From Algicola sp. (GTDB lineage Bacteria > Bacteroidota > Bacteroidia > Flavobacteriales > Flavobacteriaceae): a DNA stretch of 64,000 nt. Position numbers and translations under genes: made by a program. Below, piece by piece: positions 1 to 64,000 of this stretch (position 1 is its first letter; every line of letters starts with the position of its first letter). The DNA is taken from assembly GCA_018222915.1 (NCBI GenBank), contig JAAEZI010000015.1, positions 1 to 64,000 of the forward strand, read 5' to 3'. Under the pieces are notes generated by a model, which saw nothing but the letters and a program-made list of their open reading frames with translations, did not search any database and had not been told where the DNA came from.

Positions 1-126
1 ATACAATACAGAGATTTGTCGAACGAGTTCTCTTAGAACAGGTCCTAATATGCGATTATCTTTATTAGTTAGAACGTTCGTTCCAACCTTAACTACAATA
101 CGTTTGGGTTCTTGTTTGTCCATCAT
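1..126 (-). CDS. proB: Glutamate 5-kinase, N-terminal part (cut by window edge)
   Basis: Only the first ~42 codons are present; the gene runs off the left edge. The N-terminus contains RIVVKVGTNVLT, the first strand and glycine turn of the amino-acid kinase fold in glutamate 5-kinase, which phosphorylates glutamate in the first step of proline synthesis. Two in-frame ATGs lie in tandem (126-124 and 123-121); the first shares its A with the proC stop (TAATG), which implies translational coupling. The proC-proB order supports a proline operon, probably continuing to proA outside the window. The short length limits certainty, but the motif and context agree. Confidence 0.85.
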   Translation of the reverse strand, partial: MMDKQEPKRIVVKVGTNVLTNKDNRILGPVLRELVRQISVLY

Positions 127-929
127 TATTTTTTTCCTAGTTCTACAGCTCTGTCAAAAGCAGCGTATGCGGCTTCTTGGATAAGCTCTTTTACATTATT
201 ATCTTCCATAGAATCGATAGCGGCTTGCGTGGTGCCTCCTTTTGAAGCCACTTTGTCTATCCATGATTTGGGTGAAATGTTATTTTCATTGAATAGGGTA
301 ATGGCACCCTCAAAAGTGCTGCTTACCAATACTTTAGAATCGTAATCTGAAAACCCCATTTTCAGTGCTGCTTCTAGCATGGACTGCATGAAATAAAAGA
401 CGTATGCAGGACCACTACCAGAAATACCTGTAGAAGCATCAATAAAATTCTCTGTTTCAACGTGAATTGATGTTCCGGTGGTATCCAAAAGATTTCGAAC
501 CATAATCAATTCTACTTTAGAAACCTCTTTAGATTCGGTATAGGATGTCACTCCTTTTCCAACCTGAGCAGGTAGGTTTGGCATCGTTCTAATCACTTTT
601 AAGGCATTCAATTTATCTTTAATGGTGTCTATAGTGACTCCAGCCATCAAGGAAACAATTAATTGCTCCTTGTTAAGCATAGGTTTCATCGTTTCAAATA
701 ATCCGTCACTATGATATGGTTTTACAGCAATGAATACTATATCTGCTTTTGGAAGACAATCATCTAAATTGTCAAAAACATCAAAGCGTTCGTCTTGACG
801 TAAGGTTTCTATCTTTTTTGGATCAGTGTCAAAAATTCTGAGTTTGTGTTTACTTAATAATGGTGAGTTGGCCATTCCTTCTGAATAGGTCAATCCCATA
901 TTTCCTGCTCCAATTACTAGTACTTTCAT
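126..929 (-). CDS. proC: Pyrroline-5-carboxylate reductase
   Basis: Catalyses the last step of proline synthesis, NAD(P)H-dependent reduction of 1-pyrroline-5-carboxylate. The 267-residue length is normal for the family. The N-terminal Rossmann motif GAGNMG is at residues 7-12. The C-terminal dimerisation domain holds SGSGPAYVFYF and the signature around SKGGTTQAAI. It is followed without a gap by proB, overlapping one base at TAATG. A perfect 9-bp inverted repeat lies about 20 bases upstream of the start and could be an operator. Identification is firm. Confidence 0.95.
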   Translation of the reverse strand: MKVLVIGAGNMGLTYSEGMANSPLLSKHKLRIFDTDPKKIETLRQDERFDVFDNLDDCLPKADIVFIAVKPYHSDGLFETMKPMLNKEQLIVSLMAGVTIDTIKDKLNALKVIRTMPNLPAQVGKGVTSYTESKEVSKVELIMVRNLLDTTGTSIHVETENFIDASTGISGSGPAYVFYFMQSMLEAALKMGFSDYDSKVLVSSTFEGAITLFNENNISPKSWIDKVASKGGTTQAAIDSMEDNNVKELIQEAAYAAFDRAVELGKK

Positions 930-949
930 TTTTATATATCTTCTTTATG

Positions 950-968
950 ATAATTGATTATCAATTAT
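950..968. repeat. Perfect 9-bp inverted repeat upstream of proC
   Basis: ATAATTGAT (950-958) and ATCAATTAT (960-968) are perfect inverted copies around a single T. The element is 21 bases before the proC start. Its size and place would suit a dimeric repressor, but it is AT-only apart from one G/C pair per arm, so chance is possible. Confidence 0.4.
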
Positions 969-1191
969 TTCAGTGTATATACATCAAGGACTGTACGACA
1001 GTGCCATATTTTTCAAAGAATTTCAAATTTTCATGAATTTGATACCTTGAAGTCTATTTTTTGTGGCATTATCAGTTTTTTGCGCTAATTGTTAAGGAAT
1101 TGTCAATACGGATTTGAACAGTTTTTTGAAAAAAGCTGACAGCTTGTCGGGTATTGTTAAATTGTCCGTAAGAAATTTCGTCGAAACTCAT

Positions 1192-1224
1192 AAAAAAAAG
1201 CCTGTTTCGTATCACAGGCTTTTT
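1192..1224 (-). terminator. Rho-independent terminator of the glycosyltransferase gene
   Basis: Ten-base-pair stem AAAAGCCTGT / ACAGGCTTTT with an 8-base loop. The run of A on the plus strand (1192-1199) gives a U-tract on the minus transcript. It lies 20 bases past the stop of the gene ending at 1244. Confidence 0.85.
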
Positions 1225-1243
1225 AGTAATTTAAATGTCTTTA

Positions 1244-2680
1244 CTATCGTTTTTCAGGTAAACCACGTGTGAGCCATCCTCGTCTATTTGCTGTGGCAAT
1301 GGCATATGGTGTAATCCAAAATAAGGCAAACGTGTAGAGGATACTGTAAGAATATGCCCAAATCGCTTCTTTAATTTCATAGCGGTGCGCATAAAATAGT
1401 ACCGAAAAAGTGGATGTTACTAAAATACTGAGTAAGGTAGAACCTAAAAATAATAAAGGGTGCGTCAGAATAAAGAACAACATAAATAAGACGAATGGAT
1501 AACTCATGAGGATTCTTGCAGACTGACTCACGAATAACAATCGACTTCCTAATTTGCTTTCTTCTTTGAAGTTGGTAAAGACATATTTAGCCATGGCAAT
1601 GTTTTCACGAACATTACTACGACCCCATCTAATAAACATTTTATAGAGTCCAGGATACGCTTCTGGAACATTCGTGTAGGCCACAGCATTTCTTTGAAAA
1701 AGGACATGTTGCCCTTGTTTGAGAATCATGTTGGTCATGGCGCGATCTTCACCAATGTCTGAAGGTTGTCCCATAAATGTTTGATTGATCCATTCCGGAA
1801 GACATTCAAATACGGCCGAACTTCGATAGGCAGCCAGTGCACCAGGTGTGCACAACACAGAGTTTAAATGACTTTCAGCTGATCGTACAAACTCAAAGCT
1901 CATCACAAAACTCACATCTAACATTTTGGGTAGCATTTCCTTTTGATTGTTCAATACACGAATATTACCTGCAACGGCACCGCATTTTTCATCTGTAACA
2001 AAAGGGCTTACTAGGTTTTTAATGGTATTTGGATTGACTACAGAGTCACTATCTACTGTAACAAATACTTCACCAGTTCCTAAATGGAAACCACGATAGA
2101 GCGCATGACGTTTCCCCTTATTTTCTGGTTGCTGTAAAATTTCTAATGACTCACCTAAGTGTTGTTTAGCGTCCTGCATCCAATGCCACGTATCATCCAC
2201 GCTTCCATCGTCAATAGCTAAAATTTGGAGTTTTTCCTTTGGATAATCACTTTTAGATAAACTCATGAGGGTATCCCAAACCTGCTTGCCTTCATTATAA
2301 GCTGGCACGATGATGGTACATGTTGGTAATTCTTGATCTGAAACGGCATCGATAGATTTGTACTTGTAATAATGGTAGGCCAAATAGAGAAGAAAGAATA
2401 TTTTAAAGGCAAATAATATTCCAGCAGCTGTCATAAATATGAATCCAATAGTGGTGCTTTGCCTGTTGGCATTGAACTCTTCAAAGTCTGTATGAAAGGT
2501 TGCGAAAAAATAAAGTCCGATACCTATTAAAACAAACGTACTTATGAGTACTATGCGGTTGTGTGGACTTTCGGTTTTACCATTACTTAAGAATAAAGAA
2601 CGGATACTATTACTAATACGATTGGTTTTTAAGTTAAAATCTGTTTTTAAGGATTTTAGAGTGATTTTATTTGTGAACAT
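1244..2680 (-). CDS. Membrane glycosyltransferase, family 2 (processive type)
   Basis: A 478-residue family 2 glycosyltransferase of the polysaccharide-synthase kind (hyaluronan, chitin or PgaC-like). Two N-terminal membrane segments (about 44-64 and 78-105) precede a cytosolic GT-A domain with DDGSVDDT, the metal-binding DSD, the acceptor-site GEDRAMT and the FIRWGRS variant of the QxxRW motif. Hydrophobic segments close the C-terminus. It probably polymerises or transfers an N-acetylhexosamine at the inner membrane, but no export or modifying partner is adjacent, so the product cannot be named. It is monocistronic, with its own terminator. Confidence 0.85.
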   Translation of the reverse strand: MFTNKITLKSLKTDFNLKTNRISNSIRSLFLSNGKTESPHNRIVLISTFVLIGIGLYFFATFHTDFEEFNANRQSTTIGFIFMTAAGILFAFKIFFLLYLAYHYYKYKSIDAVSDQELPTCTIIVPAYNEGKQVWDTLMSLSKSDYPKEKLQILAIDDGSVDDTWHWMQDAKQHLGESLEILQQPENKGKRHALYRGFHLGTGEVFVTVDSDSVVNPNTIKNLVSPFVTDEKCGAVAGNIRVLNNQKEMLPKMLDVSFVMSFEFVRSAESHLNSVLCTPGALAAYRSSAVFECLPEWINQTFMGQPSDIGEDRAMTNMILKQGQHVLFQRNAVAYTNVPEAYPGLYKMFIRWGRSNVRENIAMAKYVFTNFKEESKLGSRLLFVSQSARILMSYPFVLFMLFFILTHPLLFLGSTLLSILVTSTFSVLFYAHRYEIKEAIWAYSYSILYTFALFWITPYAIATANRRGWLTRGLPEKR

Positions 2681-2796
2681 CTATTAATATTGCTGTTGTT
2701 GTACTGAGTTTGATAGATGTACGTTACGGTGCTCATTTTAGACTTTAACCGCTCTTTATTTAATATTTATTTAAGATAACTTTTATTGATAATATG

Positions 2797-2830
2797 AAAA
2801 AACCCAACTAGTAAAGAACTAATTGGGTTT
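2797..2830 (-). terminator. Rho-independent terminator of pnp
   Basis: Stem AACCCAA / TTGGGTT extended by TAGT/ACTA after one mismatch, followed on the minus strand by a U-tract from the A run at 2797-2800. It sits about 26 bases past the pnp stop. Confidence 0.8.
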
Positions 2831-2855
2831 AACTTATTTAAAAAAATGATATGGA

Positions 2856-5102
2856 TTAATCCTCCTTTTTATCATTTCTTGGTTTGCGATCATCACGGCG
2901 ATTATCACGTCCACGATTATCTCTACCTCTGTTGTCTCTTCCACGATTATTATCTCTTGGAGGTCTTTCCTTAAAACCTTCTGGTTTTGGTAATAAGGCT
3001 TTACGTGACACTTTCTCTTTTCTTGTTCTCGAATCGATTCCGAAGTATTTTACATCAAACACATCTCCCATATTAACCACATCAGAAACATTTTCAGTAC
3101 GTTCCCAAGCTAATTCAGATACATGTAATAAAACTTCATTTCCTGGTGCGTCAGTATATTCAACAACAGCACCAAAATCTAACATTTTAATAACTTTCAC
3201 TTCGTAAACGCTTCCAACTTCAGGCTTAAATAATAACGAATCGATTTTTGCCATAACAGCATCAATTCCTTTTTTACCAACACCTAAAACTTCTACAATA
3301 CCTTCTTCAGTCACTGGATCTTCATTGATAACGATCGTCGTATCAGTTTCTTTCTGTAATTCCTGAATCACTTTTCCACCAGGTCCAATTAACGCACCAA
3401 TAAATTCATTAGGGATACGTCTTGTGACCATTGTTGGTGCATGTTCCTTAACCTCTGGGTTTGGCTCAGCGATGGTGTCAGTCAATTTACTTAAGATATG
3501 TAAACGACCATCACGTGCTTGTTTTAAGGCGTTTACTAAGATTTCATAGGATAAACCTTTTACTTTGATATCCATTTGACATGCTGTAATACCATCGGCA
3601 GTTCCCGTGACTTTAAAGTCCATGTCTCCTAAGTGATCTTCATCACCTAAAATATCAGATAAGACAGCATATTTTCCACTATCGGCATCAGAAATTAATC
3701 CCATAGCGATCCCAGAAACAGGTTTCTTCAATTGTACACCTGCATCCATTAATGCCATAGTTCCCGCACAAACGGTAGCCATAGAAGAAGAACCATTGGA
3801 TTCTAAAACTTCAGAAACGACACGAACCGTATACGGACATTCGTCAGGCACCATACCTTTTAAAGCACGTTGTGCTAAGTTACCGTGTCCTACTTCACGA
3901 CGAGATGTACCACGAATAGGTCGTGCTTCACCTGTTGAAAACGGTGGGAAATTATAATGTAAATAAAAACGTTCTTCACCTTCAAAAGATGGCATATCAA
4001 TTTGGTTAGCTTCTCGAGAGGTTCCTAGTGTTACCGTTGCTAAAGCTTGAGTTTCTCCACGTGTAAAAATGGATGAACCATGCGTTGATGGTAAGTAATC
4101 AACTTCACACCAAATAGGTCTAATTTCATCCGTTTTACGTCCGTCTAAACGTAAGCCTTCATTTAAGGTTAAATCACGAACGGCTGCTTTTTCAGCTTTG
4201 CTGTAATATTTAGATATTAAGCCACCAAAATCTTCCAACTCTTCTTCTGAAAACGTTGCTTTGATTTCTTCTTTGATTTCTCCAAAAGCCGCTCCTCTTT
4301 CATGTTTAGCTGAACCGGCTTTTGCAACAGCATACACTTTGTCGTATGCCATATCGTAAATCTTTTTTTCTAATGCTTCATCTTCACGCTCTGGTTCATA
4401 CTCACGAACTTCTTTTTTACCGAATGCTTCTGCAAGTTTTACTTGAGCAGCACACTGTACTTTGATAGCTTCGTGAGCAAACTTAATAGCTTCAGTCATT
4501 TCTTCTTCAGAAATTTCATCCATCTCACCTTCTACCATCATCACAGAATCGGCAGAAGCACCAATCATCATATCGATGTCAGATTCTTCTAACTGTGAAC
4601 GTGTAGGATTAATGATAAATTCACCATTAACACGACCAACTCGAGCTTCTGAGATAGCGCATTCAAAAGGGAAATCTGATAACTGGATTGCAGCCGATGC
4701 AGCAAGTCCAGCCATAGCATCTGGCATCACATCGTCATCATGTGACATTAATTGAATCATCACTTGCGTTTCGCTATGATAATCTTTAGGGAAAAGTGGA
4801 CGTAAAACACGATCAACTAATCGCATTGTCAACACCTCACCATCACTTGGTCTAGCTTCTCTTTTAAAGAAACCGCCAGGATAACGACCAGCAGCTGCAA
4901 ACTTTTCTCTGTAATCTACCGTTAACGGTAAAAAGTCTACATCTGATTGCTTGTAATTGGAAACAACTGTACATAATAACATACATTTTCCAGATTGAAC
5001 AACAACAGAACCATGAGCCTGTTTTGCTAATTTTCCGGTTTCAATAGAGATTTCTCTACCGTCACCAAGGTCTATGACCTCTTTGTAAGTTTGTGGAATC
5101 AT
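2856..5102 (-). CDS. pnp: Polyribonucleotide nucleotidyltransferase (PNPase)
   Basis: A phosphorolytic 3'-5' exoribonuclease of RNA decay. The 748 residues show two RNase PH domains (the second with [15 protein letters not shown]), a KH domain near 555-615 with IGPGGK, and an S1 domain near 620-690. The last ~35 residues are a basic, low-complexity tail with repeated RGRDN units ending in Lys/Asp-rich sequence, which lies outside the core fold and probably binds RNA. It lies downstream of rpsO in the same direction, the classic rpsO-pnp order, with a terminator between them. Confidence 0.97.
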
Positions 5103-5270
5103 AAATTTTTAATTCAATTCCAGCACTACTAATGTGCTAGAATACTGTTAAACAATGGTCGTTGTGTTGTTGTAGTTGTTGTGATGACATGATAATGTCT
5201 GACCAATGAAAAACTAATATCAGCTTCTTATTTGCGATAGTTTAGACTCTGTCGCAAGAGTTATTTGTAT

Positions 5271-5295
5271 AAAAAAAGAGGCACGAAGCCTCTTT
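5271..5295 (-). terminator. Rho-independent terminator of rpsO
   Basis: Stem AAAGAGGC / GCCTCTTT with a 5-base loop and a U-tract on the minus transcript, beginning 5 bases past the rpsO stop. It may be leaky, allowing some read-through into pnp. Confidence 0.85.
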
Positions 5296-5299
5296 GATC

Positions 5300-5569
5300 T
5301 TATTTTCTTAATCCTAATTCTTTAACTATGGCACGATATCTCATGATATCTTTCTTAGTTAAGTAATCGAGTAATGCACGACGCTTACCTACTAATTTTA
5401 CTAGTGAACGCTCTGTGTTGAAATCTTTACGATTATTTTTCAAGTGTTCCGTTAAGTGGTTAATTCTGTAAGTGAACAAAGCAATTTGTCCTTCTGCAGA
5501 ACCTGTGTCTTTTGCATCTTTACCATGTTTCTTAAAGATGGCTTCTTTTTCTTTTTGATCTAAATACAT
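5300..5569 (-). CDS. rpsO: 30S ribosomal protein S15
   Basis: S15 binds 16S rRNA in the central domain of the small subunit. The start at 5569 gives 89 residues beginning MYLDQKEKEAIF, exactly the family length; an in-frame extension to 5620 would add 17 residues not found in S15. Conserved features seen are the helix around GSAEGQIALFTYRI, the NDF-like segment NRKDFNTERSL and LVGKRRALLDYL. It precedes pnp. A TAnnTTTG box lies upstream at 5625-5632. Confidence 0.97.
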   Translation of the reverse strand: MYLDQKEKEAIFKKHGKDAKDTGSAEGQIALFTYRINHLTEHLKNNRKDFNTERSLVKLVGKRRALLDYLTKKDIMRYRAIVKELGLRK

Positions 5570-5624
5570 GCTAATATTGTTGTAAATGATTGTTATGTAC
5601 GTTGAAAGTCGATCTTTCAAGCGG

Positions 5625-5632
5625 CAAATATA
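5625..5632 (-). promoter_or_regulatory. Bacteroidota -7 box upstream of rpsO
   Basis: TATATTTG on the minus strand, matching the Bacteroidota -7 consensus TAnnTTTG, 55 bases before the chosen rpsO start. No clear -33 TTG was found. Confidence 0.5.
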
Positions 5633-5749
5633 GTAATTTTTAATGATTTACAACGAATAGCCTTTATAGTTTTGTTTTTTTTAGTTTGAAATTAAACGAA
5701 TCGTGACGACCATAGTCTTAACAACATATGAACATTAAAATTAGCAATT

Positions 5750-6595
5750 ATGAATGCAATGACAATGAAAACAAAATGGATAATGGCCTTTGTGGTTTTA
5801 GGTTTGACATTTACAAGCTGTAGTAAGGATGACACGACGACGGAGAGTCCTCAAAACATGGAAATTTCTGAGGTGCAGTTATCATCAGAGATTGATGCAG
5901 CAGCAACAGTGATTGGTGATGTAATCATCAATGCTTATGAATCACAGGAAGCTTTCGATTCTAATCGTGTAGCTGAATCCACAACTGATCTGCCAGAATG
6001 CGTCTCGATTTCGGTTGTAGCCCAACAATTTTTTCGGGAAGTGACCTTAGATTTTGGAACGGAAGGCTGTATGGTACATGGGCACCTTTTACGAGGACAA
6101 ATTGTATTTACATACACACGAAATCCAGAAGCACAAGAGCTTTTAATTACTTACGATTTATTGGATTTCTATTTTGACGCCAAAAATGTTATTGGAAGTA
6201 AGACGCTCTTAAGAGAGTTGTCTAATGAAGATGGTCATCCTCAATTCACTCATACCTTAGATCTCACGGTGATTTGGCCTAATGGTGCTCAAGCAAGTAG
6301 AGAAGGTCTGAGAGTAAGAGCATGGGTAGAAGGTTTTGGTAGTGGTGTTTTTAGTGACAATGTTTTCGAAGTAACAGGAAATTGGTCAACGACTTTTATC
6401 AATGGGAATACACATACGTATCAGGTTTTAGTCCCATTACGTAGAGAAGTTATTTGCTATTATTTTGTAAGTGGAAGTGTTGATGTACAACGTACGAATT
6501 TTGGTGGTACATTTGATTATGGTGACGGTGTTTGTGATAATAATGCCACATTTACCTTTAATAACGGAACTGTTATCGACGTAACTTTGAATTAA
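5750..6595 (+). CDS. Predicted lipoprotein of unknown function
   Basis: A 281-residue protein with a lipoprotein signal peptide: Lys-rich start, hydrophobic stretch FVVLGLTF and lipobox FTSC with Cys near residue 24, followed by acidic and Thr-rich residues (SKDDTTTES). The mature part is predicted to be mainly beta-strand, with recurrent Gly/Asn/Thr-rich strands near the C-terminus. I do not recognise a domain. Starts at 5750, 5759 and 5765 are all possible. It is monocistronic with its own terminator. It is likely anchored in the envelope; no function is assigned. Confidence 0.75.
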   Translation: MNAMTMKTKWIMAFVVLGLTFTSCSKDDTTTESPQNMEISEVQLSSEIDAAATVIGDVIINAYESQEAFDSNRVAESTTDLPECVSISVVAQQFFREVTLDFGTEGCMVHGHLLRGQIVFTYTRNPEAQELLITYDLLDFYFDAKNVIGSKTLLRELSNEDGHPQFTHTLDLTVIWPNGAQASREGLRVRAWVEGFGSGVFSDNVFEVTGNWSTTFINGNTHTYQVLVPLRREVICYYFVSGSVDVQRTNFGGTFDYGDGVCDNNATFTFNNGTVIDVTLN

Positions 6596-6621
6596 TTATT
6601 CGGTATTGAACGCTTAGAATT

Positions 6622-6662
6622 GAGCCCTTTTTCTTACAAAGAATGGAGGGCTCTTGTTTTTT
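6622..6662 (+). terminator. Terminator after the lipoprotein gene
   Basis: GAGCCCT (6622-6628) pairs with AGGGCTC (6647-6653), with further internal pairing of TTCTT with AGAA, followed by a T-rich tract. Confidence 0.75.
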
Positions 6663-6760
6663 ATGGATTTTATTTTGGGTCAAATCTTTCGGTAATAACG
6701 GCAATTATTAAGGTTTTAAATCGCTTAATTTGATGATTGTTAATCCGTTACCTGTTCGTT

Positions 6761-7858
6761 ATGCCTAAAAGACTGCACACTGTAAAATCAAAGTTATTCG
6801 AGAATATTTTTAATCATGCTAATGGTGGTATTGCTATTGTAGGCCTCGATGGTAGTTGGGTGGAAGTTAATGATAGCCTCACACAATTATTGGGTTTTAG
6901 CAAAGAGGAACTTTACAGCATGTCCTTTCAGGATATTACGCATAAGGATGATTTAGACAATGATATCCAACATGTTCACGATTTATTAGATGGAAGGGTA
7001 ACAAGGTTTCAGGATGAAAAGCGGTATTTCCATAAAGACGGTCATGTTATTTGGACTTTAATATCGGTATCGCTCATGTTTGATAAAAATGGCGACCCCT
7101 TGTATTTCATTTCCCAAATAGTTGATATTTCAGAACAAAAAGAAGCAGAACGCCAATTGGAACTTTTGATGCAAGTTGCAGAACAACAGAATGACCAACT
7201 TACAAATTTTGCCCATATTGCAACTCATGATATTAGAACGCATATTGGAAATCTCAATACGCTTACTGAGTTCATTGAAGATGAGAATCAAGATGTGACG
7301 ACTTGCGAAAACTTTATGCTATTGAAAGAGGCACTTTCTAATCTCAATGATACTTTGAGTCATTTAAATAAGGTGCGAAAACAAAACTTGTCTGATGTTG
7401 GAAACCTAAAAGCATTAAACCTTTCTGAATACATCAATAATGCCCTGTACAACGTCACTGCTATTGCCAATATTTATGATTTTAAAATCATTAATAATGT
7501 CAACCCAAAAATTGAAGTAATTGGTATAGAGGCCTATTTGGATAGTATGATTTTAAATTTTTTGACCAATGCTATTAAGTATCGAGAAGAAGAGCGACAG
7601 TCGTATTTGCAAATTGATGCGGTTGAAGAAGAAGATGATGTTGTCATTAATTTCAAGGATAATGGGTTGGGAATTGATCTTGAGAAACATGGGAATAAAC
7701 TATTCAAATTGAATAAAACCTTTCATAAAAAAAAGGATTCAAGAGGTGTGGGATTATTTATTACCAAAAATCATATTGAGAGTATGGGAGGAAAAATTGA
7801 AGTAGCAAGTAGAGTTCATGTTGGAACCTGTTTTACAATCACACTGAGGCGTGCATGA
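6761..7858 (+). CDS. PAS-domain sensor histidine kinase
   Basis: A soluble-looking kinase of 365 residues; I chose the ATG at 6761 over an upstream TTG at 6737. A PAS-PAC sensor module occupies about residues 10-130 (GGIAIVGLDGSWVEVN...). A DHp helix with H-box HDIRTHIGNL follows, then a HATPase_c domain with N-box NFLTNAIKY, G1 motif DNGLGI and G2-like GVGLFITKNHIE. No transmembrane segment or signal peptide was seen, so it probably senses a cytoplasmic cue. No response regulator is adjacent, so the partner is unknown. It converges with accD across a shared terminator. Confidence 0.9.
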   Translation: MPKRLHTVKSKLFENIFNHANGGIAIVGLDGSWVEVNDSLTQLLGFSKEELYSMSFQDITHKDDLDNDIQHVHDLLDGRVTRFQDEKRYFHKDGHVIWTLISVSLMFDKNGDPLYFISQIVDISEQKEAERQLELLMQVAEQQNDQLTNFAHIATHDIRTHIGNLNTLTEFIEDENQDVTTCENFMLLKEALSNLNDTLSHLNKVRKQNLSDVGNLKALNLSEYINNALYNVTAIANIYDFKIINNVNPKIEVIGIEAYLDSMILNFLTNAIKYREEERQSYLQIDAVEEEDDVVINFKDNGLGIDLEKHGNKLFKLNKTFHKKKDSRGVGLFITKNHIESMGGKIEVASRVHVGTCFTITLRRA

Positions 7859-7890
7859 TTATTGTTTTTAATTGAAGAAATTTATTTCAT

Positions 7891-7930
7891 AAAAAAACCT
7901 CACATGGTATATAACATGTGAGGTTTTTTT
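7891..7930. terminator. Bidirectional terminator between the PAS kinase and accD
   Basis: A perfect 16-bp stem (A-tract plus ACCTCACATG and its complement) with an 8-base loop, between convergent genes. It gives U-tracts in both directions. Confidence 0.9.
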
Positions 7931-7947
7931 ATCATTACTTATAGCTT

Positions 7948-8805
7948 TTATTCTCTTAATGGTTGATTCGTGATTAAATCAATGTATAAGTTCACTTTCT
8001 TTTTTAAATCCTTTCTGTGTGTTATAAAATCTAAGAAACCATGTTCTAAAAGAAACTCTGAAGTTTGAAATCCTTCAGGTAATTCTTGACCTGTTGTGTC
8101 TTTTACGACTCTCGGTCCTGCAAAACCAATTAAGGCGCCTGGTTCACTAATATTAATATCTCCTAGCATAGCGAAAGAAGCCGTTGTTCCACCTGTTGTT
8201 GGATCTGTACATAAAGAGATGTAAGGAATACCAGCATCAGACAGTTGCGCTAATTTTACAGAAGTTTTTGCTAATTGCATTAATGAAAGTGCTGCTTCCA
8301 TCATTCGTGCGCCTCCAGATTTGGAAATAATCATGAATGGCAGCTTATTTTTTAGAGCATAATCTGCGGCTCGTGCAATTTTTTCACCAACAACACTTCC
8401 CATGGATCCACCAATAAATGAAAAGTCCATGCAAGCAATCACTAAATCTTTACCCATAGATTTACCTACAGCTGTTCTTACCGCATCTTTTAAATTGGTT
8501 TTATCTTGAGCTGCTTTTAATCGGTCAGGGTATTTTTTAGTATCCTCAAATTTCAAAGGGTCTTTTGAGGTCAGGTTTTTATCTAGTTCCTTGAACTTAT
8601 TATCATCAAAAAGAATTTCAAAATATTCTTTACTTCCAATTCTAACATGATAACCGTCTTCTGGGCTTACATAAAAGTTTTGCTCCAGTTCTTTTGTGTC
8701 CACAATTTTACCTGTTGGAGATTTGTACCACAAGCCTTTAGGTGTGTCTTTTTTCTCTTCAGTAGAGGTGTGAATCCCTTTATCTTTTCTTTTAAACCAA
8801 GACAT
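7948..8805 (-). CDS. accD: Acetyl-CoA carboxylase carboxyltransferase subunit beta
   Basis: With AccA it transfers the carboxyl group from biotin to acetyl-CoA to make malonyl-CoA for fatty acids. The 285 residues carry crotonase-fold motifs such as [31 protein letters not shown] and IGFAGPRVV. The N-terminal zinc ribbon common in other phyla (two CxxC pairs) is degenerate: the positions read KSPTGK and VSPEDG, with no Cys. From memory this is usual for flavobacterial AccD, so it is probably functional. Its promoter box overlaps the end of fbaA. Confidence 0.95.
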
Positions 8806-8836
8806 TAAACGACATTTTAATTATTAGTTAGTTGTG

Positions 8837-8844
8837 CAAAGTTA
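8837..8844 (-). promoter_or_regulatory. -7 box for accD overlapping the fbaA stop
   Basis: TAACTTTG on the minus strand, followed by CA. The TAA of the box is the fbaA stop codon (8844-8842). It lies 31 bases before the accD start and suggests a separate accD promoter downstream of fbaA. Confidence 0.55.
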
Positions 8845-9909
8845 TAAAGTATTTACATTATTAAGGTCTTCAAATGCCTTTTTTAACCGTTCAACAAATG
8901 CATTTTCCCCTTTTCTCAGCCATACTCTTGGATCGTAGTACTTCTTGTTAGGCACATCATCACCATCAGGATTACCAATTTGTTTTTTAAGATAGGCTTC
9001 GTTTTCACCCATATAATCGCGAACACCACTCATGAATGCATATTGCATGTCTGTATCAATATTCATTTTGATAACACCATAACCAATGGCCTCTCTAATT
9101 TCCTCAACTGTAGAACCAGAACCACCATGAAAAACAAAATCAATGTGATTATGAGGTAGATTGTGCTTTTTTGATAAATATTCTTGTGAGTTTTTAAGAA
9201 TTTTCGGTGTCAGTTTTACATTGCCAGGTTTGTAAACACCGTGTACGTTACCAAAGGCAGCAGCAATGGTGAACTGATCACTTACTTTTATGAGTTCTTC
9301 ATACGCATAAGCTACTTCTTCTGGTTGTGTGTATAATTTAGAATCATCCACATCTGTATTATCTACACCATCTTCTTCACCACCTGTTATACCTAATTCT
9401 ATTTCCAGAGTCATGCCCATTTTACTCATGCGCTCTAGGTAGGTCTTACATATTTCGATATTTTCCTCTAATGGTTCTTCAGATAAATCAATCATATGAG
9501 AACTGTATAGGGATTTTCCTGTTTCCTTAAAATGTTGTTCACTGGCATCCAATAACCCATCGATCCATGGCAGTAATTTCTTTGCGCAGTGATCCGTATG
9601 TAATATGACAGGCACACCATAAGCTTCTGCCATCAAGTGAACGTGTTTAGCTCCAGCGATTGATCCAGCGATTGCCGCTTTTTGGTCTTCATTACTAAGG
9701 CCTTTTCCAGCATTGAATTGCGCACCACCATTAGAAAATTGAATGATGACTGGTGCATTTAATGCTTTGGCTGTTTCAAGTACGCCGTTGATAGTGTTGG
9801 AACCTATAACATTGACCGCTGGAAGCGCGAAGCCTTTGTCTTTCGCTAATTTAAAAATCTCTTGAACTTCCTTTCCTGTTGCAACGCCTGCTTTTATGTT
9901 GTGACTCAT
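8842..9909 (-). CDS. fbaA: Fructose-bisphosphate aldolase, class II
   Basis: A zinc-dependent aldolase of glycolysis and gluconeogenesis. The 355 residues match class II A-type enzymes. The metal and active-site motif HTDHCAKKLLPW is seen near residues 105-116, followed by SSHMIDLSEEPLEEN, GITGGEEDGVD, and the phosphate-binding FHGGSGS and NIDTDMQ segments. It lies upstream of accD on the same strand; a promoter box at the junction suggests at least partly separate transcription. A -7 box lies upstream at 9936-9943. Confidence 0.97.
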   Translation of the reverse strand: MSHNIKAGVATGKEVQEIFKLAKDKGFALPAVNVIGSNTINGVLETAKALNAPVIIQFSNGGAQFNAGKGLSNEDQKAAIAGSIAGAKHVHLMAEAYGVPVILHTDHCAKKLLPWIDGLLDASEQHFKETGKSLYSSHMIDLSEEPLEENIEICKTYLERMSKMGMTLEIELGITGGEEDGVDNTDVDDSKLYTQPEEVAYAYEELIKVSDQFTIAAAFGNVHGVYKPGNVKLTPKILKNSQEYLSKKHNLPHNHIDFVFHGGSGSTVEEIREAIGYGVIKMNIDTDMQYAFMSGVRDYMGENEAYLKKQIGNPDGDDVPNKKYYDPRVWLRKGENAFVERLKKAFEDLNNVNTL

Positions 9910-9935
9910 GTGTTTTTGGTTGAATAATTAAAAAT

Positions 9936-9943
9936 CAAAAATA
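9936..9943 (-). promoter_or_regulatory. -7 box upstream of fbaA
   Basis: TATTTTTG on the minus strand, 27 bases before the fbaA start; fits TAnnTTTG. The -33 element is not clear. Confidence 0.4.
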
Positions 9944-10033
9944 AAGAAAATTTGACTAATATCTTAGGTTTTTTGAGACTTTGAAGTAGCTAGAGTTAGC
10001 GCAAACGATATCGTGAGGACCGTCTTTATAACT

Positions 10034-12598
10034 TTAAAAAGGATAGTTAACACCAATATTATAGACGGCTTTGCTAAAGTTGTAATCCTTAAACCAACGT
10101 TCGCCTAATTCTCTTGACGGATCATAGGTTTTAAAGCCAATATCACCTCTTAAGACAAAGAATCCGAAATCATATCTAATACCGAAACCAGTCCCGACGG
10201 CCATATCTCTTAAAGAGCTAAATCCATCAAACGTGGCTCGGTCATCCTCAACATTATCAAACACATTCCAGATGTTACCTGCATCTACGAAAACAGCACC
10301 ATTGAACCGACCAAGAATATTAAATCGCTGTTCAGCACTTAAGGTAATTTTAAGGTTAGCTTCATTAAATTCGTTGGTAGTTAAAGAACTTCCAGGTCCG
10401 AGATTATAGGCTGTCCAGGCACGAATGTCGTTTGGTCCTCCAGCAAAGAAACTTTCGGCAAAAGGGATACTATTAGAATTTCCGTAGGGAATAGCGATAC
10501 CAAAATAAGTGCGTATGGCAAACTCATTATTTCTGCCTAAATCCCAATGTTTTACATAATCGACTTCCGTTTTTGCATACTGCGAAAATGGCACGCCGAA
10601 CATCTCATAACGACCATCTGCGTTACGGGATAAGTTGAAAACACTGGATAAATTAGAGAGTAAATTGCCCGCCAATTCTAATCGCAATCTCAAAATTGAG
10701 AAGTCATTGTCAAATAAATTCTCACGTCTATTCTTTATATAATTAAAGCTTGATGAAAAAATCAAGTTGTCCTCAGTAAGACGGTCCTTTCGCTGTTTGA
10801 TATTATTAACGGTGATATAATTATCATCATTTGGTGTAAGGGATGTGTTGTTATTTAGAACATCATTGATAAAAGCATCTGCTGGAGAAAACGGATTGGA
10901 CAGACTAGAATTATTTAGTGTTTCGTTATTACCAATATAGGCAATGTCTCTAGCTATGGAATTCAACCTATCGAAAGACGTCGTATAAACGCCAAAATAG
11001 TTATTGGTGTTAAGGTTTTTTACAAACTGAACATTAAATAAATCTAAATTATTAGTCACTTTCGTAGAAGGATACCAATTATAATTAACGGTTCCTGTAA
11101 ATGCTTGTTTATCTAATCCAATGTTACGCTGACTGGTCGCATTTAAACTAATACGCGTACTTGGCGACATGTACTTTGGAATGATTTTATCAGTATTAAA
11201 AGGCAGAAAAAAGCGTGGAATTTTCAAGTTTAAATTTCCACCAAGTTCGTTGATGTCGAAAAATTGATCTTTGCTATTGGAGGCATCCTTTGAAGAACCA
11301 ATGGCTCCTAAAGCGGATATTTCCAAAGTTTCAGCGCCTCTAAAAATGTTCCGAATAACCAAACCTGTACTAAAGGCAAAACCAATGGTTTGAATATTAC
11401 TTTGAGACACTTCGAAACTACTAGTGAGCTCGAATTTTTTCTTCGGAACCAAAAATATATTAGCTGTAAGTGTCGAATCTGCTTCATTTTCGACGTATTC
11501 AATTCTGGGATATCTGAAGGCTTGTAATTCACTTAAATATCGGTACGTTCGTGTTCTGTCTAAATCTCTAAAGACTTCATTCTTATTGATAAAAACAGCA
11601 TCTGTAATTGCTTTGGGTCTGTATTTAAACTTGTCAAAACTGTATAAGTGATAATCTTTAAATTGTATGGAATCGGTGATGACGTCATTTCGATTTTCAT
11701 TTTTGAAATCAGTAAAAATATTGACATCTTTTATTTTATAAATCTTAAAAGGGACTCTTGTAATGGAGTCTTCGACCCGAATGGCTCTATCTGCGATGAG
11801 CAAATCAGTGTTAATTTTTTTGTTGGTATCAATGGTGTCTAAATCGAACGTGATGTAGTCTTGTCCAAAATGATAATAGCCAGAATTACGCAAAGAAGCT
11901 GTTAGTCGGTCGCGTTCTTCTGAATAATTAGCTTCATCATATTGTTGTCCTTTTTTAATTACAGAACCACGCTTTAATCGTTGGCGATATAATGAATCCA
12001 TACTTGGCGTTTTTATAAACGCCTTTATGGAATCTAAAATATAGGGATCTCCAGTAGTAACCTTGTAAGTGACATTCGCCCTCTGACTGCTGTCCTTTTC
12101 AGTTTCAAAAGAGGTTTCTACATTAAACCAACCTTTACTGAAGTAGTACTTTTTTAAGGCATTGGCTGTTTTTTCTGCGCGCTTTTCATCGTAGATGACT
12201 GGAGCTTCTCCTGTTTTTTTTAACCAGGTATTGAATTTTTTTCTAGACTGCAACTCACGATAAAATTGTTTCTTAGACAGAAGTTTTGTTTTCCAAGCGA
12301 CTTTCCGAGGATTATCCAGAACTTTCGCTTGTAATATCGAGTCAATGTTGGGTCTTGCAAGGTTATAAATATGGATACGTAATGGCACGCCTAAAAGTTT
12401 GCCATTGGGTTTTTGGTAGATGAGGTTATTAACTGTTTCGGTATTGGTCTTTTTATCATTTACCAAAACGGTATTATCAACCAAAAGGTGCTCATCTTCA
12501 CCAATCCGTTTCATGACATTACACGAAAACATCGTGCATAGCAAACCGCAAAATAATATCTTGGATAAACGTATTTTCAAAAAAGAAGATGTTAGCAT
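10034..12598 (-). CDS. tamL: TamL-like Omp85 lipoprotein (outer-membrane assembly)
   Basis: An 854-residue Omp85-family barrel with lipidated N-terminus. The signal peptide ends in lipobox MFSC with Cys near residue 26. POTRA-like repeats fill the N-terminal half (for example GDPYILDSIK), and the C-terminal ~400 residues form a D15-type barrel with RAWTAYNLGPGS resembling the barrel's inward loop and a last strand ending NIGVNYPF. In Bacteroidota the TamA role is taken by the lipoprotein TamL, which works with TamB; that matches this architecture. No tamB is adjacent. A TAAATTTG box lies just upstream. Confidence 0.88.
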   Translation of the reverse strand: MLTSSFLKIRLSKILFCGLLCTMFSCNVMKRIGEDEHLLVDNTVLVNDKKTNTETVNNLIYQKPNGKLLGVPLRIHIYNLARPNIDSILQAKVLDNPRKVAWKTKLLSKKQFYRELQSRKKFNTWLKKTGEAPVIYDEKRAEKTANALKKYYFSKGWFNVETSFETEKDSSQRANVTYKVTTGDPYILDSIKAFIKTPSMDSLYRQRLKRGSVIKKGQQYDEANYSEERDRLTASLRNSGYYHFGQDYITFDLDTIDTNKKINTDLLIADRAIRVEDSITRVPFKIYKIKDVNIFTDFKNENRNDVITDSIQFKDYHLYSFDKFKYRPKAITDAVFINKNEVFRDLDRTRTYRYLSELQAFRYPRIEYVENEADSTLTANIFLVPKKKFELTSSFEVSQSNIQTIGFAFSTGLVIRNIFRGAETLEISALGAIGSSKDASNSKDQFFDINELGGNLNLKIPRFFLPFNTDKIIPKYMSPSTRISLNATSQRNIGLDKQAFTGTVNYNWYPSTKVTNNLDLFNVQFVKNLNTNNYFGVYTTSFDRLNSIARDIAYIGNNETLNNSSLSNPFSPADAFINDVLNNNTSLTPNDDNYITVNNIKQRKDRLTEDNLIFSSSFNYIKNRRENLFDNDFSILRLRLELAGNLLSNLSSVFNLSRNADGRYEMFGVPFSQYAKTEVDYVKHWDLGRNNEFAIRTYFGIAIPYGNSNSIPFAESFFAGGPNDIRAWTAYNLGPGSSLTTNEFNEANLKITLSAEQRFNILGRFNGAVFVDAGNIWNVFDNVEDDRATFDGFSSLRDMAVGTGFGIRYDFGFFVLRGDIGFKTYDPSRELGERWFKDYNFSKAVYNIGVNYPF

Positions 12599-12610
12599 TT
12601 AAGTTATGAC

Positions 12611-12618
12611 CAAATTTA
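12611..12618 (-). promoter_or_regulatory. -7 box upstream of tamL
   Basis: TAAATTTG on the minus strand, 13 bases before the tamL start, implying a very short leader. Confidence 0.5.
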
Positions 12619-12711
12619 CGGTTTTATTGTCTTGTTATCATAACAAATAATAGACCAAAAAAGTATTACTTTGTATTTTAGGCTCTAGAACACAAAATTA
12701 AATACATTTTA

Positions 12712-13425
12712 ATGCTTACAAAGAACCATATTAAATTAATTGCAAGTCTCCATCAAAAAAAATACAGGCAACAACATGGGCTCTTTGTTGTTGAGGGCGT
12801 AAAAGGCGTTCAGGAGTTTTTAAATTCGCATTATGAATTGTTTCATTTGTTTGCAACAGCGCCTATTTTTGATGCTAAAACCATTGAGATTTCGGATAAA
12901 GAACTGAATAAAATAAGTCAGTTAAAATCACCTAATAAAGCCCTTGCGGTCTTTAGAATTCCTCAGCAAAAAATGATGACTCCTCGAGGATTGGTATTAG
13001 CCTTGGATGATGTACGTGATCCTGGAAACTTAGGAACCATCATAAGACTTTGTGATTGGTTTGGAATTGAGAATTTGGTTTGCAGTAAGGCAACCGTTGA
13101 TTGTTATAATACCAAAGTTGTTCAGGCTACCATGGGTTCTTTAACACGCGTGTCTATTCAGTATGTCGATTTAGAACATTATTTGAAGTCAGCTTCGATA
13201 CCAGTCTTTGGAACTTTTATGGATGGTGATAGTATTTACTCGGAAGAACTACCTACCGAGGGCATTGTCATTATGGGTAATGAGGCCAATGGTATTTCAG
13301 ACGCTATTGCCAAATTAGTCACTAAAAAATTGCGCATTCCGAGATTTGGAAGGCTTCAAGCTACAGAGAGTTTAAATGTCGCTACCGCTACAGCCATCGT
13401 GTTGAGCGAATTTAAAAGATCGTAA
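12712..13425 (+). CDS. TrmH/SpoU-family RNA methyltransferase
   Basis: A 237-residue SPOUT enzyme that 2'-O-methylates RNA. An N-terminal substrate-binding part begins with KNHIKLIASLHQKKYR and contains GLFVVEGVK. The C-terminal knotted domain has all three SpoU motifs: LDDVRDPGNLGTIIR, IVIMGNEANGIS and LRIPRFGRLQATESLNVATAT. It could modify 23S rRNA or tRNA; the target cannot be told from sequence alone. It is divergent from tamL, and 12 bases from the end of the convergent porT. Confidence 0.92.
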   Translation: MLTKNHIKLIASLHQKKYRQQHGLFVVEGVKGVQEFLNSHYELFHLFATAPIFDAKTIEISDKELNKISQLKSPNKALAVFRIPQQKMMTPRGLVLALDDVRDPGNLGTIIRLCDWFGIENLVCSKATVDCYNTKVVQATMGSLTRVSIQYVDLEHYLKSASIPVFGTFMDGDSIYSEELPTEGIVIMGNEANGISDAIAKLVTKKLRIPRFGRLQATESLNVATATAIVLSEFKRS

Positions 13426-13437
13426 AGGATAAATAGT

Positions 13438-14151
13438 TTACTGAAACGTAAAATTTAAGAAAATTCCGCGTGTTTTTAAGGTGGTAATGTTGCTGGTCCA
13501 AGGACTGTTTGGATCTTCATCACGAACCAGTTCATCGTTAAGTGCAAAAACACCGCGAATAGAAGGTGTGAATTTAAACCATTGGTTGTAGAAATCTACA
13601 CCAACACCCAACTCATAGAATAGCACATTCTTTTTAGTTCTAAATTGGCCAGCAGCATTATCATCAGGATTTTCTTGATTACTGGACAAGTTGAGCGCCA
13701 TTGAAAACCCTCCTATAATGAAAGGTTTAAAATTGTTCAGTCGTTTTGTCGAGACTTTGAGTAAAAGCGGAAAATGAACATAAGTCGATTTCACCTCGCG
13801 CATCAAATCTGCATTTGTAAAGTCAATACCATTAAAATAGCTTGGGTCATATAACAAGGTTCTCGTGGTTATAAAGAGTCCTGGTTCAAATCTGAGATCA
13901 AAATGTTCATGAAGGCGAAGATTTGAAATCAATCCTACACTAAAGCCCATATTGGTTTCAACCAAGATATCTTTTTTGTCTTGTTCGTAATTGAACTGAT
14001 AGTCGTAATTATTCAAGCCAAGATAAAAACCCCAAGACACTCTTTTTTTGTCAAAGTTCTCAATGTTTTTAATTTTTTCTTTGCTAAATAATTGAGCACT
14101 AACGCCTTGTGTGGCCAAAATTAAGGTTAAAACGATCAGTATTTTTCTCAT
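13438..14151 (-). CDS. porT: Type IX secretion / gliding protein PorT (SprT)
   Basis: A 237-residue outer-membrane beta-barrel protein with signal peptide (cleavage near VSA-QLF). It has the pattern I know from flavobacterial SprT/PorT: QLFSKEKIKN..NFDKK, the SWGFYLGLN strand, LMREVKSTYVHFPLLLK, NNFKPFIIGG and the C-terminal RGIFLNFTFQ. PorT is needed for type IX secretion and gliding motility in this phylum. Position next to the menaquinone methyltransferase gene is also typical. Both genes run on the minus strand with 32 bases between them, so they may be co-transcribed. Confidence 0.9.
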   Translation of the reverse strand: MRKILIVLTLILATQGVSAQLFSKEKIKNIENFDKKRVSWGFYLGLNNYDYQFNYEQDKKDILVETNMGFSVGLISNLRLHEHFDLRFEPGLFITTRTLLYDPSYFNGIDFTNADLMREVKSTYVHFPLLLKVSTKRLNNFKPFIIGGFSMALNLSSNQENPDDNAAGQFRTKKNVLFYELGVGVDFYNQWFKFTPSIRGVFALNDELVRDEDPNSPWTSNITTLKTRGIFLNFTFQ

Positions 14152-14183
14152 AAATATTACGATAATGACGTATCAAGTATGTT

Positions 14184-14915
14184 TTAAGCTTTAGATGCTG
14201 TGTAAATGGTGGCAACACCCAAAGTTTGTGGTTTGTCTTGCACGTTAATAAACCCAATTTTACGTAAAATATTGTTTAAAACCTCGCCATAAGGAAAAAC
14301 AGATGCAGATTCACTCAAATAAGCATAAGCAGATCGGTCTTTAGAGAAGAGTCTCCCAATGGTTGGTAAAATGTATTTTGAATAAGCTTTGTAGCCTTGT
14401 TTGAATGGGGTTTTAGTAGGTACAGACGTTTCTAATATCACAAATATACCGTTGGGTTTCAAGACTCTTAAAATTTCAGCGAGGCCCTTTTCCAGATGTT
14501 CAAAATTACGAACACCAAAAGCTACAGTTATGGCATCAAAGCTATTGTCTTCAAAGGGTAAGTTTTCAGAATCACCGATCACCATTTCAATTAAATGACC
14601 CAATTCTTTTTGCTTAATTTTTTGTCGACCAACTTCTAACATGCCATCGCTAATATCCAAGCCTACAATTTCTTTAGCACTCGTTTTTGTTAAACTTATG
14701 GCCAAATCTCCTGTTCCAGTAGCAATATCCAAAATACGTTCTGGTTGGGTTTCAGAAACTATCGCAACAACCTTATTGCGCCATTTTATGTCAATTCCAA
14801 AAGAAATTACACGATTGAGACCATCGTATTCTTTTGAAATATTATCAAACATTTTAGTGACCTGTTGCTTTTTATTCAACTCACTATCCTTATAAGGCGT
14901 AACTTTTGAGGACAT
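14184..14915 (-). CDS. ubiE: Demethylmenaquinone methyltransferase
   Basis: A class I SAM methyltransferase making menaquinone from demethylmenaquinone (also called MenG). The ATG at 14915 gives 243 residues ([12 protein letters not shown]...); a TTG 15 bases upstream is less likely. Seen motifs are [26 protein letters not shown], the SAM site [12 protein letters not shown], and the [11 protein letters not shown] signature. Only menaquinone is expected in Bacteroidota. Upstream of porT on the same strand. Confidence 0.95.
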
Positions 14916-15004
14916 TATTTTTTTTTGCAAATATACTTAAAACTAATAGCTTTAAATAATTTGTGACTTACTTTTAAGAGCATAGTATTCACATAATAAT
15001 GTGC

Positions 15005-15012
15005 TATATTTG
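15005..15012 (+). promoter_or_regulatory. -7 box upstream of trkA
   Basis: TATATTTG, 25 bases before the trkA start; fits TAnnTTTG. No clear -33 TTG at normal spacing. Confidence 0.5.
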
Positions 15013-15037
15013 TATGTTTTTTTGAATAAACAGACGG

Positions 15038-16387
15038 ATGAAAATTATAATTGCAGGTGCAGGAGAAGTTGGGTTTCATTTAGCAAAATTATTGTCTTAT
15101 GAATCACAAGAGATTACATTAATAGATATCGATAAAAATAATCTGGCTTATGCGAGTGATCATTTGGATATCAGAGTCATCAAAGGTGATGTGACATCCA
15201 TTGCGATTTTGAATGAAGCACGAATTAATAATTCCGATTTATTTATAGCTGTAACGTCTTCAGAAACCACCAATATTACGGCTTGTGTGCTGGCAAAACA
15301 GTTAGGTGCGAAGCAAACCATTGCCAGAATTTCAAATTCTGAATTTCTAGATGAAAAGGATGAAGTTGGATTTACCAAATTTGGTATTGATGAATTAATC
15401 TCACCAGAAATCCTCGCAGCGGCTGAAATAGAATTACTCCTCAATCAATATGGCTTTAATGATAGTTATGAATTTGAAGAAGGAGCCTTAACCATGTTGA
15501 GTTTAAGGTTATCAAGAACGGCAAGTTTTGTTGGTAAAACGGTCAAGGAAGCTGCTCAAGTGTTTCCAGAATTGCATTTTGTTCCTATTGCGATTCAACG
15601 TTTTGGAACACAATATACGATTATTCCAAGAGGTGATACTGAATTCAAAGAAGGTGACAAAGTGGTGTTTATCACTTCAAAAGGTGGAGACGATGAACTC
15701 TTCCAACTTTCGGGAAAAGTGAGAACGGAACTCAAGAATATCATGATTCTTGGTGGTAGTAAAATTGGTTACAAGACAGCAAGAGATCTATGTCACGGTA
15801 AATTTAATGTCAAGCTCATTGAAAGTGACAAGGAAACGGCCTTCGAATGTGCCGATGATTTGCCAAATGCCTTGGTTATAAATGGTGATGGTAGAAATGT
15901 AGAGTTGCTGGAAGAAGAGAATATTGGTAATATGGATGCTTTTATCTCTGTTACGGGAAATTCTGAAACCAATATCATGTCTTGTCTCGTAGCCAAATCG
16001 AAAGGTGTTAAAAAAACGATTGCCTTAGTTGAAAATATGGATTATTATCAACTGTCTCAATCTATTGGTATTGACACACTGATTAATAAGAAACTTTTGG
16101 CAGCCAACAATATTTTTCGTTACATAAGACGCGGTGAAGTATTAGCGATGACCAAGTTGAGTAATATGAATGCCGAATTGTTGGAGTTTGAGGTAAATTC
16201 AAAGTCAAAAATTACTGAAAATGTTATCAAAGATCTCGATTTTCCGCGATCAGCCATCATTGGAGGTGTTATACGAGACGAAATAGGCATCATTCCTTTA
16301 GGAGATTTTCAAATTCAAATTGGGGATAAGGTCGTTGTCTGTTGCTTACCAAGATCCATTACTAAGGTTGAAAAATTCTTTTTCTAA
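15038..16387 (+). CDS. trkA: Trk potassium uptake regulatory subunit TrkA
   Basis: Cytoplasmic NAD(H)-binding gate of the Trk K+ channel. The 449 residues are the usual duplicated RCK layout: first Rossmann half from MKIIIAGAGEVG with TrkA_C near 140-225, second half from IMILGGSKIG near 233 and a second TrkA_C at the C-terminus. The Asp that ends strand 2 in the first half (LIDIDKNN) fits NAD binding. It is followed 10 bases later by trkH, so the two form an operon. Confidence 0.96.
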   Translation: MKIIIAGAGEVGFHLAKLLSYESQEITLIDIDKNNLAYASDHLDIRVIKGDVTSIAILNEARINNSDLFIAVTSSETTNITACVLAKQLGAKQTIARISNSEFLDEKDEVGFTKFGIDELISPEILAAAEIELLLNQYGFNDSYEFEEGALTMLSLRLSRTASFVGKTVKEAAQVFPELHFVPIAIQRFGTQYTIIPRGDTEFKEGDKVVFITSKGGDDELFQLSGKVRTELKNIMILGGSKIGYKTARDLCHGKFNVKLIESDKETAFECADDLPNALVINGDGRNVELLEEENIGNMDAFISVTGNSETNIMSCLVAKSKGVKKTIALVENMDYYQLSQSIGIDTLINKKLLAANNIFRYIRRGEVLAMTKLSNMNAELLEFEVNSKSKITENVIKDLDFPRSAIIGGVIRDEIGIIPLGDFQIQIGDKVVVCCLPRSITKVEKFFF

Positions 16388-16397
16388 TTTTTAATTA

Positions 16398-17891
16398 ATG
16401 AAGCTCAATTACAGAATCATTTTTCACTTTTTCGGGTTACTGTGTTTATTCAATGGCGGGTTTATGTTATTGTCTACGATTATTAGCCTTGTGTACAAGG
16501 ACGGTGTGACCATAGAACTAATGGGAGCAGGTTTGATTGTACTTCTGATGGGTGTCATCGCAATGTACTTGACGAAAAACCATAAGAAGGAATTGAGCAA
16601 AAGAGATGGTTACATCGTTGTGGCTTTTGGTTGGATTGTTATGGCCTTAACTGGCACATTACCCTATTTAATAACGGGTGCTATTCCTAGCTTTACAAAT
16701 GCCTTTTTTGAGACCATGTCTGGTTATACGACCACAGGCGCTAGTATTTTAAATGATATAGAGTCTATTCCTAAAGGTGTTTTATTTTGGAGAAGTATGA
16801 CACATTGGATAGGAGGTATGGGAATTATTGTATTAGCCATTGCCATTCTTCCATTGTTAGGAATAGGAGGGATGCAATTGTTTGCTGCAGAGGCTCCAGG
16901 ACCTAATGCAGATAAACTCCATCCAAGAATTACGGATACTGCGAAACGATTATGGCTGATTTATTTCGGATATACAGCGGCTGAAACTATTTTACTCCAA
17001 GTGGCAGGAATGACATTCTTTGATGCTATTAATCATTCCCTTTGCACCTTATCTACAGGAGGTTTTTCAACAAAAAATGCCAGTGTAGCTTATTGGAATG
17101 GTCAACCAATCATTCAATATATTATCATTGTTTTCATGTTTTTGGCTGGAACAAATTTCGTATTGAGCTACTTTGCCTTTAAGGGTAAGGTTCAAAAAGC
17201 CATTCGTGATGAAGAATTCAAACTCTATTTTAAGTTTATTTTCCTGTTTACAGTCATCGCATCATTGATTATTTATTTCCGCGCAGATTTTGGAATTTCC
17301 TCAATAGATCATCCTATGGTTTGGGGAAAAGCGGAAGCATCCATTAGGCACGCCTTATTTCAAGTAATTGCCATTATAACCACCACAGGTTTTGTAACTG
17401 CAGACTATACCTTATGGACTCCATTTTTAGTAGTGTTTTTCTTTGGACTCATGTTTTTAGGTGGTTCAGCTGGAAGTACATCTGGAGGTGTCAAAGTGGT
17501 GAGGCACATGATTATGATAAAGAATGGCTTTTTAGAATTTAAACGTGCACTGCATCCCAATGCGATTTTACCAGTTCGTTACAATAAAAAAGCGGTTAAT
17601 GGTGAAATTGTATTTAACATACTAGGTTTTTTCATTTTGTATATGTTATCGTTTATCGTTGGAGCATTGGTGTTTTCTATGTTTCAAATAGATTTTGAAT
17701 CGGCCGTAGGATTATCGGCATCAAGCCTAGGGAATGTAGGTCCTGCGCTTGGGAATTATGGACCAGTTAATAATTATGCGGAATTACCTGCTTTGGGTAA
17801 ATGGTGGGCTTCTTTTTTAATGCTTATTGGACGATTGGAGTTGTTCACGGTCCTTATTTTATTGACTCCTTTTTTCTGGAGAAACCGATAA
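16398..17891 (+). CDS. trkH: Trk potassium transporter membrane subunit TrkH
   Basis: K+-conducting membrane subunit of Trk. The 497 residues hold about ten hydrophobic segments arranged as repeated M1-P-M2 units. Selectivity-filter-like segments are seen: TTTGASI, STGGFST, TTTGFVT and, in the last repeat, SSLGNVGPA. The intramembrane SAGSTSGGVKVVR segment is also conserved. It works with TrkA immediately upstream. No terminator was seen after it; two small membrane-protein genes follow on the same strand. Confidence 0.96.
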   Translation: MKLNYRIIFHFFGLLCLFNGGFMLLSTIISLVYKDGVTIELMGAGLIVLLMGVIAMYLTKNHKKELSKRDGYIVVAFGWIVMALTGTLPYLITGAIPSFTNAFFETMSGYTTTGASILNDIESIPKGVLFWRSMTHWIGGMGIIVLAIAILPLLGIGGMQLFAAEAPGPNADKLHPRITDTAKRLWLIYFGYTAAETILLQVAGMTFFDAINHSLCTLSTGGFSTKNASVAYWNGQPIIQYIIIVFMFLAGTNFVLSYFAFKGKVQKAIRDEEFKLYFKFIFLFTVIASLIIYFRADFGISSIDHPMVWGKAEASIRHALFQVIAIITTTGFVTADYTLWTPFLVVFFFGLMFLGGSAGSTSGGVKVVRHMIMIKNGFLEFKRALHPNAILPVRYNKKAVNGEIVFNILGFFILYMLSFIVGALVFSMFQIDFESAVGLSASSLGNVGPALGNYGPVNNYAELPALGKWWASFLMLIGRLELFTVLILLTPFFWRNR

Positions 17892-17996
17892 ATTTTCAAA
17901 ATAATTTAGAAATAAATGTTGATTGGAACTATTAATATTTATAAGTGTTTCCCGTGTTTTGTATTGATATTAAACGATTTATGAATGAATCGCTTT

Positions 17997-18014
17997 GTAA
18001 CATTTTTATGTTAC
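17997..18014 (+). repeat. 7-bp inverted repeat in the leader of a small membrane protein gene
   Basis: GTAACAT and ATGTTAC with a TTTT loop, 38 bases upstream of the start at 18052. No T-tract follows, so it is not a standard terminator; it could be an operator or an RNA hairpin. Confidence 0.35.
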
Positions 18015-18051
18015 CTGCGTCTTATTTGTATAATCAATAACTTTATCAATC

Positions 18052-18306
18052 ATGGAATTAGTATTAACATCACAAAAATTAGAACCTTCCCCCGAACGTA
18101 AATCAACGACGCCTTTTGTTAGACCTGAAGGCTTGTTAAATTCAAACTATAAGTCTGTCGTTAAGTGTAATTTACAACACACGAATGCATCTTCTATTTT
18201 CGGTGTGAAGCAATTAATAAAAAGCAGACAATATAAGATTACTTCAAGTATTGAAACCGTATTAAAGCTTTCTGTTTTTGTTACGGTATTAGCCTTTATT
18301 ATCTAA
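18052..18306 (+). CDS. Small membrane protein, unknown
   Basis: An 84-residue reading frame with a polar N-terminal two thirds (PSPERKSTTPFVRPEG) and one hydrophobic C-terminal segment (about 68-84, LKLSVFVTVLAFII) that ends at the stop codon. This is the layout of a tail-anchored inner-membrane protein. I do not recognise a family. It lies 160 bases after trkH; nothing shows that they act together. Coding status is likely but not certain. Confidence 0.55.
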   Translation: MELVLTSQKLEPSPERKSTTPFVRPEGLLNSNYKSVVKCNLQHTNASSIFGVKQLIKSRQYKITSSIETVLKLSVFVTVLAFII

Positions 18307-18540
18307 GTAAACATGTCTGATTGCCTTAACGGGTAAGATTGCAATAAACTAAGACTATGAACTTTCTCTAGTAATGATGTCAACGGCTGTGGTATTCTAA
18401 ATCATACCTTATGCCATACTTTAGGCAATCAAGGATATTTTGGTCTTCGATGTTATTAGGTTTTAAAAGTAATTCGAGACAATTTAAATACTGAAAAGTG
18501 TCATAGCTAATGGCGTTAAGTTTATCTAAAATCAATAATT

Positions 18541-18811
18541 ATGCCTCTTGGAGAATCAATGATTAGCTCTTTTGAAGAGTAACAAAAGCATCATGCTTGA
18601 TAAAACATCAAGGTTTAGGAAAACACTTGGTGGCTACAATAAAAAAAAGAAATCAAGCTTTGATTTTCCAGATGCCAAACCAGATTTGTTGGTACACATC
18701 AGACAACGTGCAAAAAAAGATCATACCAAGAGACTAATGGTTGTTATCTTTCTTTTTGTCACAATTGCTGTAGGTGTGGGATTTTTATTGAAACATTTTA
18801 ATGTTATCTAA
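18541..18811 (+). pseudogene. Small membrane protein with apparent one-base frameshift
   Basis: Two overlapping frames appear to make one protein. From the ATG at 18541 the frame reads MPLGESMISS and stops at 18580. The next frame continues LKSNKSIMLDKTSRFRKTLGGY, then a basic stretch, an FDFPDAKPD segment and one C-terminal membrane helix. Removing one T from the TTTT run at 18570-18573 joins them into a protein of about 89 residues. Without it, translation could start at the ATG at 18593 (72 residues). A true frameshift, a sequencing slip or use of the downstream start are all possible. The function is unknown. Confidence 0.55.
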
Positions 18812-18813
18812 AT

Positions 18814-19998
18814 TTAGCTCACCGCTTCTTTTATGCGTTTAATCGCTTCTATAATTTGTTCTTGTGAAGCCGCATAAGAAATTCTAATACAGTTCGGATT
18901 TCCAAAAGCTTCGCCAGTCACGGTCGCTACATTTGCAAACTCCAATAAGAATAAAGAAAAATCTGAAGCATTCGCAATAGTTTTTCCTTTCAGTGTTTTT
19001 CCGAAATAATGGGAAATATCAGGGAATACATAAAAGGCGCCTTCTGGCACATTAGTTTTGAAGCCTTCAATATCATTTAGCAAGTTTAATATGAGTTCAC
19101 GTCTCACCTTAAATTGATCTATCATGTACTGCACTCTTGAAGGTGGCTCGTTCAACGCTGTGATTACAGCTCGTTGTGCAATGCAATTGGCACCACTAGT
19201 GACCTGACCTTGCATTTTAGTACAGGCCTTTGCGATGGCTTCAGAAGCACCAATGTAGCCAATTCTCCAGCCCGTCATAGCAAAGGCTTTAGATACGCCG
19301 TTTACAGTTACCGTTCTATCATACATGTCTTCAAATTGTGCCATGCTTGCATGATCACCAATAAAATTGATATGTTCATAAATTTCATCAGAGACCACAA
19401 TAATATTCGGATATTTTTGAAGGACATCTGCCAAGGCTCTCAATTCATCTTTACTGTAAACAGAGCCACTTGGATTACAAGGAGAGCTGTACCAAATCAT
19501 TTTGGTCTTAGGTGTTATGGCATCCTCAAGTTGTTGTGGTGTGAGTTTAAAGTCATGGTCGATGCTTGTTTTTACTTCGACTGGTACACCTTCGTTTAAT
19601 TTTACAATATCACTATAGCTCACCCAGTAAGGACAGGGTAATATCACTTCATCACCAGGATTCAATAAGACTGCTGCAATGTTTGCTAAAGATTGCTTTG
19701 CTCCAGTTGAAACAACAATTTGAGATCTTGAATATTGAAGTCCGTTATCCCTTTTAAATTTTGTAATGATGGCATCTTTTAATTCCACATAACCATCCAC
19801 AGGTGAGTAGGAATTATAATCGTCGTTGATGGCCTGGATGGCCGCTTCTTTTATAAAATCCGGTGTATTGAAATCGGGTTCACCCAAACTTAAACCGATA
19901 ATATCTTTTCCTTCTGCTTTTAGTTCTCTCGCTTTTGCAGCCATGGCAAGAGTGGCAGATGTTGCCATATTGAGAACTCTATCTGAAAGTTGTGCCAT
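18814..19998 (-). CDS. Class I PLP-dependent aminotransferase (aspartate aminotransferase-like)
   Basis: A 394-residue fold-type I enzyme of the AspB/prephenate aminotransferase branch. Seen are the N-terminal LGEPDFNTP, the cofactor-site SNPSG-like PCNPSGSVY, the YEHI after a VSDEI motif, and the Schiff-base lysine in SKAFAMTGWRIGYIG. It most likely transfers amino groups between aspartate (or prephenate) and 2-oxoglutarate. The desaturase gene lies 19 bases upstream on the same strand, so the two may share a transcript although no functional link is clear. Confidence 0.9.
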   Translation of the reverse strand: MAQLSDRVLNMATSATLAMAAKARELKAEGKDIIGLSLGEPDFNTPDFIKEAAIQAINDDYNSYSPVDGYVELKDAIITKFKRDNGLQYSRSQIVVSTGAKQSLANIAAVLLNPGDEVILPCPYWVSYSDIVKLNEGVPVEVKTSIDHDFKLTPQQLEDAITPKTKMIWYSSPCNPSGSVYSKDELRALADVLQKYPNIIVVSDEIYEHINFIGDHASMAQFEDMYDRTVTVNGVSKAFAMTGWRIGYIGASEAIAKACTKMQGQVTSGANCIAQRAVITALNEPPSRVQYMIDQFKVRRELILNLLNDIEGFKTNVPEGAFYVFPDISHYFGKTLKGKTIANASDFSLFLLEFANVATVTGEAFGNPNCIRISYAASQEQIIEAIKRIKEAVS

Positions 19999-20017
19999 TA
20001 AATTTATATTGGTTTTT

Positions 20018-21115
20018 TTAGCTCATTACTGGTTTTGTTCCCATTTCTTTTAAAAATCTGAAGTGGGCAATAATCGCTTTTCTTGTGGTTTCGTATTCTT
20101 TATACGGTAAATTGAATTCTTTAGCAGTATCCCGAACAATTTTAGATATTTTCCCATAGTGAATATGACTAATATGAGGAAATATATGATGTTCCACCTG
20201 ATGATTGAGACCACCAGTATACCAGTTTATGATTTTACTTTTAGCACCAAAATTAACGGTTGTTTTGAGCTGATGAATTGCCCATGTGTTTTTCATGGTG
20301 CCATTTTCTTCAGGGAGTGGCATTTCAGCTTCATCCATCACATGTGCTAACTGAAATACGACACTCAAGATAAGACCTGCTACATAATGCATGACAAAAA
20401 AACCTATCAAAATCTTCCACCAAGCGATGTCTAAAACCAACATTGGAATAACAATCCAAATCGCTACGTAAATGAGTTTAGAGATAACTAATTTACTCCA
20501 ATTCCAAACGGGATTAGGTAATTTCCCATAAGATAATTTACGTTTCATGTAACGATACATTTGCTGGAAATCAGTCGTAATCGCCCAATTTATGGTTAGT
20601 AAGCCATATAATAACACTGAATAATAGTGTTGGAACTTGTGATATTTACGCCATTCAGAATGTTTTGAAAATCGCAAAATACGCCCAGCTTCTAAGTCTT
20701 CATCATGACCATGGATATTCGTGTAAGTGTGATGTAACACATTATGTTGCACTTTCCAATTATAAACATTACCAGCTAAAATGTAGATGCTACTGCCCAT
20801 GAGGCGATTGATCCACTCTTTGTTTGAAAACGACCCATGATTCCCATCATGCATCACATTCATTCCAACGCCTGCCATACCAACACCCATGACTATAGTC
20901 AATAGAAGTTGCGCCCATCCTGGGATTTGTAAAGTAAGTATTAAAAAATAAGGTGTGAGAAATAAGGAGAACATGATAATGGTTTTTAACCATAATTTCC
21001 AGTTTCCAGTACGCTTGATATTATTTTCTTTGAAATAATTATTTACACGTTTGTTTAATGTTCTGAAGAACTTTGCCGAGTCCGTTCTTGAGAAAGATAA
21101 AGTTTGATTTGCCAT
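20018..21115 (-). CDS. Membrane fatty acid desaturase
   Basis: An integral-membrane diiron desaturase of 365 residues from the ATG at 21115 (MANQTLSF...). The three His boxes of front-end/acyl-CoA desaturases are present: HDGNHGS, HNVLHHTYTNIHGHD and HQVEHHIFPHISHIHY. Hydrophobic pairs lie between them. The last box has Gln two residues before HH (QVEHH), as in front-end (delta-6-like) enzymes, but no cytochrome b5 domain is fused. It probably introduces a double bond in acyl chains for membrane fluidity. A TATATTTG box lies 55 bases upstream. Confidence 0.9.
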   Translation of the reverse strand: MANQTLSFSRTDSAKFFRTLNKRVNNYFKENNIKRTGNWKLWLKTIIMFSLFLTPYFLILTLQIPGWAQLLLTIVMGVGMAGVGMNVMHDGNHGSFSNKEWINRLMGSSIYILAGNVYNWKVQHNVLHHTYTNIHGHDEDLEAGRILRFSKHSEWRKYHKFQHYYSVLLYGLLTINWAITTDFQQMYRYMKRKLSYGKLPNPVWNWSKLVISKLIYVAIWIVIPMLVLDIAWWKILIGFFVMHYVAGLILSVVFQLAHVMDEAEMPLPEENGTMKNTWAIHQLKTTVNFGAKSKIINWYTGGLNHQVEHHIFPHISHIHYGKISKIVRDTAKEFNLPYKEYETTRKAIIAHFRFLKEMGTKPVMS

Positions 21116-21169
21116 TAATCTACATATTTTCAATATAACGTCAAATTCTTATAATGTTATATTTCAAGG

Positions 21170-21177
21170 CAAATATA
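21170..21177 (-). promoter_or_regulatory. -7 box upstream of the desaturase gene
   Basis: TATATTTG on the minus strand, fitting TAnnTTTG, 55 bases before the start at 21115. Confidence 0.5.
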
Positions 21178-21235
21178 AATAATAAAAGCTCCTTTAACTG
21201 TAATAAAATGCTAAAAATATCCACATAAAATTGTC

Positions 21236-21243
21236 TATTTTTG
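21236..21243 (+). promoter_or_regulatory. -7 box upstream of rsmG
   Basis: TATTTTTG, 16 bases before the rsmG ATG; fits TAnnTTTG. It is divergent from the desaturase promoter 60 bases away. Confidence 0.45.
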
Positions 21244-21259
21244 TGAAAATTTCAATTAA

Positions 21260-21889
21260 ATGGAGCTTATACACCGTTATTTTCCAAATTTGTCAGACAA
21301 ACAAATTGATCAATTTCAGCGATTAGAAGGTCTTTATCAGGACTGGAATGTCAAGATCAATGTCGTATCTAGAAAGGATATTGACGAGCTTTACTTACGT
21401 CATGTGTTACATTCATTAGGAATAGCTAAAGTGATCCGTTTTAAAGACCAATCAAATATTTTAGATGTTGGTACAGGTGGTGGTTTTCCAGGGATTCCGT
21501 TAGCGATATTACATCCAGAAAGTCAATTTCATTTAGTGGATAGCATTGCAAAAAAGATAAAGGTGGTAAATGAAGTGGTTGAAGGCCTAGGTTTGACTAA
21601 CGTGAAAACGAGCCATAGTAGGGTGGAGGATATTGACGAGCAATTTGATTTTATTGTGAGTCGTGCCGTTGCCGCGATGCCTACATTTGTCCATTGGGTG
21701 AAAGGCAAGATTGCTAAAACACAGCGCCATGAACTGAAAAATGGGATATTGTACCTGAAAGGAGGTGACCTCAGTGAAGAGCTTAAAACTTACCAAACGG
21801 CGACGATATATAAGTTAACAGACTACTACAAGGATCATTTTTTTGAAACGAAAAAAGTGGTGCACTTACCCTTAAAATTTAAGGGTTAG
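21260..21889 (+). CDS. rsmG: 16S rRNA (guanine-527-N7) methyltransferase
   Basis: Also known as GidB. The 209 residues show LYQDWNVKINVVSRKDI, the RHVLHSL motif, the SAM site DVGTGGGFPGIPLAI and FIVSRAVAA, all standard for RsmG, which methylates N7 of G527 in 16S rRNA. It is divergent from the desaturase gene and convergent with the DUF6029 gene; an imperfect hairpin without a T-tract overlaps its stop. Confidence 0.96.
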   Translation: MELIHRYFPNLSDKQIDQFQRLEGLYQDWNVKINVVSRKDIDELYLRHVLHSLGIAKVIRFKDQSNILDVGTGGGFPGIPLAILHPESQFHLVDSIAKKIKVVNEVVEGLGLTNVKTSHSRVEDIDEQFDFIVSRAVAAMPTFVHWVKGKIAKTQRHELKNGILYLKGGDLSEELKTYQTATIYKLTDYYKDHFFETKKVVHLPLKFKG

Positions 21890-21916
21890 AGCCTAACCTT
21901 ACAAATCTGTCATTAG

Positions 21917-23587
21917 TTAAAAGGACGTTGATACACTGAGGGAGAATCCAGTGTTTTGAGGCACGAACCTGCAAATACCACCAACACAAACTAAGCCACC
22001 TCTTTGTCGGCCGTAGCTTCCCATAATTCTTGTTGCGCCTTTCGTATAACTACCACCAAATGTGTAATAATGGATTTGAAGATCTTCATCAGGATTCCCG
22101 TAATTCCATATATCAGTAGCATAGACGCTTAATCTACTATTGAAATTATATTCCAAAGTGCCGCCTGCCCAGTTTTTCGCTCTTTCGGAAAATTCATCAT
22201 TTGAAAATAGATGTGATAGTTCCATTCTCAGTGATTTTCCTTTATTAAATTTACGAGTTACTTCTCCCACAAGAGCAGTCGCATTGACTTCCCCAGTACG
22301 ATCTTCAACATAGCGCGCATTGTAAAAGGTGTTCACTATCGTTACAATAGATGACCAATTAGGAGCCCATTTTTTTCTTACTTCAAGGCTCAATTCTTCA
22401 AAGTACTTTTCACCAAACCCAAAGAAATCCGTGTCTTCATAAGTTCTGTCAACAATATTGAAATCGCCTTTTAAGCCAGACCATGAGGCATAATTAAACG
22501 CTAGTTTTGTTCCGTATTTACCACCGAGTTTCGTGTCTTTTTTGATGTTGTAATAAATGTCAACTTGTCCACCAATTTCACCGGCTTTAAACAGAGGATT
22601 AAATGTAAGCCTTGGTTGCGATTGATACACGTAGATATTCGTTAAGCCGTAGTCTTGTTGTTTGGTTAATGCTGGAATGAAGTTGATGTAATTTTGGTTA
22701 AATACATTGGCTGATTCATCACGTTCTGAGAAAAAAGCCATATTCTCCATCCTTCTAAAAGTCGCATCAATGCCCAGCCCAGAAGTCGCATATCCTACAT
22801 TGAAAAGGACAGCACTACCATCAAAATAGACATCATTGATAGTATTGCCTAATTCTGTGTATACGTCTTCACTTTTGATAATATATTCTAAACCTGAATA
22901 AAAACCACCTTCAGAAAGACCAAGTCTAAATGAATAGGAATTTGTTAAGGACTCAAAATTAGGATTGTCAATATCCAAATCTTCATCCCTACCCACATAA
23001 CTTAAGCCCAGATCTAAACCAGTCGTTTCAAATTTAAACAAGGTGCCAAGGTCGACATCGGTATTAAATCCAAAGATGCTACCATCAGACACTTCAAAAC
23101 CATCACGTTGTCTACCATATAAAGCTGAAATTTCTACAGTATTTATAGGTCTATACTTCACATTAGCACCACGAATGGCATTATTAATTCCTAATTGTCT
23201 ATCCTCCCATGATCGTAAAATAAGTCCGCTTCCAAATTGTTCATAAAAGTGACCAAGCGTTACCTCCAACTTTTCATTTCGATAGCCAGCTGCAAATGTC
23301 CCTACATCTGTTCCTTTGTATTTTGGATAAAAATTGAGGATTGCATTGGGTTCATAAGATTCAATTTGCACATGAGCAAACCAATTCTTGTAGTTATAAT
23401 TTAATCTGAGATAGTTATTTGATCTAAAATGATCTTCTTCTTGAAAATCTCCCGTTTTGGGATCATCGATATAATATTGTGAGTTAGATTCGATTCCGCC
23501 ACTTAATTTTCCGTAATTTTTTTCTTCTTGAGACCATACAAATAGAGGGATGCATAGCAAAAGTGCTAATAATTTAAATTGATCCAT
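21917..23587 (-). CDS. DUF6029-type outer-membrane beta-barrel protein
   Basis: A 556-residue protein with signal peptide (cleavage near VWS-QEE) and many amphipathic beta-strands rich in aromatic and Gly residues, ending in FSLSVSTSF with a terminal Phe as in outer-membrane barrels. I recognise it as the flavobacterial family labelled DUF6029; its function is unknown. The tlpA-like gene ends 32 bases upstream on the same strand, so they are probably co-transcribed, and an Omp28-like gene is divergent. It may be a porin-like or scaffolding component of that envelope group, which is inference. Confidence 0.75.
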   Translation of the reverse strand: MDQFKLLALLLCIPLFVWSQEEKNYGKLSGGIESNSQYYIDDPKTGDFQEEDHFRSNNYLRLNYNYKNWFAHVQIESYEPNAILNFYPKYKGTDVGTFAAGYRNEKLEVTLGHFYEQFGSGLILRSWEDRQLGINNAIRGANVKYRPINTVEISALYGRQRDGFEVSDGSIFGFNTDVDLGTLFKFETTGLDLGLSYVGRDEDLDIDNPNFESLTNSYSFRLGLSEGGFYSGLEYIIKSEDVYTELGNTINDVYFDGSAVLFNVGYATSGLGIDATFRRMENMAFFSERDESANVFNQNYINFIPALTKQQDYGLTNIYVYQSQPRLTFNPLFKAGEIGGQVDIYYNIKKDTKLGGKYGTKLAFNYASWSGLKGDFNIVDRTYEDTDFFGFGEKYFEELSLEVRKKWAPNWSSIVTIVNTFYNARYVEDRTGEVNATALVGEVTRKFNKGKSLRMELSHLFSNDEFSERAKNWAGGTLEYNFNSRLSVYATDIWNYGNPDEDLQIHYYTFGGSYTKGATRIMGSYGRQRGGLVCVGGICRFVPQNTGFSLSVSTSF

Positions 23588-23619
23588 TAGGTTTGATGTG
23601 AAATAGTTAGTTGTGAGAT

Positions 23620-24105
23620 TTATTTAGAGAACTCTCTGATTTTTTCATAAAGCTCATCTTCAGTGCCAGGTGTATATCCTGAATGTCTATATAGAATTTT
23701 GTTATTCTTGACGAGTAAAGTTAATGGTACGGTTGGTGCGTTAAGGAGTCTTTTTAAGTCGCTATTGGTATCTAACAAAACATCAAATTCCCAACCTTTT
23801 CCATATACTAAAGGCTTAACCCTTTTTACCGTTCTAGAATCATCTACTGATACCGCATAAAGTTTTACATTAGTTTCATCCATCCAGTCTGAATATACTT
23901 CATTGATGGCATCCAACTCATTTTTACAAGGAACACACCACGTTGCCCATAAAGACAAAATTACCAGTTGATCATTTTCGGAGATAGTTTGTAAATCGAC
24001 ACTACTACCATCTAAAGATTCCATTTGTAGATTCGGCAATACGTCTTGCCCTGAGGCAAATGAATAAAAGCAGATGGTTAAGATTAGAGTCGTTAGGGTT
24101 TTCAT
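23620..24105 (-). CDS. TlpA-like periplasmic thioredoxin
   Basis: A 161-residue exported thioredoxin-fold protein: signal peptide (cleavage near ASG-QDV), then LWATWCVPCKNEL with the redox pair C57-C60 and the cis-proline segment NAPTVPLTLLV. Such proteins reduce or shuffle disulfides in the periplasm, for example during cytochrome c maturation. It is first in a two-gene minus-strand unit with the DUF6029 barrel gene, and divergent from an Omp28-like gene that also has a CxxC motif, which suggests a shared thiol-related role. Confidence 0.88.
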   Translation of the reverse strand: MKTLTTLILTICFYSFASGQDVLPNLQMESLDGSSVDLQTISENDQLVILSLWATWCVPCKNELDAINEVYSDWMDETNVKLYAVSVDDSRTVKRVKPLVYGKGWEFDVLLDTNSDLKRLLNAPTVPLTLLVKNNKILYRHSGYTPGTEDELYEKIREFSK

Positions 24106-24133
24106 TTGATAATTTTTTAATAGTTCTTTTGAA

Positions 24134-24141
24134 CAAAGTTA
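24134..24141 (-). promoter_or_regulatory. -7 box upstream of the tlpA-like gene
   Basis: TAACTTTG on the minus strand, 29 bases before the start at 24105; fits TAnnTTTG. Confidence 0.5.
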
Positions 24142-24239
24142 GTTTATTTTCTAATTTTTCTGTGGAAAGATCAAATAAATAAAATTTAAAGATATATATT
24201 CGTAAATCTTAAAAATTTAACACGCATAAATTTAGTATT

Positions 24240-25532
24240 ATGAAAATCAAAAGTTTAACAAAAGTATTTCTTTTTGTTGCTGTTGCTGCCCTTTTCTCTT
24301 GTAGTTCTTCGGATGAAAATAATGATGGAGGCAATAGTGGACCATCATCGATTTCTGTGACTGCAAGTTCACAATTTGTGGATTTTGGAGGTACAGTAAC
24401 TTTTACTGTTAAGACCAACGAAGGTCTTGACGTGACATCAGAATCAACTATTTTGGTCAATAGCCAGGCTGTTGCAGGAAATTCATTTACCGCAACTGAA
24501 ACAGGAGATTATGCTGTTACAGCTACCTACGGTGAATTAACAAGTTCAGCTATTAATGTGAATGTATTGCCTGTTTTAGTAGGTATTGAAATTGTTCCAA
24601 ATAGTACGACTTATAACGTTGGAGATCGTGTTGAATTTACGGTTTTAGGAATAGATAATGATGGAAATACAAGTAATATTACTTCAGGATGTGATTTTAT
24701 AATTGATGGAAATGATGCATTTACGGGGAATGTTGTCATTCCAGGAGCTATAGGTTCTATTACAGCTTATGCAACGTTTGGAGAATTTACTAGTCAAACT
24801 GAAACTGTTACGGTTACGGATAATGCTTCAACGCCTGGTACGTATCAGAAAAAGGCATTAATTGAAGATTATACTGGCACATGGTGTGGCTATTGCCCAA
24901 GAGTATCTTATGCCATTGAATTATCAAAAGAGCAATCAGAAAATGTAGTAGCTGTTGGTATTCACAATGGTGATCCTATGGCTAATTCATTTGGAAGTCA
25001 AATGGAGAATGCTGTAAATATTACAGGATTCCCTACAGCTTATATTAACCGTTCTGAACTTTGGGATTTCCCAGAGCCAAGTAATGTGTCACAAGTAACT
25101 AGTAAAGCAAATGGCGTTACTAATGGTGGTATTGCAGTTAATACAGCGATTAAAGGAAATAACTTATCCTTTTTAGTGAGTGCTGGTTTTGGTGAAAATA
25201 TTTCTGGAGCTAAATTAGTAGTCTTCTTATTAGAAAGTGGATTGGTTTACAATCAAACAAATTATACAACTTATTATGGTGGTGGAGCGACTATAAACAA
25301 TTTTACGCATGATCACGTTTTACGTCATTCTTTCACAAGTGTACTTGGAGATAATATTTCGGCTTCAGATGCTGTGGGAGGAAATACGTATCGTATGAAA
25401 ATGGATTATGTTGTACCAAATAACTTAGTACAGAATCCATCTAAAATAGAAATCGTTGCGATGTTATTAGATGCAAATGGAGAGCTGATTAATGTTAATA
25501 TGGCTAAGGCTGGAGAGTTTTCTGATTTTTAA
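24240..25532 (+). CDS. Omp28-related lipoprotein with thioredoxin-like motif
   Basis: A 430-residue predicted lipoprotein (lipobox LFSC, Cys near residue 21, followed by Ser and Asp). Two Ig-like beta-sandwich repeats occupy about residues 35-195. The C-terminal part has YTGTWCGYCPR, a CxxC motif in thioredoxin context, then AVGIHNGDPM and ITGFPTAYINR (a cis-Pro-like site), matching the Omp28 family named for a Porphyromonas outer-membrane protein. It is probably at the outer membrane and redox-active. A strong bidirectional terminator follows. Confidence 0.85.
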   Translation: MKIKSLTKVFLFVAVAALFSCSSSDENNDGGNSGPSSISVTASSQFVDFGGTVTFTVKTNEGLDVTSESTILVNSQAVAGNSFTATETGDYAVTATYGELTSSAINVNVLPVLVGIEIVPNSTTYNVGDRVEFTVLGIDNDGNTSNITSGCDFIIDGNDAFTGNVVIPGAIGSITAYATFGEFTSQTETVTVTDNASTPGTYQKKALIEDYTGTWCGYCPRVSYAIELSKEQSENVVAVGIHNGDPMANSFGSQMENAVNITGFPTAYINRSELWDFPEPSNVSQVTSKANGVTNGGIAVNTAIKGNNLSFLVSAGFGENISGAKLVVFLLESGLVYNQTNYTTYYGGGATINNFTHDHVLRHSFTSVLGDNISASDAVGGNTYRMKMDYVVPNNLVQNPSKIEIVAMLLDANGELINVNMAKAGEFSDF

Positions 25533-25551
25533 TAAGGATTTGAATAATACA

Positions 25552-25590
25552 TAAAAAAAGAGGTTAGAACATTCTAACCTCTTTTTTTAT
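25552..25590. terminator. Bidirectional terminator after the Omp28-like gene
   Basis: A perfect 17-bp stem (A7 GAGGTTAGAA and its complement) around a CA centre, between convergent genes, with U-tracts on both strands. Confidence 0.9.
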
Positions 25591-25607
25591 ACACTATATT
25601 CGTGATG

Positions 25608-27383
25608 TTACTGTACAATAATTTTTGTTTTGTATTGATAAAGGTCATGCGTCTGGATGCTTAAAATATACATGCCTGATTCTAACTGTAACGGTAGTGT
25701 TGTGCGTCTACTTAATGATTGATTTGTAGTCTTTAAAACTGTTTTCCCAGTAACATCAACTATTGATATACGCACATTTTCAATAACATTACTACTTAAA
25801 ATAGTTAGTTCCTCTTTCACAGGGTTCTTTTCAACTTTAATCGATGTGATTGCTTCAAAATTGCTGTTAGATAAAGTTTCAGGTATAATTTCACTTAATG
25901 CAAAAGCAACATTTTGCTCTGTTAATTGAACGTGATTTTCATTGTCATCTGGCATGTACCAATTCACGAAAGGCGTGCTGTTGATGGTGTCACCATTATC
26001 AGGAATTCCTAAATCAATAGTATGAAACCAGTTCACTTCGTTATTCGTTACTTCTAAAGCCATACCGCTCACCGATGGTATAAAACTGAATTTATCTAAC
26101 TGTAAAGCTCCTATAAAATCACCAATCAATCCTGTAGTACCTAAACCTTCAGTAAATCCGCCTAAATCAAATAAACCTCCGGAAGAAGCATCAACACCAT
26201 CACTAAAACTTGGTGCTTCAGCATCGACGTCAATATCAAAAATATCGATAAAGCCTAAGAACACCACATTGATTTTACTAATGAGAGCTGTTGTATTTGC
26301 ACTTGGTGTAAGATTGATTTGTATGGTGGCATCTGTAGAAGGACCAACACCAACGAAGGTGTCATTTAACACTGTAAAGCCAGGTGTTACGGCTGTATTT
26401 GTGATTGACTGAAAAGGTGTTCCAATACCACTCCCATTGATGATGGCAACGTTTCTTGTGTTTTCAGGGAAACCAGTGGCTGTTAGTGAATTGATGTTAG
26501 ATTCAAAAGTGGTTCTATAAGGATGTGCTTCTGGTAAAAGTTTTGTAGGATCAAAATTTACTGGATCTCCATCAATTAAATGTGATTCAAAATGATCAAC
26601 CAATAACTGTCTGGCAGCAGGCGATTTGAGAAGTCCATTGACAATTCCTTGTAATTCTACGACATTTAAATCTGCGCCGAGTCCGAAACCTAAGAAATTA
26701 AATTGATGTTGAAAACCGAGGGGAATATTGGCACCAAGGTGAGGCGAATCAAAAGAAATCCATAATCTCGTTTCATGATTTTGGGAATTGTTCTCCATAT
26801 AATTAAGTGCATAACGAGAGATCAAACCACCCATACTTGGTCCAATAATCACCAATTCTTCATCACCTACCTTGTCAGCGTTTAGGGTATTGATGAGATC
26901 TACTAATAGCATAGCGTTTCGTTCGATAAAATCGGCACCACCATCCACTAAGGTGCTTCCTGGGTAATCAAGTTCGTCAATGACTAAGTCGGCGTTATTA
27001 TCTGTAGCGTCATCAATATTTAGTAAGGAATTGTCTGCAAGTCTGAAATAAGAAGGAAAGTTCAAAATGACAACATCAAATCCTTGAGCTCTAACCAAAT
27101 CAGCAAGATTTTGATTGCCTTCTGAACCTGTAAAATCCAATAAGCTATAGAGTCCAGGAACTGTTCTACCATCTCCAGGATCAAATCCATCGACGAGTAT
27201 GATAGGTTTGTCAAGGACACCAGTATCTGAATCTAAAAAAATCTCATATTCTCCTAAACCTGCAAAACTAGTAATTCCAGTGTAGCCGCTTAAGTCAGGA
27301 GCAATGGTCGATTCAAACTCAATAGTTTGAGCTTGTAAGAAGAATGGTGATAACAATAATAGAAAAACGTATTTTTTTACCAT
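25608..27383 (-). CDS. Secreted alpha/beta hydrolase with type IX sorting domain
   Basis: The ATG at 27383 gives 591 residues with a clear signal peptide (MVKKYVFLLLL..LQA-QT). The N-terminal half has a lipase/PGAP1-like alpha/beta fold: PIILVDGFDPGD, then the nucleophile elbow GPSMGG and SFDSPHLGAN. The final ~80 residues (KVEKNPVKEEL ... GMYILSIQ ... KTKIIVQ) form a type A T9SS C-terminal sorting domain, so the enzyme should be exported and attached to the surface or released. It is likely an esterase or lipase; the substrate is unknown. Confidence 0.85.
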   Translation of the reverse strand: MVKKYVFLLLLSPFFLQAQTIEFESTIAPDLSGYTGITSFAGLGEYEIFLDSDTGVLDKPIILVDGFDPGDGRTVPGLYSLLDFTGSEGNQNLADLVRAQGFDVVILNFPSYFRLADNSLLNIDDATDNNADLVIDELDYPGSTLVDGGADFIERNAMLLVDLINTLNADKVGDEELVIIGPSMGGLISRYALNYMENNSQNHETRLWISFDSPHLGANIPLGFQHQFNFLGFGLGADLNVVELQGIVNGLLKSPAARQLLVDHFESHLIDGDPVNFDPTKLLPEAHPYRTTFESNINSLTATGFPENTRNVAIINGSGIGTPFQSITNTAVTPGFTVLNDTFVGVGPSTDATIQINLTPSANTTALISKINVVFLGFIDIFDIDVDAEAPSFSDGVDASSGGLFDLGGFTEGLGTTGLIGDFIGALQLDKFSFIPSVSGMALEVTNNEVNWFHTIDLGIPDNGDTINSTPFVNWYMPDDNENHVQLTEQNVAFALSEIIPETLSNSNFEAITSIKVEKNPVKEELTILSSNVIENVRISIVDVTGKTVLKTTNQSLSRRTTLPLQLESGMYILSIQTHDLYQYKTKIIVQ

Positions 27384-27467
27384 GATACATGATTTATAGA
27401 TTAGATGAACAAGATACAAAGTTTCAGTAAGTTAATAAGATGTTACTATAGGTTTTGGATGAATACT

Positions 27468-27502
27468 CAAAAAAAATCCCCAAACTGTTAAGCTTGAGGA
27501 TT
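27468..27502 (-). terminator. Terminator of pruA
   Basis: Stem AATCCCCAA / TTGAGGATT with one mismatch and a 10-base loop; the A run at 27469-27476 gives a U-tract on the minus transcript, 25 bases past the pruA stop. Confidence 0.75.
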
Positions 27503-27526
27503 CGTTTCTAAAGTCTTTGCTTTAAT

Positions 27527-29152
27527 TTACCCTAAAAAAGGATATCTATAATCTGTAGGTGTTACAAAGGTTTCCTTGATCATTCGAGGTGACACCCATC
27601 TCAATAAATTTAGGGCACTACCAGCTTTATCATTAGTTCCGGATGCTCTTGCACCTCCAAACGGTTGTTGTCCTACAACAGCACCCGTTGGTTTGTCGTT
27701 AATGTAGAAGTTTCCAGCGCAATTTTGTAAGGTCTTAGTCGCTTCTTGGATCGCGTATCTGTCTGTAGCTAAAATAGCACCAGTTAGTGCATATTCACTA
27801 GTGCCATCAACTAGTTTTAAGGTTTCAGAATAGTTGTTTTCGTCATAAACATATATGGTAATCACAGGTCCAAATAATTCGGTACACATGGTCGTGTATT
27901 TTGGGTTGGTTGTTACGATAACTGTTGGTTCAATAAAATAGCCTTTACTTTTGTCGTAATTTCCGCCAACAATAATTTCTGCATCGGCATCCGCTTTTGC
28001 ACCATCTATGTATTTCGCGAGTTTATCAAATGAACCCTCGTGTATCACGGCTGTAATAAAATTACTCATATCTTCTGGAGATCCCATTTTAAATGAATTA
28101 ACATCTTCTATGACACGATCTTTGACCGTTTCCCAGATATTTGAAGGAATGTAAGCTCGAGAAGCTGCACTACATTTTTGTCCTTGAAACTCAAAAGCAC
28201 CTCTTGTAATTGCAGTGGCAACCTGAATCGGATTTGCCGTTTTATGGGCGACAATAAAGTCTTTTCCTCCAGTTTCACCCACGATACGAGGATACGTTTT
28301 ATAATTGTGAATATTGTTTCCTATTTTTTTCCATAGTTCTTTGAAAATGAATGTTGATCCTGTGAAATGTAATCCAGAAAAATCTGGACTATCCATAACA
28401 ACATCAGTAATCATTGCAGGATCACCAAAAACTACATTGATTACGCCATCTGGTACGCCAGCTTCTTTAAAGACATCCATGATGACTTTCGCGGAGTATA
28501 TCTGACTATCACTAGGTTTCCATACAACGACATTACCCATCATAGCCATACACGATGGCAAGTTGCCTGCAATAGCTGTAAAGTTAAAAGGGGTAACTGC
28601 ATAAGTAAATCCTTCAAGAGGTCTATATTCTAATCTGTTCCAAGCACTGCTTGTACTTTCTGGTTGATCATGATAGATATCTGTCATGTATTGAACGTTG
28701 AATCTTAAAAAATCGATTAACTCACATGCAGAATCAATTTCAGCTTGGTGTATCGTTTTAGATTGCGCAATCATTGTCGCGGCATTTATTTTTGCTCGGT
28801 AAGGACCTGCAATTAATTCAGCAGCCTTCAGAAAAATACCTGCACGTTGTTCCCATGGAAGCTGAGACCAATTTTTTCTGGCTTCAAGAGCCGTAGCGAT
28901 CGCTTCTTCTACATGAGATTTTTCGGCTAAATGGTACGTACCAACTACATGCTGATGGTCATGCGGTGCCGACATGGTTTTGGTATTACCAGTAGAAACG
29001 TCTTTGCCGTTAATATAAAGAGGGACATCAATTTTAGTATTCCACATTTCCTTATATGCTTGTAAGACTTCTTCGCGCTCAGGAGATCCTGGAGCGTATG
29101 TCTTTACGGGTTCATTAATAGCTATTGGTACATTGAAAAATCCTTTTCCCAT
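27527..29152 (-). CDS. pruA: L-glutamate gamma-semialdehyde dehydrogenase (P5C dehydrogenase)
   Basis: Oxidises glutamate semialdehyde to glutamate with NAD+, the second step of proline breakdown. The ATG at 29152 (MGKGFFNVPIAINEP) gives 541 residues, the usual length; an open frame extends to 29419 but crosses the promoter box and has no family similarity. The catalytic Cys is in FQGQKCSAASRAY and the general-base Glu in IVGETGGKDF. No proline dehydrogenase gene is adjacent. Confidence 0.96.
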   Translation of the reverse strand: MGKGFFNVPIAINEPVKTYAPGSPEREEVLQAYKEMWNTKIDVPLYINGKDVSTGNTKTMSAPHDHQHVVGTYHLAEKSHVEEAIATALEARKNWSQLPWEQRAGIFLKAAELIAGPYRAKINAATMIAQSKTIHQAEIDSACELIDFLRFNVQYMTDIYHDQPESTSSAWNRLEYRPLEGFTYAVTPFNFTAIAGNLPSCMAMMGNVVVWKPSDSQIYSAKVIMDVFKEAGVPDGVINVVFGDPAMITDVVMDSPDFSGLHFTGSTFIFKELWKKIGNNIHNYKTYPRIVGETGGKDFIVAHKTANPIQVATAITRGAFEFQGQKCSAASRAYIPSNIWETVKDRVIEDVNSFKMGSPEDMSNFITAVIHEGSFDKLAKYIDGAKADADAEIIVGGNYDKSKGYFIEPTVIVTTNPKYTTMCTELFGPVITIYVYDENNYSETLKLVDGTSEYALTGAILATDRYAIQEATKTLQNCAGNFYINDKPTGAVVGQQPFGGARASGTNDKAGSALNLLRWVSPRMIKETFVTPTDYRYPFLG

Positions 29153-29193
29153 GGTGTATTTAAATTTAATAATTGTGTGTTCTTTTGAAGGTG

Positions 29194-29201
29194 CAAAGTT
29201 A
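29194..29201 (-). promoter_or_regulatory. -7 box upstream of pruA
   Basis: TAACTTTG followed by CA on the minus strand, 42 bases before the chosen pruA start; it supports starting at 29152 rather than further upstream. Confidence 0.55.
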
Positions 29202-29293
29202 CGATATTTTTGACGACTATGTAAGTGAAACAACCTTAAAACAAGGTTAAAAATAACAGTAATTTTTTGTAAGTTGCTCACATAAATAAAATC

Positions 29294-30292
29294 ATGAACG
29301 ACGCCTTTATTCTTACGTTGGCTTATCCTGAGACTATCGTATCTCATGCAGAAGAGTGGTATTCGCCACTTTTGCGATTTGCCTTTATTGGAAATAAGGC
29401 TCATGTTAGGGCAGGCCATGCAGCATTGGTATTGATTGATAAATCAACAGGAATTTTAGAATATCATGATTTTGGAAGGTACATTACGCCTTCACCCAAT
29501 GGTAGAGTGAGAGGGCGTGAAACAGATTTTGAACTGCACTTTCCTATTGTAGCAGATATTGCAAATGATCGCATTCTGAATTTAGAGGACATTTTGATTT
29601 TTTTGGCAACACACCCAAAATTGACCCATGGTGATGGTGATTTGTATGCTTCGGTATGTAACGCAGTTAATTATGATTTGGCCAGAGCACATATAGATAT
29701 GATGCAAAATAAAGGGTTTATCAGGTATGCTGCCTTCATAAAAGATGCTTGTAATTGCGCCCGATTTGTAACTGATACTTTGATTGCATGTGTTACCGAT
29801 GATACGATAAAAAAAGAGCTCGTGAATTCCAAAAGATTTACACCAAGTACCATCGGAAATGTGGTGCTTGCTGATACTGAAAATGATATTTTGGTAATCA
29901 CAGAAAGCGGTATTATATCTGAATTCTCTTCAACTGTAAGTAAGGAAAACAGACGCTTGTTTCTAGATACTCTCAATGGCTATAAACCAAGTTTGAAAGG
30001 TACTTTAGAGCCTAAGCACAATTCAGAGAGGAAGGAACATGCGCAATGGTTAGGTGGTATTGCTGCAGGCGCATGGTTTGAGTTGTATGATACAGAGAAC
30101 TATTGGGAGTTTAGATTCAGGCGAATTTCACCTTACGGTCACATCGATTGCGATGGTGTCTATAAAATTTGTTCTGAGGGTTTCGATATAGAGCGCAATT
30201 ACCAATTTGTGCACTATTCCAATTGCCGATTTTTCCGGATTCAGCAGGCTGACATGACGTATCGGTTCGATTTTTTGGATCACTACAATTAG
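29294..30292 (+). CDS. Unknown protein with possible permuted papain-like fold (DUF6695-like)
   Basis: A 332-residue protein without signal peptide or membrane segment. An early GHAALVLID and a later CNCARFV are arranged like the His-first, Cys-second order of circularly permuted NlpC/P60 or LRAT-like enzymes. I recall a flavobacterial DUF6695 family of this look, but the match is from memory. It is divergent from pruA, and its last 4 bases overlap the end of the convergent apaG. It could be an amidase, peptidase or acyltransferase, or catalytically inert. Confidence 0.65.
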   Translation: MNDAFILTLAYPETIVSHAEEWYSPLLRFAFIGNKAHVRAGHAALVLIDKSTGILEYHDFGRYITPSPNGRVRGRETDFELHFPIVADIANDRILNLEDILIFLATHPKLTHGDGDLYASVCNAVNYDLARAHIDMMQNKGFIRYAAFIKDACNCARFVTDTLIACVTDDTIKKELVNSKRFTPSTIGNVVLADTENDILVITESGIISEFSSTVSKENRRLFLDTLNGYKPSLKGTLEPKHNSERKEHAQWLGGIAAGAWFELYDTENYWEFRFRRISPYGHIDCDGVYKICSEGFDIERNYQFVHYSNCRFFRIQQADMTYRFDFLDHYN

Positions 30293-30675
30293 TTCAATGC
30301 GAAAGGTGCACTTAATTTGAAGGAAGGAATAATGACTTTGAACTTATTGGTATTTGTAAAATTAACCATATTATAATGCCCTTGCATTGCACCAAAAGGC
30401 GATGTTAATAAACAGCCAGAGTTGTATGTATGGGATTCACCTGGTTTGAGAACCGGTTTTTTCCCGATAACACCTTCTCCTTCGATAACTTCTACATTGT
30501 TTAAGGCATCCATTATTTTCCAGTATCTCGAATTGAGTTGTACAGAATCTTTACTTTGATTTTCAATCGTTACTTTGTAGCCAAACGCAAAATGCACCTT
30601 ATAATTTTTATAGAAGGTGCCTTCGAAAGAGGTTTCGACAGAAATTTTTATGCCACTTGTAACTTGTTGAACCAT
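30289..30675 (-). CDS. apaG: ApaG domain protein
   Basis: 128 residues forming a single FN3-like beta-sandwich of the ApaG/DUF525 family. The signature stretch is seen: FAFGYKVTIENQS, LNSRYWKI, VIGKKPVLKPGESHTYNSGC and PFGAMQGHY. ApaG has been linked to Co2+/Mg2+ homeostasis in enterobacteria; its biochemical role is unclear. The gene stands alone, convergent with the preceding gene by a 4-base overlap. Confidence 0.93.
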   Translation of the reverse strand: MVQQVTSGIKISVETSFEGTFYKNYKVHFAFGYKVTIENQSKDSVQLNSRYWKIMDALNNVEVIEGEGVIGKKPVLKPGESHTYNSGCLLTSPFGAMQGHYNMVNFTNTNKFKVIIPSFKLSAPFALN

Positions 30676-30790
30676 GAAATAATTTGAAATAATAGCTTAC
30701 AAAAATAACTAAATTCCCACTAAATATGGGCACTTTTTTAAAATTAAGCAAATTTTTAACAACTTTTAAATGCGCTACCGACTAAGTGAA

Positions 30791-32152
30791 TTATAAATCG
30801 GTTGAATGCTCAAAATTTTCGATGGTTTTAAAAAAGTTTATAATGTCTGTTTCCTCCAAAACACTATTGATGGTCACCATTCTTACAAATTCTTGATCTC
30901 TGAATTGTCCGAAACCAACCATTAATTCAGCATGATCATAAAGTGCTGTACACAATAAATTAGCAGGAATGTTTTTATAATTAAAACATACAGAAATGGA
31001 GTTGTCAAAACTGTATAATGTGTAATCTTTATGTGAGCGGATATAGTCTCTCGCAATTTCTGCTAATTCAAATTGTTTGTTGACTAAAGCTCTAAGACCA
31101 TTACTACCTATCGATTTCCATAGCGTCCATAATTTTAAGGCATCATTTCGTCGGCCACATTGAATAGATGTTTTTCCGAGGTTAAAATCGTCATCGTTTG
31201 TTTGGTAAAGGTATTCGGCTTCATTAGAAAAAGACTCGTATAAATATTTTTTGTCTTTTACCACGATTATTGAGCAGCTTAATGGTGTGCCAAGCATTTT
31301 ATGCGCATTGACGCTAAATGAATCGGTGAGCTCAATGCCTGCTACTAAATGCTTGTAAGTGTCACTAAAAATAACGGCACCACAGTAGGCTCCGTCGAGG
31401 TGTAACCAAAGCTGATGAGATTTACAAACTTTACTTATGGCCTCAATATTGTCAAAAGCACCCAAGACGGTTGTTCCTGCAGTGGCATTGACAAAAAAAG
31501 GTTGAAATCCTTTGGCTTTATCCATGGTTATTTGGCGTTCCAAATCCTCAGCGAGCATCTCACCTCGATCATTTGTTTTTATCGTTCTCACCTGCTGTCT
31601 GCCTACACCAATAAATGCGGCATTTTTAGCTATTGAATAATGCGATACTTCTGAAGTATAAAGCGTCATTTTAGAAGTGACTCCCGACATTCGAACTTGA
31701 GGATCTTGTTTGTCGCGCGCCATTAAAGCAGCCATAAAATTACTCATAGAACCACCTGGCGCAAAGGTGCCATCAGATGTTTCAGGATACCCTATGATCT
31801 CACATATTTTATGAAGGATGGTTTTTTCAACTCCTACCTGCGGACCAGCAACTTTATAAGTATACATGCTATTGTTAAGCATGACAGCCAACAAATCTCC
31901 CAGCGTCGCTCTACTCATTCTTCCACCAAACAGTTGATTGAAAAATTTACGTGAAGCCGTTTTTGGAGTGTACTTAATAATGGCTCTCAAAGCAGCTTCA
32001 AAATCACGGTCTATAGAGCCTTCAGCATGAAGTTCAAGATCTAAAGTTTCATAAAGCGAATTGGTGTCAATTGGTTTTGCTACTGGTTGCTGTTGCTCTT
32101 CGGAAATTAATGTTGTTACAAGTTCATTAAATAAGGTTAAGTCGTTTTGCAT
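30791..32152 (-). CDS. Group II PLP decarboxylase (probable cysteine sulfinate decarboxylase)
   Basis: A 453-residue member of the glutamate/cysteine-sulfinate/aromatic amino acid decarboxylase family. The pyridoxal lysine is K285 in NAHKMLG; HLDGAYCG carries the cofactor-contacting Asp, and FAPGGSMSNFMA and NATAGTTVLGAFD are typical. Family members decarboxylate glutamate, aspartate, cysteine sulfinate or aromatic amino acids. The divergent neighbour encodes cysteine dioxygenase, which makes cysteine sulfinate, so I infer cysteine sulfinate as substrate and hypotaurine as product. Glutamate or aspartate decarboxylase is the main alternative. Confidence 0.82.
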   Translation of the reverse strand: MQNDLTLFNELVTTLISEEQQQPVAKPIDTNSLYETLDLELHAEGSIDRDFEAALRAIIKYTPKTASRKFFNQLFGGRMSRATLGDLLAVMLNNSMYTYKVAGPQVGVEKTILHKICEIIGYPETSDGTFAPGGSMSNFMAALMARDKQDPQVRMSGVTSKMTLYTSEVSHYSIAKNAAFIGVGRQQVRTIKTNDRGEMLAEDLERQITMDKAKGFQPFFVNATAGTTVLGAFDNIEAISKVCKSHQLWLHLDGAYCGAVIFSDTYKHLVAGIELTDSFSVNAHKMLGTPLSCSIIVVKDKKYLYESFSNEAEYLYQTNDDDFNLGKTSIQCGRRNDALKLWTLWKSIGSNGLRALVNKQFELAEIARDYIRSHKDYTLYSFDNSISVCFNYKNIPANLLCTALYDHAELMVGFGQFRDQEFVRMVTINSVLEETDIINFFKTIENFEHSTDL

Positions 32153-32246
32153 AAATCAGTACTGTTCAAAATTTTGGCTTTGTGTAAATTTATTCCTATT
32201 TTTTCAGAATGATAAAGAAAACACTTAATAATATCCCTAGCTACCA

Positions 32247-32771
32247 TTGAAATCTTCAGCATACCTTCAAAACTTAATAGACTTGTTGTCGGATTCGAGC
32301 AAAGATGATTACAGTTCCATATTGAAAAATTTCAATTTTGAAGCTATAGACTTTGATCCTTTCCTTAATTGGTCTGATGAAAAGTATACGCGTAATTGTC
32401 TTTACAGGGATTCTAGATTTGAACTTATTTTGCTCTGCTGGGAAAAAGGTCAGGAAACGGCTGTGCATGGGCATGATGGTGAGGATTGTTGGGTTTATTT
32501 GTTAGAGGGACAAATGGAAGAAGTTTTTTATGAGATGAATCAGCAAAAAACACTAGAACGTGTAGATGCGCATCACGTGGTGCCAAAGCAACTGACTTTT
32601 ATGAATGACAGATTAGGATACCATAAACTGAAAAACATTCATCATGGTAAATCAATGAGTTTGCATGTGTATGCCAAGCCTATTGATAATTGTGTTTATT
32701 TTGATGAAAGAACAGAAGCATTCCAAAAGGTAAGCCTATCCTACGATACTGTGCCGGAACCGATTGAATAG
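32247..32771 (+). CDS. Cysteine dioxygenase, type I
   Basis: A 174-residue cupin that oxidises cysteine to cysteine sulfinate with O2 at a mononuclear Fe(II). The iron ligands correspond to H74 and H76 (HGH) and H126 or H140. C81, seven residues after H74, and Y142 in LHVY sit where mammalian enzymes have the crosslinked Cys93 and Tyr157. The start must be TTG at 32247, because an in-frame stop lies 9 bases upstream and the next Met is past the active site. It is divergent from the decarboxylase gene. Confidence 0.9.
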   Translation: MKSSAYLQNLIDLLSDSSKDDYSSILKNFNFEAIDFDPFLNWSDEKYTRNCLYRDSRFELILLCWEKGQETAVHGHDGEDCWVYLLEGQMEEVFYEMNQQKTLERVDAHHVVPKQLTFMNDRLGYHKLKNIHHGKSMSLHVYAKPIDNCVYFDERTEAFQKVSLSYDTVPEPIE

Positions 32772-32778
32772 AATGGAC

Positions 32779-34032
32779 TTAATTCGAGATGTTGACAGAG
32801 GTCGCTTCGCCAAATCCGATGAGCTCATCAAATCTCGCACCCAAATCCCTGTAGTAAACTAACACTTTATAATTGTTTTCCGTTTGCCAAAAATTACCAC
32901 TTATTAAACCCTCATTGAGCTTACCATTTTTATCTACAACCACATATTTATAATTGTAAAAACCTTGCTTTAACTTTATAGCAACTTCATAACGACCACT
33001 TTCGCTATTAAAGGTGAGCTTATTATTACTGGTTAAAGCGTAATTATTAAAGTTTCCGTAGATATAGATATCGCTACCATCAGTTAGTTTGGGATAATTA
33101 AGCGAAAAATGAACATAAGTATAATCTGCTTCAATATCAGTGTCGTCCGTGTCAATAGCGGTCACGAGGAAGTTACCGTTTATGTCTGGATTGTAGGTGT
33201 ATGGCTGATTAGCGCGTGGTGCATCAGCAAATAAATAACTGTGATAAATATCCTGTAAATCTATAAATTGAACACCTACATTGGCGCCTCTCACATTTTT
33301 AGTTTCAAAAAACCGATATTCATTACTGGCCCAAAAAGCGGTTTCGTTAGTATATTTATATATGAGTTCATTGCCTATTGTATATTGCGGCTTGACACCA
33401 GTAATGGCTGTGTTGAGGTTGTTGTTTTGTATGATTAGGGTATTGACCGTACGTTTAGGATTGTTAAGATTCATGCCGCCAGAATTGATAGTAATGTCAA
33501 CACTTTGTTTGCTTTCTATAAATTTAACATCGCGCATCCGTTTAATAGCAACACCAACGCCTAGGCGTTCTTTGTATATCATGAATTTTCTAGTAAAAAC
33601 GACTTCTTGATTTTCATCATATATGGAGATGATGTAATTGCCCGATTTGGTAAGTGCACGCGTTTGTTGATTTGGGATTTGTAAATCGTAATGGGAGTAT
33701 AATTGATAAGCATTAAAGGAATTTCTGTAATTAACAATACGGTAATTATCAAAGCCATCCATATATTCCATTTTCACAAGGTTAGACCTGGTCCAATCAA
33801 AGTTGTAATGTTCAATAGTGTAGTAGAAGTCGGGTTCATTAGTAGTGAGGACATCAAATTCTAAATGAAAGGCCTCACCTAAACGAATGATAGGAAGTTG
33901 ACCTTGGGAAGACGTACGGCTTCTAAAAGTTATGGTTTTAATATAATCAGGAGGATTAATTTCCGATGTTTGAGAAAATCCTTGTGCTACAAAAAGCAGC
34001 GTTAAAAGTAAAAAACAGGCCTTATTAATCAT
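32779..34032 (-). CDS. Type IX secretion plug protein (DUF5103)
   Basis: A secreted protein of about 417 residues; the ATG at 34032 starts directly with a signal peptide (MINKACFLLLTLLF..GFSQT), and an ATG at 34086 would add 18 residues. Features of DUF5103 are FDVLTTNEPDFYYTIEHYNFDW near the N-terminus and, near the C-terminus, a starch-binding-like beta-domain with IYGNFNNYALT and GFYNYKYVVVD. This family includes the periplasmic Plug protein that closes the T9SS translocon SprA. It is divergent from the nqr operon. Confidence 0.87.
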   Translation of the reverse strand: MINKACFLLLTLLFVAQGFSQTSEINPPDYIKTITFRSRTSSQGQLPIIRLGEAFHLEFDVLTTNEPDFYYTIEHYNFDWTRSNLVKMEYMDGFDNYRIVNYRNSFNAYQLYSHYDLQIPNQQTRALTKSGNYIISIYDENQEVVFTRKFMIYKERLGVGVAIKRMRDVKFIESKQSVDITINSGGMNLNNPKRTVNTLIIQNNNLNTAITGVKPQYTIGNELIYKYTNETAFWASNEYRFFETKNVRGANVGVQFIDLQDIYHSYLFADAPRANQPYTYNPDINGNFLVTAIDTDDTDIEADYTYVHFSLNYPKLTDGSDIYIYGNFNNYALTSNNKLTFNSESGRYEVAIKLKQGFYNYKYVVVDKNGKLNEGLISGNFWQTENNYKVLVYYRDLGARFDELIGFGEATSVNISN

Positions 34033-34152
34033 TAAATTCAGTTTGATAGGTAAAGATAAACAAAATCTGTGCCTTTGTGTAGTCATATTATTTAGAATGA
34101 ATAAAAATAATAAACTTAAAATGTCAGACTATTTTATTACACAGTAAATTCG

Positions 34153-34160
34153 TAAATTTG
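34153..34160 (+). promoter_or_regulatory. -7 box upstream of nqrA
   Basis: TAAATTTG followed by CA, 38 bases before nqrA. It is the likely promoter of the six-gene nqr operon. Confidence 0.6.
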
Positions 34161-34197
34161 CACGGATTTTTAGACAACTAATTTCAATATAAAGCGT

Positions 34198-35547
34198 ATG
34201 TCAAAAGACATTAAAATTAAAAAAGGTCTGGATATTAAACTTGTTGGTGAAGCTGAAAAAACAGTAGAACAAGCCATTATAAGTAATTTCTGCACGATCA
34301 GACCTGAGGATTTTCACAGCGTTGTTCCAAAACTTATTGCAAAAGAAGGTGCCACTTTAAAAGTAGGTGATGTGGTCTTTTATGATAAATCACACGAGGA
34401 CGTTAAGTTTGTTTCTCCTGTTTCTGGAACGGTTGTAGAAGTGCAAAGAGGTCCTAAAAGGCGTATCGATGCCATCAAGATCCAAGCGGATAAGGAGTTA
34501 TCCTTTAAAGACTTTGGAAAATTTGATTTGACTTCAGATGCTGCAAAAATAAAATCTCACTTATTAGCATCTGGATGTTGGCCATTTATAAAGCAAAGAC
34601 CTTATGATGTGATAGCTAATCCAAATAAATCGCCAAAAGCTATTTTTATTTCTGGTTACACAACCGCTCCTTTGGCTGCCGATTTAGATTTTGTTCTTCA
34701 AGGTAAAGAGGCAGAATTGCAAACCGCTATTACTGCTTTGTCTAAATTAACAGAGGGTAGTGTTCATATTGGAATTGGATCTAATAGCTCACCATTAACA
34801 GGAATGAATGATGCTGTTATTCACAGTGTTTCAGGACCACATCCATCTGGAAATGTAGGGACGCAAATCAATAAAATTGATCCTGTCAATAAAGGAGAAA
34901 CCGTTTGGACTGTAAACGCACAAGATCTTGTCATCATTGGAGAATTATTACTTACAGGTAAATTCAATGCTGAACGTATCGTCGCATTAGCGGGTTCATC
35001 GGTGAAGAAACCGAGATATTTCAAAACCAAGATTGGAAGTGAAGTAGCAACGATGGTTTATGATAACGGCGTAGATAAAGATGGAAATGATCGCATTATT
35101 TCTGGAAACGTCTTGTCTGGTAAACAAGTGAAACCTGACGGAAGTTTAGGATATTACGATAATTTAATCACAGTAATTCCTGAGGGCGACGATTATGAAT
35201 TTTTCGGATGGAACAAACCTGTTTTTGATAAAATTTCAACATCAAGAGCGTTGACTTTCTCTTGGTTGAGTCCGAAGAAAAAATATGATTTAAATACGAA
35301 TACAAATGGCGAGCATCGTGCCTTTGTTGTTACAGGTTCCTACGAGGAAGTCTTTCCATTAGATATTTATCCAATGCAAATCCTTAAGGCTTGTAAATAT
35401 GAAGATTTAGATGAAATGGAAGCTTTAGGAATGTACGAAGTAGCACCTGAGGATTTCGCATTGACAGAATTCATATGTGTGTCTAAACAACCACATCAAG
35501 ATATAATCAGAAAAGGTTTAGACTTAATGCTTAAAGAAATAGGATAA
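34198..35547 (+). CDS. nqrA: Na+-translocating NADH:quinone reductase subunit A
   Basis: Peripheral cytoplasmic subunit of Na+-NQR, the sodium-pumping entry complex of the respiratory chain. The 449 residues begin IKIKKGLDIKLVGEAE, show the lipoyl-like barrel-sandwich segment FVSPVSGTVVEVQRG, and GCWPFIKQRPYD, all typical. It is first of nqrABCDEF, and its stop overlaps the nqrB start by one base (TAATG), implying coupling. Confidence 0.97.
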   Translation: MSKDIKIKKGLDIKLVGEAEKTVEQAIISNFCTIRPEDFHSVVPKLIAKEGATLKVGDVVFYDKSHEDVKFVSPVSGTVVEVQRGPKRRIDAIKIQADKELSFKDFGKFDLTSDAAKIKSHLLASGCWPFIKQRPYDVIANPNKSPKAIFISGYTTAPLAADLDFVLQGKEAELQTAITALSKLTEGSVHIGIGSNSSPLTGMNDAVIHSVSGPHPSGNVGTQINKIDPVNKGETVWTVNAQDLVIIGELLLTGKFNAERIVALAGSSVKKPRYFKTKIGSEVATMVYDNGVDKDGNDRIISGNVLSGKQVKPDGSLGYYDNLITVIPEGDDYEFFGWNKPVFDKISTSRALTFSWLSPKKKYDLNTNTNGEHRAFVVTGSYEEVFPLDIYPMQILKACKYEDLDEMEALGMYEVAPEDFALTEFICVSKQPHQDIIRKGLDLMLKEIG

Positions 35548-36773
35548 TGGGTTTAAAAAGTAACTTACATAACTTAAAGGAAAAATATAAAGGAACCAAA
35601 ATGGCTCCCGCGTTTAATGCGCTTCATACCTTTTTATATTTACCAAATGAGACCACTCATAATGGCACTCATATAAAAGCAGCTGATGATTTAAAACGTA
35701 CGATGAATACGGTAATCATGGCGCTTATACCTTGTTTAATCTTTGGTATGTTTAATGCTGGTTATCAGCATTATTTAGCACTAGGAGAGATTGAGGCTTC
35801 CAATGGCTTTTTAGGGGCAACATTCTGGACAATGGATAATTTTATTGTTGGTTTAACTCAAGTGTTACCGCTTGTTGTGGTGTCTTATGGTGTTGGATTG
35901 GCCGTTGAATTTTTATTCGCAGTAATCAAAGGACACGAAGTTGAAGAAGGCTATTTGGTAACGGGAATGCTTGTGCCGCTAATTGTACCTGTTGATATTC
36001 CTTTATGGATGCTTGCCGTTGCAGTCGTTTTCGGTGTGGTTATAGGAAAGGAAGTGTTTGGTGGAACAGGAATGAATATTTTAAATCCAGCACTAACCAT
36101 TAGAGCCTTTTTGTTTTTCGCCTATCCAACATGGATGTCTGGTGATAAAGTTTGGGTACATGGTGCGGTAGAACGCGATCAAATGATTGCTGCAGGAGCA
36201 GACAATTTAGATGCGATTTCTGGTGAGACCATCTTAGGAAGTCTTGCCCAAAATAACGCTGTGGATTATAGTGTCTGGGATATGTTCTGGGGATTAATTC
36301 CTGGATCGGTTGGTGAAACATCAAAGTTCTTGATTATCATCGGTGCTTTGTTCTTAATATTTACAAAAATAGGAAGCTGGAGAATCATCCTTTCAACGCT
36401 TATTGGAGCATTGACAATGGGATTAATATTCAATGGTGTGGTTTCAGCTGAATGGATTGGTGAGTCAAGTAAATTCTACGGATTAATGAACGTCCCGTTC
36501 TGGCAACATTTAATCATTGGTAGTATTTTATTTGGAGCGGTATACATGGCCACAGACCCTGTAACTGCCTCGCAAACTAATAAAGGAAAATGGATTTACG
36601 GATTTTTGATTGGTTTTATATCTATCATGATTCGAGTATTTAATCCAGCCTATCCAGAGGGTGTGTTCTTAGCTATTTTGTTAATGAACGTTTTTGCACC
36701 AACCATTGATCACTATGTAGTTCAAGGTAATGTCAAACGTCGTATGAAACGTCTAAAAGTAAAAACTGCTTAA
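35547..36773 (+). CDS. nqrB: Na+-translocating NADH:quinone reductase subunit B
   Basis: Membrane subunit carrying covalent FMN and riboflavin and part of the Na+ path. The 408 residues contain about ten hydrophobic segments. The flavinylation site is the Thr in DPVTASQT, matching the DPVSAS-T motif of Vibrio NqrB. GKEVFGGTGMNILNPAL is also conserved. The FMN would be attached by ApbE, encoded at 42660-43634. Confidence 0.97.
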   Translation: MGLKSNLHNLKEKYKGTKMAPAFNALHTFLYLPNETTHNGTHIKAADDLKRTMNTVIMALIPCLIFGMFNAGYQHYLALGEIEASNGFLGATFWTMDNFIVGLTQVLPLVVVSYGVGLAVEFLFAVIKGHEVEEGYLVTGMLVPLIVPVDIPLWMLAVAVVFGVVIGKEVFGGTGMNILNPALTIRAFLFFAYPTWMSGDKVWVHGAVERDQMIAAGADNLDAISGETILGSLAQNNAVDYSVWDMFWGLIPGSVGETSKFLIIIGALFLIFTKIGSWRIILSTLIGALTMGLIFNGVVSAEWIGESSKFYGLMNVPFWQHLIIGSILFGAVYMATDPVTASQTNKGKWIYGFLIGFISIMIRVFNPAYPEGVFLAILLMNVFAPTIDHYVVQGNVKRRMKRLKVKTA

Positions 36774-36776
36774 GCG

Positions 36777-37574
36777 ATGGAAAAAAGAACAGATAAAAAT
36801 TCGTATACCATTATATTCGCCATAGTCATGGTGTTTGTTGTAGGTGCGTTGTTAGCGTATTTAGCGTCATCATTAAAACCTACAATTTCTGAAAATCAGC
36901 GTTTAGAGAAACAACAGAACATTCTTTATGCGATGGGCATCAATAACAATGAAGAAACTAGTGCCGTTTTTGTGTCTACGGAAGAGGCACCTGAATTGTT
37001 TACGCAAAACATTAAAGAGCAATTAGTATTGGAATCTAAGGACGGTCAAATCATTAGTGAAATGACCAGACAAGAATATATGGATGCCAACAATGGTCAA
37101 GAACCTTACTTGATTGATATCAAAAAACAAAAAAGTAATGCCAAAAATGGTAATGCTCGCAAGCTACCATTATTTGTTGGCGAAAAGGATGGTAAAACTG
37201 TTTATGTTGCGCCTATTTACGGTAAAGGACTTTGGGATGCCATTTGGGGTTACATAGCTATTGATAAGGATATGGTCGTTCAAGGTGCTTACTTTGACCA
37301 TAAAGGTGAAACACCTGGTTTGGGTGCAAATATCAAACAACGCTATTTTATGGATGACTTCTACGGCGAACATTTACTTACTGAAAACGGTGCTTTTAAA
37401 GGTATTACAGTTGCCAAAGGAAATGCAGATCCGAAGAATGAAGATAAAACAGACAATGAAGTAGACGCTATAGCAGGTGCTACAATTACTGGCGATGGAG
37501 TTACAGCCATGATTAAAAGTGATTTAAAACTCTACAAGCCCTATTTTGAAAATCTAAAAAAACAATCTAACTAA
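36777..37574 (+). CDS. nqrC: Na+-translocating NADH:quinone reductase subunit C
   Basis: Single-span subunit (helix near residues 10-32) with a periplasmic FMN domain. The 265 residues have GLWDAIWGYIAID, GETPGLGANI and the flavinylation motif DAIAGATITGDGV, whose Thr after GAT takes covalent FMN from ApbE. It is third in the operon, 3 bases after nqrB. Confidence 0.97.
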   Translation: MEKRTDKNSYTIIFAIVMVFVVGALLAYLASSLKPTISENQRLEKQQNILYAMGINNNEETSAVFVSTEEAPELFTQNIKEQLVLESKDGQIISEMTRQEYMDANNGQEPYLIDIKKQKSNAKNGNARKLPLFVGEKDGKTVYVAPIYGKGLWDAIWGYIAIDKDMVVQGAYFDHKGETPGLGANIKQRYFMDDFYGEHLLTENGAFKGITVAKGNADPKNEDKTDNEVDAIAGATITGDGVTAMIKSDLKLYKPYFENLKKQSN

Positions 37575-37575
37575 T

Positions 37576-38220
37576 ATGGGACTACTTTCAAAAAAAGACG
37601 CAGCTCTAATAAAAGACCCTTTAGCAGATAATAACCCAATTACAATTCAGGTTTTGGGTATCTGTTCTGCCTTAGCAATTACTGCAGAGCTGGAAGCATC
37701 TATCGTGATGTCAATTTCAGTATTATTTGTATTGGGTGTTGGAAACGTTGTTATCTCTTTAATGCGTAATATCATTCCGTCAAAAATTAGAATTATCGTA
37801 CAATTAATCGTTGTAGCGACATTAGTAATCATAGTTGATTTGGTGTTAAAAGCTTTTGCCTATGAACTTAGTAAGACACTGTCGGTTTTCGTCGGACTTA
37901 TTATCACGAACTGTATCATCATGGGACGTTTTGAAGCTTTCGCACTAGGAAATGGACCTTGGCGTTCATTTTTAGATGGTATCGGAAATGCTTTAGGATA
38001 TGCCGTTATTCTAATCATTGTTGGGTTTTTTAGAGAGCTTTTCGGCTCTGGAACCTTATTAGGAATTCCTGTATTAGGGGATCCAATTGAAAAAACAGGA
38101 TTGTATAGTATTGGCTATGAAAATAATGGTTTTATGCTATTATCACCAATGGCTTTGATTGTCGTAGGTATCATTATTTGGGTACAACGTTCAAGAAATA
38201 AAGATTTAGTAGAAGATTAA
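37576..38220 (+). CDS. nqrD: Na+-translocating NADH:quinone reductase subunit D
   Basis: A 214-residue membrane subunit homologous to NqrE and RnfA/E. It has six hydrophobic segments and conserved GICSALAIT near the start plus IVGLIITNCIIMGR-like FVGLIITNCIIMGR, which includes one of the Cys residues of the intramembrane Fe-S site shared with NqrE. It follows nqrC after one base. Confidence 0.97.
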   Translation: MGLLSKKDAALIKDPLADNNPITIQVLGICSALAITAELEASIVMSISVLFVLGVGNVVISLMRNIIPSKIRIIVQLIVVATLVIIVDLVLKAFAYELSKTLSVFVGLIITNCIIMGRFEAFALGNGPWRSFLDGIGNALGYAVILIIVGFFRELFGSGTLLGIPVLGDPIEKTGLYSIGYENNGFMLLSPMALIVVGIIIWVQRSRNKDLVED

Positions 38221-38256
38221 AAGTTAATCCTAGCATAGGATTTAAACGCTCAGAAT

Positions 38257-38997
38257 ATGGAACATATAGAATTATTTTTCAAATCAATATTTATAGATAA
38301 CATGGTATTCGCCACCTTCCTAGGAATGTGTTCGTACCTTGCAGTTTCTAAGAAAGTATCAACAGCTGTGGGATTAGGTGCAGCCGTTATCTTCGTTTTG
38401 GCCATCACAGTACCACTCAACTGGTTGTTGGATCAGTACATTTTGCAACCTGGAGCATTATCTTGGTTGGGTGCTGAATATGCCGATTACGATTTAAGCT
38501 TTTTATCTTTCATCATGTTTATCGCCACGATTGCCACTATGGTGCAACTGGTAGAAATAGTCGTAGAGAAATTTTCACCGTCCTTGTATAATTCGTTGGG
38601 GATTTTCTTACCGTTAATCGCTGTGAACTGTGCCATCTTAGGTGGGTCTTTATTTATGCAATCTCGTGAAATTGCGACCTTAGGTTTAGCAACTACTTAT
38701 GGTGTTGGATCAGGAATCGGTTGGTTTTTAGCCATATTAGCCATTGCAGCTATTCGCGAAAAGATAAGATATTCAAGTGTACCACCTGCATTAAGAGGCT
38801 TAGGTATCACATTTATTATAACGGGTTTAATGGCTATCGGATTTATGAGTTTTGGTGGTATGTTAACTGGTGGTGATGACGAAGAAAAGGAAACGAAAAC
38901 GGCTCAGATGGAGTCTGAGGTAGATAAGAAAGAGTCAACGGATAAAACGTTGGTGGCTGAAGGGAATCTTAATAACAACACTAAAATAGAAGAGTAG
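38257..38997 (+). CDS. nqrE: Na+-translocating NADH:quinone reductase subunit E, with C-terminal tail
   Basis: Membrane subunit pairing with NqrD. The core (about residues 1-205) has six hydrophobic segments, [13 protein letters not shown] with one putative Fe-S Cys and [17 protein letters not shown] with the other. Beyond residue ~205 there is a 40-residue hydrophilic tail ([11 protein letters not shown]...), making 246 residues against ~200 in Vibrio. The tail is low-complexity and probably cytoplasmic or disordered. The core is otherwise complete. Confidence 0.96.
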
Positions 38998-38998
38998 T

Positions 38999-40312
38999 AT
39001 GATTATTTTAGCAGCAGGAACAGGAGGAACGGTTTTAGCAACAGTAGTAGCGTTTTTAGTGGTAACGCTCATATTGGTATTGTTGTTATTATTTGTAAAA
39101 CAAAAATTATCACCATCTGGTCCAGTGACCATTAAAATTAATGGTGAAAAAGAAATAGAAGTCGCTTCTGGAGGGACTTTATTGTCCACATTAGGTGGTG
39201 AAAAAATATTCTTACCATCTGCTTGTGGTGGTGGTGGAACTTGTATTCAATGCGAATGCCACGTCCTATCTGGTGGTGGTGAAGCCTTGCCTACAGAAAC
39301 ACCTCACTTTAGTAGAAAGGAATTACAAAACGGAGCGCGTTTATCATGTCAAGTAAAAGTGAAGCAAGACATGGAAATTACGATTCCTGAAGAAGTTTTC
39401 GGTATCAAAAAATGGGAAGCAACCGTTGTAAGAAATTATAATGTAGCCTCTTTTATCAAGGAATTTGTTGTTGAAATTCCTGAAGATATGAACTATAAGG
39501 CTGGTGGCTATATTCAAATTGAGATACCACCATGTGAAATAAAGTATTCAGATATTGATATTACTGCGCACCCAGAAGAGCATGAAACACCTGATAAATT
39601 TCAGGCAGAATGGGATAAATTTGGTCTTTGGCCTCTCGTTATGAAAAATGACGAAACTGTAGAAAGAGCCTATTCAATGGCTTCTTATCCAGCTGAAGGA
39701 CGTGAGATCATGTTGAATGTTCGTATTGCAACACCACCATGGGATCGTAATAAGAATGCATGGATGGATGTCAACCCTGGGATTGCGTCATCGTATATCT
39801 TCGCTCAAAAACCTGGAGATAAAGTAGTGATTTCAGGCCCTTACGGTGAATTCTTTATCAATGAATCTGAAAGTGAAATGTTATATGTTGGTGGTGGTGC
39901 TGGAATGGCGCCAATGCGATCACATTTATACCACCTTTTCAAAACCCTAAAAACGGGAAGAAAAGTCACCTATTGGTATGGAGGACGTTCTAAGCGTGAG
40001 TTATTTTACATAGATCATTTTAGAGCTTTAGAAAAAGACTTCCCTAATTTTAGATTCTTTATGGCTTTATCTGAGCCCTTGGAAGAAGATAACTGGAAAG
40101 TTAAAAAAGATATTAATGACGAATCAGGTGATGGTTTCGTCGGGTTTATTCACAATTGTGTGATTGATAACTACCTGAATCATCACGATGCTCCAGAGGA
40201 TATTGAATTATATTTCTGTGGACCACCACTAATGAACCAAGCTGTTCAGAAAATGGGTGAGGATTTTGGTATTCCTGATGAACACATCCGATTTGATGAT
40301 TTTGGAGGCTAA
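38999..40312 (+). CDS. nqrF: Na+-translocating NADH:quinone reductase subunit F
   Basis: NADH-oxidising subunit: N-terminal membrane helix (about 3-27), a [2Fe-2S] ferredoxin domain with CGGGGTCIQC and a later LSC, then a ferredoxin-reductase FAD domain (RAYSMASYP) and an NADH domain (MLYVGGGAGMAPMRSH, YFCGPPLMN). The 437 residues are slightly longer than in Vibrio. It closes the operon; a strong terminator follows. Confidence 0.97.
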   Translation: MIILAAGTGGTVLATVVAFLVVTLILVLLLLFVKQKLSPSGPVTIKINGEKEIEVASGGTLLSTLGGEKIFLPSACGGGGTCIQCECHVLSGGGEALPTETPHFSRKELQNGARLSCQVKVKQDMEITIPEEVFGIKKWEATVVRNYNVASFIKEFVVEIPEDMNYKAGGYIQIEIPPCEIKYSDIDITAHPEEHETPDKFQAEWDKFGLWPLVMKNDETVERAYSMASYPAEGREIMLNVRIATPPWDRNKNAWMDVNPGIASSYIFAQKPGDKVVISGPYGEFFINESESEMLYVGGGAGMAPMRSHLYHLFKTLKTGRKVTYWYGGRSKRELFYIDHFRALEKDFPNFRFFMALSEPLEEDNWKVKKDINDESGDGFVGFIHNCVIDNYLNHHDAPEDIELYFCGPPLMNQAVQKMGEDFGIPDEHIRFDDFGG

Positions 40313-40333
40313 TCTTATAGTCAACTTAAATAT

Positions 40334-40370
40334 AAAAGCCAACTCGCTAATGAGTTGGCTTTTTTTTTTG
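40334..40370. terminator. Terminator of the nqr operon
   Basis: A perfect 12-bp stem AAAAGCCAACTC / GAGTTGGCTTTT with a 6-base loop and a long T-tract on the plus strand. It may also serve the convergent gene ending at 40386. Confidence 0.92.
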
Positions 40371-40385
40371 GACTAAATTAAATTC

Positions 40386-40838
40386 TCAATAGCTGAGTTC
40401 GTATTTAGGACGATCGTTTTCAAATTCGAATAATTTGGTGTAATCCATAACATTTGGAACCTGATCTAGTTCACATAACAGTGTAATCACGGCTGCAAGT
40501 CCTTCAAAAAGTAAGTCTTTGTCTTTTGGATTATTGGGTCGTTTATGAGATCTATGAAAGGGTAATTGGTAACGACAAGCTTTTAAGAACGTTGCTTCTA
40601 TTTGAAGTAACTCGTATGGTGAATAACCATTAAAACGTCGTCCTAAGCTTTGATGTACTTTTCCAATATAATTCAGAATCAAAGTACCGTGTTCATCTGA
40701 CAGGTGTTTCCAGGCATCGGTACGATCCAAAATATTCCCAACAGCACAACTTTTACAGCACTCTGGGTGTAACTCATCATTATGAAACGCATGATAGAGC
40801 TTTTGAATGGCTTGTTCTAAACGATAGGATGTTTTCAT
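40386..40838 (-). CDS. Conserved small protein with CCxxC motif, unknown
   Basis: 150 residues from the ATG at 40838 (MKTSYRLEQAIQKLY). It is soluble and largely helical, with a Cys cluster ECCKSCAVGN near residues 27-36 and a further Cys at two sites. I recall similar proteins next to nqr genes in flavobacteria, but do not know a function. The motif might bind a metal or Fe-S cluster. It converges with nqrF and is a candidate NQR accessory protein by context only. Confidence 0.7.
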   Translation of the reverse strand: MKTSYRLEQAIQKLYHAFHNDELHPECCKSCAVGNILDRTDAWKHLSDEHGTLILNYIGKVHQSLGRRFNGYSPYELLQIEATFLKACRYQLPFHRSHKRPNNPKDKDLLFEGLAAVITLLCELDQVPNVMDYTKLFEFENDRPKYELSY

Positions 40839-40926
40839 GTGGATATATCTGATGGTTTCTTTCGACATTAAAAGATACAAAAATCTACGGAATTGTAAAT
40901 CGCTGCATAAGTTTATGAAGATATGG

Positions 40927-41325
40927 CTACTTATATTCTATAATGATAAACACAGCGGTCTTATCACCAATATTGAGAACTTCGTGAATGGACAGTGCTT
41001 CTTTGCTAAAAGTATACCCACTTGGAACGTCAACTTCTCGCGTTCCCGTGGAGTCTGTTATTCTAAAAGTACTACCTGTAACGGTATAGCCGACATGCGG
41101 ATCGTGATAATGTTTTTCGTGACCTATACCTGGAGGAAAGGTGCATCGCAATACTCTTATCTCATCATTTTCTTCAAGCACTTCAGCAACTGGTTGTCCC
41201 TGCCACCCAGCTTCTAATGGGTCTGGTAAATTGGGCTTATTGTTACAATTTAACAGCAACAAAAATAGACCGAAACATCCGCAAAATTTCCTGCAGTTAA
41301 AGCGATAGTTATGATTAAATTTCAT
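40927..41325 (-). CDS. Cupin-domain lipoprotein
   Basis: A 132-residue protein with a signal peptide ending in LLLLNC (possible lipobox, Cys near residue 28) and one cupin fold. The metal-binding pattern GHEKHYHDPHVGY has three His plus a Glu, followed by strands and a second-half His (IHEVLNIG). Single-domain cupins of this kind bind a metal and may sense or modify a small molecule. Its divergent neighbour encodes a DUF4846 protein. Confidence 0.75.
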   Translation of the reverse strand: MKFNHNYRFNCRKFCGCFGLFLLLLNCNNKPNLPDPLEAGWQGQPVAEVLEENDEIRVLRCTFPPGIGHEKHYHDPHVGYTVTGSTFRITDSTGTREVDVPSGYTFSKEALSIHEVLNIGDKTAVFIIIEYK

Positions 41326-41373
41326 ACTATAAATTTACAATTTATTTATAGCTAACATAACAAAATAGAAGTA

Positions 41374-42261
41374 ATGAACGTTAGCATTTATATGAAAAAA
41401 CTTCTACTTAGTATTTTAATTTTGTGTTCTTTGTTTGTGGTTGCCTATCAATTCAAACCTGTTAAACAAGTGGTAGAGTTGGTTGCGGCGAAAGCTGAAC
41501 CTAGTCAGTTAATTAACAAAGACAGTACTACCATTAAATCTAGAGTAAATGCACCTTTAGGTTACCAACGTGCTGATTATGCTAAAGGAAGTTTTCAGGA
41601 ATACCTTCGGAATTATAAATTAAAACCTTACGGAACACAAATCATAAATTATGATGATTCCCCATATTTTTGGCAACGAGGACATATTGGTGTCTTGGAG
41701 GTGCCTGTTCCGAAAAACGGTTTGCAACAATGTGCAGATGCGCTCATAAGAATCAGAAGTGAATACCTATGGGACAACAATCGTATGGACGAGATAGGTT
41801 TTAATTTTACCTCAGGTCATTACTGTTCTTGGATAAAATATGCTGAAGGCTACAGACCTCAAATTAATGGTAATAAAGTGACCTTTATAAAATCGGCAGC
41901 AGCTAATCATAGCAAGAACAATTTTTATAAGTATCTTAATTTGATTTATATGTATTCAGGAACATTGTCACTTTTTAATGAGTTGCCAGCCATTGAAAAC
42001 GCCAGAGATTTAAAAATTGGTGACATGCTTATCAAAGGTGGCTCTCCTGGTCATATCGTGATGATAGGCGATGAGGTAGTCAATGCTGAGGGAGAGAAAC
42101 TATTCTTGTTGTTTCAGGGTAACACACCTGCACAAAGTGTTCACCTAGTGAAAAATCTTGAGGACGCTCATATATCGCCATGGTACCAATTGGAAAAGGG
42201 TGCTGTAGTTCCTGTATCAAATTACACGTTTTATGATGCTAAGTTTGTAAGGTTTAAATAG
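41374..42261 (+). CDS. DUF4846 family exported protein
   Basis: A 295-residue protein with an N-terminal signal/anchor (KKLLLSILILCSLFVVAY). The start is either 41374 or the ATG at 41392, which gives a more typical MKKLLLS signal. DUF4846 features are ADALIRIRSEYLW, GHYCSWIKYAEGYRP, the GGSPGHIVMIGD segment and SPWYQLE. A Cys at GHYCSW and a His at SPGHIV are reminiscent of NlpC/P60-type enzymes, but this is not established. The function is unknown. Confidence 0.8.
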   Translation: MNVSIYMKKLLLSILILCSLFVVAYQFKPVKQVVELVAAKAEPSQLINKDSTTIKSRVNAPLGYQRADYAKGSFQEYLRNYKLKPYGTQIINYDDSPYFWQRGHIGVLEVPVPKNGLQQCADALIRIRSEYLWDNNRMDEIGFNFTSGHYCSWIKYAEGYRPQINGNKVTFIKSAAANHSKNNFYKYLNLIYMYSGTLSLFNELPAIENARDLKIGDMLIKGGSPGHIVMIGDEVVNAEGEKLFLLFQGNTPAQSVHLVKNLEDAHISPWYQLEKGAVVPVSNYTFYDAKFVRFK

Positions 42262-42269
42262 CAAGTTTG

Positions 42270-42277
42270 TATCTTTG
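42270..42277 (+). promoter_or_regulatory. -7 box directly before the gene at 42282
   Basis: TATCTTTG, with a TTTG at 42244-42247 as possible -33 element (22-base gap). Only four bases separate the box from the ATG, so the transcript may start at or very near the start codon. Confidence 0.6.
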
Positions 42278-42281
42278 TGCT

Positions 42282-42659
42282 ATGGGCAAAGCATTATCAA
42301 AACAAGAATTGCACAACCTTGCAATGAACCATGTAGGAAAAGATCTTGAACAAAGAGGCTTTGAGTTTGTTGCGATAAATAGTCAGCTTAAAAAACATCC
42401 ACAATTTGTCTGTATTGATAAAAACAGCCAGTACTTCTTTGTTATCGTAAGAGCTGTTATTCTTCCAGAAAATCCAAATAATTATGACGTAATTTGGATG
42501 GAAACTTTTAAGAAGCATGCTTCAGAAAAAGATGCTAAAGTGCTATATGCTGGTGTTGGTCTCGGAAATCCTGAAGGTGAGCATCTACCCATTTATCTCA
42601 ATGAGGAATACCTGATTGAGTACAATGGTATTCAAGTTATAGAAACCAATTTAAACTAA
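42282..42659 (+). CDS. Small conserved protein upstream of apbE, unknown
   Basis: 125 residues from the ATG at 42282; a TTG at 42267 overlaps the promoter box and is less likely. It is soluble, mixed alpha/beta, with LSKQELHNLAMNHVGKDLEQRGFEF and FVIVRAVILPENPN. I recall relatives labelled as an NQR subunit F, which is not supported: there is no Fe-S or flavin motif. Its stop abuts the apbE start (TAAATG), so the two are translationally coupled; a role near ApbE or NQR maturation is inference. Confidence 0.75.
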   Translation: MGKALSKQELHNLAMNHVGKDLEQRGFEFVAINSQLKKHPQFVCIDKNSQYFFVIVRAVILPENPNNYDVIWMETFKKHASEKDAKVLYAGVGLGNPEGEHLPIYLNEEYLIEYNGIQVIETNLN

Positions 42660-43634
42660 ATGAAATATCTTACGTTTTTTGTCTTGCTCGTGATGGTCTT
42701 TTCTTGTGAAACTGATCTAGAAAATACCAAATTATCAGGTCCAGTGTTTGGCACATCGTATACCATCATTTATGATGGAGAAATGGACTACACAGAGCAA
42801 ATTGATAGTCTGTTTGAAACGGTGAACCAATCTTTGTCTACCTATATACCCAATTCTGATATTTCTAAAATAAATAGGAATGAACCAACAGCAATTGATG
42901 AACATTTCAAACTTGTCTTGGACGCTTCAAAACGTATCCATAAAGCGACAAATGGTGCTTTCGATCCCACGATAGGAATTGTAGTCAACGCTTGGGATTT
43001 TGGTCCTGAAGGAAAAATTGTAGAATTGGATAGCATGAAAATTGACAGTATGATGCAATATGTTGGGTTTGATAAAGTGAATCGTGTGGATGATAAGGTG
43101 TTGAAAATGCAAGGTGCTTTTTTGGATTTCAATGCCATAGCTAAGGGTTATGGTGTGGACGTCATTGGCACATTTTTGGAAAGTCAAGGCATTCAAAATT
43201 ATTTGGTTGAAATTGGTGGTGAGATTCGTGTGAAAGGTCAAAACCTAGAAAAGGGTAGTCCATGGAAAGTCGGTTTGGATGAGCCGCGGTTTGATGGTGA
43301 GCAATCCGTTTACAAAGCTATCAGTTTGAAGGATGAAGCCATGGCAACCTCTGGTACTTATAGAAAATTTAAGGTTGATGATCAAGGTAATCGTTATGCT
43401 CATATTATTAATACAGAAACAGGTTACCCAACAAAAACAAACGTTTTAAGTGTCTCTGTCATTGCCGAAGATTGTATGACCGCAGATGCTTATGCAACAG
43501 CTTTTCAAGCGATGGGAATTGAAAAGGTCTCATCCTTTTTGGAAACGCATCCTGATATTAAAGTGTTCTTTATTTATGAGAATGATGACAAGGCGTTGGA
43601 AACATTAAGTAGTAATAACTTTCCTAAAGATTAG
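42660..43634 (+). CDS. apbE: FAD:protein FMN transferase
   Basis: A periplasmic lipoprotein (lipobox VFSC, Cys near residue 16) of 324 residues that attaches FMN to Thr in NqrB and NqrC. Typical motifs are VFGTSYTI, TNGAFDPTIG, LDFNAIAKGYGVD, EIGGEIRVKG and the C-terminal HIINTETGYPT and MTADAYATAF. It follows the 125-residue gene without a gap and lies 2.3 kb after nqrF. Its end overlaps the convergent methyltransferase gene by 11 bases. Confidence 0.95.
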   Translation: MKYLTFFVLLVMVFSCETDLENTKLSGPVFGTSYTIIYDGEMDYTEQIDSLFETVNQSLSTYIPNSDISKINRNEPTAIDEHFKLVLDASKRIHKATNGAFDPTIGIVVNAWDFGPEGKIVELDSMKIDSMMQYVGFDKVNRVDDKVLKMQGAFLDFNAIAKGYGVDVIGTFLESQGIQNYLVEIGGEIRVKGQNLEKGSPWKVGLDEPRFDGEQSVYKAISLKDEAMATSGTYRKFKVDDQGNRYAHIINTETGYPTKTNVLSVSVIAEDCMTADAYATAFQAMGIEKVSSFLETHPDIKVFFIYENDDKALETLSSNNFPKD

Positions 43635-44397
43635 GCTTGTAAACAACAGGAATAATTTCGCCTTTAGCTAAACAATATTTTTCAATGTCTTCTGCGGAAA
43701 GTTGAGCCGTATAATCAATTTCTTCGACTTTAAATCCGACGCTGCGTAGTTTGTCAAAATAATCACGACCATACACACGAACATGGTCGTATTGTCCGAA
43801 GATTTTGGTACGTTCCGCTTTGTCTGTGATAGTATCATCTTCAAAGGTCACGTCCCTTGACAAGTCCTGAGGTATTTGAAAGATGCCATAGCCACCAGGT
43901 TTTAACACTCGAAAAAGCTCCTGCATTGCTTTGGTGTCATCAGGAATATGCTCTAATACATGATTACATAAAATAACATCATAGCTATTATCTTCAAACG
44001 GAAGGTTACAAATATCCGCTTTGACGTCGGCAATCGGTGATAGCAAGTCTGTAGTAGTGTAATTCAAGTTCTTAAGGTTCCTGAATCGTTTTAAAAAGCA
44101 TTGCTCTGGTGCAAAATGCAGTACTTTCTTTTCCGCAGAAAAAAAATCGGTATCACTTTTTAAGTAGAGCCATAATAGGCGATGCCTTTCTAAAGACAAT
44201 GTTGATGGCGATAGTACATTATGACGTTGATTGCCATAGCCGTAAGGCAGAAAGGATCTAAAACTCTTACCATCAATTGGGTCTGTGTAAGTATTGCCCT
44301 TTAATAACAACGCCAAAATGGGACGAGCGACATAACTTAACCTAATTAATAAAGGTCTTGGGATGGTGTTTAATATGAGTTTAAATAGCGATTTCAA
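43624..44397 (-). CDS. SAM-dependent methyltransferase, class I
   Basis: A 257-residue Rossmann methyltransferase of the Methyltransf_11/25 type. The SAM region lies after [14 protein letters not shown], with [27 protein letters not shown] and [12 protein letters not shown]. The start overlaps the DUF3050 stop by 4 bases (ATGA), so the two are translationally coupled and probably act in one pathway. The substrate is unknown. The 3' end overlaps apbE by 11 bases. Confidence 0.85.
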
Positions 44398-45182
44398 TGG
44401 TTCTCAACTTCTATGGACATATCACTTGAAATAAGGTTTGAAATACCATTCCATAGTTCGATACGATACGAAAGTGCCGCCTTGGCTACTTGTAAGACAT
44501 CATCCCATTTTTTGGAATCACGACCACATAATTCCTCAATCATCATTAATGATAAAGGACCGTGTTCATCACCATCTAACTCAATATGCCTATTCAAATA
44601 GTAAGTGAGTTTATTATAAGATTGATCTTTGGTTTCAGATTGATTAATAATCTGTAAAAACATGTCTGGAATCACGTCTTCTCTACCAAACGTAAATGCA
44701 GCAGCGATTTTGTGAGTTTCATTTGTAGCGATGATATCAAACGTAAACTGTATGAATCTTTTCGTTTCTATAGGTAAGTCTAAATGGTTAGCGGCCTGTT
44801 CAATCGAAACCCCTTTTGTGACTTCAGCAATAAACAATGTAATAGTCTCTGTATGGGCACCAATTTGATGCATGGCATCTAGGTACATTTCATAATGGCT
44901 TTTAGGTTCGCCTAATTCATTGATATCACTTTCTTCACCTAGCACAATCTCATTGATAAATCGTGCTGTAGATGCATGTTCTACTGGTGTCCATGGGACC
45001 GTAGTGGTGGTTAATTGATTCTGAAGGGCTTTAAGCAATGACATAAAGTCCCAAACGGCAAATACGTGCTGCTCCATAAAGATTTTAATATCTTCCAAAG
45101 TAGATAATGTGCCGTAAATTTTATGATTGTTGAGTTGCTCCCTTAAAGGTAATAAAGCGACTTCAAGCTGTTTTATAGACAT
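44394..45182 (-). CDS. DUF3050 protein (heme-oxygenase-like fold)
   Basis: A 262-residue all-helical protein that I recognise as DUF3050, grouped with the heme-oxygenase-like fold. Candidate metal ligands are seen: [15 protein letters not shown], the Glu/His in [15 protein letters not shown], and [11 protein letters not shown], which resembles the D/H-rich last helix of HO-like diiron oxidases. It lies between map, 9 bases upstream, and the methyltransferase it overlaps. The reaction is unknown; an oxidase role is inference. Confidence 0.8.
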
Positions 45183-45191
45183 AATTTGTAA

Positions 45192-46010
45192 TTAAAGTAC
45201 AAGGGCTTCTTTTCTAAATTCATCTTCTTCATTGGATGAAATACCTAATGCTTCATGTACGTAAGCAAATGTTGAAAGGATTTCTGGTTTGCCATCTACA
45301 AGCGCTACGTCATGTTCAAAATGTACGCTTGGCTTTCCGTCTTGAGTGACTATGGTCCAACCGTCTTTCAATTGCTTTACACGATGTGTTCCTCCATTAA
45401 TCATAGGCTCAATGGCTACCACCATTCCTTCAATAAATTTTTTACCGCGACCTCTACGACCATAATTTGGCATTTCAGGATCTTCATGCATTTTACGTCC
45501 TAAACCATGACCCACGAGTTCTCTTACAACACCATATCCATGAGATTCACAGTGGTTTTGTATAGCGTAACCAACGTCACCAACGCGATTTCCTTTTTTA
45601 AATTCGCGGATACCAACATACAACGACTCTTTAGTCACTTCTACCAGCTTTTTAGTCTCAGGAGCTACTTCGCCGATTTCAAATGTATACGCATGATCAC
45701 CATAAAATCCATTCATAAGGGCACCACAATCTATGGAAACGATATCACCTTCCTTTAACGGTGTATTGGTTGGTAAGCCATGTACTACTGCTTCATTGAC
45801 ACTACATAAAAGTGTTGAAGGACAATCATATAAGCCTAAAAACCCAGGTAAGGCACCTTGTTCTCGAATGAAATCCTCAGCTAATTTATCCAGTTGCATG
45901 GTGGTTACACCTGCTTTGACTTCCTTAGCAAGCATTCCTAAAGTTTTAGATACTACCAACGCACTCTGACGCATTAATTCAATCTCTTCTTTTGTTTTTA
46001 CTATAATCAT
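45192..46010 (-). CDS. map: Type I methionine aminopeptidase
   Basis: Removes the initiator Met from nascent proteins with two metal ions. The 272 residues carry the metal-ligand motifs DCGALMNGFYGDHA (two Asp), VGHGLGRKMHEDP (His), EPMI (Glu) and the last Glu in the HFEHDVAL region, all in order. It is followed by DUF3050 and the methyltransferase on the same strand. A TATCTTTG box lies upstream. Confidence 0.96.
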   Translation of the reverse strand: MIIVKTKEEIELMRQSALVVSKTLGMLAKEVKAGVTTMQLDKLAEDFIREQGALPGFLGLYDCPSTLLCSVNEAVVHGLPTNTPLKEGDIVSIDCGALMNGFYGDHAYTFEIGEVAPETKKLVEVTKESLYVGIREFKKGNRVGDVGYAIQNHCESHGYGVVRELVGHGLGRKMHEDPEMPNYGRRGRGKKFIEGMVVAIEPMINGGTHRVKQLKDGWTIVTQDGKPSVHFEHDVALVDGKPEILSTFAYVHEALGISSNEEDEFRKEALVL

Positions 46011-46027
46011 CGTTTGAAAAATATGTG

Positions 46028-46035
46028 CAAAGATA
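46028..46035 (-). promoter_or_regulatory. -7 box upstream of map
   Basis: TATCTTTG on the minus strand, 18 bases before the map start; fits TAnnTTTG and may drive the map-DUF3050-methyltransferase unit. Confidence 0.55.
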
Positions 46036-46139
46036 CTTAAAATTAAAAATGTTTTTCTTTTTTACAGAAATATGATAATTGGCAGTTTTTATGTTTAACT
46101 TCTGTCCTAATTTTGTAATAGCAACTAAAGTCAATAGTT

Positions 46140-47417
46140 ATGTATAAGTCGGTATCTGCAGAGGAAGCGGTGAAAGTTATTACCTCAAATAATAGAGTTT
46201 ATATTCAAGCGGCTGCGGCTGCTCCGCAAGCCCTAATTAAAGCGATGACCGCAAGGCACGAGGAATTGAGAAATGTAGAAATTTGTCAATTGCATACAGA
46301 AGGCCCAGCACCTTATGCCAATCCTGAACTCACTGAAAGTTTTCATGTCAATTCTTTTTTTATTGGTAAGAATGTGAGACATACACTAAAGGCGGGAAAT
46401 GGCTCGTATACGCCAGTTTTTTTAAGTGAATTGCCGCTTTTGTTTAAAAGACGAATCATTGATTTGGATGTGGTACTCATACAAGTGTCCATACCAGACA
46501 AACACGGTTATTGCTCTTTAGGGGTTTCCGTTGAAGCAACATTAGCCGCTATAGATAATGCTACTTATGTTATAGCGCAAATAAACAACGAAATGCCAAG
46601 AACTCATGGCGCAGGGATTATTCACGTTTCGGAAATTGACTATTTTGTGGAGTTTAATGAGCCATTACCAACGCATCCGGTCACCACACCAACAGATGTT
46701 GAGGACAAAATTGGCGGATTTGTGGCTAACTTAATTGAAGACCGCAGTACACTGCAAATGGGTATTGGAAATATTCCGAATGCCGTATTGGCAAGATTAA
46801 CCAATCATAAAGATTTAGGATTACATACAGAAATGTTCTCCGATGGTGTAATCGATTTGATTTTAAAAGATGTGATCAATGGGAACTACAAAGGAATTGA
46901 TAGAGGAAGAGCCTTAACCACTTTTTTAATGGGCTCTAAACGGTTATATGATTACGTTGATGATAATCCCTTCATTGAGATGAGAGCTTCCAACTATACC
47001 AATGATGTATCCATCATTAAGCAGAATCCCAAAATGGTTGCGATCAATTCAGCGATAGAGGTGGATGTAACAGGACAGGTTTGTGCTGACTCAATTGGAC
47101 CTCATATGTATTCAGGTGTTGGTGGTCAAATGGATTTTATAAGAGGTGCTTCATTGAGTGAAGGTGGTAAAGCGATAATAGCTCTACCTTCGACGACTAA
47201 GAAAGGAATAAGTAGAATCGTTCCGTCTTTAAAACCCGGAGCAGGAGTAGTAACAACCCGGTCTCACGTGCATTATATTGTTACGGAATACGGCGTTGCT
47301 AATTTATATGGAAAGACTATAAAAGAGCGCGTAAAAGCCTTGGTTGAAATTGCTCATCCAGACCACAGAGCGTCTATTGATAGAACCTACTTTAATTTAA
47401 TTGCTGGTATCGTTTAA
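46140..47417 (+). CDS. Acetyl-CoA hydrolase/transferase family protein
   Basis: A 425-residue family I CoA-transferase related to 4-hydroxybutyrate and succinate:CoA transferases. The N-terminal half has RVYIQAAAAAPQALI and the C-terminal half NSAIEVDVTGQVCADS (with the Glu expected to form the CoA thioester), GVGGQMDFIRGASLS and VTEYGVANLYGKT. It likely moves CoA between acetyl-CoA and another carboxylate. No linked pathway genes are adjacent. It converges with the HAD gene with a 4-base overlap. Confidence 0.9.
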   Translation: MYKSVSAEEAVKVITSNNRVYIQAAAAAPQALIKAMTARHEELRNVEICQLHTEGPAPYANPELTESFHVNSFFIGKNVRHTLKAGNGSYTPVFLSELPLLFKRRIIDLDVVLIQVSIPDKHGYCSLGVSVEATLAAIDNATYVIAQINNEMPRTHGAGIIHVSEIDYFVEFNEPLPTHPVTTPTDVEDKIGGFVANLIEDRSTLQMGIGNIPNAVLARLTNHKDLGLHTEMFSDGVIDLILKDVINGNYKGIDRGRALTTFLMGSKRLYDYVDDNPFIEMRASNYTNDVSIIKQNPKMVAINSAIEVDVTGQVCADSIGPHMYSGVGGQMDFIRGASLSEGGKAIIALPSTTKKGISRIVPSLKPGAGVVTTRSHVHYIVTEYGVANLYGKTIKERVKALVEIAHPDHRASIDRTYFNLIAGIV

Positions 47418-47821
47418 CGTTTGAGAAAAGAGAAGAAGCCTTTTTTCTTGGTTTTAATATCTGGAATCTCATTAGTAATTAATTGATACACCTCTCCCCA
47501 TCCAAGTACACCACCGATGTTTCTATCGTCAATGTAAATGTCTGCATAAATTTTTCTGCTAACAGAGTCGTCATATTTTTCTTCAGGAAAACTTTGATTA
47601 ACTGCGTAAAATGTGATACCGTGATCTTTACAAAATGCTACGGCTTCATCTAATTTGGATCCACTTCGGTAGGTCCATAGAATAAGTCGGTGACCATCTT
47701 TTTGTAGTCGCTTCATCGTCTCGAAGGCAAAGATTCGAGGTTTCCCAATTTTCGGGTACGCATCTTCTACGATGGTGCCATCAAAATCTACAGCTACAAC
47801 TAGTTTATCTTGAAAATTCAT
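47414..47821 (-). CDS. HAD-like phosphatase, small
   Basis: A 135-residue HAD-type hydrolase: motif I DFDGTIV near residues 12-18, motif II-like LILWTYRSG, and DIYIDDRNIGG as motif IV Asp pair. Only a minimal cap is present. Small proteins of this kind appear in many Bacteroidota genomes; the substrate is unknown. TAAATTTG lies 20 bases upstream. Confidence 0.82.
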   Translation of the reverse strand: MNFQDKLVVAVDFDGTIVEDAYPKIGKPRIFAFETMKRLQKDGHRLILWTYRSGSKLDEAVAFCKDHGITFYAVNQSFPEEKYDDSVSRKIYADIYIDDRNIGGVLGWGEVYQLITNEIPDIKTKKKGFFSFLKR

Positions 47822-47841
47822 GAGCTAATTTTTATGAAACA

Positions 47842-47849
47842 CAAATTTA
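47842..47849 (-). promoter_or_regulatory. -7 box upstream of the HAD gene
   Basis: TAAATTTG on the minus strand, 21 bases before the start; it lies in the short gap after gpmI, suggesting a separate promoter. Confidence 0.5.
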
Positions 47850-47858
47850 CAGAAATTA

Positions 47859-49376
47859 TCATACTAATGGATGTTGTGTCATCGCCTCAGGTTGTTCAAT
47901 ACCCATGAGCTTTAAAATAGTTGGTGCAATATCACCTAAAATACCATCTTTAATGACTGGCTTTTCATTGTCAATAAGGATCACCGGAACTGGGTTGGTT
48001 GTATGAGCTGTATTTGGTGTGCCATCTGGATTAATCATGGTTTCACAATTGCCATGGTCGGCTATTAAAATGGTAGTATAGTCATGATCTAATGCTGCTT
48101 CTATAACTTCTTTCACACAAGTGTCTACGGCTTCACAGGCTTTTATCGCTGCCGCCATATCACCAGTGTGTCCTACCATATCGCCATTCGCAAAGTTCAA
48201 ACATACGAAATCAACCTCTTCTTTTTTGAGTTCAGGTATTAAGGCATCTTTCAGTTCAAAAGCGCTCATTTCAGGTTTCAAATCATAGGTAGCTACTTTT
48301 GGAGAGTTTCTTAAAATTCTAGTCTCACCTTCAAAAGGTGTTTCTTGGCCTCCAGAAAAGAAAAAAGTGACATGCGGATATTTTTCCGTCTCGGCAATTC
48401 TTATTTGTTTTTTATGATGTTTTTCTAGGACTGCTCCTAATGTGTCAGTCAAGTTATCCTTATTAAAAACCACATTTATTCCTGAGTACGATTCATCGTA
48501 GTTTGTAAGCGTTACGTAGTGCAGGTCTAATTTGTGCATATTTTGCTCATGGAAATCTTTTTGGGATAAGGCTTCCGTTAATTCACGTCCACGATCTGTT
48601 CTAAAATTGAAGAAGACTACCACGTCGCCATCTTTAATTTTAGTAATGGGTTGGTCGTTTTGATCAACCATCACAATTGGTTTTATGAACTCATCTGTAA
48701 TGTTTTCATTATAACTCTCTTCAATGGCTTCCGTTGCTGATGTCGCAAAATGACCCTTTCCATGAACCATGACATCATAGGCGAGTTTAATACGTTCCCA
48801 ACGTTTATCTCTATCCATTGCATAATAGCGCCCAGTGATAGAGGCTAACTCAGTACGGGAATTTTTAATATGGTTTTCCAAGGATGTGATAAATCCAAAA
48901 CCAGATTTTGGATCTACATCTCTTCCATCAGTAAAGGCATGTACGAAAGAGTTTTGAACACCATACGCATTTGCCGCGTCAATTAAGCCGAACAAATGGT
49001 CAATATGGGAATGAACACCACCATCACTAACCAAACCTAGAAAATGTATCGGTTTATTATTGCTTTTTGCATACTCAAAGGCATCAACCAAAGTTTTTTC
49101 ATCTTTCAAGGTGTTGTTCTTAACGGCTAGATTAATTTTTACAAGATCTTGGTAAACAATTCGCCCTGCACCTAAATTCATATGTCCAACTTCACTATTT
49201 CCCATTTGTCCTTCGGGTAGACCAACGTGCAAGCCGTCTGTTCTCAAAGTTGCGTTTGAGTAATTGTGATAAAGTGAATCTATATAATAAGTTTTGGCAT
49301 TATCTATTGCAGAAACTTTCGGGTCTGGAGACAAGCCCCAACCATCCAAAATCATTAAAATTACTTTTTTGTCCAT
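47859..49376 (-). CDS. gpmI: 2,3-bisphosphoglycerate-independent phosphoglycerate mutase
   Basis: Interconverts 3- and 2-phosphoglycerate with a dimanganese site. The 505 residues are of normal length. The alkaline-phosphatase-like domain begins ILMILDGWGL, with the phosphoserine in MGNSEVGHMNLGAGR; the mutase domain has HAFTDGRDVDPKSG and GRYYAMDRDKRW; C-terminal metal ligands include ANGDMVGHTGD and ADHGNCE. A TATCTTTG box lies 19 bases upstream. Confidence 0.97.
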   Translation of the reverse strand: MDKKVILMILDGWGLSPDPKVSAIDNAKTYYIDSLYHNYSNATLRTDGLHVGLPEGQMGNSEVGHMNLGAGRIVYQDLVKINLAVKNNTLKDEKTLVDAFEYAKSNNKPIHFLGLVSDGGVHSHIDHLFGLIDAANAYGVQNSFVHAFTDGRDVDPKSGFGFITSLENHIKNSRTELASITGRYYAMDRDKRWERIKLAYDVMVHGKGHFATSATEAIEESYNENITDEFIKPIVMVDQNDQPITKIKDGDVVVFFNFRTDRGRELTEALSQKDFHEQNMHKLDLHYVTLTNYDESYSGINVVFNKDNLTDTLGAVLEKHHKKQIRIAETEKYPHVTFFFSGGQETPFEGETRILRNSPKVATYDLKPEMSAFELKDALIPELKKEEVDFVCLNFANGDMVGHTGDMAAAIKACEAVDTCVKEVIEAALDHDYTTILIADHGNCETMINPDGTPNTAHTTNPVPVILIDNEKPVIKDGILGDIAPTILKLMGIEQPEAMTQHPLV

Positions 49377-49395
49377 AGTTGAAATATTAGAGTTT

Positions 49396-49403
49396 CAAAG
49401 ATA
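49396..49403 (-). promoter_or_regulatory. -7 box upstream of gpmI
   Basis: TATCTTTG on the minus strand, 20 bases before the gpmI start; fits TAnnTTTG. Confidence 0.5.
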
Positions 49404-49641
49404 AATGTTTCATGTTGTTATTCTGTTAATCACATTGGAAAATCTCGTTAGTTATCAATTAATTATATGATCTTTTAGTTATGGTGAAGTCTTAATTTTA
49501 AATTATGATAGCATTAACAGATTTGTTTACAAAGAGTTAAATAAATGTTATTAAACATTTTTTTGTGTAACACTATTGAAAATATATCGTCTCTTTAGTA
49601 TAATCAAAAAACATAAATCAATTTAATTAAAATCTTTCATC

Positions 49642-50034
49642 ATGAAAAAATCAGCAGTAATTATCGCATTGGCATTAGGGTTCTCTTTTACAACCTTGAA
49701 TGCCACCAACAACATTGTAACTCCAGTTAATCTGGAATCTCACGAAACTTTGACCAAAAGAGTGGTAGATCCTTTTTGTATCTCTATTGTAAAAGGAGAT
49801 ATTGAAACGGTTAAAAAGCTTATCGACTTAGGACAGAACATCAACAAAAAATCTAATGGATTGACTCCAGCGATGTATGCCGCCAAATACAACAGGTTAG
49901 ACATTCTTAAGCTTCTTGTTGAAAAAGGCGCTAAGTTAGATCTGAAATCTTCCAAAGGGATGACAGCAGAAAAATATGCCGAACTCTCTAATGCAAAAGA
50001 TACTTTGGCATATATCAAAGGTTTAGAGTCTTAA
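49642..50034 (+). CDS. Secreted ankyrin-repeat protein
   Basis: A 130-residue protein with a signal peptide (KKSAVIIALALGFSFTTLNA) and about two to three ankyrin repeats from residue ~50 (IVKGDIETVKKLIDLGQNIN, GLTPAMYAAKYNRLDILKLLVEKGA, GMTAEKYAE). It is probably a periplasmic protein-binding module. The partner is unknown. The preceding 265 bases hold the gpmI promoter and AT-rich leader sequence. A strong shared terminator follows. Confidence 0.85.
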   Translation: MKKSAVIIALALGFSFTTLNATNNIVTPVNLESHETLTKRVVDPFCISIVKGDIETVKKLIDLGQNINKKSNGLTPAMYAAKYNRLDILKLLVEKGAKLDLKSSKGMTAEKYAELSNAKDTLAYIKGLES

Positions 50035-50079
50035 AAACATGTTTCAGTAGAATGAAGCAATTATTTGAGTTAGTTAGTT

Positions 50080-50120
50080 AAAATGCACTTTAAGTTTTTA
50101 AAGTGCATTTTTGTATTTTT
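50080..50120. terminator. Bidirectional terminator overlapping the M48 gene end
   Basis: A perfect 14-bp stem AAAATGCACTTTAA / TTAAAGTGCATTTT with loop GTTT. The right arm contains the last codons and stop of the convergent M48 gene (stop at 50100-50098). A T-rich tract follows on the plus strand. Confidence 0.88.
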
Positions 50121-50868
50121 CAATAGACTCTTGAATTTTCTCTATTCTATTATCAGGATCAGGATGCGTACTTTGGAATTCTGGCACTCGGTTAGGTCCA
50201 GCTGCGGCTTTTAGAATTTCCATAACACCAATCATTTCATTTGGATCATAGCCGGCTCTCATCATAAACCTGACACCAAGATCATCACTCTCTAATTCGT
50301 CATCCCTTCCATTTGTTAATAGTGTTTGCTGCCCAATACCACTTACTAATCCGCCAATATCACCACCTACAGAACCTGCTGTAGCTAATCCTTGCCAATA
50401 TTCGCTTTCCGCTATACGTTCAGCACTATGTCGTCCTAAAACATGGCCTATTTCATGTCCGAGAACACCCGCTAGTTGATCTTCATTTTCTAGTTTAGCA
50501 AATAACGCATAGGTGATAAATACTTGTCCGCCTGGAAGTGCAAATGCATTGATTGTATTTGGATCTGCGAGTAAATGAAATTCATATTTATAAGGGGTTT
50601 CGTTGGCAATACTACTATTAACGAGTTTATTGCCAACATTATCAACCATGGCTTGGTATTGGTTATTTGGATGAAGTCCACCATGTTGTTGTGCCATTTG
50701 TGGCGCACTTGCCAAACCAATTTGTATTTCCTTATCAGGAGACATGGATATCGTCTGCATTCTACCCGTATACGGGTTCTCTTCTCTTTGGCTACAGCGT
50801 TTTACAACGAAAAAGAGTGCTATTGCTACACCAATAAGCAGTCTAATCTTTAGGTTTCTTCCTCTCAT
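50098..50868 (-). CDS. M48-family zinc metalloprotease
   Basis: A 256-residue membrane-anchored or exported protease: N-terminal hydrophobic segment (about 8-22, LLIGVAIALFFVV), then HEIGHVLGRH with the HExxH zinc motif and DELESDDLGVRFM with the third ligand Glu. Similar to periplasmic BepA/LoiP-like enzymes that guard envelope proteins. It follows the M15 carboxypeptidase gene by 24 bases and may share its transcript. Its last codons form part of the terminator stem. Confidence 0.92.
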   Translation of the reverse strand: MRGRNLKIRLLIGVAIALFFVVKRCSQREENPYTGRMQTISMSPDKEIQIGLASAPQMAQQHGGLHPNNQYQAMVDNVGNKLVNSSIANETPYKYEFHLLADPNTINAFALPGGQVFITYALFAKLENEDQLAGVLGHEIGHVLGRHSAERIAESEYWQGLATAGSVGGDIGGLVSGIGQQTLLTNGRDDELESDDLGVRFMMRAGYDPNEMIGVMEILKAAAGPNRVPEFQSTHPDPDNRIEKIQESIEKYKNAL

Positions 50869-50892
50869 GATTGAAATAATTAGTATATAAAT

Positions 50893-51630
50893 TTACAAAA
50901 GTTCTGGATTTATATCCAAAATATTTTGGTTTAAGTAATTCGATATGAATTCGTCAGAAAAATGATCGCCTCCCAAGAGGTCTTCTGAAGTTATGATATG
51001 TTTTAAATCGCGTTTCTGAAAGGCTTTTAAATATGCTTTTGATAAGGGTTTATAACTATAGTGCCAAGGTTCATACTTGAATCCTTGACGATTAGTTAGG
51101 TTGGTGTACACTAAATGAAACCCATAATCATTGGCATGTTTATCCATCCATTTTTTCAATTTTGAGTAGCAACCACTATCATTAAAATGTCGCGGATGTA
51201 ATACGTTGGCAGGTTGTGGAGCATTACCATCGATAATATCCAAATCTGTACCCCAATGATGTCGTGAAGTTCCTGGTATTGTGGAATATTCGATAATTTT
51301 TTTGATGCTTTCAGTTGGATTTAGACCACTGTTGATATTTTCCTTGTACTTGCGCTCCCAAATACGATTCTGATGCGCGTAACTTCGGTAACTGGAAACC
51401 ACCTGAATGTGTATGTTACTATTTCTTGCTGCCGATGAAAGTTTTAGAAATGCTTCATGTACTTCTTTTCGCAATTTATAGGATGCCCCAAAAAGTTTTG
51501 GATGTCCTTTTCCTATGAGTTCTTCGTAAGAGATAAGAGATTGCTCACTCTGAAAAAGGTAAGAAGGCAATAGAGTTAAACCAGCTCCTATTAAAGAGGT
51601 ATTTTTTAAAAATGTGCGTCGTTTCATCAT
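50893..51630 (-). CDS. M15-family D-alanyl-D-alanine carboxypeptidase with Tat signal
   Basis: A 245-residue VanY-like peptidoglycan carboxypeptidase. The N-terminus KRRTFLKNTSLIGAG fits a twin-arginine signal, so export should be by Tat. Zinc-site motifs are VVSSYRSYAHQ, SRHHWGTDLDI (His and Asp ligands) and EPWHYSY (last His). It acts on cell-wall peptides in the periplasm. A tatA-like gene lies at 58521. The M48 protease gene follows. Confidence 0.9.
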   Translation of the reverse strand: MMKRRTFLKNTSLIGAGLTLLPSYLFQSEQSLISYEELIGKGHPKLFGASYKLRKEVHEAFLKLSSAARNSNIHIQVVSSYRSYAHQNRIWERKYKENINSGLNPTESIKKIIEYSTIPGTSRHHWGTDLDIIDGNAPQPANVLHPRHFNDSGCYSKLKKWMDKHANDYGFHLVYTNLTNRQGFKYEPWHYSYKPLSKAYLKAFQKRDLKHIITSEDLLGGDHFSDEFISNYLNQNILDINPELL

Positions 51631-51724
51631 GATTCATTTAATACATTAAATGTGCCAATAATATCTGAAATGATATGAAACTCAAACTTAACTAAAATAT
51701 TTATCTTCACTTAAAAATTTAGTC

Positions 51725-52150
51725 ATGCCATTTCAATTTAAGATTATAGATAATTCTCGAATTTTTGACGTCATACCTTTGATTCAAAAATTGACGAGCC
51801 AAAAGTTTTCTGATGAAGTTTTGGAACAAAGATTTGCAGAGATGGTCACTCAAAATTATGAGTGTGCTGTCGTTTATGAAGATCTGGATTTGATTGGCGT
51901 TTCCGGATTGTGGTTTAGCACGAGGCATTATGCTGGAAAAAGTGTTGAGTTAGATCATGTGTATATTGATGAAGCCTACAGAGGTAAAGGACTAGGAAAA
52001 CAATTTTTAAAATGGATTTACGACTATGTGAAAGCCAAGGGTTGTGAATCTGCAGAATTAAATACTTATGTCAACAATTACCCGTCTCATAAGTTTTACT
52101 ACAATGAAGCATTTGAAATTTTAGGCTATCATTTTTTTAAAAAGTTGTGA
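51725..52150 (+). CDS. GNAT-family N-acetyltransferase
   Basis: 141 residues with GNAT features: VELDHVYIDEAYRGKGLGKQFLKWIYDYV, where RGKGLGK is the acetyl-CoA pyrophosphate loop, and a C-terminal YYNEAFEILGYHF strand-helix. The substrate is unknown. It is divergent from the M15 gene and lies just before the tRNA gene. Confidence 0.88.
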   Translation: MPFQFKIIDNSRIFDVIPLIQKLTSQKFSDEVLEQRFAEMVTQNYECAVVYEDLDLIGVSGLWFSTRHYAGKSVELDHVYIDEAYRGKGLGKQFLKWIYDYVKAKGCESAELNTYVNNYPSHKFYYNEAFEILGYHFFKKL

Positions 52151-52180
52151 ATTCTTAATCGCCTAAATAAAAAGATATTT

Positions 52181-52188
52181 TATATTTG
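52181..52188 (+). promoter_or_regulatory. -7 box of the tRNA-Gly gene
   Basis: TATATTTG, 12 bases before the first tRNA base; fits TAnnTTTG. Confidence 0.55.
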
Positions 52189-52199
52189 CCGTCTCAAAG

Positions 52200-52272
52200 G
52201 CGAGAGTAGCTCAGTTGGTAGAGCGTCAGCCTTCCAAGCTGAATGTCGCCGGTTCGAACCCGGTCTCTCGCT
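52200..52272 (+). tRNA. tRNA-Gly (anticodon TCC)
   Basis: A 73-base cloverleaf: acceptor GCGAGAG pairs with CTCTCGC, D-arm GCTC/GAGC, anticodon stem TCAGC/GCTGA with loop CTTCCAA giving anticodon TCC at 52233-52235, and T-arm with TTCGAAC. It reads glycine GGA (and by wobble GGG) codons. CCA is not encoded. It stands alone with its own promoter and terminator. Confidence 0.97.
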
Positions 52273-52274
52273 CT

Positions 52275-52308
52275 AAAAGCTTCACTGAAATTAGTGAAGC
52301 TTTTTTTT
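52275..52308. terminator. Terminator after tRNA-Gly, shared with pepE
   Basis: A perfect 12-bp stem AAAAGCTTCACT / AGTGAAGCTTTT with a 6-base loop and eight T on the plus strand. The T-tract runs into the stop codon of the convergent pepE. Confidence 0.9.
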
Positions 52309-53014
52309 ATGTAAGTCCACTTAAATCTGTACCTGTCTTTATTTCATAAGGTGTTTTGTCATATTCAAAAATTCGAGCGTCTAGGGTGCCTTTTAAAGAA
52401 ATTTGTCGACCTTTAACTTCTAGCCAACTCCCTTCTCTTAGACCAACTACGGGTTGCGTATTAAATTTATGAAATTCCTTAATTCTTGTCTCACGAGTTT
52501 CACCCATATGCTTGCTAGTGGGATCAGGATCTAAATAATGTGGATTAATATTGAAAGGGACAAAACCAAAGGTTTTAAAACTAGGAGGATACACAATTGG
52601 CATATCGTTGGTTGTGTTTATGGTGAGCCCGCAAATGTTACTACCAGCGCTCGTACCTAAGTAAGGCGTGCCTTCATTGACAACCGTTTTTATGGTGTCT
52701 ATGAGATCGTGTTTGTAGAGTTGATTTACCAATACAAACGTATTACCACCACCAGTAAATATAGCTTGTGCATTTTTGATGGCTTCTTTCGGATTATCAA
52801 ATTCATGAATTCCTCTCACTTTCTTGCCAATTGTATCAAAAGCTTGTTGAATGCGTTCCGTGTAGGTGTCATGTGTTATACCACTTGGTCTTGCATAAGG
52901 AATAAATAGAATTTCTGAGGCATTTTTATAGAATTCTTGTAAAGGCGTCATTAAATAATCCAATGGCTTTCCACCATGAATTGTTGAAGTACTGGCTATA
53001 AGTATATTTTTCAT
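52307..53014 (-). CDS. pepE: Dipeptidase E (peptidase family S51)
   Basis: A 235-residue cytoplasmic serine peptidase that cleaves Asp-X dipeptides. The nucleophile lies in LGTSAGSNICG (Ser in GTSAGSN), preceded by IFTGGGNTFVLV and followed by the NINPHYLD and GLREGSWLEV segments of the family. It is convergent with the tRNA gene and shares its terminator. Confidence 0.92.
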   Translation of the reverse strand: MKNILIASTSTIHGGKPLDYLMTPLQEFYKNASEILFIPYARPSGITHDTYTERIQQAFDTIGKKVRGIHEFDNPKEAIKNAQAIFTGGGNTFVLVNQLYKHDLIDTIKTVVNEGTPYLGTSAGSNICGLTINTTNDMPIVYPPSFKTFGFVPFNINPHYLDPDPTSKHMGETRETRIKEFHKFNTQPVVGLREGSWLEVKGRQISLKGTLDARIFEYDKTPYEIKTGTDLSGLT

Positions 53015-53124
53015 TGGATGTAATTTGTTGTAAATTTAGATAAAGGATTAATTTAACAAAAGTTTAGAGGGCCTTTATTAATAATTTAAGGTTTCAAATC
53101 TTTTCTTTACTTAAAATAACAACT

Positions 53125-53937
53125 ATGAAAAAAATTTTACTTCTACTACTGACATTTTCTTTTAGTTACTTAGGCGCTCAAAATCTGGATCGTATTGAGG
53201 TTGAAGGTAAGATTATCGTGGAAGGCGATGATGTTGAAGGCATCACTGTTTTCAACACGTCTTCTAATAAAGGGGTTATCACTAACGAAAAAGGCGAATT
53301 TAAAATCGCTGTAGCGCTCAACGATTTTATTGAGTTTCGGGCCTTGCAGTACCAAAATTTTGATTTAAAAGTGAGTCAGGCGATATTAGATTCTAAACGA
53401 ATGCGTGTGTTTTTAATAGAAGAAATTAACAAGCTTGATGAAATACTTGTATTAACAAAGGGCTTAACGGGAGATTTGGGAACAGATGTTTCATCAGTCC
53501 AGACGTTTAATCCAAAATTGGATGCTTTATATTTTGGTATTAAGCGAAGTGATGAATATGAGTTTAGTGATGATAATCGTTCAAGTATAGAAAATGAAGT
53601 TGTTCATTCTCAAGCACGCACCATGGTAAATGGATTGAATATTGTCAATGTCGTTGATCAGTTACTGTTGCCATTATTCAGAAACAAAATAAAAGACAAA
53701 GAGGCTTCTGGCGTGCCGGAAGTGCCAACCACATCAGTGAAATATTATTTTGGATCAGAATTTATCATCGATAATTTTAATATTCCAGAGCATCGGGTGG
53801 AAGAGTTTATAAGGTTTGTGGAAGATGATGAAGATTTTGACGTGACGTTACTCAATTATGGTAGGGAATTGGAGTTTTTAGAATTACTGTATCAAAAAAG
53901 TCTCATTTTCCTAAAATCTGGTGGTGATAAAGACTAA
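53125..53937 (+). CDS. Exported carboxypeptidase-regulatory-like protein, paralogue 1
   Basis: A 270-residue protein with signal peptide (MKKILLLLLTFSFSYLGA). Residues ~22-110 form a CarboxypepD_reg-like beta-sandwich: GKIIVEGDDVEGITVFNTSS, GEFKIAVALND and INKLDEI. The C-terminal part is mainly helical and of unknown fold. It is the most divergent of three tandem paralogues; its 3' end overlaps the next gene by 17 bases. These domains usually sit in front of TonB receptors, but here stand alone. Confidence 0.8.
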   Translation: MKKILLLLLTFSFSYLGAQNLDRIEVEGKIIVEGDDVEGITVFNTSSNKGVITNEKGEFKIAVALNDFIEFRALQYQNFDLKVSQAILDSKRMRVFLIEEINKLDEILVLTKGLTGDLGTDVSSVQTFNPKLDALYFGIKRSDEYEFSDDNRSSIENEVVHSQARTMVNGLNIVNVVDQLLLPLFRNKIKDKEASGVPEVPTTSVKYYFGSEFIIDNFNIPEHRVEEFIRFVEDDEDFDVTLLNYGRELEFLELLYQKSLIFLKSGGDKD

Positions 53938-54691
53938 GCATTTATTTGGTGTTATACTCCTTTTTTATGCACCGAATCTTGAAGCACAAACACAAGACAT
54001 CTCTGGTAAGGTTTATGCCAACGGTGAAGTTTCAGGAATTCATGTTTTGAATATTTCTGCGAGTAAATTTAGTGTTAGCGATGATGAGGGTAATTTTGTG
54101 ATACCTGTTCGCTTAAGCGATACCGTCATCGTATCAGGTGTGCAATACAAACGTTATCAGCTAGTTATAGATGATATAATCATGCAGGCTAAACAAGTAA
54201 TTGTGAACCTTGAAGATGGTGTTAATGAATTGGATGAGGTGGTTGTTGGTAAGGTGTTAACAGGTGATTTGATGACTGATATTGAAAATAATGAATCTAA
54301 GCGCGACATAAATTTCTATGATTTGGGAATACCTGGTTATACTGGGCCAAGAATGACACAAAGTGAGAGACGCTTATATGAGGCCAACAGTGGTGGTGGA
54401 ATTGTTCCACTTAACCCATTAATTAATTGGATTACAGGACGAAATAAGCGTTTGAAAGCCCAGATAAAACGAGAAGCGTTGGAAGTGGCTAGAAATGAAG
54501 CCGAAGCCAAATTTTCAAAATTGCTTTTTGATGACGATACCCTGAGTGCATCTATGCGGAAGGAATTTTTCTTCTTTTGTAGTGATGACCCCAAATTTAA
54601 ACAAGTAAGTGATCGAGGTACAGACCTAGAAATGTTGATGTTTTTACAAGAAAAACTGAGCCAATTTAAATTACAAATTGAAGAAAAATAA
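53921..54691 (+). CDS. Exported carboxypeptidase-regulatory-like protein, paralogue 2
   Basis: A 256-residue paralogue starting at GTG 53921 (or the next GTG, 53924) inside the end of paralogue 1; no in-frame ATG fits the signal peptide. Signal sequence FGVILLFYAPNLEAQT is followed by the domain with GKVYANGEVSGIHVLNISA and ELDEVVVGKVLTGDL, then RDINFYDLGIPGYTG and a charged helical C-terminus. It is very like paralogue 3 in sequence and order. Overlapping, non-ATG starts suggest tight translational coupling. Confidence 0.82.
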   Translation: MVIKTKHLFGVILLFYAPNLEAQTQDISGKVYANGEVSGIHVLNISASKFSVSDDEGNFVIPVRLSDTVIVSGVQYKRYQLVIDDIIMQAKQVIVNLEDGVNELDEVVVGKVLTGDLMTDIENNESKRDINFYDLGIPGYTGPRMTQSERRLYEANSGGGIVPLNPLINWITGRNKRLKAQIKREALEVARNEAEAKFSKLLFDDDTLSASMRKEFFFFCSDDPKFKQVSDRGTDLEMLMFLQEKLSQFKLQIEEK

Positions 54692-55478
54692 AGACATACT
54701 CATTCTGTTGGCGGCTTTCTACTTGGTCATTGCAGTTCCTGCACAAACGATTAATTTAAAAGGCAAGATTACAGCCAATGCCGATGTTGGGCATATTCAT
54801 GTTCTTAACATTTCAGCTAAAGAATATACAGTCTCAGATGATCAAGGCCAATTTGAAATTCCGGTGAATGTAAAAGATACCCTCTTAATTTCAAGCGTCC
54901 AGTACATCCCTCAGCACATACAAATCACTAAAGAAATTATGGACAATAAGACGCTAAATGTGGTTCTTGAAGATAGGGTCAACGAGCTCGACGAAGTGGT
55001 TGTTGGAAAGGTGTTAACTGGCAATTTGCTCATAGATGTTGAAAACAGTGATGCCCAACGTGATATTAATTTTTATGACGTAGGAATTCCTGGCTATACA
55101 GGAAAACCTAAAACCCAAAAGGAACGTCGTTTGTATGAAGCAGACGCAGGAAAATCCATTGTGATTGCTCCTTTATTTATCGGTATTAACATTCATAAGA
55201 TTCTCAATAAGATTTCAGGTCGTACAAAGAAACTTAAAAGCCATGTAAAATTGGAAGCTCAAATAACCTGTATGAACCAGATGACCTCCGAGTTTAAGTC
55301 CTTACTGTTTGCAGATAAATCGATTACCGATGCCATGATAGCCGATTTTTTCTATTACGCAGCTGAAGACCCAAAGTTTACAGAATTATGCAGCGATTAC
55401 AATAGTTTTGAAGTTTATAAGTTTTTGGTTTCAAAATTACAAGCGATAGACGACGACAATTCTCAGTCTAAGGATTAA
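54678..55478 (+). CDS. Exported carboxypeptidase-regulatory-like protein, paralogue 3
   Basis: A 266-residue paralogue starting at TTG 54678 within paralogue 2 (14-base overlap), beginning KKNKDILILLAAFYLVIAVPAQT, a signal peptide. The domain with GHIHVLNISAKEYTVSDDQG and NELDEVVVGKVLTG is followed by RDINFYDVGIPGYTG and a helical C-terminus. Together with paralogues 1 and 2 it arose by tandem duplication. The function is unknown; it is likely periplasmic. The next gene is 66 bases downstream. Confidence 0.82.
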   Translation: MKKNKDILILLAAFYLVIAVPAQTINLKGKITANADVGHIHVLNISAKEYTVSDDQGQFEIPVNVKDTLLISSVQYIPQHIQITKEIMDNKTLNVVLEDRVNELDEVVVGKVLTGNLLIDVENSDAQRDINFYDVGIPGYTGKPKTQKERRLYEADAGKSIVIAPLFIGINIHKILNKISGRTKKLKSHVKLEAQITCMNQMTSEFKSLLFADKSITDAMIADFFYYAAEDPKFTELCSDYNSFEVYKFLVSKLQAIDDDNSQSKD

Positions 55479-55544
55479 ATCCATTCAAGTATTAACATTT
55501 TTTAAGACATTATCTTTTGATAAAATGGCTATTTTTACAACTTA

Positions 55545-56054
55545 ATGATTGTTATGAATGCCATAAGGCTTACTATTTTAGCTTTAATATTTCCCTTATT
55601 TACTGCGGCTGCCCACAAATATTATGTGAGTGTGACACAGATAAGTTATGTCAAGGAGAAACGAGCGGTTCAAATGATATCCCGAATTGATATTGCGGAT
55701 TTAGAATTGACCTTGCAAGAACGTTATGATTCATCCATTAAACTGACTGATATCAATGAAAAACCTACAGTCGATTCCTACATTAAATCTTATTTAGATC
55801 AAAAATTACAAATCAAGATTAATACGCAAAAAGTCGCTTTTAATTTTATAGGAAAAGAATACCAAAACGACGTGATCGTTTGTTATTTGGAAATAGAAAA
55901 TGTTGACGCTATCAACACCATTGAAATTAAAAACGCATTACTCTTTGATAGGTTTTCAGATCAGAAAAATATTGTAAAAACTAAAATAAACGGATCGGTC
56001 GAGAATTTAATTTTCACGAGAGAACAACAAGACCAATACTTAAACTTTAAATAA
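55545..56054 (+). CDS. DUF6702-like exported protein
   Basis: A 169-residue protein with signal peptide (LTILALIFPLFTAAA-HKYY; start at 55545 or 55554). The mature part begins HKYYVSVTQISYV and is mixed alpha/beta. I recognise it as the flavobacterial DUF6702 type from memory; the function is unknown. It lies 66 bases after the three paralogues and 23 bases before the M1 peptidase gene, so it is likely part of one transcription unit. Confidence 0.72.
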   Translation: MIVMNAIRLTILALIFPLFTAAAHKYYVSVTQISYVKEKRAVQMISRIDIADLELTLQERYDSSIKLTDINEKPTVDSYIKSYLDQKLQIKINTQKVAFNFIGKEYQNDVIVCYLEIENVDAINTIEIKNALLFDRFSDQKNIVKTKINGSVENLIFTREQQDQYLNFK

Positions 56055-56077
56055 TTCAACCCTTTTTAATTACATCT

Positions 56078-58375
56078 ATGAAATTACTAAAATACATGTG
56101 TTTGTCCATAGCTTTTTTGTCACTAAATGCTTGGGCACAGGATCAAGAACAAGATCGTAAACCTGGTCATACGAATCAGAATAAATTTAAACAGTTGTAT
56201 GATGAGTTTTCGACACCAAATATGTTTCGAACAGGTTCTGGAGCACCTGGTCCTGCGTATTATCAGCAACAAGCTGATTACAAAATGGACATTGAAATTA
56301 ACGATGAAACCGCTGTATTAAGTGGTAATGAAACCATTACTTACACCAATAATTCTCCTGACGAGTTGAGCTATTTATGGGTGCAATTAGATCAGAATGT
56401 ACGTCAAAAGGACTCGCCATCTCAAGATATTGGTACGAGTCGAGTGGCACCAGCTTTATCGGCATCTCGATTTGCGTCTTCTTACATGGAAGAGCGTTTT
56501 GATGGTGGATTCAATATTGAAAAGGTGACAAGTACAGATGGTAAAGCACTCCCTCATACCATACACCAAACCATGATGCGTATTGAGTTGCCTAAACCAA
56601 TGAAGACTGGTGATAAGTTTTCTTTTAATATCAAATGGTGGTATCAGATAAATAATCATGTGACCGATGGTGGACGTTCTGGCTATGAATTATTCCCTGA
56701 CGGAAATAGAAACTATGTAATCGCGCAATTCTATCCTAGAATGGCTGTTTATAATGATGTAGAAGGTTGGCAAAACTCCCAATTCTGGGGTCGTGACGAA
56801 TTTGCGCTTCCATTCGGAAATTTTGAAGTAAATATAACGGTTCCAGCAGATCATCTCTTGGACGGTACAGGCCGACTTACAAATAGAAAAGACGTATTCT
56901 CAAGTGATATGATGAAGCGTTATGAAAAAGCGAAGACATCTTATAACGAACCGGTAGTTATCGCGACACAAGAAGAAGCTGAGGCAAGAGAAAAATCCCG
57001 CTCAAAGAAAAAGAAGACTTGGAAATTGTCTGCAGAAAATGTTCGAGATTTTGGTTTTGCAACTTCAAGAAAATACATATGGGATATGATGGCCGTAAAA
57101 ATTGGTGATAAAGACGTTATGGCTGTGTCTCTATACTCTAAAGAAGGAAATCCTCTTTGGGAACAATGGTCTACAAAAGCCGTGGCTAGTACATTAAAAT
57201 CGTACTCTCGAATGACTTTCGATTACCCTTATCATAAAGCCATTTCAGTACATGCAAGACGCCAAGGAATGGAATATCCAATGATTTGTTGGAATTATGG
57301 TAGACCAGATGAAAATGGTAATTATGATGATCGAACAAAATATGGTATGATGAGTGTGATCATTCACGAAGTTGGTCATAACTTTTTCCCAATGATTGTG
57401 AATAGTGATGAACGCCAATGGACATGGATGGACGAAGGACTAAATACATTTATGCAATATGTTGCAGAGCAAGATTTTGGAGAGTGGTATCCAGATGCGC
57501 TATCTCCAGGAGATGAAACTTACCCATCGCGTCGTGGACCTGCCAAAAATATTGTGAGGTATATGGGAGGTAATCAAGATTATATTTCGCCTATCATGAC
57601 TAAAGGTTTGAATGTATATCAGTTTGGCAATAACGCCTACGGAAAACCAGCAACAGCCTTAAATATTTTGAGAGAAACGGTTATGGGACGTGAATTGTTC
57701 GATTATGCCTTCAAGGAATATGCGCAACGCTGGATGTTCAAACACCCAACACCTGAAGACTTTTTCCGTACGATGGAAGATGCATCAGCATTCGATTTGG
57801 ATTGGTACTGGAGAGGATGGTTTTATACAACAGATTGGGTAGATATAGGTCTTAAAGATGTTAAAAAATATTACGTGTCTTCAATCCCTAATCAATACGC
57901 TAAAAATTATGCGGAAAGTAGAAGTTTGAATTTAGATGATCTTGATTTAGTTTACTTAACGGAAGAAGGTAGTGAAGAGTTTGACGAAAAATTACGTCAA
58001 GGGACCTCAGAAGATAATTCACCAACCTTGAAAGCTTATCTTTTGGATAATTTTACGGCTGAAGAACGACAAAAAATGCAACAGCCTAAATATTTTTATG
58101 ACATTACTTTTGAAAAACCAGGTGGTTTAGTTATGCCTATTATTGTTGAATATACTTACGCAGATGGAACGTCTAAAACAGAAACGTATCCAGCACAAAT
58201 TTGGCGTTATAATGATAACGAGGTCACTAAAGCGATTGCTTCAGAAAAAGAAATCGTTTCAATTACGATTGATCCAAAACAAGAAACAGCGGATATTGAT
58301 ACTACCAACAATTCATGGCCAAAAGAAGTGGAGGATAGTGAATTTGATAAGTTCAAAAATAAAGTGAAAGGTTAA
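56078..58375 (+). CDS. M1-family zinc metallopeptidase (aminopeptidase)
   Basis: A 765-residue exported gluzincin. The signal peptide (LCLSIAFLSLNAWA-QDQ) is followed by the M1 N-terminal beta-domain. The catalytic core has HEVGHN (HExxH zinc ligands and catalytic Glu, about residue 430) and WMDEGLN with the third ligand. It probably trims peptides in the periplasm or at the surface. It closes the unit that includes DUF6702 and possibly the three paralogues; a strong terminator follows. Confidence 0.92.
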   Translation: MKLLKYMCLSIAFLSLNAWAQDQEQDRKPGHTNQNKFKQLYDEFSTPNMFRTGSGAPGPAYYQQQADYKMDIEINDETAVLSGNETITYTNNSPDELSYLWVQLDQNVRQKDSPSQDIGTSRVAPALSASRFASSYMEERFDGGFNIEKVTSTDGKALPHTIHQTMMRIELPKPMKTGDKFSFNIKWWYQINNHVTDGGRSGYELFPDGNRNYVIAQFYPRMAVYNDVEGWQNSQFWGRDEFALPFGNFEVNITVPADHLLDGTGRLTNRKDVFSSDMMKRYEKAKTSYNEPVVIATQEEAEAREKSRSKKKKTWKLSAENVRDFGFATSRKYIWDMMAVKIGDKDVMAVSLYSKEGNPLWEQWSTKAVASTLKSYSRMTFDYPYHKAISVHARRQGMEYPMICWNYGRPDENGNYDDRTKYGMMSVIIHEVGHNFFPMIVNSDERQWTWMDEGLNTFMQYVAEQDFGEWYPDALSPGDETYPSRRGPAKNIVRYMGGNQDYISPIMTKGLNVYQFGNNAYGKPATALNILRETVMGRELFDYAFKEYAQRWMFKHPTPEDFFRTMEDASAFDLDWYWRGWFYTTDWVDIGLKDVKKYYVSSIPNQYAKNYAESRSLNLDDLDLVYLTEEGSEEFDEKLRQGTSEDNSPTLKAYLLDNFTAEERQKMQQPKYFYDITFEKPGGLVMPIIVEYTYADGTSKTETYPAQIWRYNDNEVTKAIASEKEIVSITIDPKQETADIDTTNNSWPKEVEDSEFDKFKNKVKG

Positions 58376-58392
58376 TCATTCACATTTAAATT

Positions 58393-58424
58393 AAAAAAAA
58401 CCGGCTTTTACAGCCGGTTTTTTT
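58393..58424 (+). terminator. Terminator after the M1 peptidase gene
   Basis: Stem AAACCGGCT / AGCCGGTTT with a 5-base loop and a T-tract, 18 bases past the stop. Confidence 0.9.
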
Positions 58425-58508
58425 ATGTTTTTTGCTGTACACACAACATGAGCAACAGAAGCTTGTAGAAATGGTGTTAATTGTATAATTAATATCAAAA
58501 CATCTCAT

Positions 58509-58516
58509 TATATTTG
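58509..58516 (+). promoter_or_regulatory. -7 box directly before tatA
   Basis: TATATTTG ends 4 bases before the GTG at 58521; fits TAnnTTTG. The transcript may start at or next to the start codon. Confidence 0.55.
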
Positions 58517-58520
58517 CAAT

Positions 58521-58808
58521 GTGATATACAAGTCAACATTATTATTTATCGGAACAACAGAAGTAATGTTTATACTTCTCGTGGTGGTCATGGTGTTTGG
58601 TGCCAAACGTATACCTGAAATTGCTAAAGGTATGGGTAAAGGCATGAGAATGTTACGCGACGCTACCAACGATATTAAAACTGAAATCACCAATAGTGCC
58701 GAAAAGCAAGGTATTGATACAAGTGTCACTAAAGACATTCAAGAGGAGATCAATAAGGTGAAAGATGATCTTGAAGATTTTACGGGTTCCATCCGAAGAA
58801 ACCCTTAA
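58521..58808 (+). CDS. tatA: Sec-independent translocase protein TatA/TatE type
   Basis: A 95-residue protein with the TatA plan: short N-terminus, one membrane helix (LLFIGTTEVMFILLVVVMVFG), then the amphipathic helix GAKRIPEIAKGMGKGMRMLRDATNDIK and a charged tail. It forms the pore of Tat export. The start is GTG at 58521; an ATG at 58565 would delete half the membrane helix. No tatC is adjacent. A likely Tat substrate is the M15 carboxypeptidase at 50893-51630. Confidence 0.93.
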   Translation: MIYKSTLLFIGTTEVMFILLVVVMVFGAKRIPEIAKGMGKGMRMLRDATNDIKTEITNSAEKQGIDTSVTKDIQEEINKVKDDLEDFTGSIRRNP

Positions 58809-58923
58809 TTGCTAATTCAGCAGAAATCATAACTTATTTTTATTCATATCGTAATTTTTAGTGCGATTAAACTCTAATTATTTAATATATTTAGGAAATC
58901 ATTAACCATCTAAATCTTATTAA

Positions 58924-60429
58924 ATGAAAAGAATGTACTTAAAGGTAATGCTATTACTAGCCATTACCATCGTATCTTGTGCTAAAGAAGATGCTATTAT
59001 TGAAATTGAATCTCAAGAACATCAATTTCCAGAAGACCCACTTACCGTCCAAGAAATCAATCAACGAATTAGTGAAACATTGAGAGCCACAGGTGATTTC
59101 GATTGGAATAAGGTGGATGCTCATTTCTTATGGAGTGCTGTGATTCATGGACAAAATGTTTTAACTATAGGCTATGGTAACGAAGGTCAAAGCTTCAGTG
59201 AAACTAGAGACACCGAATTGGAAAATAAAAAGAATGGCTTGATTGAAATTGTACTCGAAAAGGAAGGCATTGATAAAAGTGACCTAAAACTTGTCGAGCA
59301 AGAGGTTTTGACGGTTATCGATGTAGGTGTAGAAAATATCGCGACCATTATTGCCCTTAAAAACCATAAGGACGTCCGTTATTTGGAACCTAATGGGTAT
59401 AATTTATTTGTGTTTGATGAAGCTGAAAGATCCAGTTCTGGATGTGATAAAAATGGCGATTACATAAATGCATCCCACTATACCACCATTAGCCCGAACA
59501 ATGCTCAAGTATCTTGGCATTTTGGCGAGCATAATATTCAGCAAGCTTGGGGACTCACGACAGGATCAGGTGTTACGGTTGGATTAATTGATACTGGTGT
59601 ATCACAATCGCAGTACCTGTTGAATTCGTCAGGATTTAATGACGGTTATTCAAATGGTCGTTTTGTTCAAAAGTATGGCACCTTCATCGATTCTAGTTGG
59701 TGGTGGTCTAGCAATTACGATGGTCCTCATGATAAGTGTGGACATGGGACGGCTATGGGATCTACCATAGCGTCACCACGAAATGATAATGGTATGCCTG
59801 TTGGTGTTGCTTATAATTCGAATTTGGTGGCATATAGAGCCACCGAAGATGTTCTGTTGAATGACTATCATGAGCGTAAAGGAGTATCTCGCGCCTTAAC
59901 AGAACTAGGGAATAGGAGCGATGTAAAAATTATTTCTATGTCTATCGGTTATGTTTGGTCCATAGGAAATATAAAAGATGCGGTTAAATACGCTTACAGT
60001 AAAAATAAACTGATCTTTGCGGCTGGTGGAACTTCCACAAGTTTTACGAACGGGTTTGGCGTTATCTTTCCAGCTACCATGAGTGAGACAGTAGCTGTTA
60101 CAGGTGTCGATGACGGTAGCAACTATGAGCGTTGTGAAACTTGTCATAGTGGTGATAAAATTGATTTTACCATTATCATGGAAGGTGATAATAACACGAG
60201 TAAGGCACCTCCAGTTCTAGGGTTTTATAATGGTGACCGCAGATATACTGGTGGTTCTTCGGTAGCCACTGCTACAACAGCAGGTATTGCAGCACTTGTT
60301 TGGTCAAGACACCCAACATGGAGCAGAACTCAGGTCTTAAATAGATTAAAACAATCCTCAGATTTCTATCCGTATAGAAATGGCAGTTTTGGTTATGGAA
60401 ATATTGATGCTTGGCAAGCTGTTCAATAA
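58924..60429 (+). CDS. Subtilisin-like serine protease, lipoprotein
   Basis: A 501-residue S8 peptidase with lipobox IVSC (Cys near residue 19). The catalytic triad is seen in order: Asp in LIDTGVSQ (~222), His in CGHGTAMGSTIAS (~275), and Ser in GGSSVATA (~445). A pro-domain lies between residues ~35 and 170. Being a lipoprotein, it is probably attached to the outer membrane or surface. A strong hairpin terminator follows, so it is transcribed apart from the next kinase gene. Confidence 0.93.
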   Translation: MKRMYLKVMLLLAITIVSCAKEDAIIEIESQEHQFPEDPLTVQEINQRISETLRATGDFDWNKVDAHFLWSAVIHGQNVLTIGYGNEGQSFSETRDTELENKKNGLIEIVLEKEGIDKSDLKLVEQEVLTVIDVGVENIATIIALKNHKDVRYLEPNGYNLFVFDEAERSSSGCDKNGDYINASHYTTISPNNAQVSWHFGEHNIQQAWGLTTGSGVTVGLIDTGVSQSQYLLNSSGFNDGYSNGRFVQKYGTFIDSSWWWSSNYDGPHDKCGHGTAMGSTIASPRNDNGMPVGVAYNSNLVAYRATEDVLLNDYHERKGVSRALTELGNRSDVKIISMSIGYVWSIGNIKDAVKYAYSKNKLIFAAGGTSTSFTNGFGVIFPATMSETVAVTGVDDGSNYERCETCHSGDKIDFTIIMEGDNNTSKAPPVLGFYNGDRRYTGGSSVATATTAGIAALVWSRHPTWSRTQVLNRLKQSSDFYPYRNGSFGYGNIDAWQAVQ

Positions 60430-60450
60430 TAATAAAAAATAAGATTAATT

Positions 60451-60485
60451 GAAACCTCTACACAAGTAGAGGTTTCTTTGTTTTT
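60451..60485 (+). terminator. Terminator after the S8 protease gene
   Basis: A perfect 11-bp stem GAAACCTCTAC / GTAGAGGTTTC with loop ACAA and a T-tract. Confidence 0.92.
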
Positions 60486-60707
60486 AAATGACTTTTTCCC
60501 AAATTAAAGCAAGATTGATGGCTGAATTGTCGTTGAAATTTGACCCTGTGACTCATTTAAAAATCCTCGTTTTAAGGATGTATTTCATCGATTTTACGTT
60601 GAGAACTATGAATTTCAACGCTAAAAAAGATGTATTCAACGATAATATTGCATTTGTACTGATACAATCAAATACATTACGAGTCCCAAATTAACCTCTA
60701 TTGAATT

Positions 60708-62999
60708 ATGAAAGCAAACCTACTTTACTGTTTTCTGTTATGTCACCTCTTGTCTTTCGGTCAAACCGAAAGAGCTCTAATCAATAAAATTGATAGCATC
60801 AATGAGCAAGCGCTTTATCATTATCGTAGTAACGAGCTTGTAAAATCTTTTAATGCCTTTAACACAGCAATTAAATTATCAGATTCTATTAAGGATCACT
60901 ATGGCAATGCTGTGGCTAATTTCACTATTGGTAAGATTTACAATTACATGCAAGATGATAACAAGGCTGAAGTGAGTTATACTCGAGCTATTCAAGCATC
61001 GAGATTAGCAAGTGACAATTTTATTTTGGCAAGCTCTTATTTAAACTTGGGTAAGATGTTTATGCGTCATGAACCGCCAACCAAAGCCATTCCATATTTA
61101 GAGAAGGCCTTGTATTATACGAATAAGCATGAGCTTCGTGATCAAAATAATAAAGATTGTAAGAATGAGATCCTGTTTGAGACACATATCATTTTAGCAA
61201 AGTTGTATTTGGAAATTTCAGATACACAGAATGCGTTGATATATCTTTCCAAGGCGGAACGAGATTTAAAGTATATTAATGACCAAGGATACTCGGAAGC
61301 CCAATGGAATTTGGTTTTTGGCGAGTACTGTATCTATAAAGAATTATATAATAGTGCCAGTATGAAGCTAAACAAAGCAGCTGCTTTGTTGGAACAGCAT
61401 AATGTTGGTAACGCAGAGAATAAAAAGGAACTGCTAAGTGCTATCTATGAACAATTGTCGACATGCTATGCTTGGTTAGAAAATGATAGCCGCGCCTATC
61501 AAACACTTCTCATTCATAATACGTATAAAGATGAATTATTAAATGAAGAACGAATTAGACAAGATATTATTGCCAAATCGAAACTGTCCATAGAGAATTA
61601 TAAGAATGCAGCGCAACTGGCAAATAGCGAAAGAATAGAGCAGTTGGTTGCAAGTAACAAGATTAAGAATGTGAATATTATTATTTCCATCATGGTCTTT
61701 TTACTTGGTATTTCATTATTAACCATGTATAAAAGTTATAGTTCTAAACGAAAGTTAAGTGATATTCTTAAAGCAAGGAATAAAGAATTAGAACTCGCCA
61801 AAAATGAGGCTGAAAAATCTTCAGAATTAAAAAGTAACTTCATCTCCAATGTGACCCATGAATTGAGAACACCACTTTATGGTGTTGTAGGATTGACATC
61901 TATTCTCTTAAAGAATAATAGTTTGAGTTCAAGAGACACGAAATTTTTAAAATCTTTAAAATACTCAGGAGATTACCTATTAAACTTGGTGAATGATGTC
62001 CTTCAAATTGAAAAAATTGAATCCCAAAAAATTGAACTTAAAAATGTCACGGTCAATATCCGACTATTAATAGAAAATTTAGTCAATTCATTTGATTATC
62101 GCTTGGAGGAAACAAATAATGAACTGCAAATTAGCATTGATAAGTATATACCCGAATTTATTAAATGTGATAATGTGAGGTTATCTCAAGTATTAATCAA
62201 TCTGATAGGAAATAGTATTAAGTTTACTGAAAATGGAAAAATCCATATTCGAATCTTGCATCTAAATACAGTAGGTGATTACGTGAGTCTTCGTTTTGAA
62301 ATCGAGGACAATGGTCCGGGAATTCCAAAGGAAAAACAAAAAACTATTTTTGAGAATTTTTCACAATTAGATGATAATAGCAATACGAATTATCAAGGTA
62401 CGGGATTAGGTTTACCAATTTCAAAAAATATTATTGAGCTTTTTGGAAGTGTTTTAGAAGTGGAGAGTGAGGTCAACACAGGTACCATATTCAGCTTTGA
62501 ACTAACCTTTGATATTGAAAGAGAAGCTAAAGCCAATGTTAGGAAAGTGAATAAAACAAGGGGGCGATCTACAGGATTGAATAGAAAGTACAAGATTTTA
62601 GTCGCTGAAGACAATAAAATCAATCAAATTGTCACACAAAATTTATTACATAAAGAAAACTATGAGTGTGTCATTGCGAAAAACGGACAGGAAGCTGTCG
62701 AATTTTTTGAGACGACGCATTTCGATTTGATTTTAATGGATATTAATATGCCAATTATGCATGGTAATGAAGCCACTAAAATTATTAGAGCTTCAAATGC
62801 CAATGTACCAATTATTGCATTAACGGCAGCAGATATTGAGGAGGTGAAAGGTAATTACCAACTTATAGGTTATGATGATGTCATCACAAAGCCATTTGAT
62901 AATTATGAGTTTTTTCAAACGGTTTCAGAACATATTGAAAAATACAAATCAATACATCATACGGAATTAAATGAACCGAGACTCGTAAAAGTGTCTTAA
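60708..62999 (+). CDS. Hybrid histidine kinase with TPR sensor and receiver
   Basis: A 763-residue membrane kinase. The signal peptide (LLYCFLLCHLLSFGQT) is followed by TPR repeats to about residue 300, presumably periplasmic. One transmembrane helix lies near 325-345. HisKA has NVTHELRTPLYGVVG, the HATPase N-box is NLIGNSIKFTENG and G-boxes DNGPGIP and GTGLGLPISK. A C-terminal receiver starts at KILVAEDNKINQ with phospho-acceptor Asp in ILMDINMP and Lys in DVITKPFD. The output partner is unknown. Confidence 0.93.
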   Translation: MKANLLYCFLLCHLLSFGQTERALINKIDSINEQALYHYRSNELVKSFNAFNTAIKLSDSIKDHYGNAVANFTIGKIYNYMQDDNKAEVSYTRAIQASRLASDNFILASSYLNLGKMFMRHEPPTKAIPYLEKALYYTNKHELRDQNNKDCKNEILFETHIILAKLYLEISDTQNALIYLSKAERDLKYINDQGYSEAQWNLVFGEYCIYKELYNSASMKLNKAAALLEQHNVGNAENKKELLSAIYEQLSTCYAWLENDSRAYQTLLIHNTYKDELLNEERIRQDIIAKSKLSIENYKNAAQLANSERIEQLVASNKIKNVNIIISIMVFLLGISLLTMYKSYSSKRKLSDILKARNKELELAKNEAEKSSELKSNFISNVTHELRTPLYGVVGLTSILLKNNSLSSRDTKFLKSLKYSGDYLLNLVNDVLQIEKIESQKIELKNVTVNIRLLIENLVNSFDYRLEETNNELQISIDKYIPEFIKCDNVRLSQVLINLIGNSIKFTENGKIHIRILHLNTVGDYVSLRFEIEDNGPGIPKEKQKTIFENFSQLDDNSNTNYQGTGLGLPISKNIIELFGSVLEVESEVNTGTIFSFELTFDIEREAKANVRKVNKTRGRSTGLNRKYKILVAEDNKINQIVTQNLLHKENYECVIAKNGQEAVEFFETTHFDLILMDINMPIMHGNEATKIIRASNANVPIIALTAADIEEVKGNYQLIGYDDVITKPFDNYEFFQTVSEHIEKYKSIHHTELNEPRLVKVS

Positions 63000-63000
63000 G

Positions 63001-63642
63001 TTACCTCTTCCTGCTAATGGTTAAGCCATCCCTAATGGGAAGGACAACCGTTTCAACTCGAGCATCATTTTTTAAAAGTGTATTAAACGCCAAGACTGCT
63101 TTAGTCGATAGGTCTTTATCAGGTACTGGCTCTATCACTTTACCATGCCAAAGCACATTGTCTGATAAGATTATTCCACCAGGATTAAGCTTGTCAATAA
63201 TCGCATGAAAATAATTGACGTAATTGGGTTTGTCGGCATCTATAAACACCAAATCAAAGGTTTTATCGAGCTTAGGAATGATTTCAAGCGCGTTCCCCAA
63301 ATGCTGATGGATGTTGGATCCGTATTCCGAAAGATTGAAGTATTTACGTTGAAAATCTACTAGCTCTTCATTAATATCTATCGTGTGTACCTCACCTGAT
63401 GGTTGTAAACCTTCAGCCAAACAAAGGGTCGCATAGCCTGTAAATGTGCCTAATTCCAATATGGACTTTGGTCTTACTAATTTTGAAATCATACTCAAAA
63501 TACGACCTTGATACGGACCAGAAAGCATGATTGGTTGTAATACTTTTTGATAGGTTTCTCTTGCGAGCTGTTGTAGTAAAATTGGCTCATCTTCAGAATG
63601 AGACACAACATACTGGTCAAGTTTATCTGGTAAGAAATGCAT
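63001..63642 (-). CDS. O-methyltransferase (catechol O-methyltransferase-like)
   Basis: A 213-residue SAM-dependent O-methyltransferase of the Methyltransf_3 family. Typical elements are ILELGTFTGYATLCLAE, IDINEELVDFQ, and FIDADKPNYVNY with the metal-binding Asp and following GGIILSDNVLWHG. It acts on small catechol-like or other hydroxyl substrates; the identity is unknown. Its start overlaps the upstream amidohydrolase stop by one base (TAATG), so the two are translationally coupled. Confidence 0.9.
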   Translation of the reverse strand: MHFLPDKLDQYVVSHSEDEPILLQQLARETYQKVLQPIMLSGPYQGRILSMISKLVRPKSILELGTFTGYATLCLAEGLQPSGEVHTIDINEELVDFQRKYFNLSEYGSNIHQHLGNALEIIPKLDKTFDLVFIDADKPNYVNYFHAIIDKLNPGGIILSDNVLWHGKVIEPVPDKDLSTKAVLAFNTLLKNDARVETVVLPIRDGLTISRKR

Positions 63643-64000
63643 TATCCCAAGATACGTTTGTATAGTTTGTCTTTTTGTGCTTGATTATCACCGCAGAGCC
63701 ACTGTATCACATTGTCCTCCCAAATAGCGTCGCGTTCGTCTTCTGTGATAATAGCACGCTCGATTGCTAAATCCAAAATCTTACCAGGATAGGATGATTG
63801 TTTTTCGCTTTCCATTTCTCCTAACGGATAAGGGTCGTCAAGTCCCATAAGAACCTGCTTTGAGGTTTGATTTTTAATTAATAACTGTAAGCCACCAGTA
63901 TCATGTACTAAGGTGTCAAAAAAGATGTTTTTATGACCTACGGCTTTTCTAGGATGGCTTTTTCCTTCAAATAAATCTGGTCTGCCATCAAACCCTTGAA
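63642..64000 (-). CDS. Amidohydrolase family protein (ACMSD-like), C-terminal part
   Basis: The frame is open across the window edge; about 119 C-terminal residues are visible, so a start at the ATG at 63848 would be false. The visible part shows KNIFFDTLVHDTGG and VLMGLDDPYPLGE, the substrate-helix and last metal-Asp region of ACMSD-type amidohydrolases, which decarboxylate 2-amino-3-carboxymuconate semialdehyde in tryptophan catabolism. The substrate assignment is tentative. It overlaps the O-methyltransferase gene by one base. Confidence 0.75.
   Translation of the reverse strand, partial: QGFDGRPDLFEGKSHPRKAVGHKNIFFDTLVHDTGGLQLLIKNQTSKQVLMGLDDPYPLGEMESEKQSSYPGKILDLAIERAIITEDERDAIWEDNVIQWLCGDNQAQKDKLYKRILG

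Follow-up and report, generated by a model that had tools for sequence, protein, structure and literature searches.

Organization of the locus

The stretch of DNA analysed, called the window throughout, comprises 64,000 nucleotides of contig JAAEZI010000015.1 from Algicola sp. and contains an array of three overlapping genes for exported proteins, with the following features.

52307..53014, minus strand: PepE dipeptidase gene, divergent, conserved upstream neighbour (profile match, synteny)
53125..53937, plus strand: gene 1, class A BamP-like, 270 aa (ATG-start open frame; PF13715 and NF053692 matches; loop class)
53452..53742, plus strand: gene 1 inter-domain loop, aa 110-206, class A (loop-profile scoring)
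53921..54691, plus strand: gene 2, class B BamP-like, 256 aa (open frame, GTG at 53921 or 53924; NF053692 match)
54248..54505, plus strand: gene 2 inter-domain loop, aa 110-195, class B (loop-profile scoring; LGIPGYTG..TQSERRLYEA..LNPLINWITGR)
54678..55478, plus strand: gene 3, class B BamP-like, 266 aa (TTG-start open frame; PF13715 and NF053692 matches)
55005..55286, plus strand: gene 3 inter-domain loop, aa 110-203, class B (loop-profile scoring)
55545..56054, plus strand: DUF6702 protein, 169 aa (PF20420)
56078..58375, plus strand: M1 family metallopeptidase, 765 aa, HEVGH motif (open frame, profile match)
58394..58424, plus strand: terminator-like hairpin after the M1 gene, 13 pairs and a T-rich tail (consensus match only)

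An earlier reading of the sequence alone had described three overlapping, exported tandem paralogues, and its frames and start codons are confirmed, as are the overlaps, which in the list of open frames measure 17 nt between genes 1 and 2 and 14 nt between genes 2 and 3. Identity is 44% between genes 2 and 3 and ∼25% between gene 1 and either of them. The profile of the gene 1 class aligns with that of the gene 2 and 3 class over 257 columns in hhalign (probability 100%, E 3.1e-50), and homology among the three genes is, by profile comparison, found to extend through the C-terminal domain. The shared carboxypeptidase-regulatory-like domain is borne out in part: PF13715 (CarbopepD_reg_2) matches all three proteins (33.4, 27.1 and 35.4 bits for genes 1, 2 and 3), but the match of gene 2 falls under the Pfam cut-off of 32.2 bits. 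The reported ELDE-type motif is present as KLDEILV in gene 1 and as ELDEVVV in genes 2 and 3, with LDE common to all. Gene 1 is laid out as a signal peptide, an N-terminal beta domain, a loop and a C-terminal helical domain.

Downstream of the array, the hairpin after the M1 gene perhaps closes a five-gene unit; terminator-like sites numbered 2 in the scan, as against 3.5 expected in shuffles. The Bacteroidota-type promoter pattern consists of TTG, 16-24 bases and TAnnTTTG, and none was found on the plus strand from 52901 to 58500. A gene judged TatA-like by eye (window 58521-58808) follows the M1 gene, as it does in Flavobacterium johnsoniae CI04. Elsewhere in the window, an Omp85-type protein of 854 aa (10034-12598), which has a lipoprotein-like start and partial TIGR03303 hits, is a candidate partner barrel and is taken here to be possibly TamL. 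A small outer-membrane-like protein (13438-14151), encoded beside a UbiE-like methyltransferase gene, is presumed to be perhaps the T9SS protein PorT/SprT.

The BamP family

BamP is a tripartite periplasmic subunit of the BAM complex of F. johnsoniae, where it corresponds to Fjoh_1771 and to chain E of PDB entry 9n2d (PMC12611786, cited throughout for its text). Its N-terminal domain is bound to POTRA domains 4 and 5 of BamA, its loop passes into the barrel of BamA and exits at the lateral seam, and its C-terminal domain, described as poorly resolved, sits between POTRA 1 and BamD (PMC12611786). According to the same text, F. johnsoniae has three further BamP homologues with diverging loops, and BamP proteins confer protection against darobactin: deletion of all four homologues renders a permeabilised strain sensitive to darobactin, and loss of the others adds to the sensitivity that follows from loss of BamP4. 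BamP2 and BamP3 are without appreciable expression on rich medium, BamP4 being the exception. The authors conclude that all four homologues likely act at the same BamA site, and they state that BamP homologues are detectable only in Flavobacteriaceae (PMC12611786). Among the papers listed on BamP, on darobactin in Bacteroidota and on BamG and BamH, this is the one that treats BamP as a BAM subunit; BamP does not occur in the main text of PMC12578637.

The three window proteins match the NCBIfam profile of BamP, NF053692, over nearly their full length, with 80.8 bits for gene 1 (residues 3-262), 57.9 for gene 2 (residues 6-250) and 79.9 for gene 3 (residues 1-255). These scores, and the best score of the genome (97 bits), lie far below the equivalog cut-off of 230 bits, by which the window genes are not classed as BamP itself. 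A score below the cut-off does not exclude family membership, because the neighbours of bamP in F. johnsoniae CI04 also fall under it: the third gene of the CI04 array, the BamP orthologue, reaches 376.6 bits and the others 110.2 and 88.4. Profiles built from the two classes of array genes match 9n2d chain E over residues 1-247 and 3-247, a comparison that is partly circular as these profiles contained Flavobacterium rows. It was repeated with Flavobacterium-free profiles against the BamP orthologue of locus L013, which is 97% identical to the BamP fragment used for fetching the Flavobacterium-type loci. The full protein then scores 120.2 bits with class A and 102.1 with class B, and its loop alone 33.5 bits (4.2e-7) with class A and 0.3 with class B. 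On this profile evidence, similarity to BamP beyond the N-terminal domain places the window genes in the BamP family in the broad sense.

Pairwise comparison gives a weaker link. In single-sequence phmmer runs against the PDB, made for genes 1 and 3, chain E of 9n2d is found at 2.1e-5 by gene 3 and at 0.013 by gene 1. BLASTP gives 25% identity to CI04 BamP for gene 3 and 23% for gene 2; gene 1 has no BLASTP match to CI04 BamP at E 0.01 and is 21% identical in alignment. For gene 1 the pairwise link to BamP is thus weak, and its assignment to the family draws on profiles and on the position of the locus.

Structure prediction is consistent with this assignment and adds little to it. The AlphaFold2 models (pLDDT 88.6 for gene 3 and 78.7 for gene 1, whose loop is mostly below 70) place a beta domain at about residues 24-96 and C-terminal helices at about 218-264 in gene 3 and 205-265 in gene 1, so that both proteins are predicted to have the BamP-type tripartite order of exported N-terminal domain, loop and three-helix C-terminal domain. 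In Foldseek searches, 9n2d chain E is the top match of gene 3 (6.2e-7) and the runner-up for gene 1 (7.9e-7), where a SusC extension ranks higher. Alignment with VIA-align to chain E covers the N-terminal domain only (Z 13.2, rmsd 1.7, 81 aligned; Z 13.1, rmsd 2.1, 83 aligned) and is tied with the match to the SusC N-terminal extension (Z 12.3 and 12.4); such comparisons say little about the loop or the C-terminal domain.

This tie, together with the phmmer search of gene 1, in which a TonB-linked receptor (2.5e-4) ranks ahead of BamP, would also suit stand-alone N-terminal-extension domains acting on TonB-dependent receptors of the SusC type instead of on BAM, a reading rejected as scarcely credible since the BamP profile match continues through the loop and the C-terminal domain, and the locus, with no receptor gene between pepE and the M1 gene in the window, is that of bamP.

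Synteny and other BamP-like genes

In F. johnsoniae CI04 (L016), a reversed pepE gene is followed by three BamP-like genes, which overlap by 20 and 11 nt and end with the BamP orthologue, and by DUF6702, M1 peptidase and TatA-like genes. The order PepE, array, DUF6702 and M1 is common to the window and CI04, and the window array occupies the bamP locus. The earlier view of the array as an undescribed system is contradicted on this point, as its products belong to a family, BamP and its homologues, that was described in print in 2025, and its position is syntenic with that of bamP. DUF6702 genes are present at all 80 loci collected from other genera; the motif HK[YF][YF] lies near the N-terminus of DUF6702 at 15/15 same-genus, 80/80 other-genus and 71/80 Flavobacterium-type loci, and a stricter histidine-after-signal pattern proved too strict (11/15, 79/80 and 30/80).

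The genome of the window has five full-length BamP-like genes, namely the array, one on contig C2 and one on C64, and 11 further matches to the BamP profile are partial, nine of them in frames longer than 450 aa. BamA (C52) and BamD (C2) are encoded elsewhere in the genome. The gene on C2 (L001:1480-2232) has a loop weakly of class A (8.2 bits), and that on C64 (L004:1477-2262) adjoins a DEAD-box helicase-like gene, an arrangement also seen in CI04. Apart from its array, CI04 has a BamP-like pair at C9 and the helicase-linked gene; BamP4, for which the text of PMC12611786 has no locus tag, may be among these. Four other close Flavobacterium genomes (E 1e-22) all have one extra gene in a 269-aa frame, and three of the four have another in a frame of 235-255 aa, the types being inferred from frame length only. 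Full-length relatives assigned to the helicase-linked type by best BLASTP hits occur in six other GTDB families of the order (L210, L213, L214, L215, L217 and L218), with no helicase gene in the stretches around them. Other BamP-like proteins, not clearly of any class, are found in three more families of the order (L211, L212, L216, L219 and L220), with tandem pairs in L211 and L220. Distant relatives of BamP thus seem, by sequence similarity, to extend beyond Flavobacteriaceae in the GTDB sense.

Copy number and overlap across genomes

The array was followed through loci selected by the M1 gene and not by BamP. The same-genus set comprises the window and 15 of its 21 congeners, all those in which the M1 gene was matched at E 1e-150, giving 16 loci; the other-genus set comprises 80 loci fetched from the 101 genomes of the GTDB family with an M1 match, 21 being left out on account of contig edges or lower rank. 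Genes were counted when they had at least 225 aa and covered at least 200 profile positions, broken genes being excluded (for example in L134, L147 and L181). Related rows and loci are not independent, and the counts are accordingly not counts of independent events.

Three full-length genes are present in 15 of the 16 same-genus loci, the third gene being broken in the remaining one, and the array is therefore not a chance arrangement. All 31 neighbouring pairs of the genus overlap, 27 of them by 14 nt, with gaps computed from the first in-frame start and overlaps possibly overstated; the earlier description of the overlaps is therefore sustained for the genus. Since 14 nt is the prevailing value, the second of two consecutive GTG codons of gene 2 (53921 and 53924), which gives a 14-nt overlap with gene 1, may be the real start. 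Overlap of this kind suggests translational coupling. The third array gene is split in G004 (L117), and the M1 gene has internal stops in G006 and G019, a hint that the operon can lose some of its parts. The array seems independent of the M1 gene, because adjacent genes also occur in the six same-genus genomes without an M1 match, three genes in G003, G015, G020 and G021 and two in G014 and G017.

Among the 80 other-genus loci, 77 have one to four full-length BamP-like genes and three have none: zero, one, two, three and four genes are found at 3, 16, 37, 21 and 3 loci, respectively. Only 54 of 88 neighbouring pairs overlap there and 34 do not; at 80 Flavobacterium-type loci 165 of 166 pairs do. 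An obligatory complex of the three products in fixed ratio, apart from BAM, would be in line with the earlier reading, and the overlapping pairs and the nearly constant gene number of the congeners speak for it. Against it stand the zero to four copies and non-overlapping pairs of the other genera, as well as the membership of the proteins in a known family of BAM subunits. A strict three-part system does not hold beyond the genus: copy number and overlap vary widely across the 80 loci, which the sequence-only reading had itself named as evidence against its proposal, and the fixed complex, very improbable overall, is rejected on the variation in copy number.

Two classes of inter-domain loop

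The loops of the array proteins fall into two classes. A sequence pattern served to choose the seed loops; for scoring, every loop was run against profiles from whose training its own locus had been left out. The class A motif is D..T.V.N...G.N.VNI and the class B motif GIPG..GK..TQ.ER.L..A...L.P..N.ISGRTK.LK. With profiles lacking the window's genus and Flavobacterium, the loop of gene 1 scores 96.9 bits with class A and 13.2 with class B, that of gene 2 103.5 with class B and 7.2 with class A, and that of gene 3 105.6 with class B and 6.2 with class A; the same class is recovered for all 47 loops of the genus. The idea that more than one kind of protein is retained together at this locus is thereby upheld.

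Among the 77 other-genus loci with genes, the order is AB at 37, AAB at 14, ABB at 7, ABBB at 2 and ABB? at 1, with A alone at 10, B alone at 5 and one locus unclassified. Both classes are present, with A upstream of B, at all 61 loci with at least two full-length genes. The 16 loci of the window's genus are ABB at 15 and AB at one. The 80 Flavobacterium-type loci, which bear the name Flavobacterium apart from L024 ([Flexibacter] sp.) and L052 (Flavobacteriaceae bacterium), are BBA at 72, BBBA at 7 and BA at one with profiles trained without Flavobacterium. Both classes occur at 80/80 with B upstream; these loci were fetched via a close relative of BamP, so that class A is present by selection and the information lies solely in class B and the gene order. 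Gene order differs between Flavobacterium and the other genera, whereas the pairing of A with B does not.

Flavobacterium-free profiles assign the loop of Flavobacterium BamP to class A in three genomes (31.9-34.5 bits, with class B at most 0.3), and the loops of its two neighbours to class B and not class A. Because the class A profile recognises the BamP loop, the loop of gene 1 belongs to the class whose structure was solved within BamA, and those of genes 2 and 3 belong to class B; within the array, the BamP-type loop is found in gene 1 and not in genes 2 and 3. For the class B loop, no solved structure showing where it binds was found. The division into two loop classes is a new finding of this analysis, and none of the listed papers on BamP describes it. 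The family is a known one; what is new is that two conserved plug types are retained side by side.

Age of the split

A tree built with the loop columns removed (191 of 245 rows used) has one branch, with support 93, that has 88 of the 94 class A rows on one side and none of the 92 class B rows with them. As the parts outside the loop separate in this way, A and B are considered, on phylogenetic grounds, to be paralogues of long standing in the majority of these genera. The six class A exceptions are three Flavobacterium BamP rows, one member of the CI04 pair, the C2-type gene of the window genome and gene 2 of L151. In Flavobacterium BamP the loop is of class A, while the rest of the protein stands apart from the class A rows of other genera in this tree, a grouping with weak support (51), and loop-free profiles hardly separate A from B in Flavobacterium. 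The class A loop of Flavobacterium BamP may have arisen a second time, on a class B-like background.

Possible roles of the array proteins

The best explanation overall, and a rather probable one, is that the three genes encode secreted periplasmic BAM accessory proteins of the BamP family, most likely competing for BamA. The loop position and the darobactin effect are those published for F. johnsoniae (PMC12611786), and homology would give the window proteins the same role. Docking on BamA would then be through the N-terminal domain, at POTRA domains 4 and 5, with the loop between the domains inserted into the barrel and lying at its lateral seam; the helices of the C-terminal domain would tie POTRA 1 to BamD. 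In the idle state, the loop would guard the seam and exclude seam-binding inhibitors such as darobactin, and it would have to move out for client insertion. Gene 1, with its class A loop, would correspond in function to BamP, and genes 2 and 3 would correspond to the class B genes next to bamP in Flavobacterium. The products of genes 2 and 3 would most likely be rivals of gene 1 for BamA and would not share one BamA with it, because the four homologues of F. johnsoniae are concluded in the text of PMC12611786 to act at the same site. Any mode of binding for the class B loop is putative.

A rather unlikely alternative shares the role of class A as a plug of BamA and differs for class B, the loop of which would act elsewhere, at another site or state of BamA or in another Omp85 barrel, for example the Omp85-type protein of the window. 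It draws on conservation: across the other genera and the window, mean column entropy in class B is 2.12 for the loop, 2.04 for the N-terminal domain and 2.56 for the C-terminal domain, and in class A 2.62 for the loop as against 1.96 and 2.27. The class B loop is about as conserved as the folded N-terminal domain and more so than the C-terminal domain, the class A loop being looser, and such conservation suggests a specific partner. Further points in its favour are the class B motif, without detectable likeness to class A or to the loops of BamP orthologues, the joint retention of both classes at every multi-gene locus of other genera and the separation in the loop-free tree. The additive darobactin effect and the same-site conclusion in the text of PMC12611786 argue against it, as do the loci with class A or class B alone.

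A broader form of this alternative can be put forward tentatively for Flavobacteriaceae as a whole: an ancient class A plug of the seam and a conserved class B plug, acting at another BamA site or state or in another Omp85 barrel, might be co-translated for switching between guarded states. If so, assembly machines would be switchable between such states.

With competing BamP-family accessory proteins as the preferred explanation, an apparently orphan operon is placed within the newly described BAM machinery of Bacteroidota. The presence of two loop classes side by side in most genera surveyed suggests that they are not simply spare copies of one another. With a motif now defined, the role of the extra BamP proteins can be put to the test, and it bears on the darobactin resistance of these bacteria.

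Comparison with known systems

The DUF6702 family is described in the passages of PMC12537917 that concern it as metal-binding via an N-terminal histidine, kept in 65% of members, and as having M1 peptidase neighbours; these passages make no mention of a link to BamP genes. The gene downstream of the array belongs to this family by its PF20420 match and likewise has an M1 neighbour; the tested protein came from Pseudomonas aeruginosa (PMC12537917), that of the window from Algicola sp.

The N-terminal extension of SusC/RagA (PF13715) resembles the array proteins in the fold of the N-terminal domain. Unlike SusC/RagA, the window proteins are without plug or barrel and have a loop and a helical domain instead.

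The closest system is BamP of F. johnsoniae, with which the array has in common the neighbourhood seen in CI04, the order of signal peptide, beta domain, loop and helical domain, and, in gene 1, the class A loop. It differs in that the window genes lie below the equivalog cut-off, are 21-25% identical to CI04 BamP and have the class A gene first in the array, where Flavobacterium has it last. Like BamP2, BamP3 and BamP4 of F. johnsoniae in the text of PMC12611786, the window proteins are homologues with divergent loops, and the two class B genes beside bamP in CI04 are probably BamP2 and BamP3.
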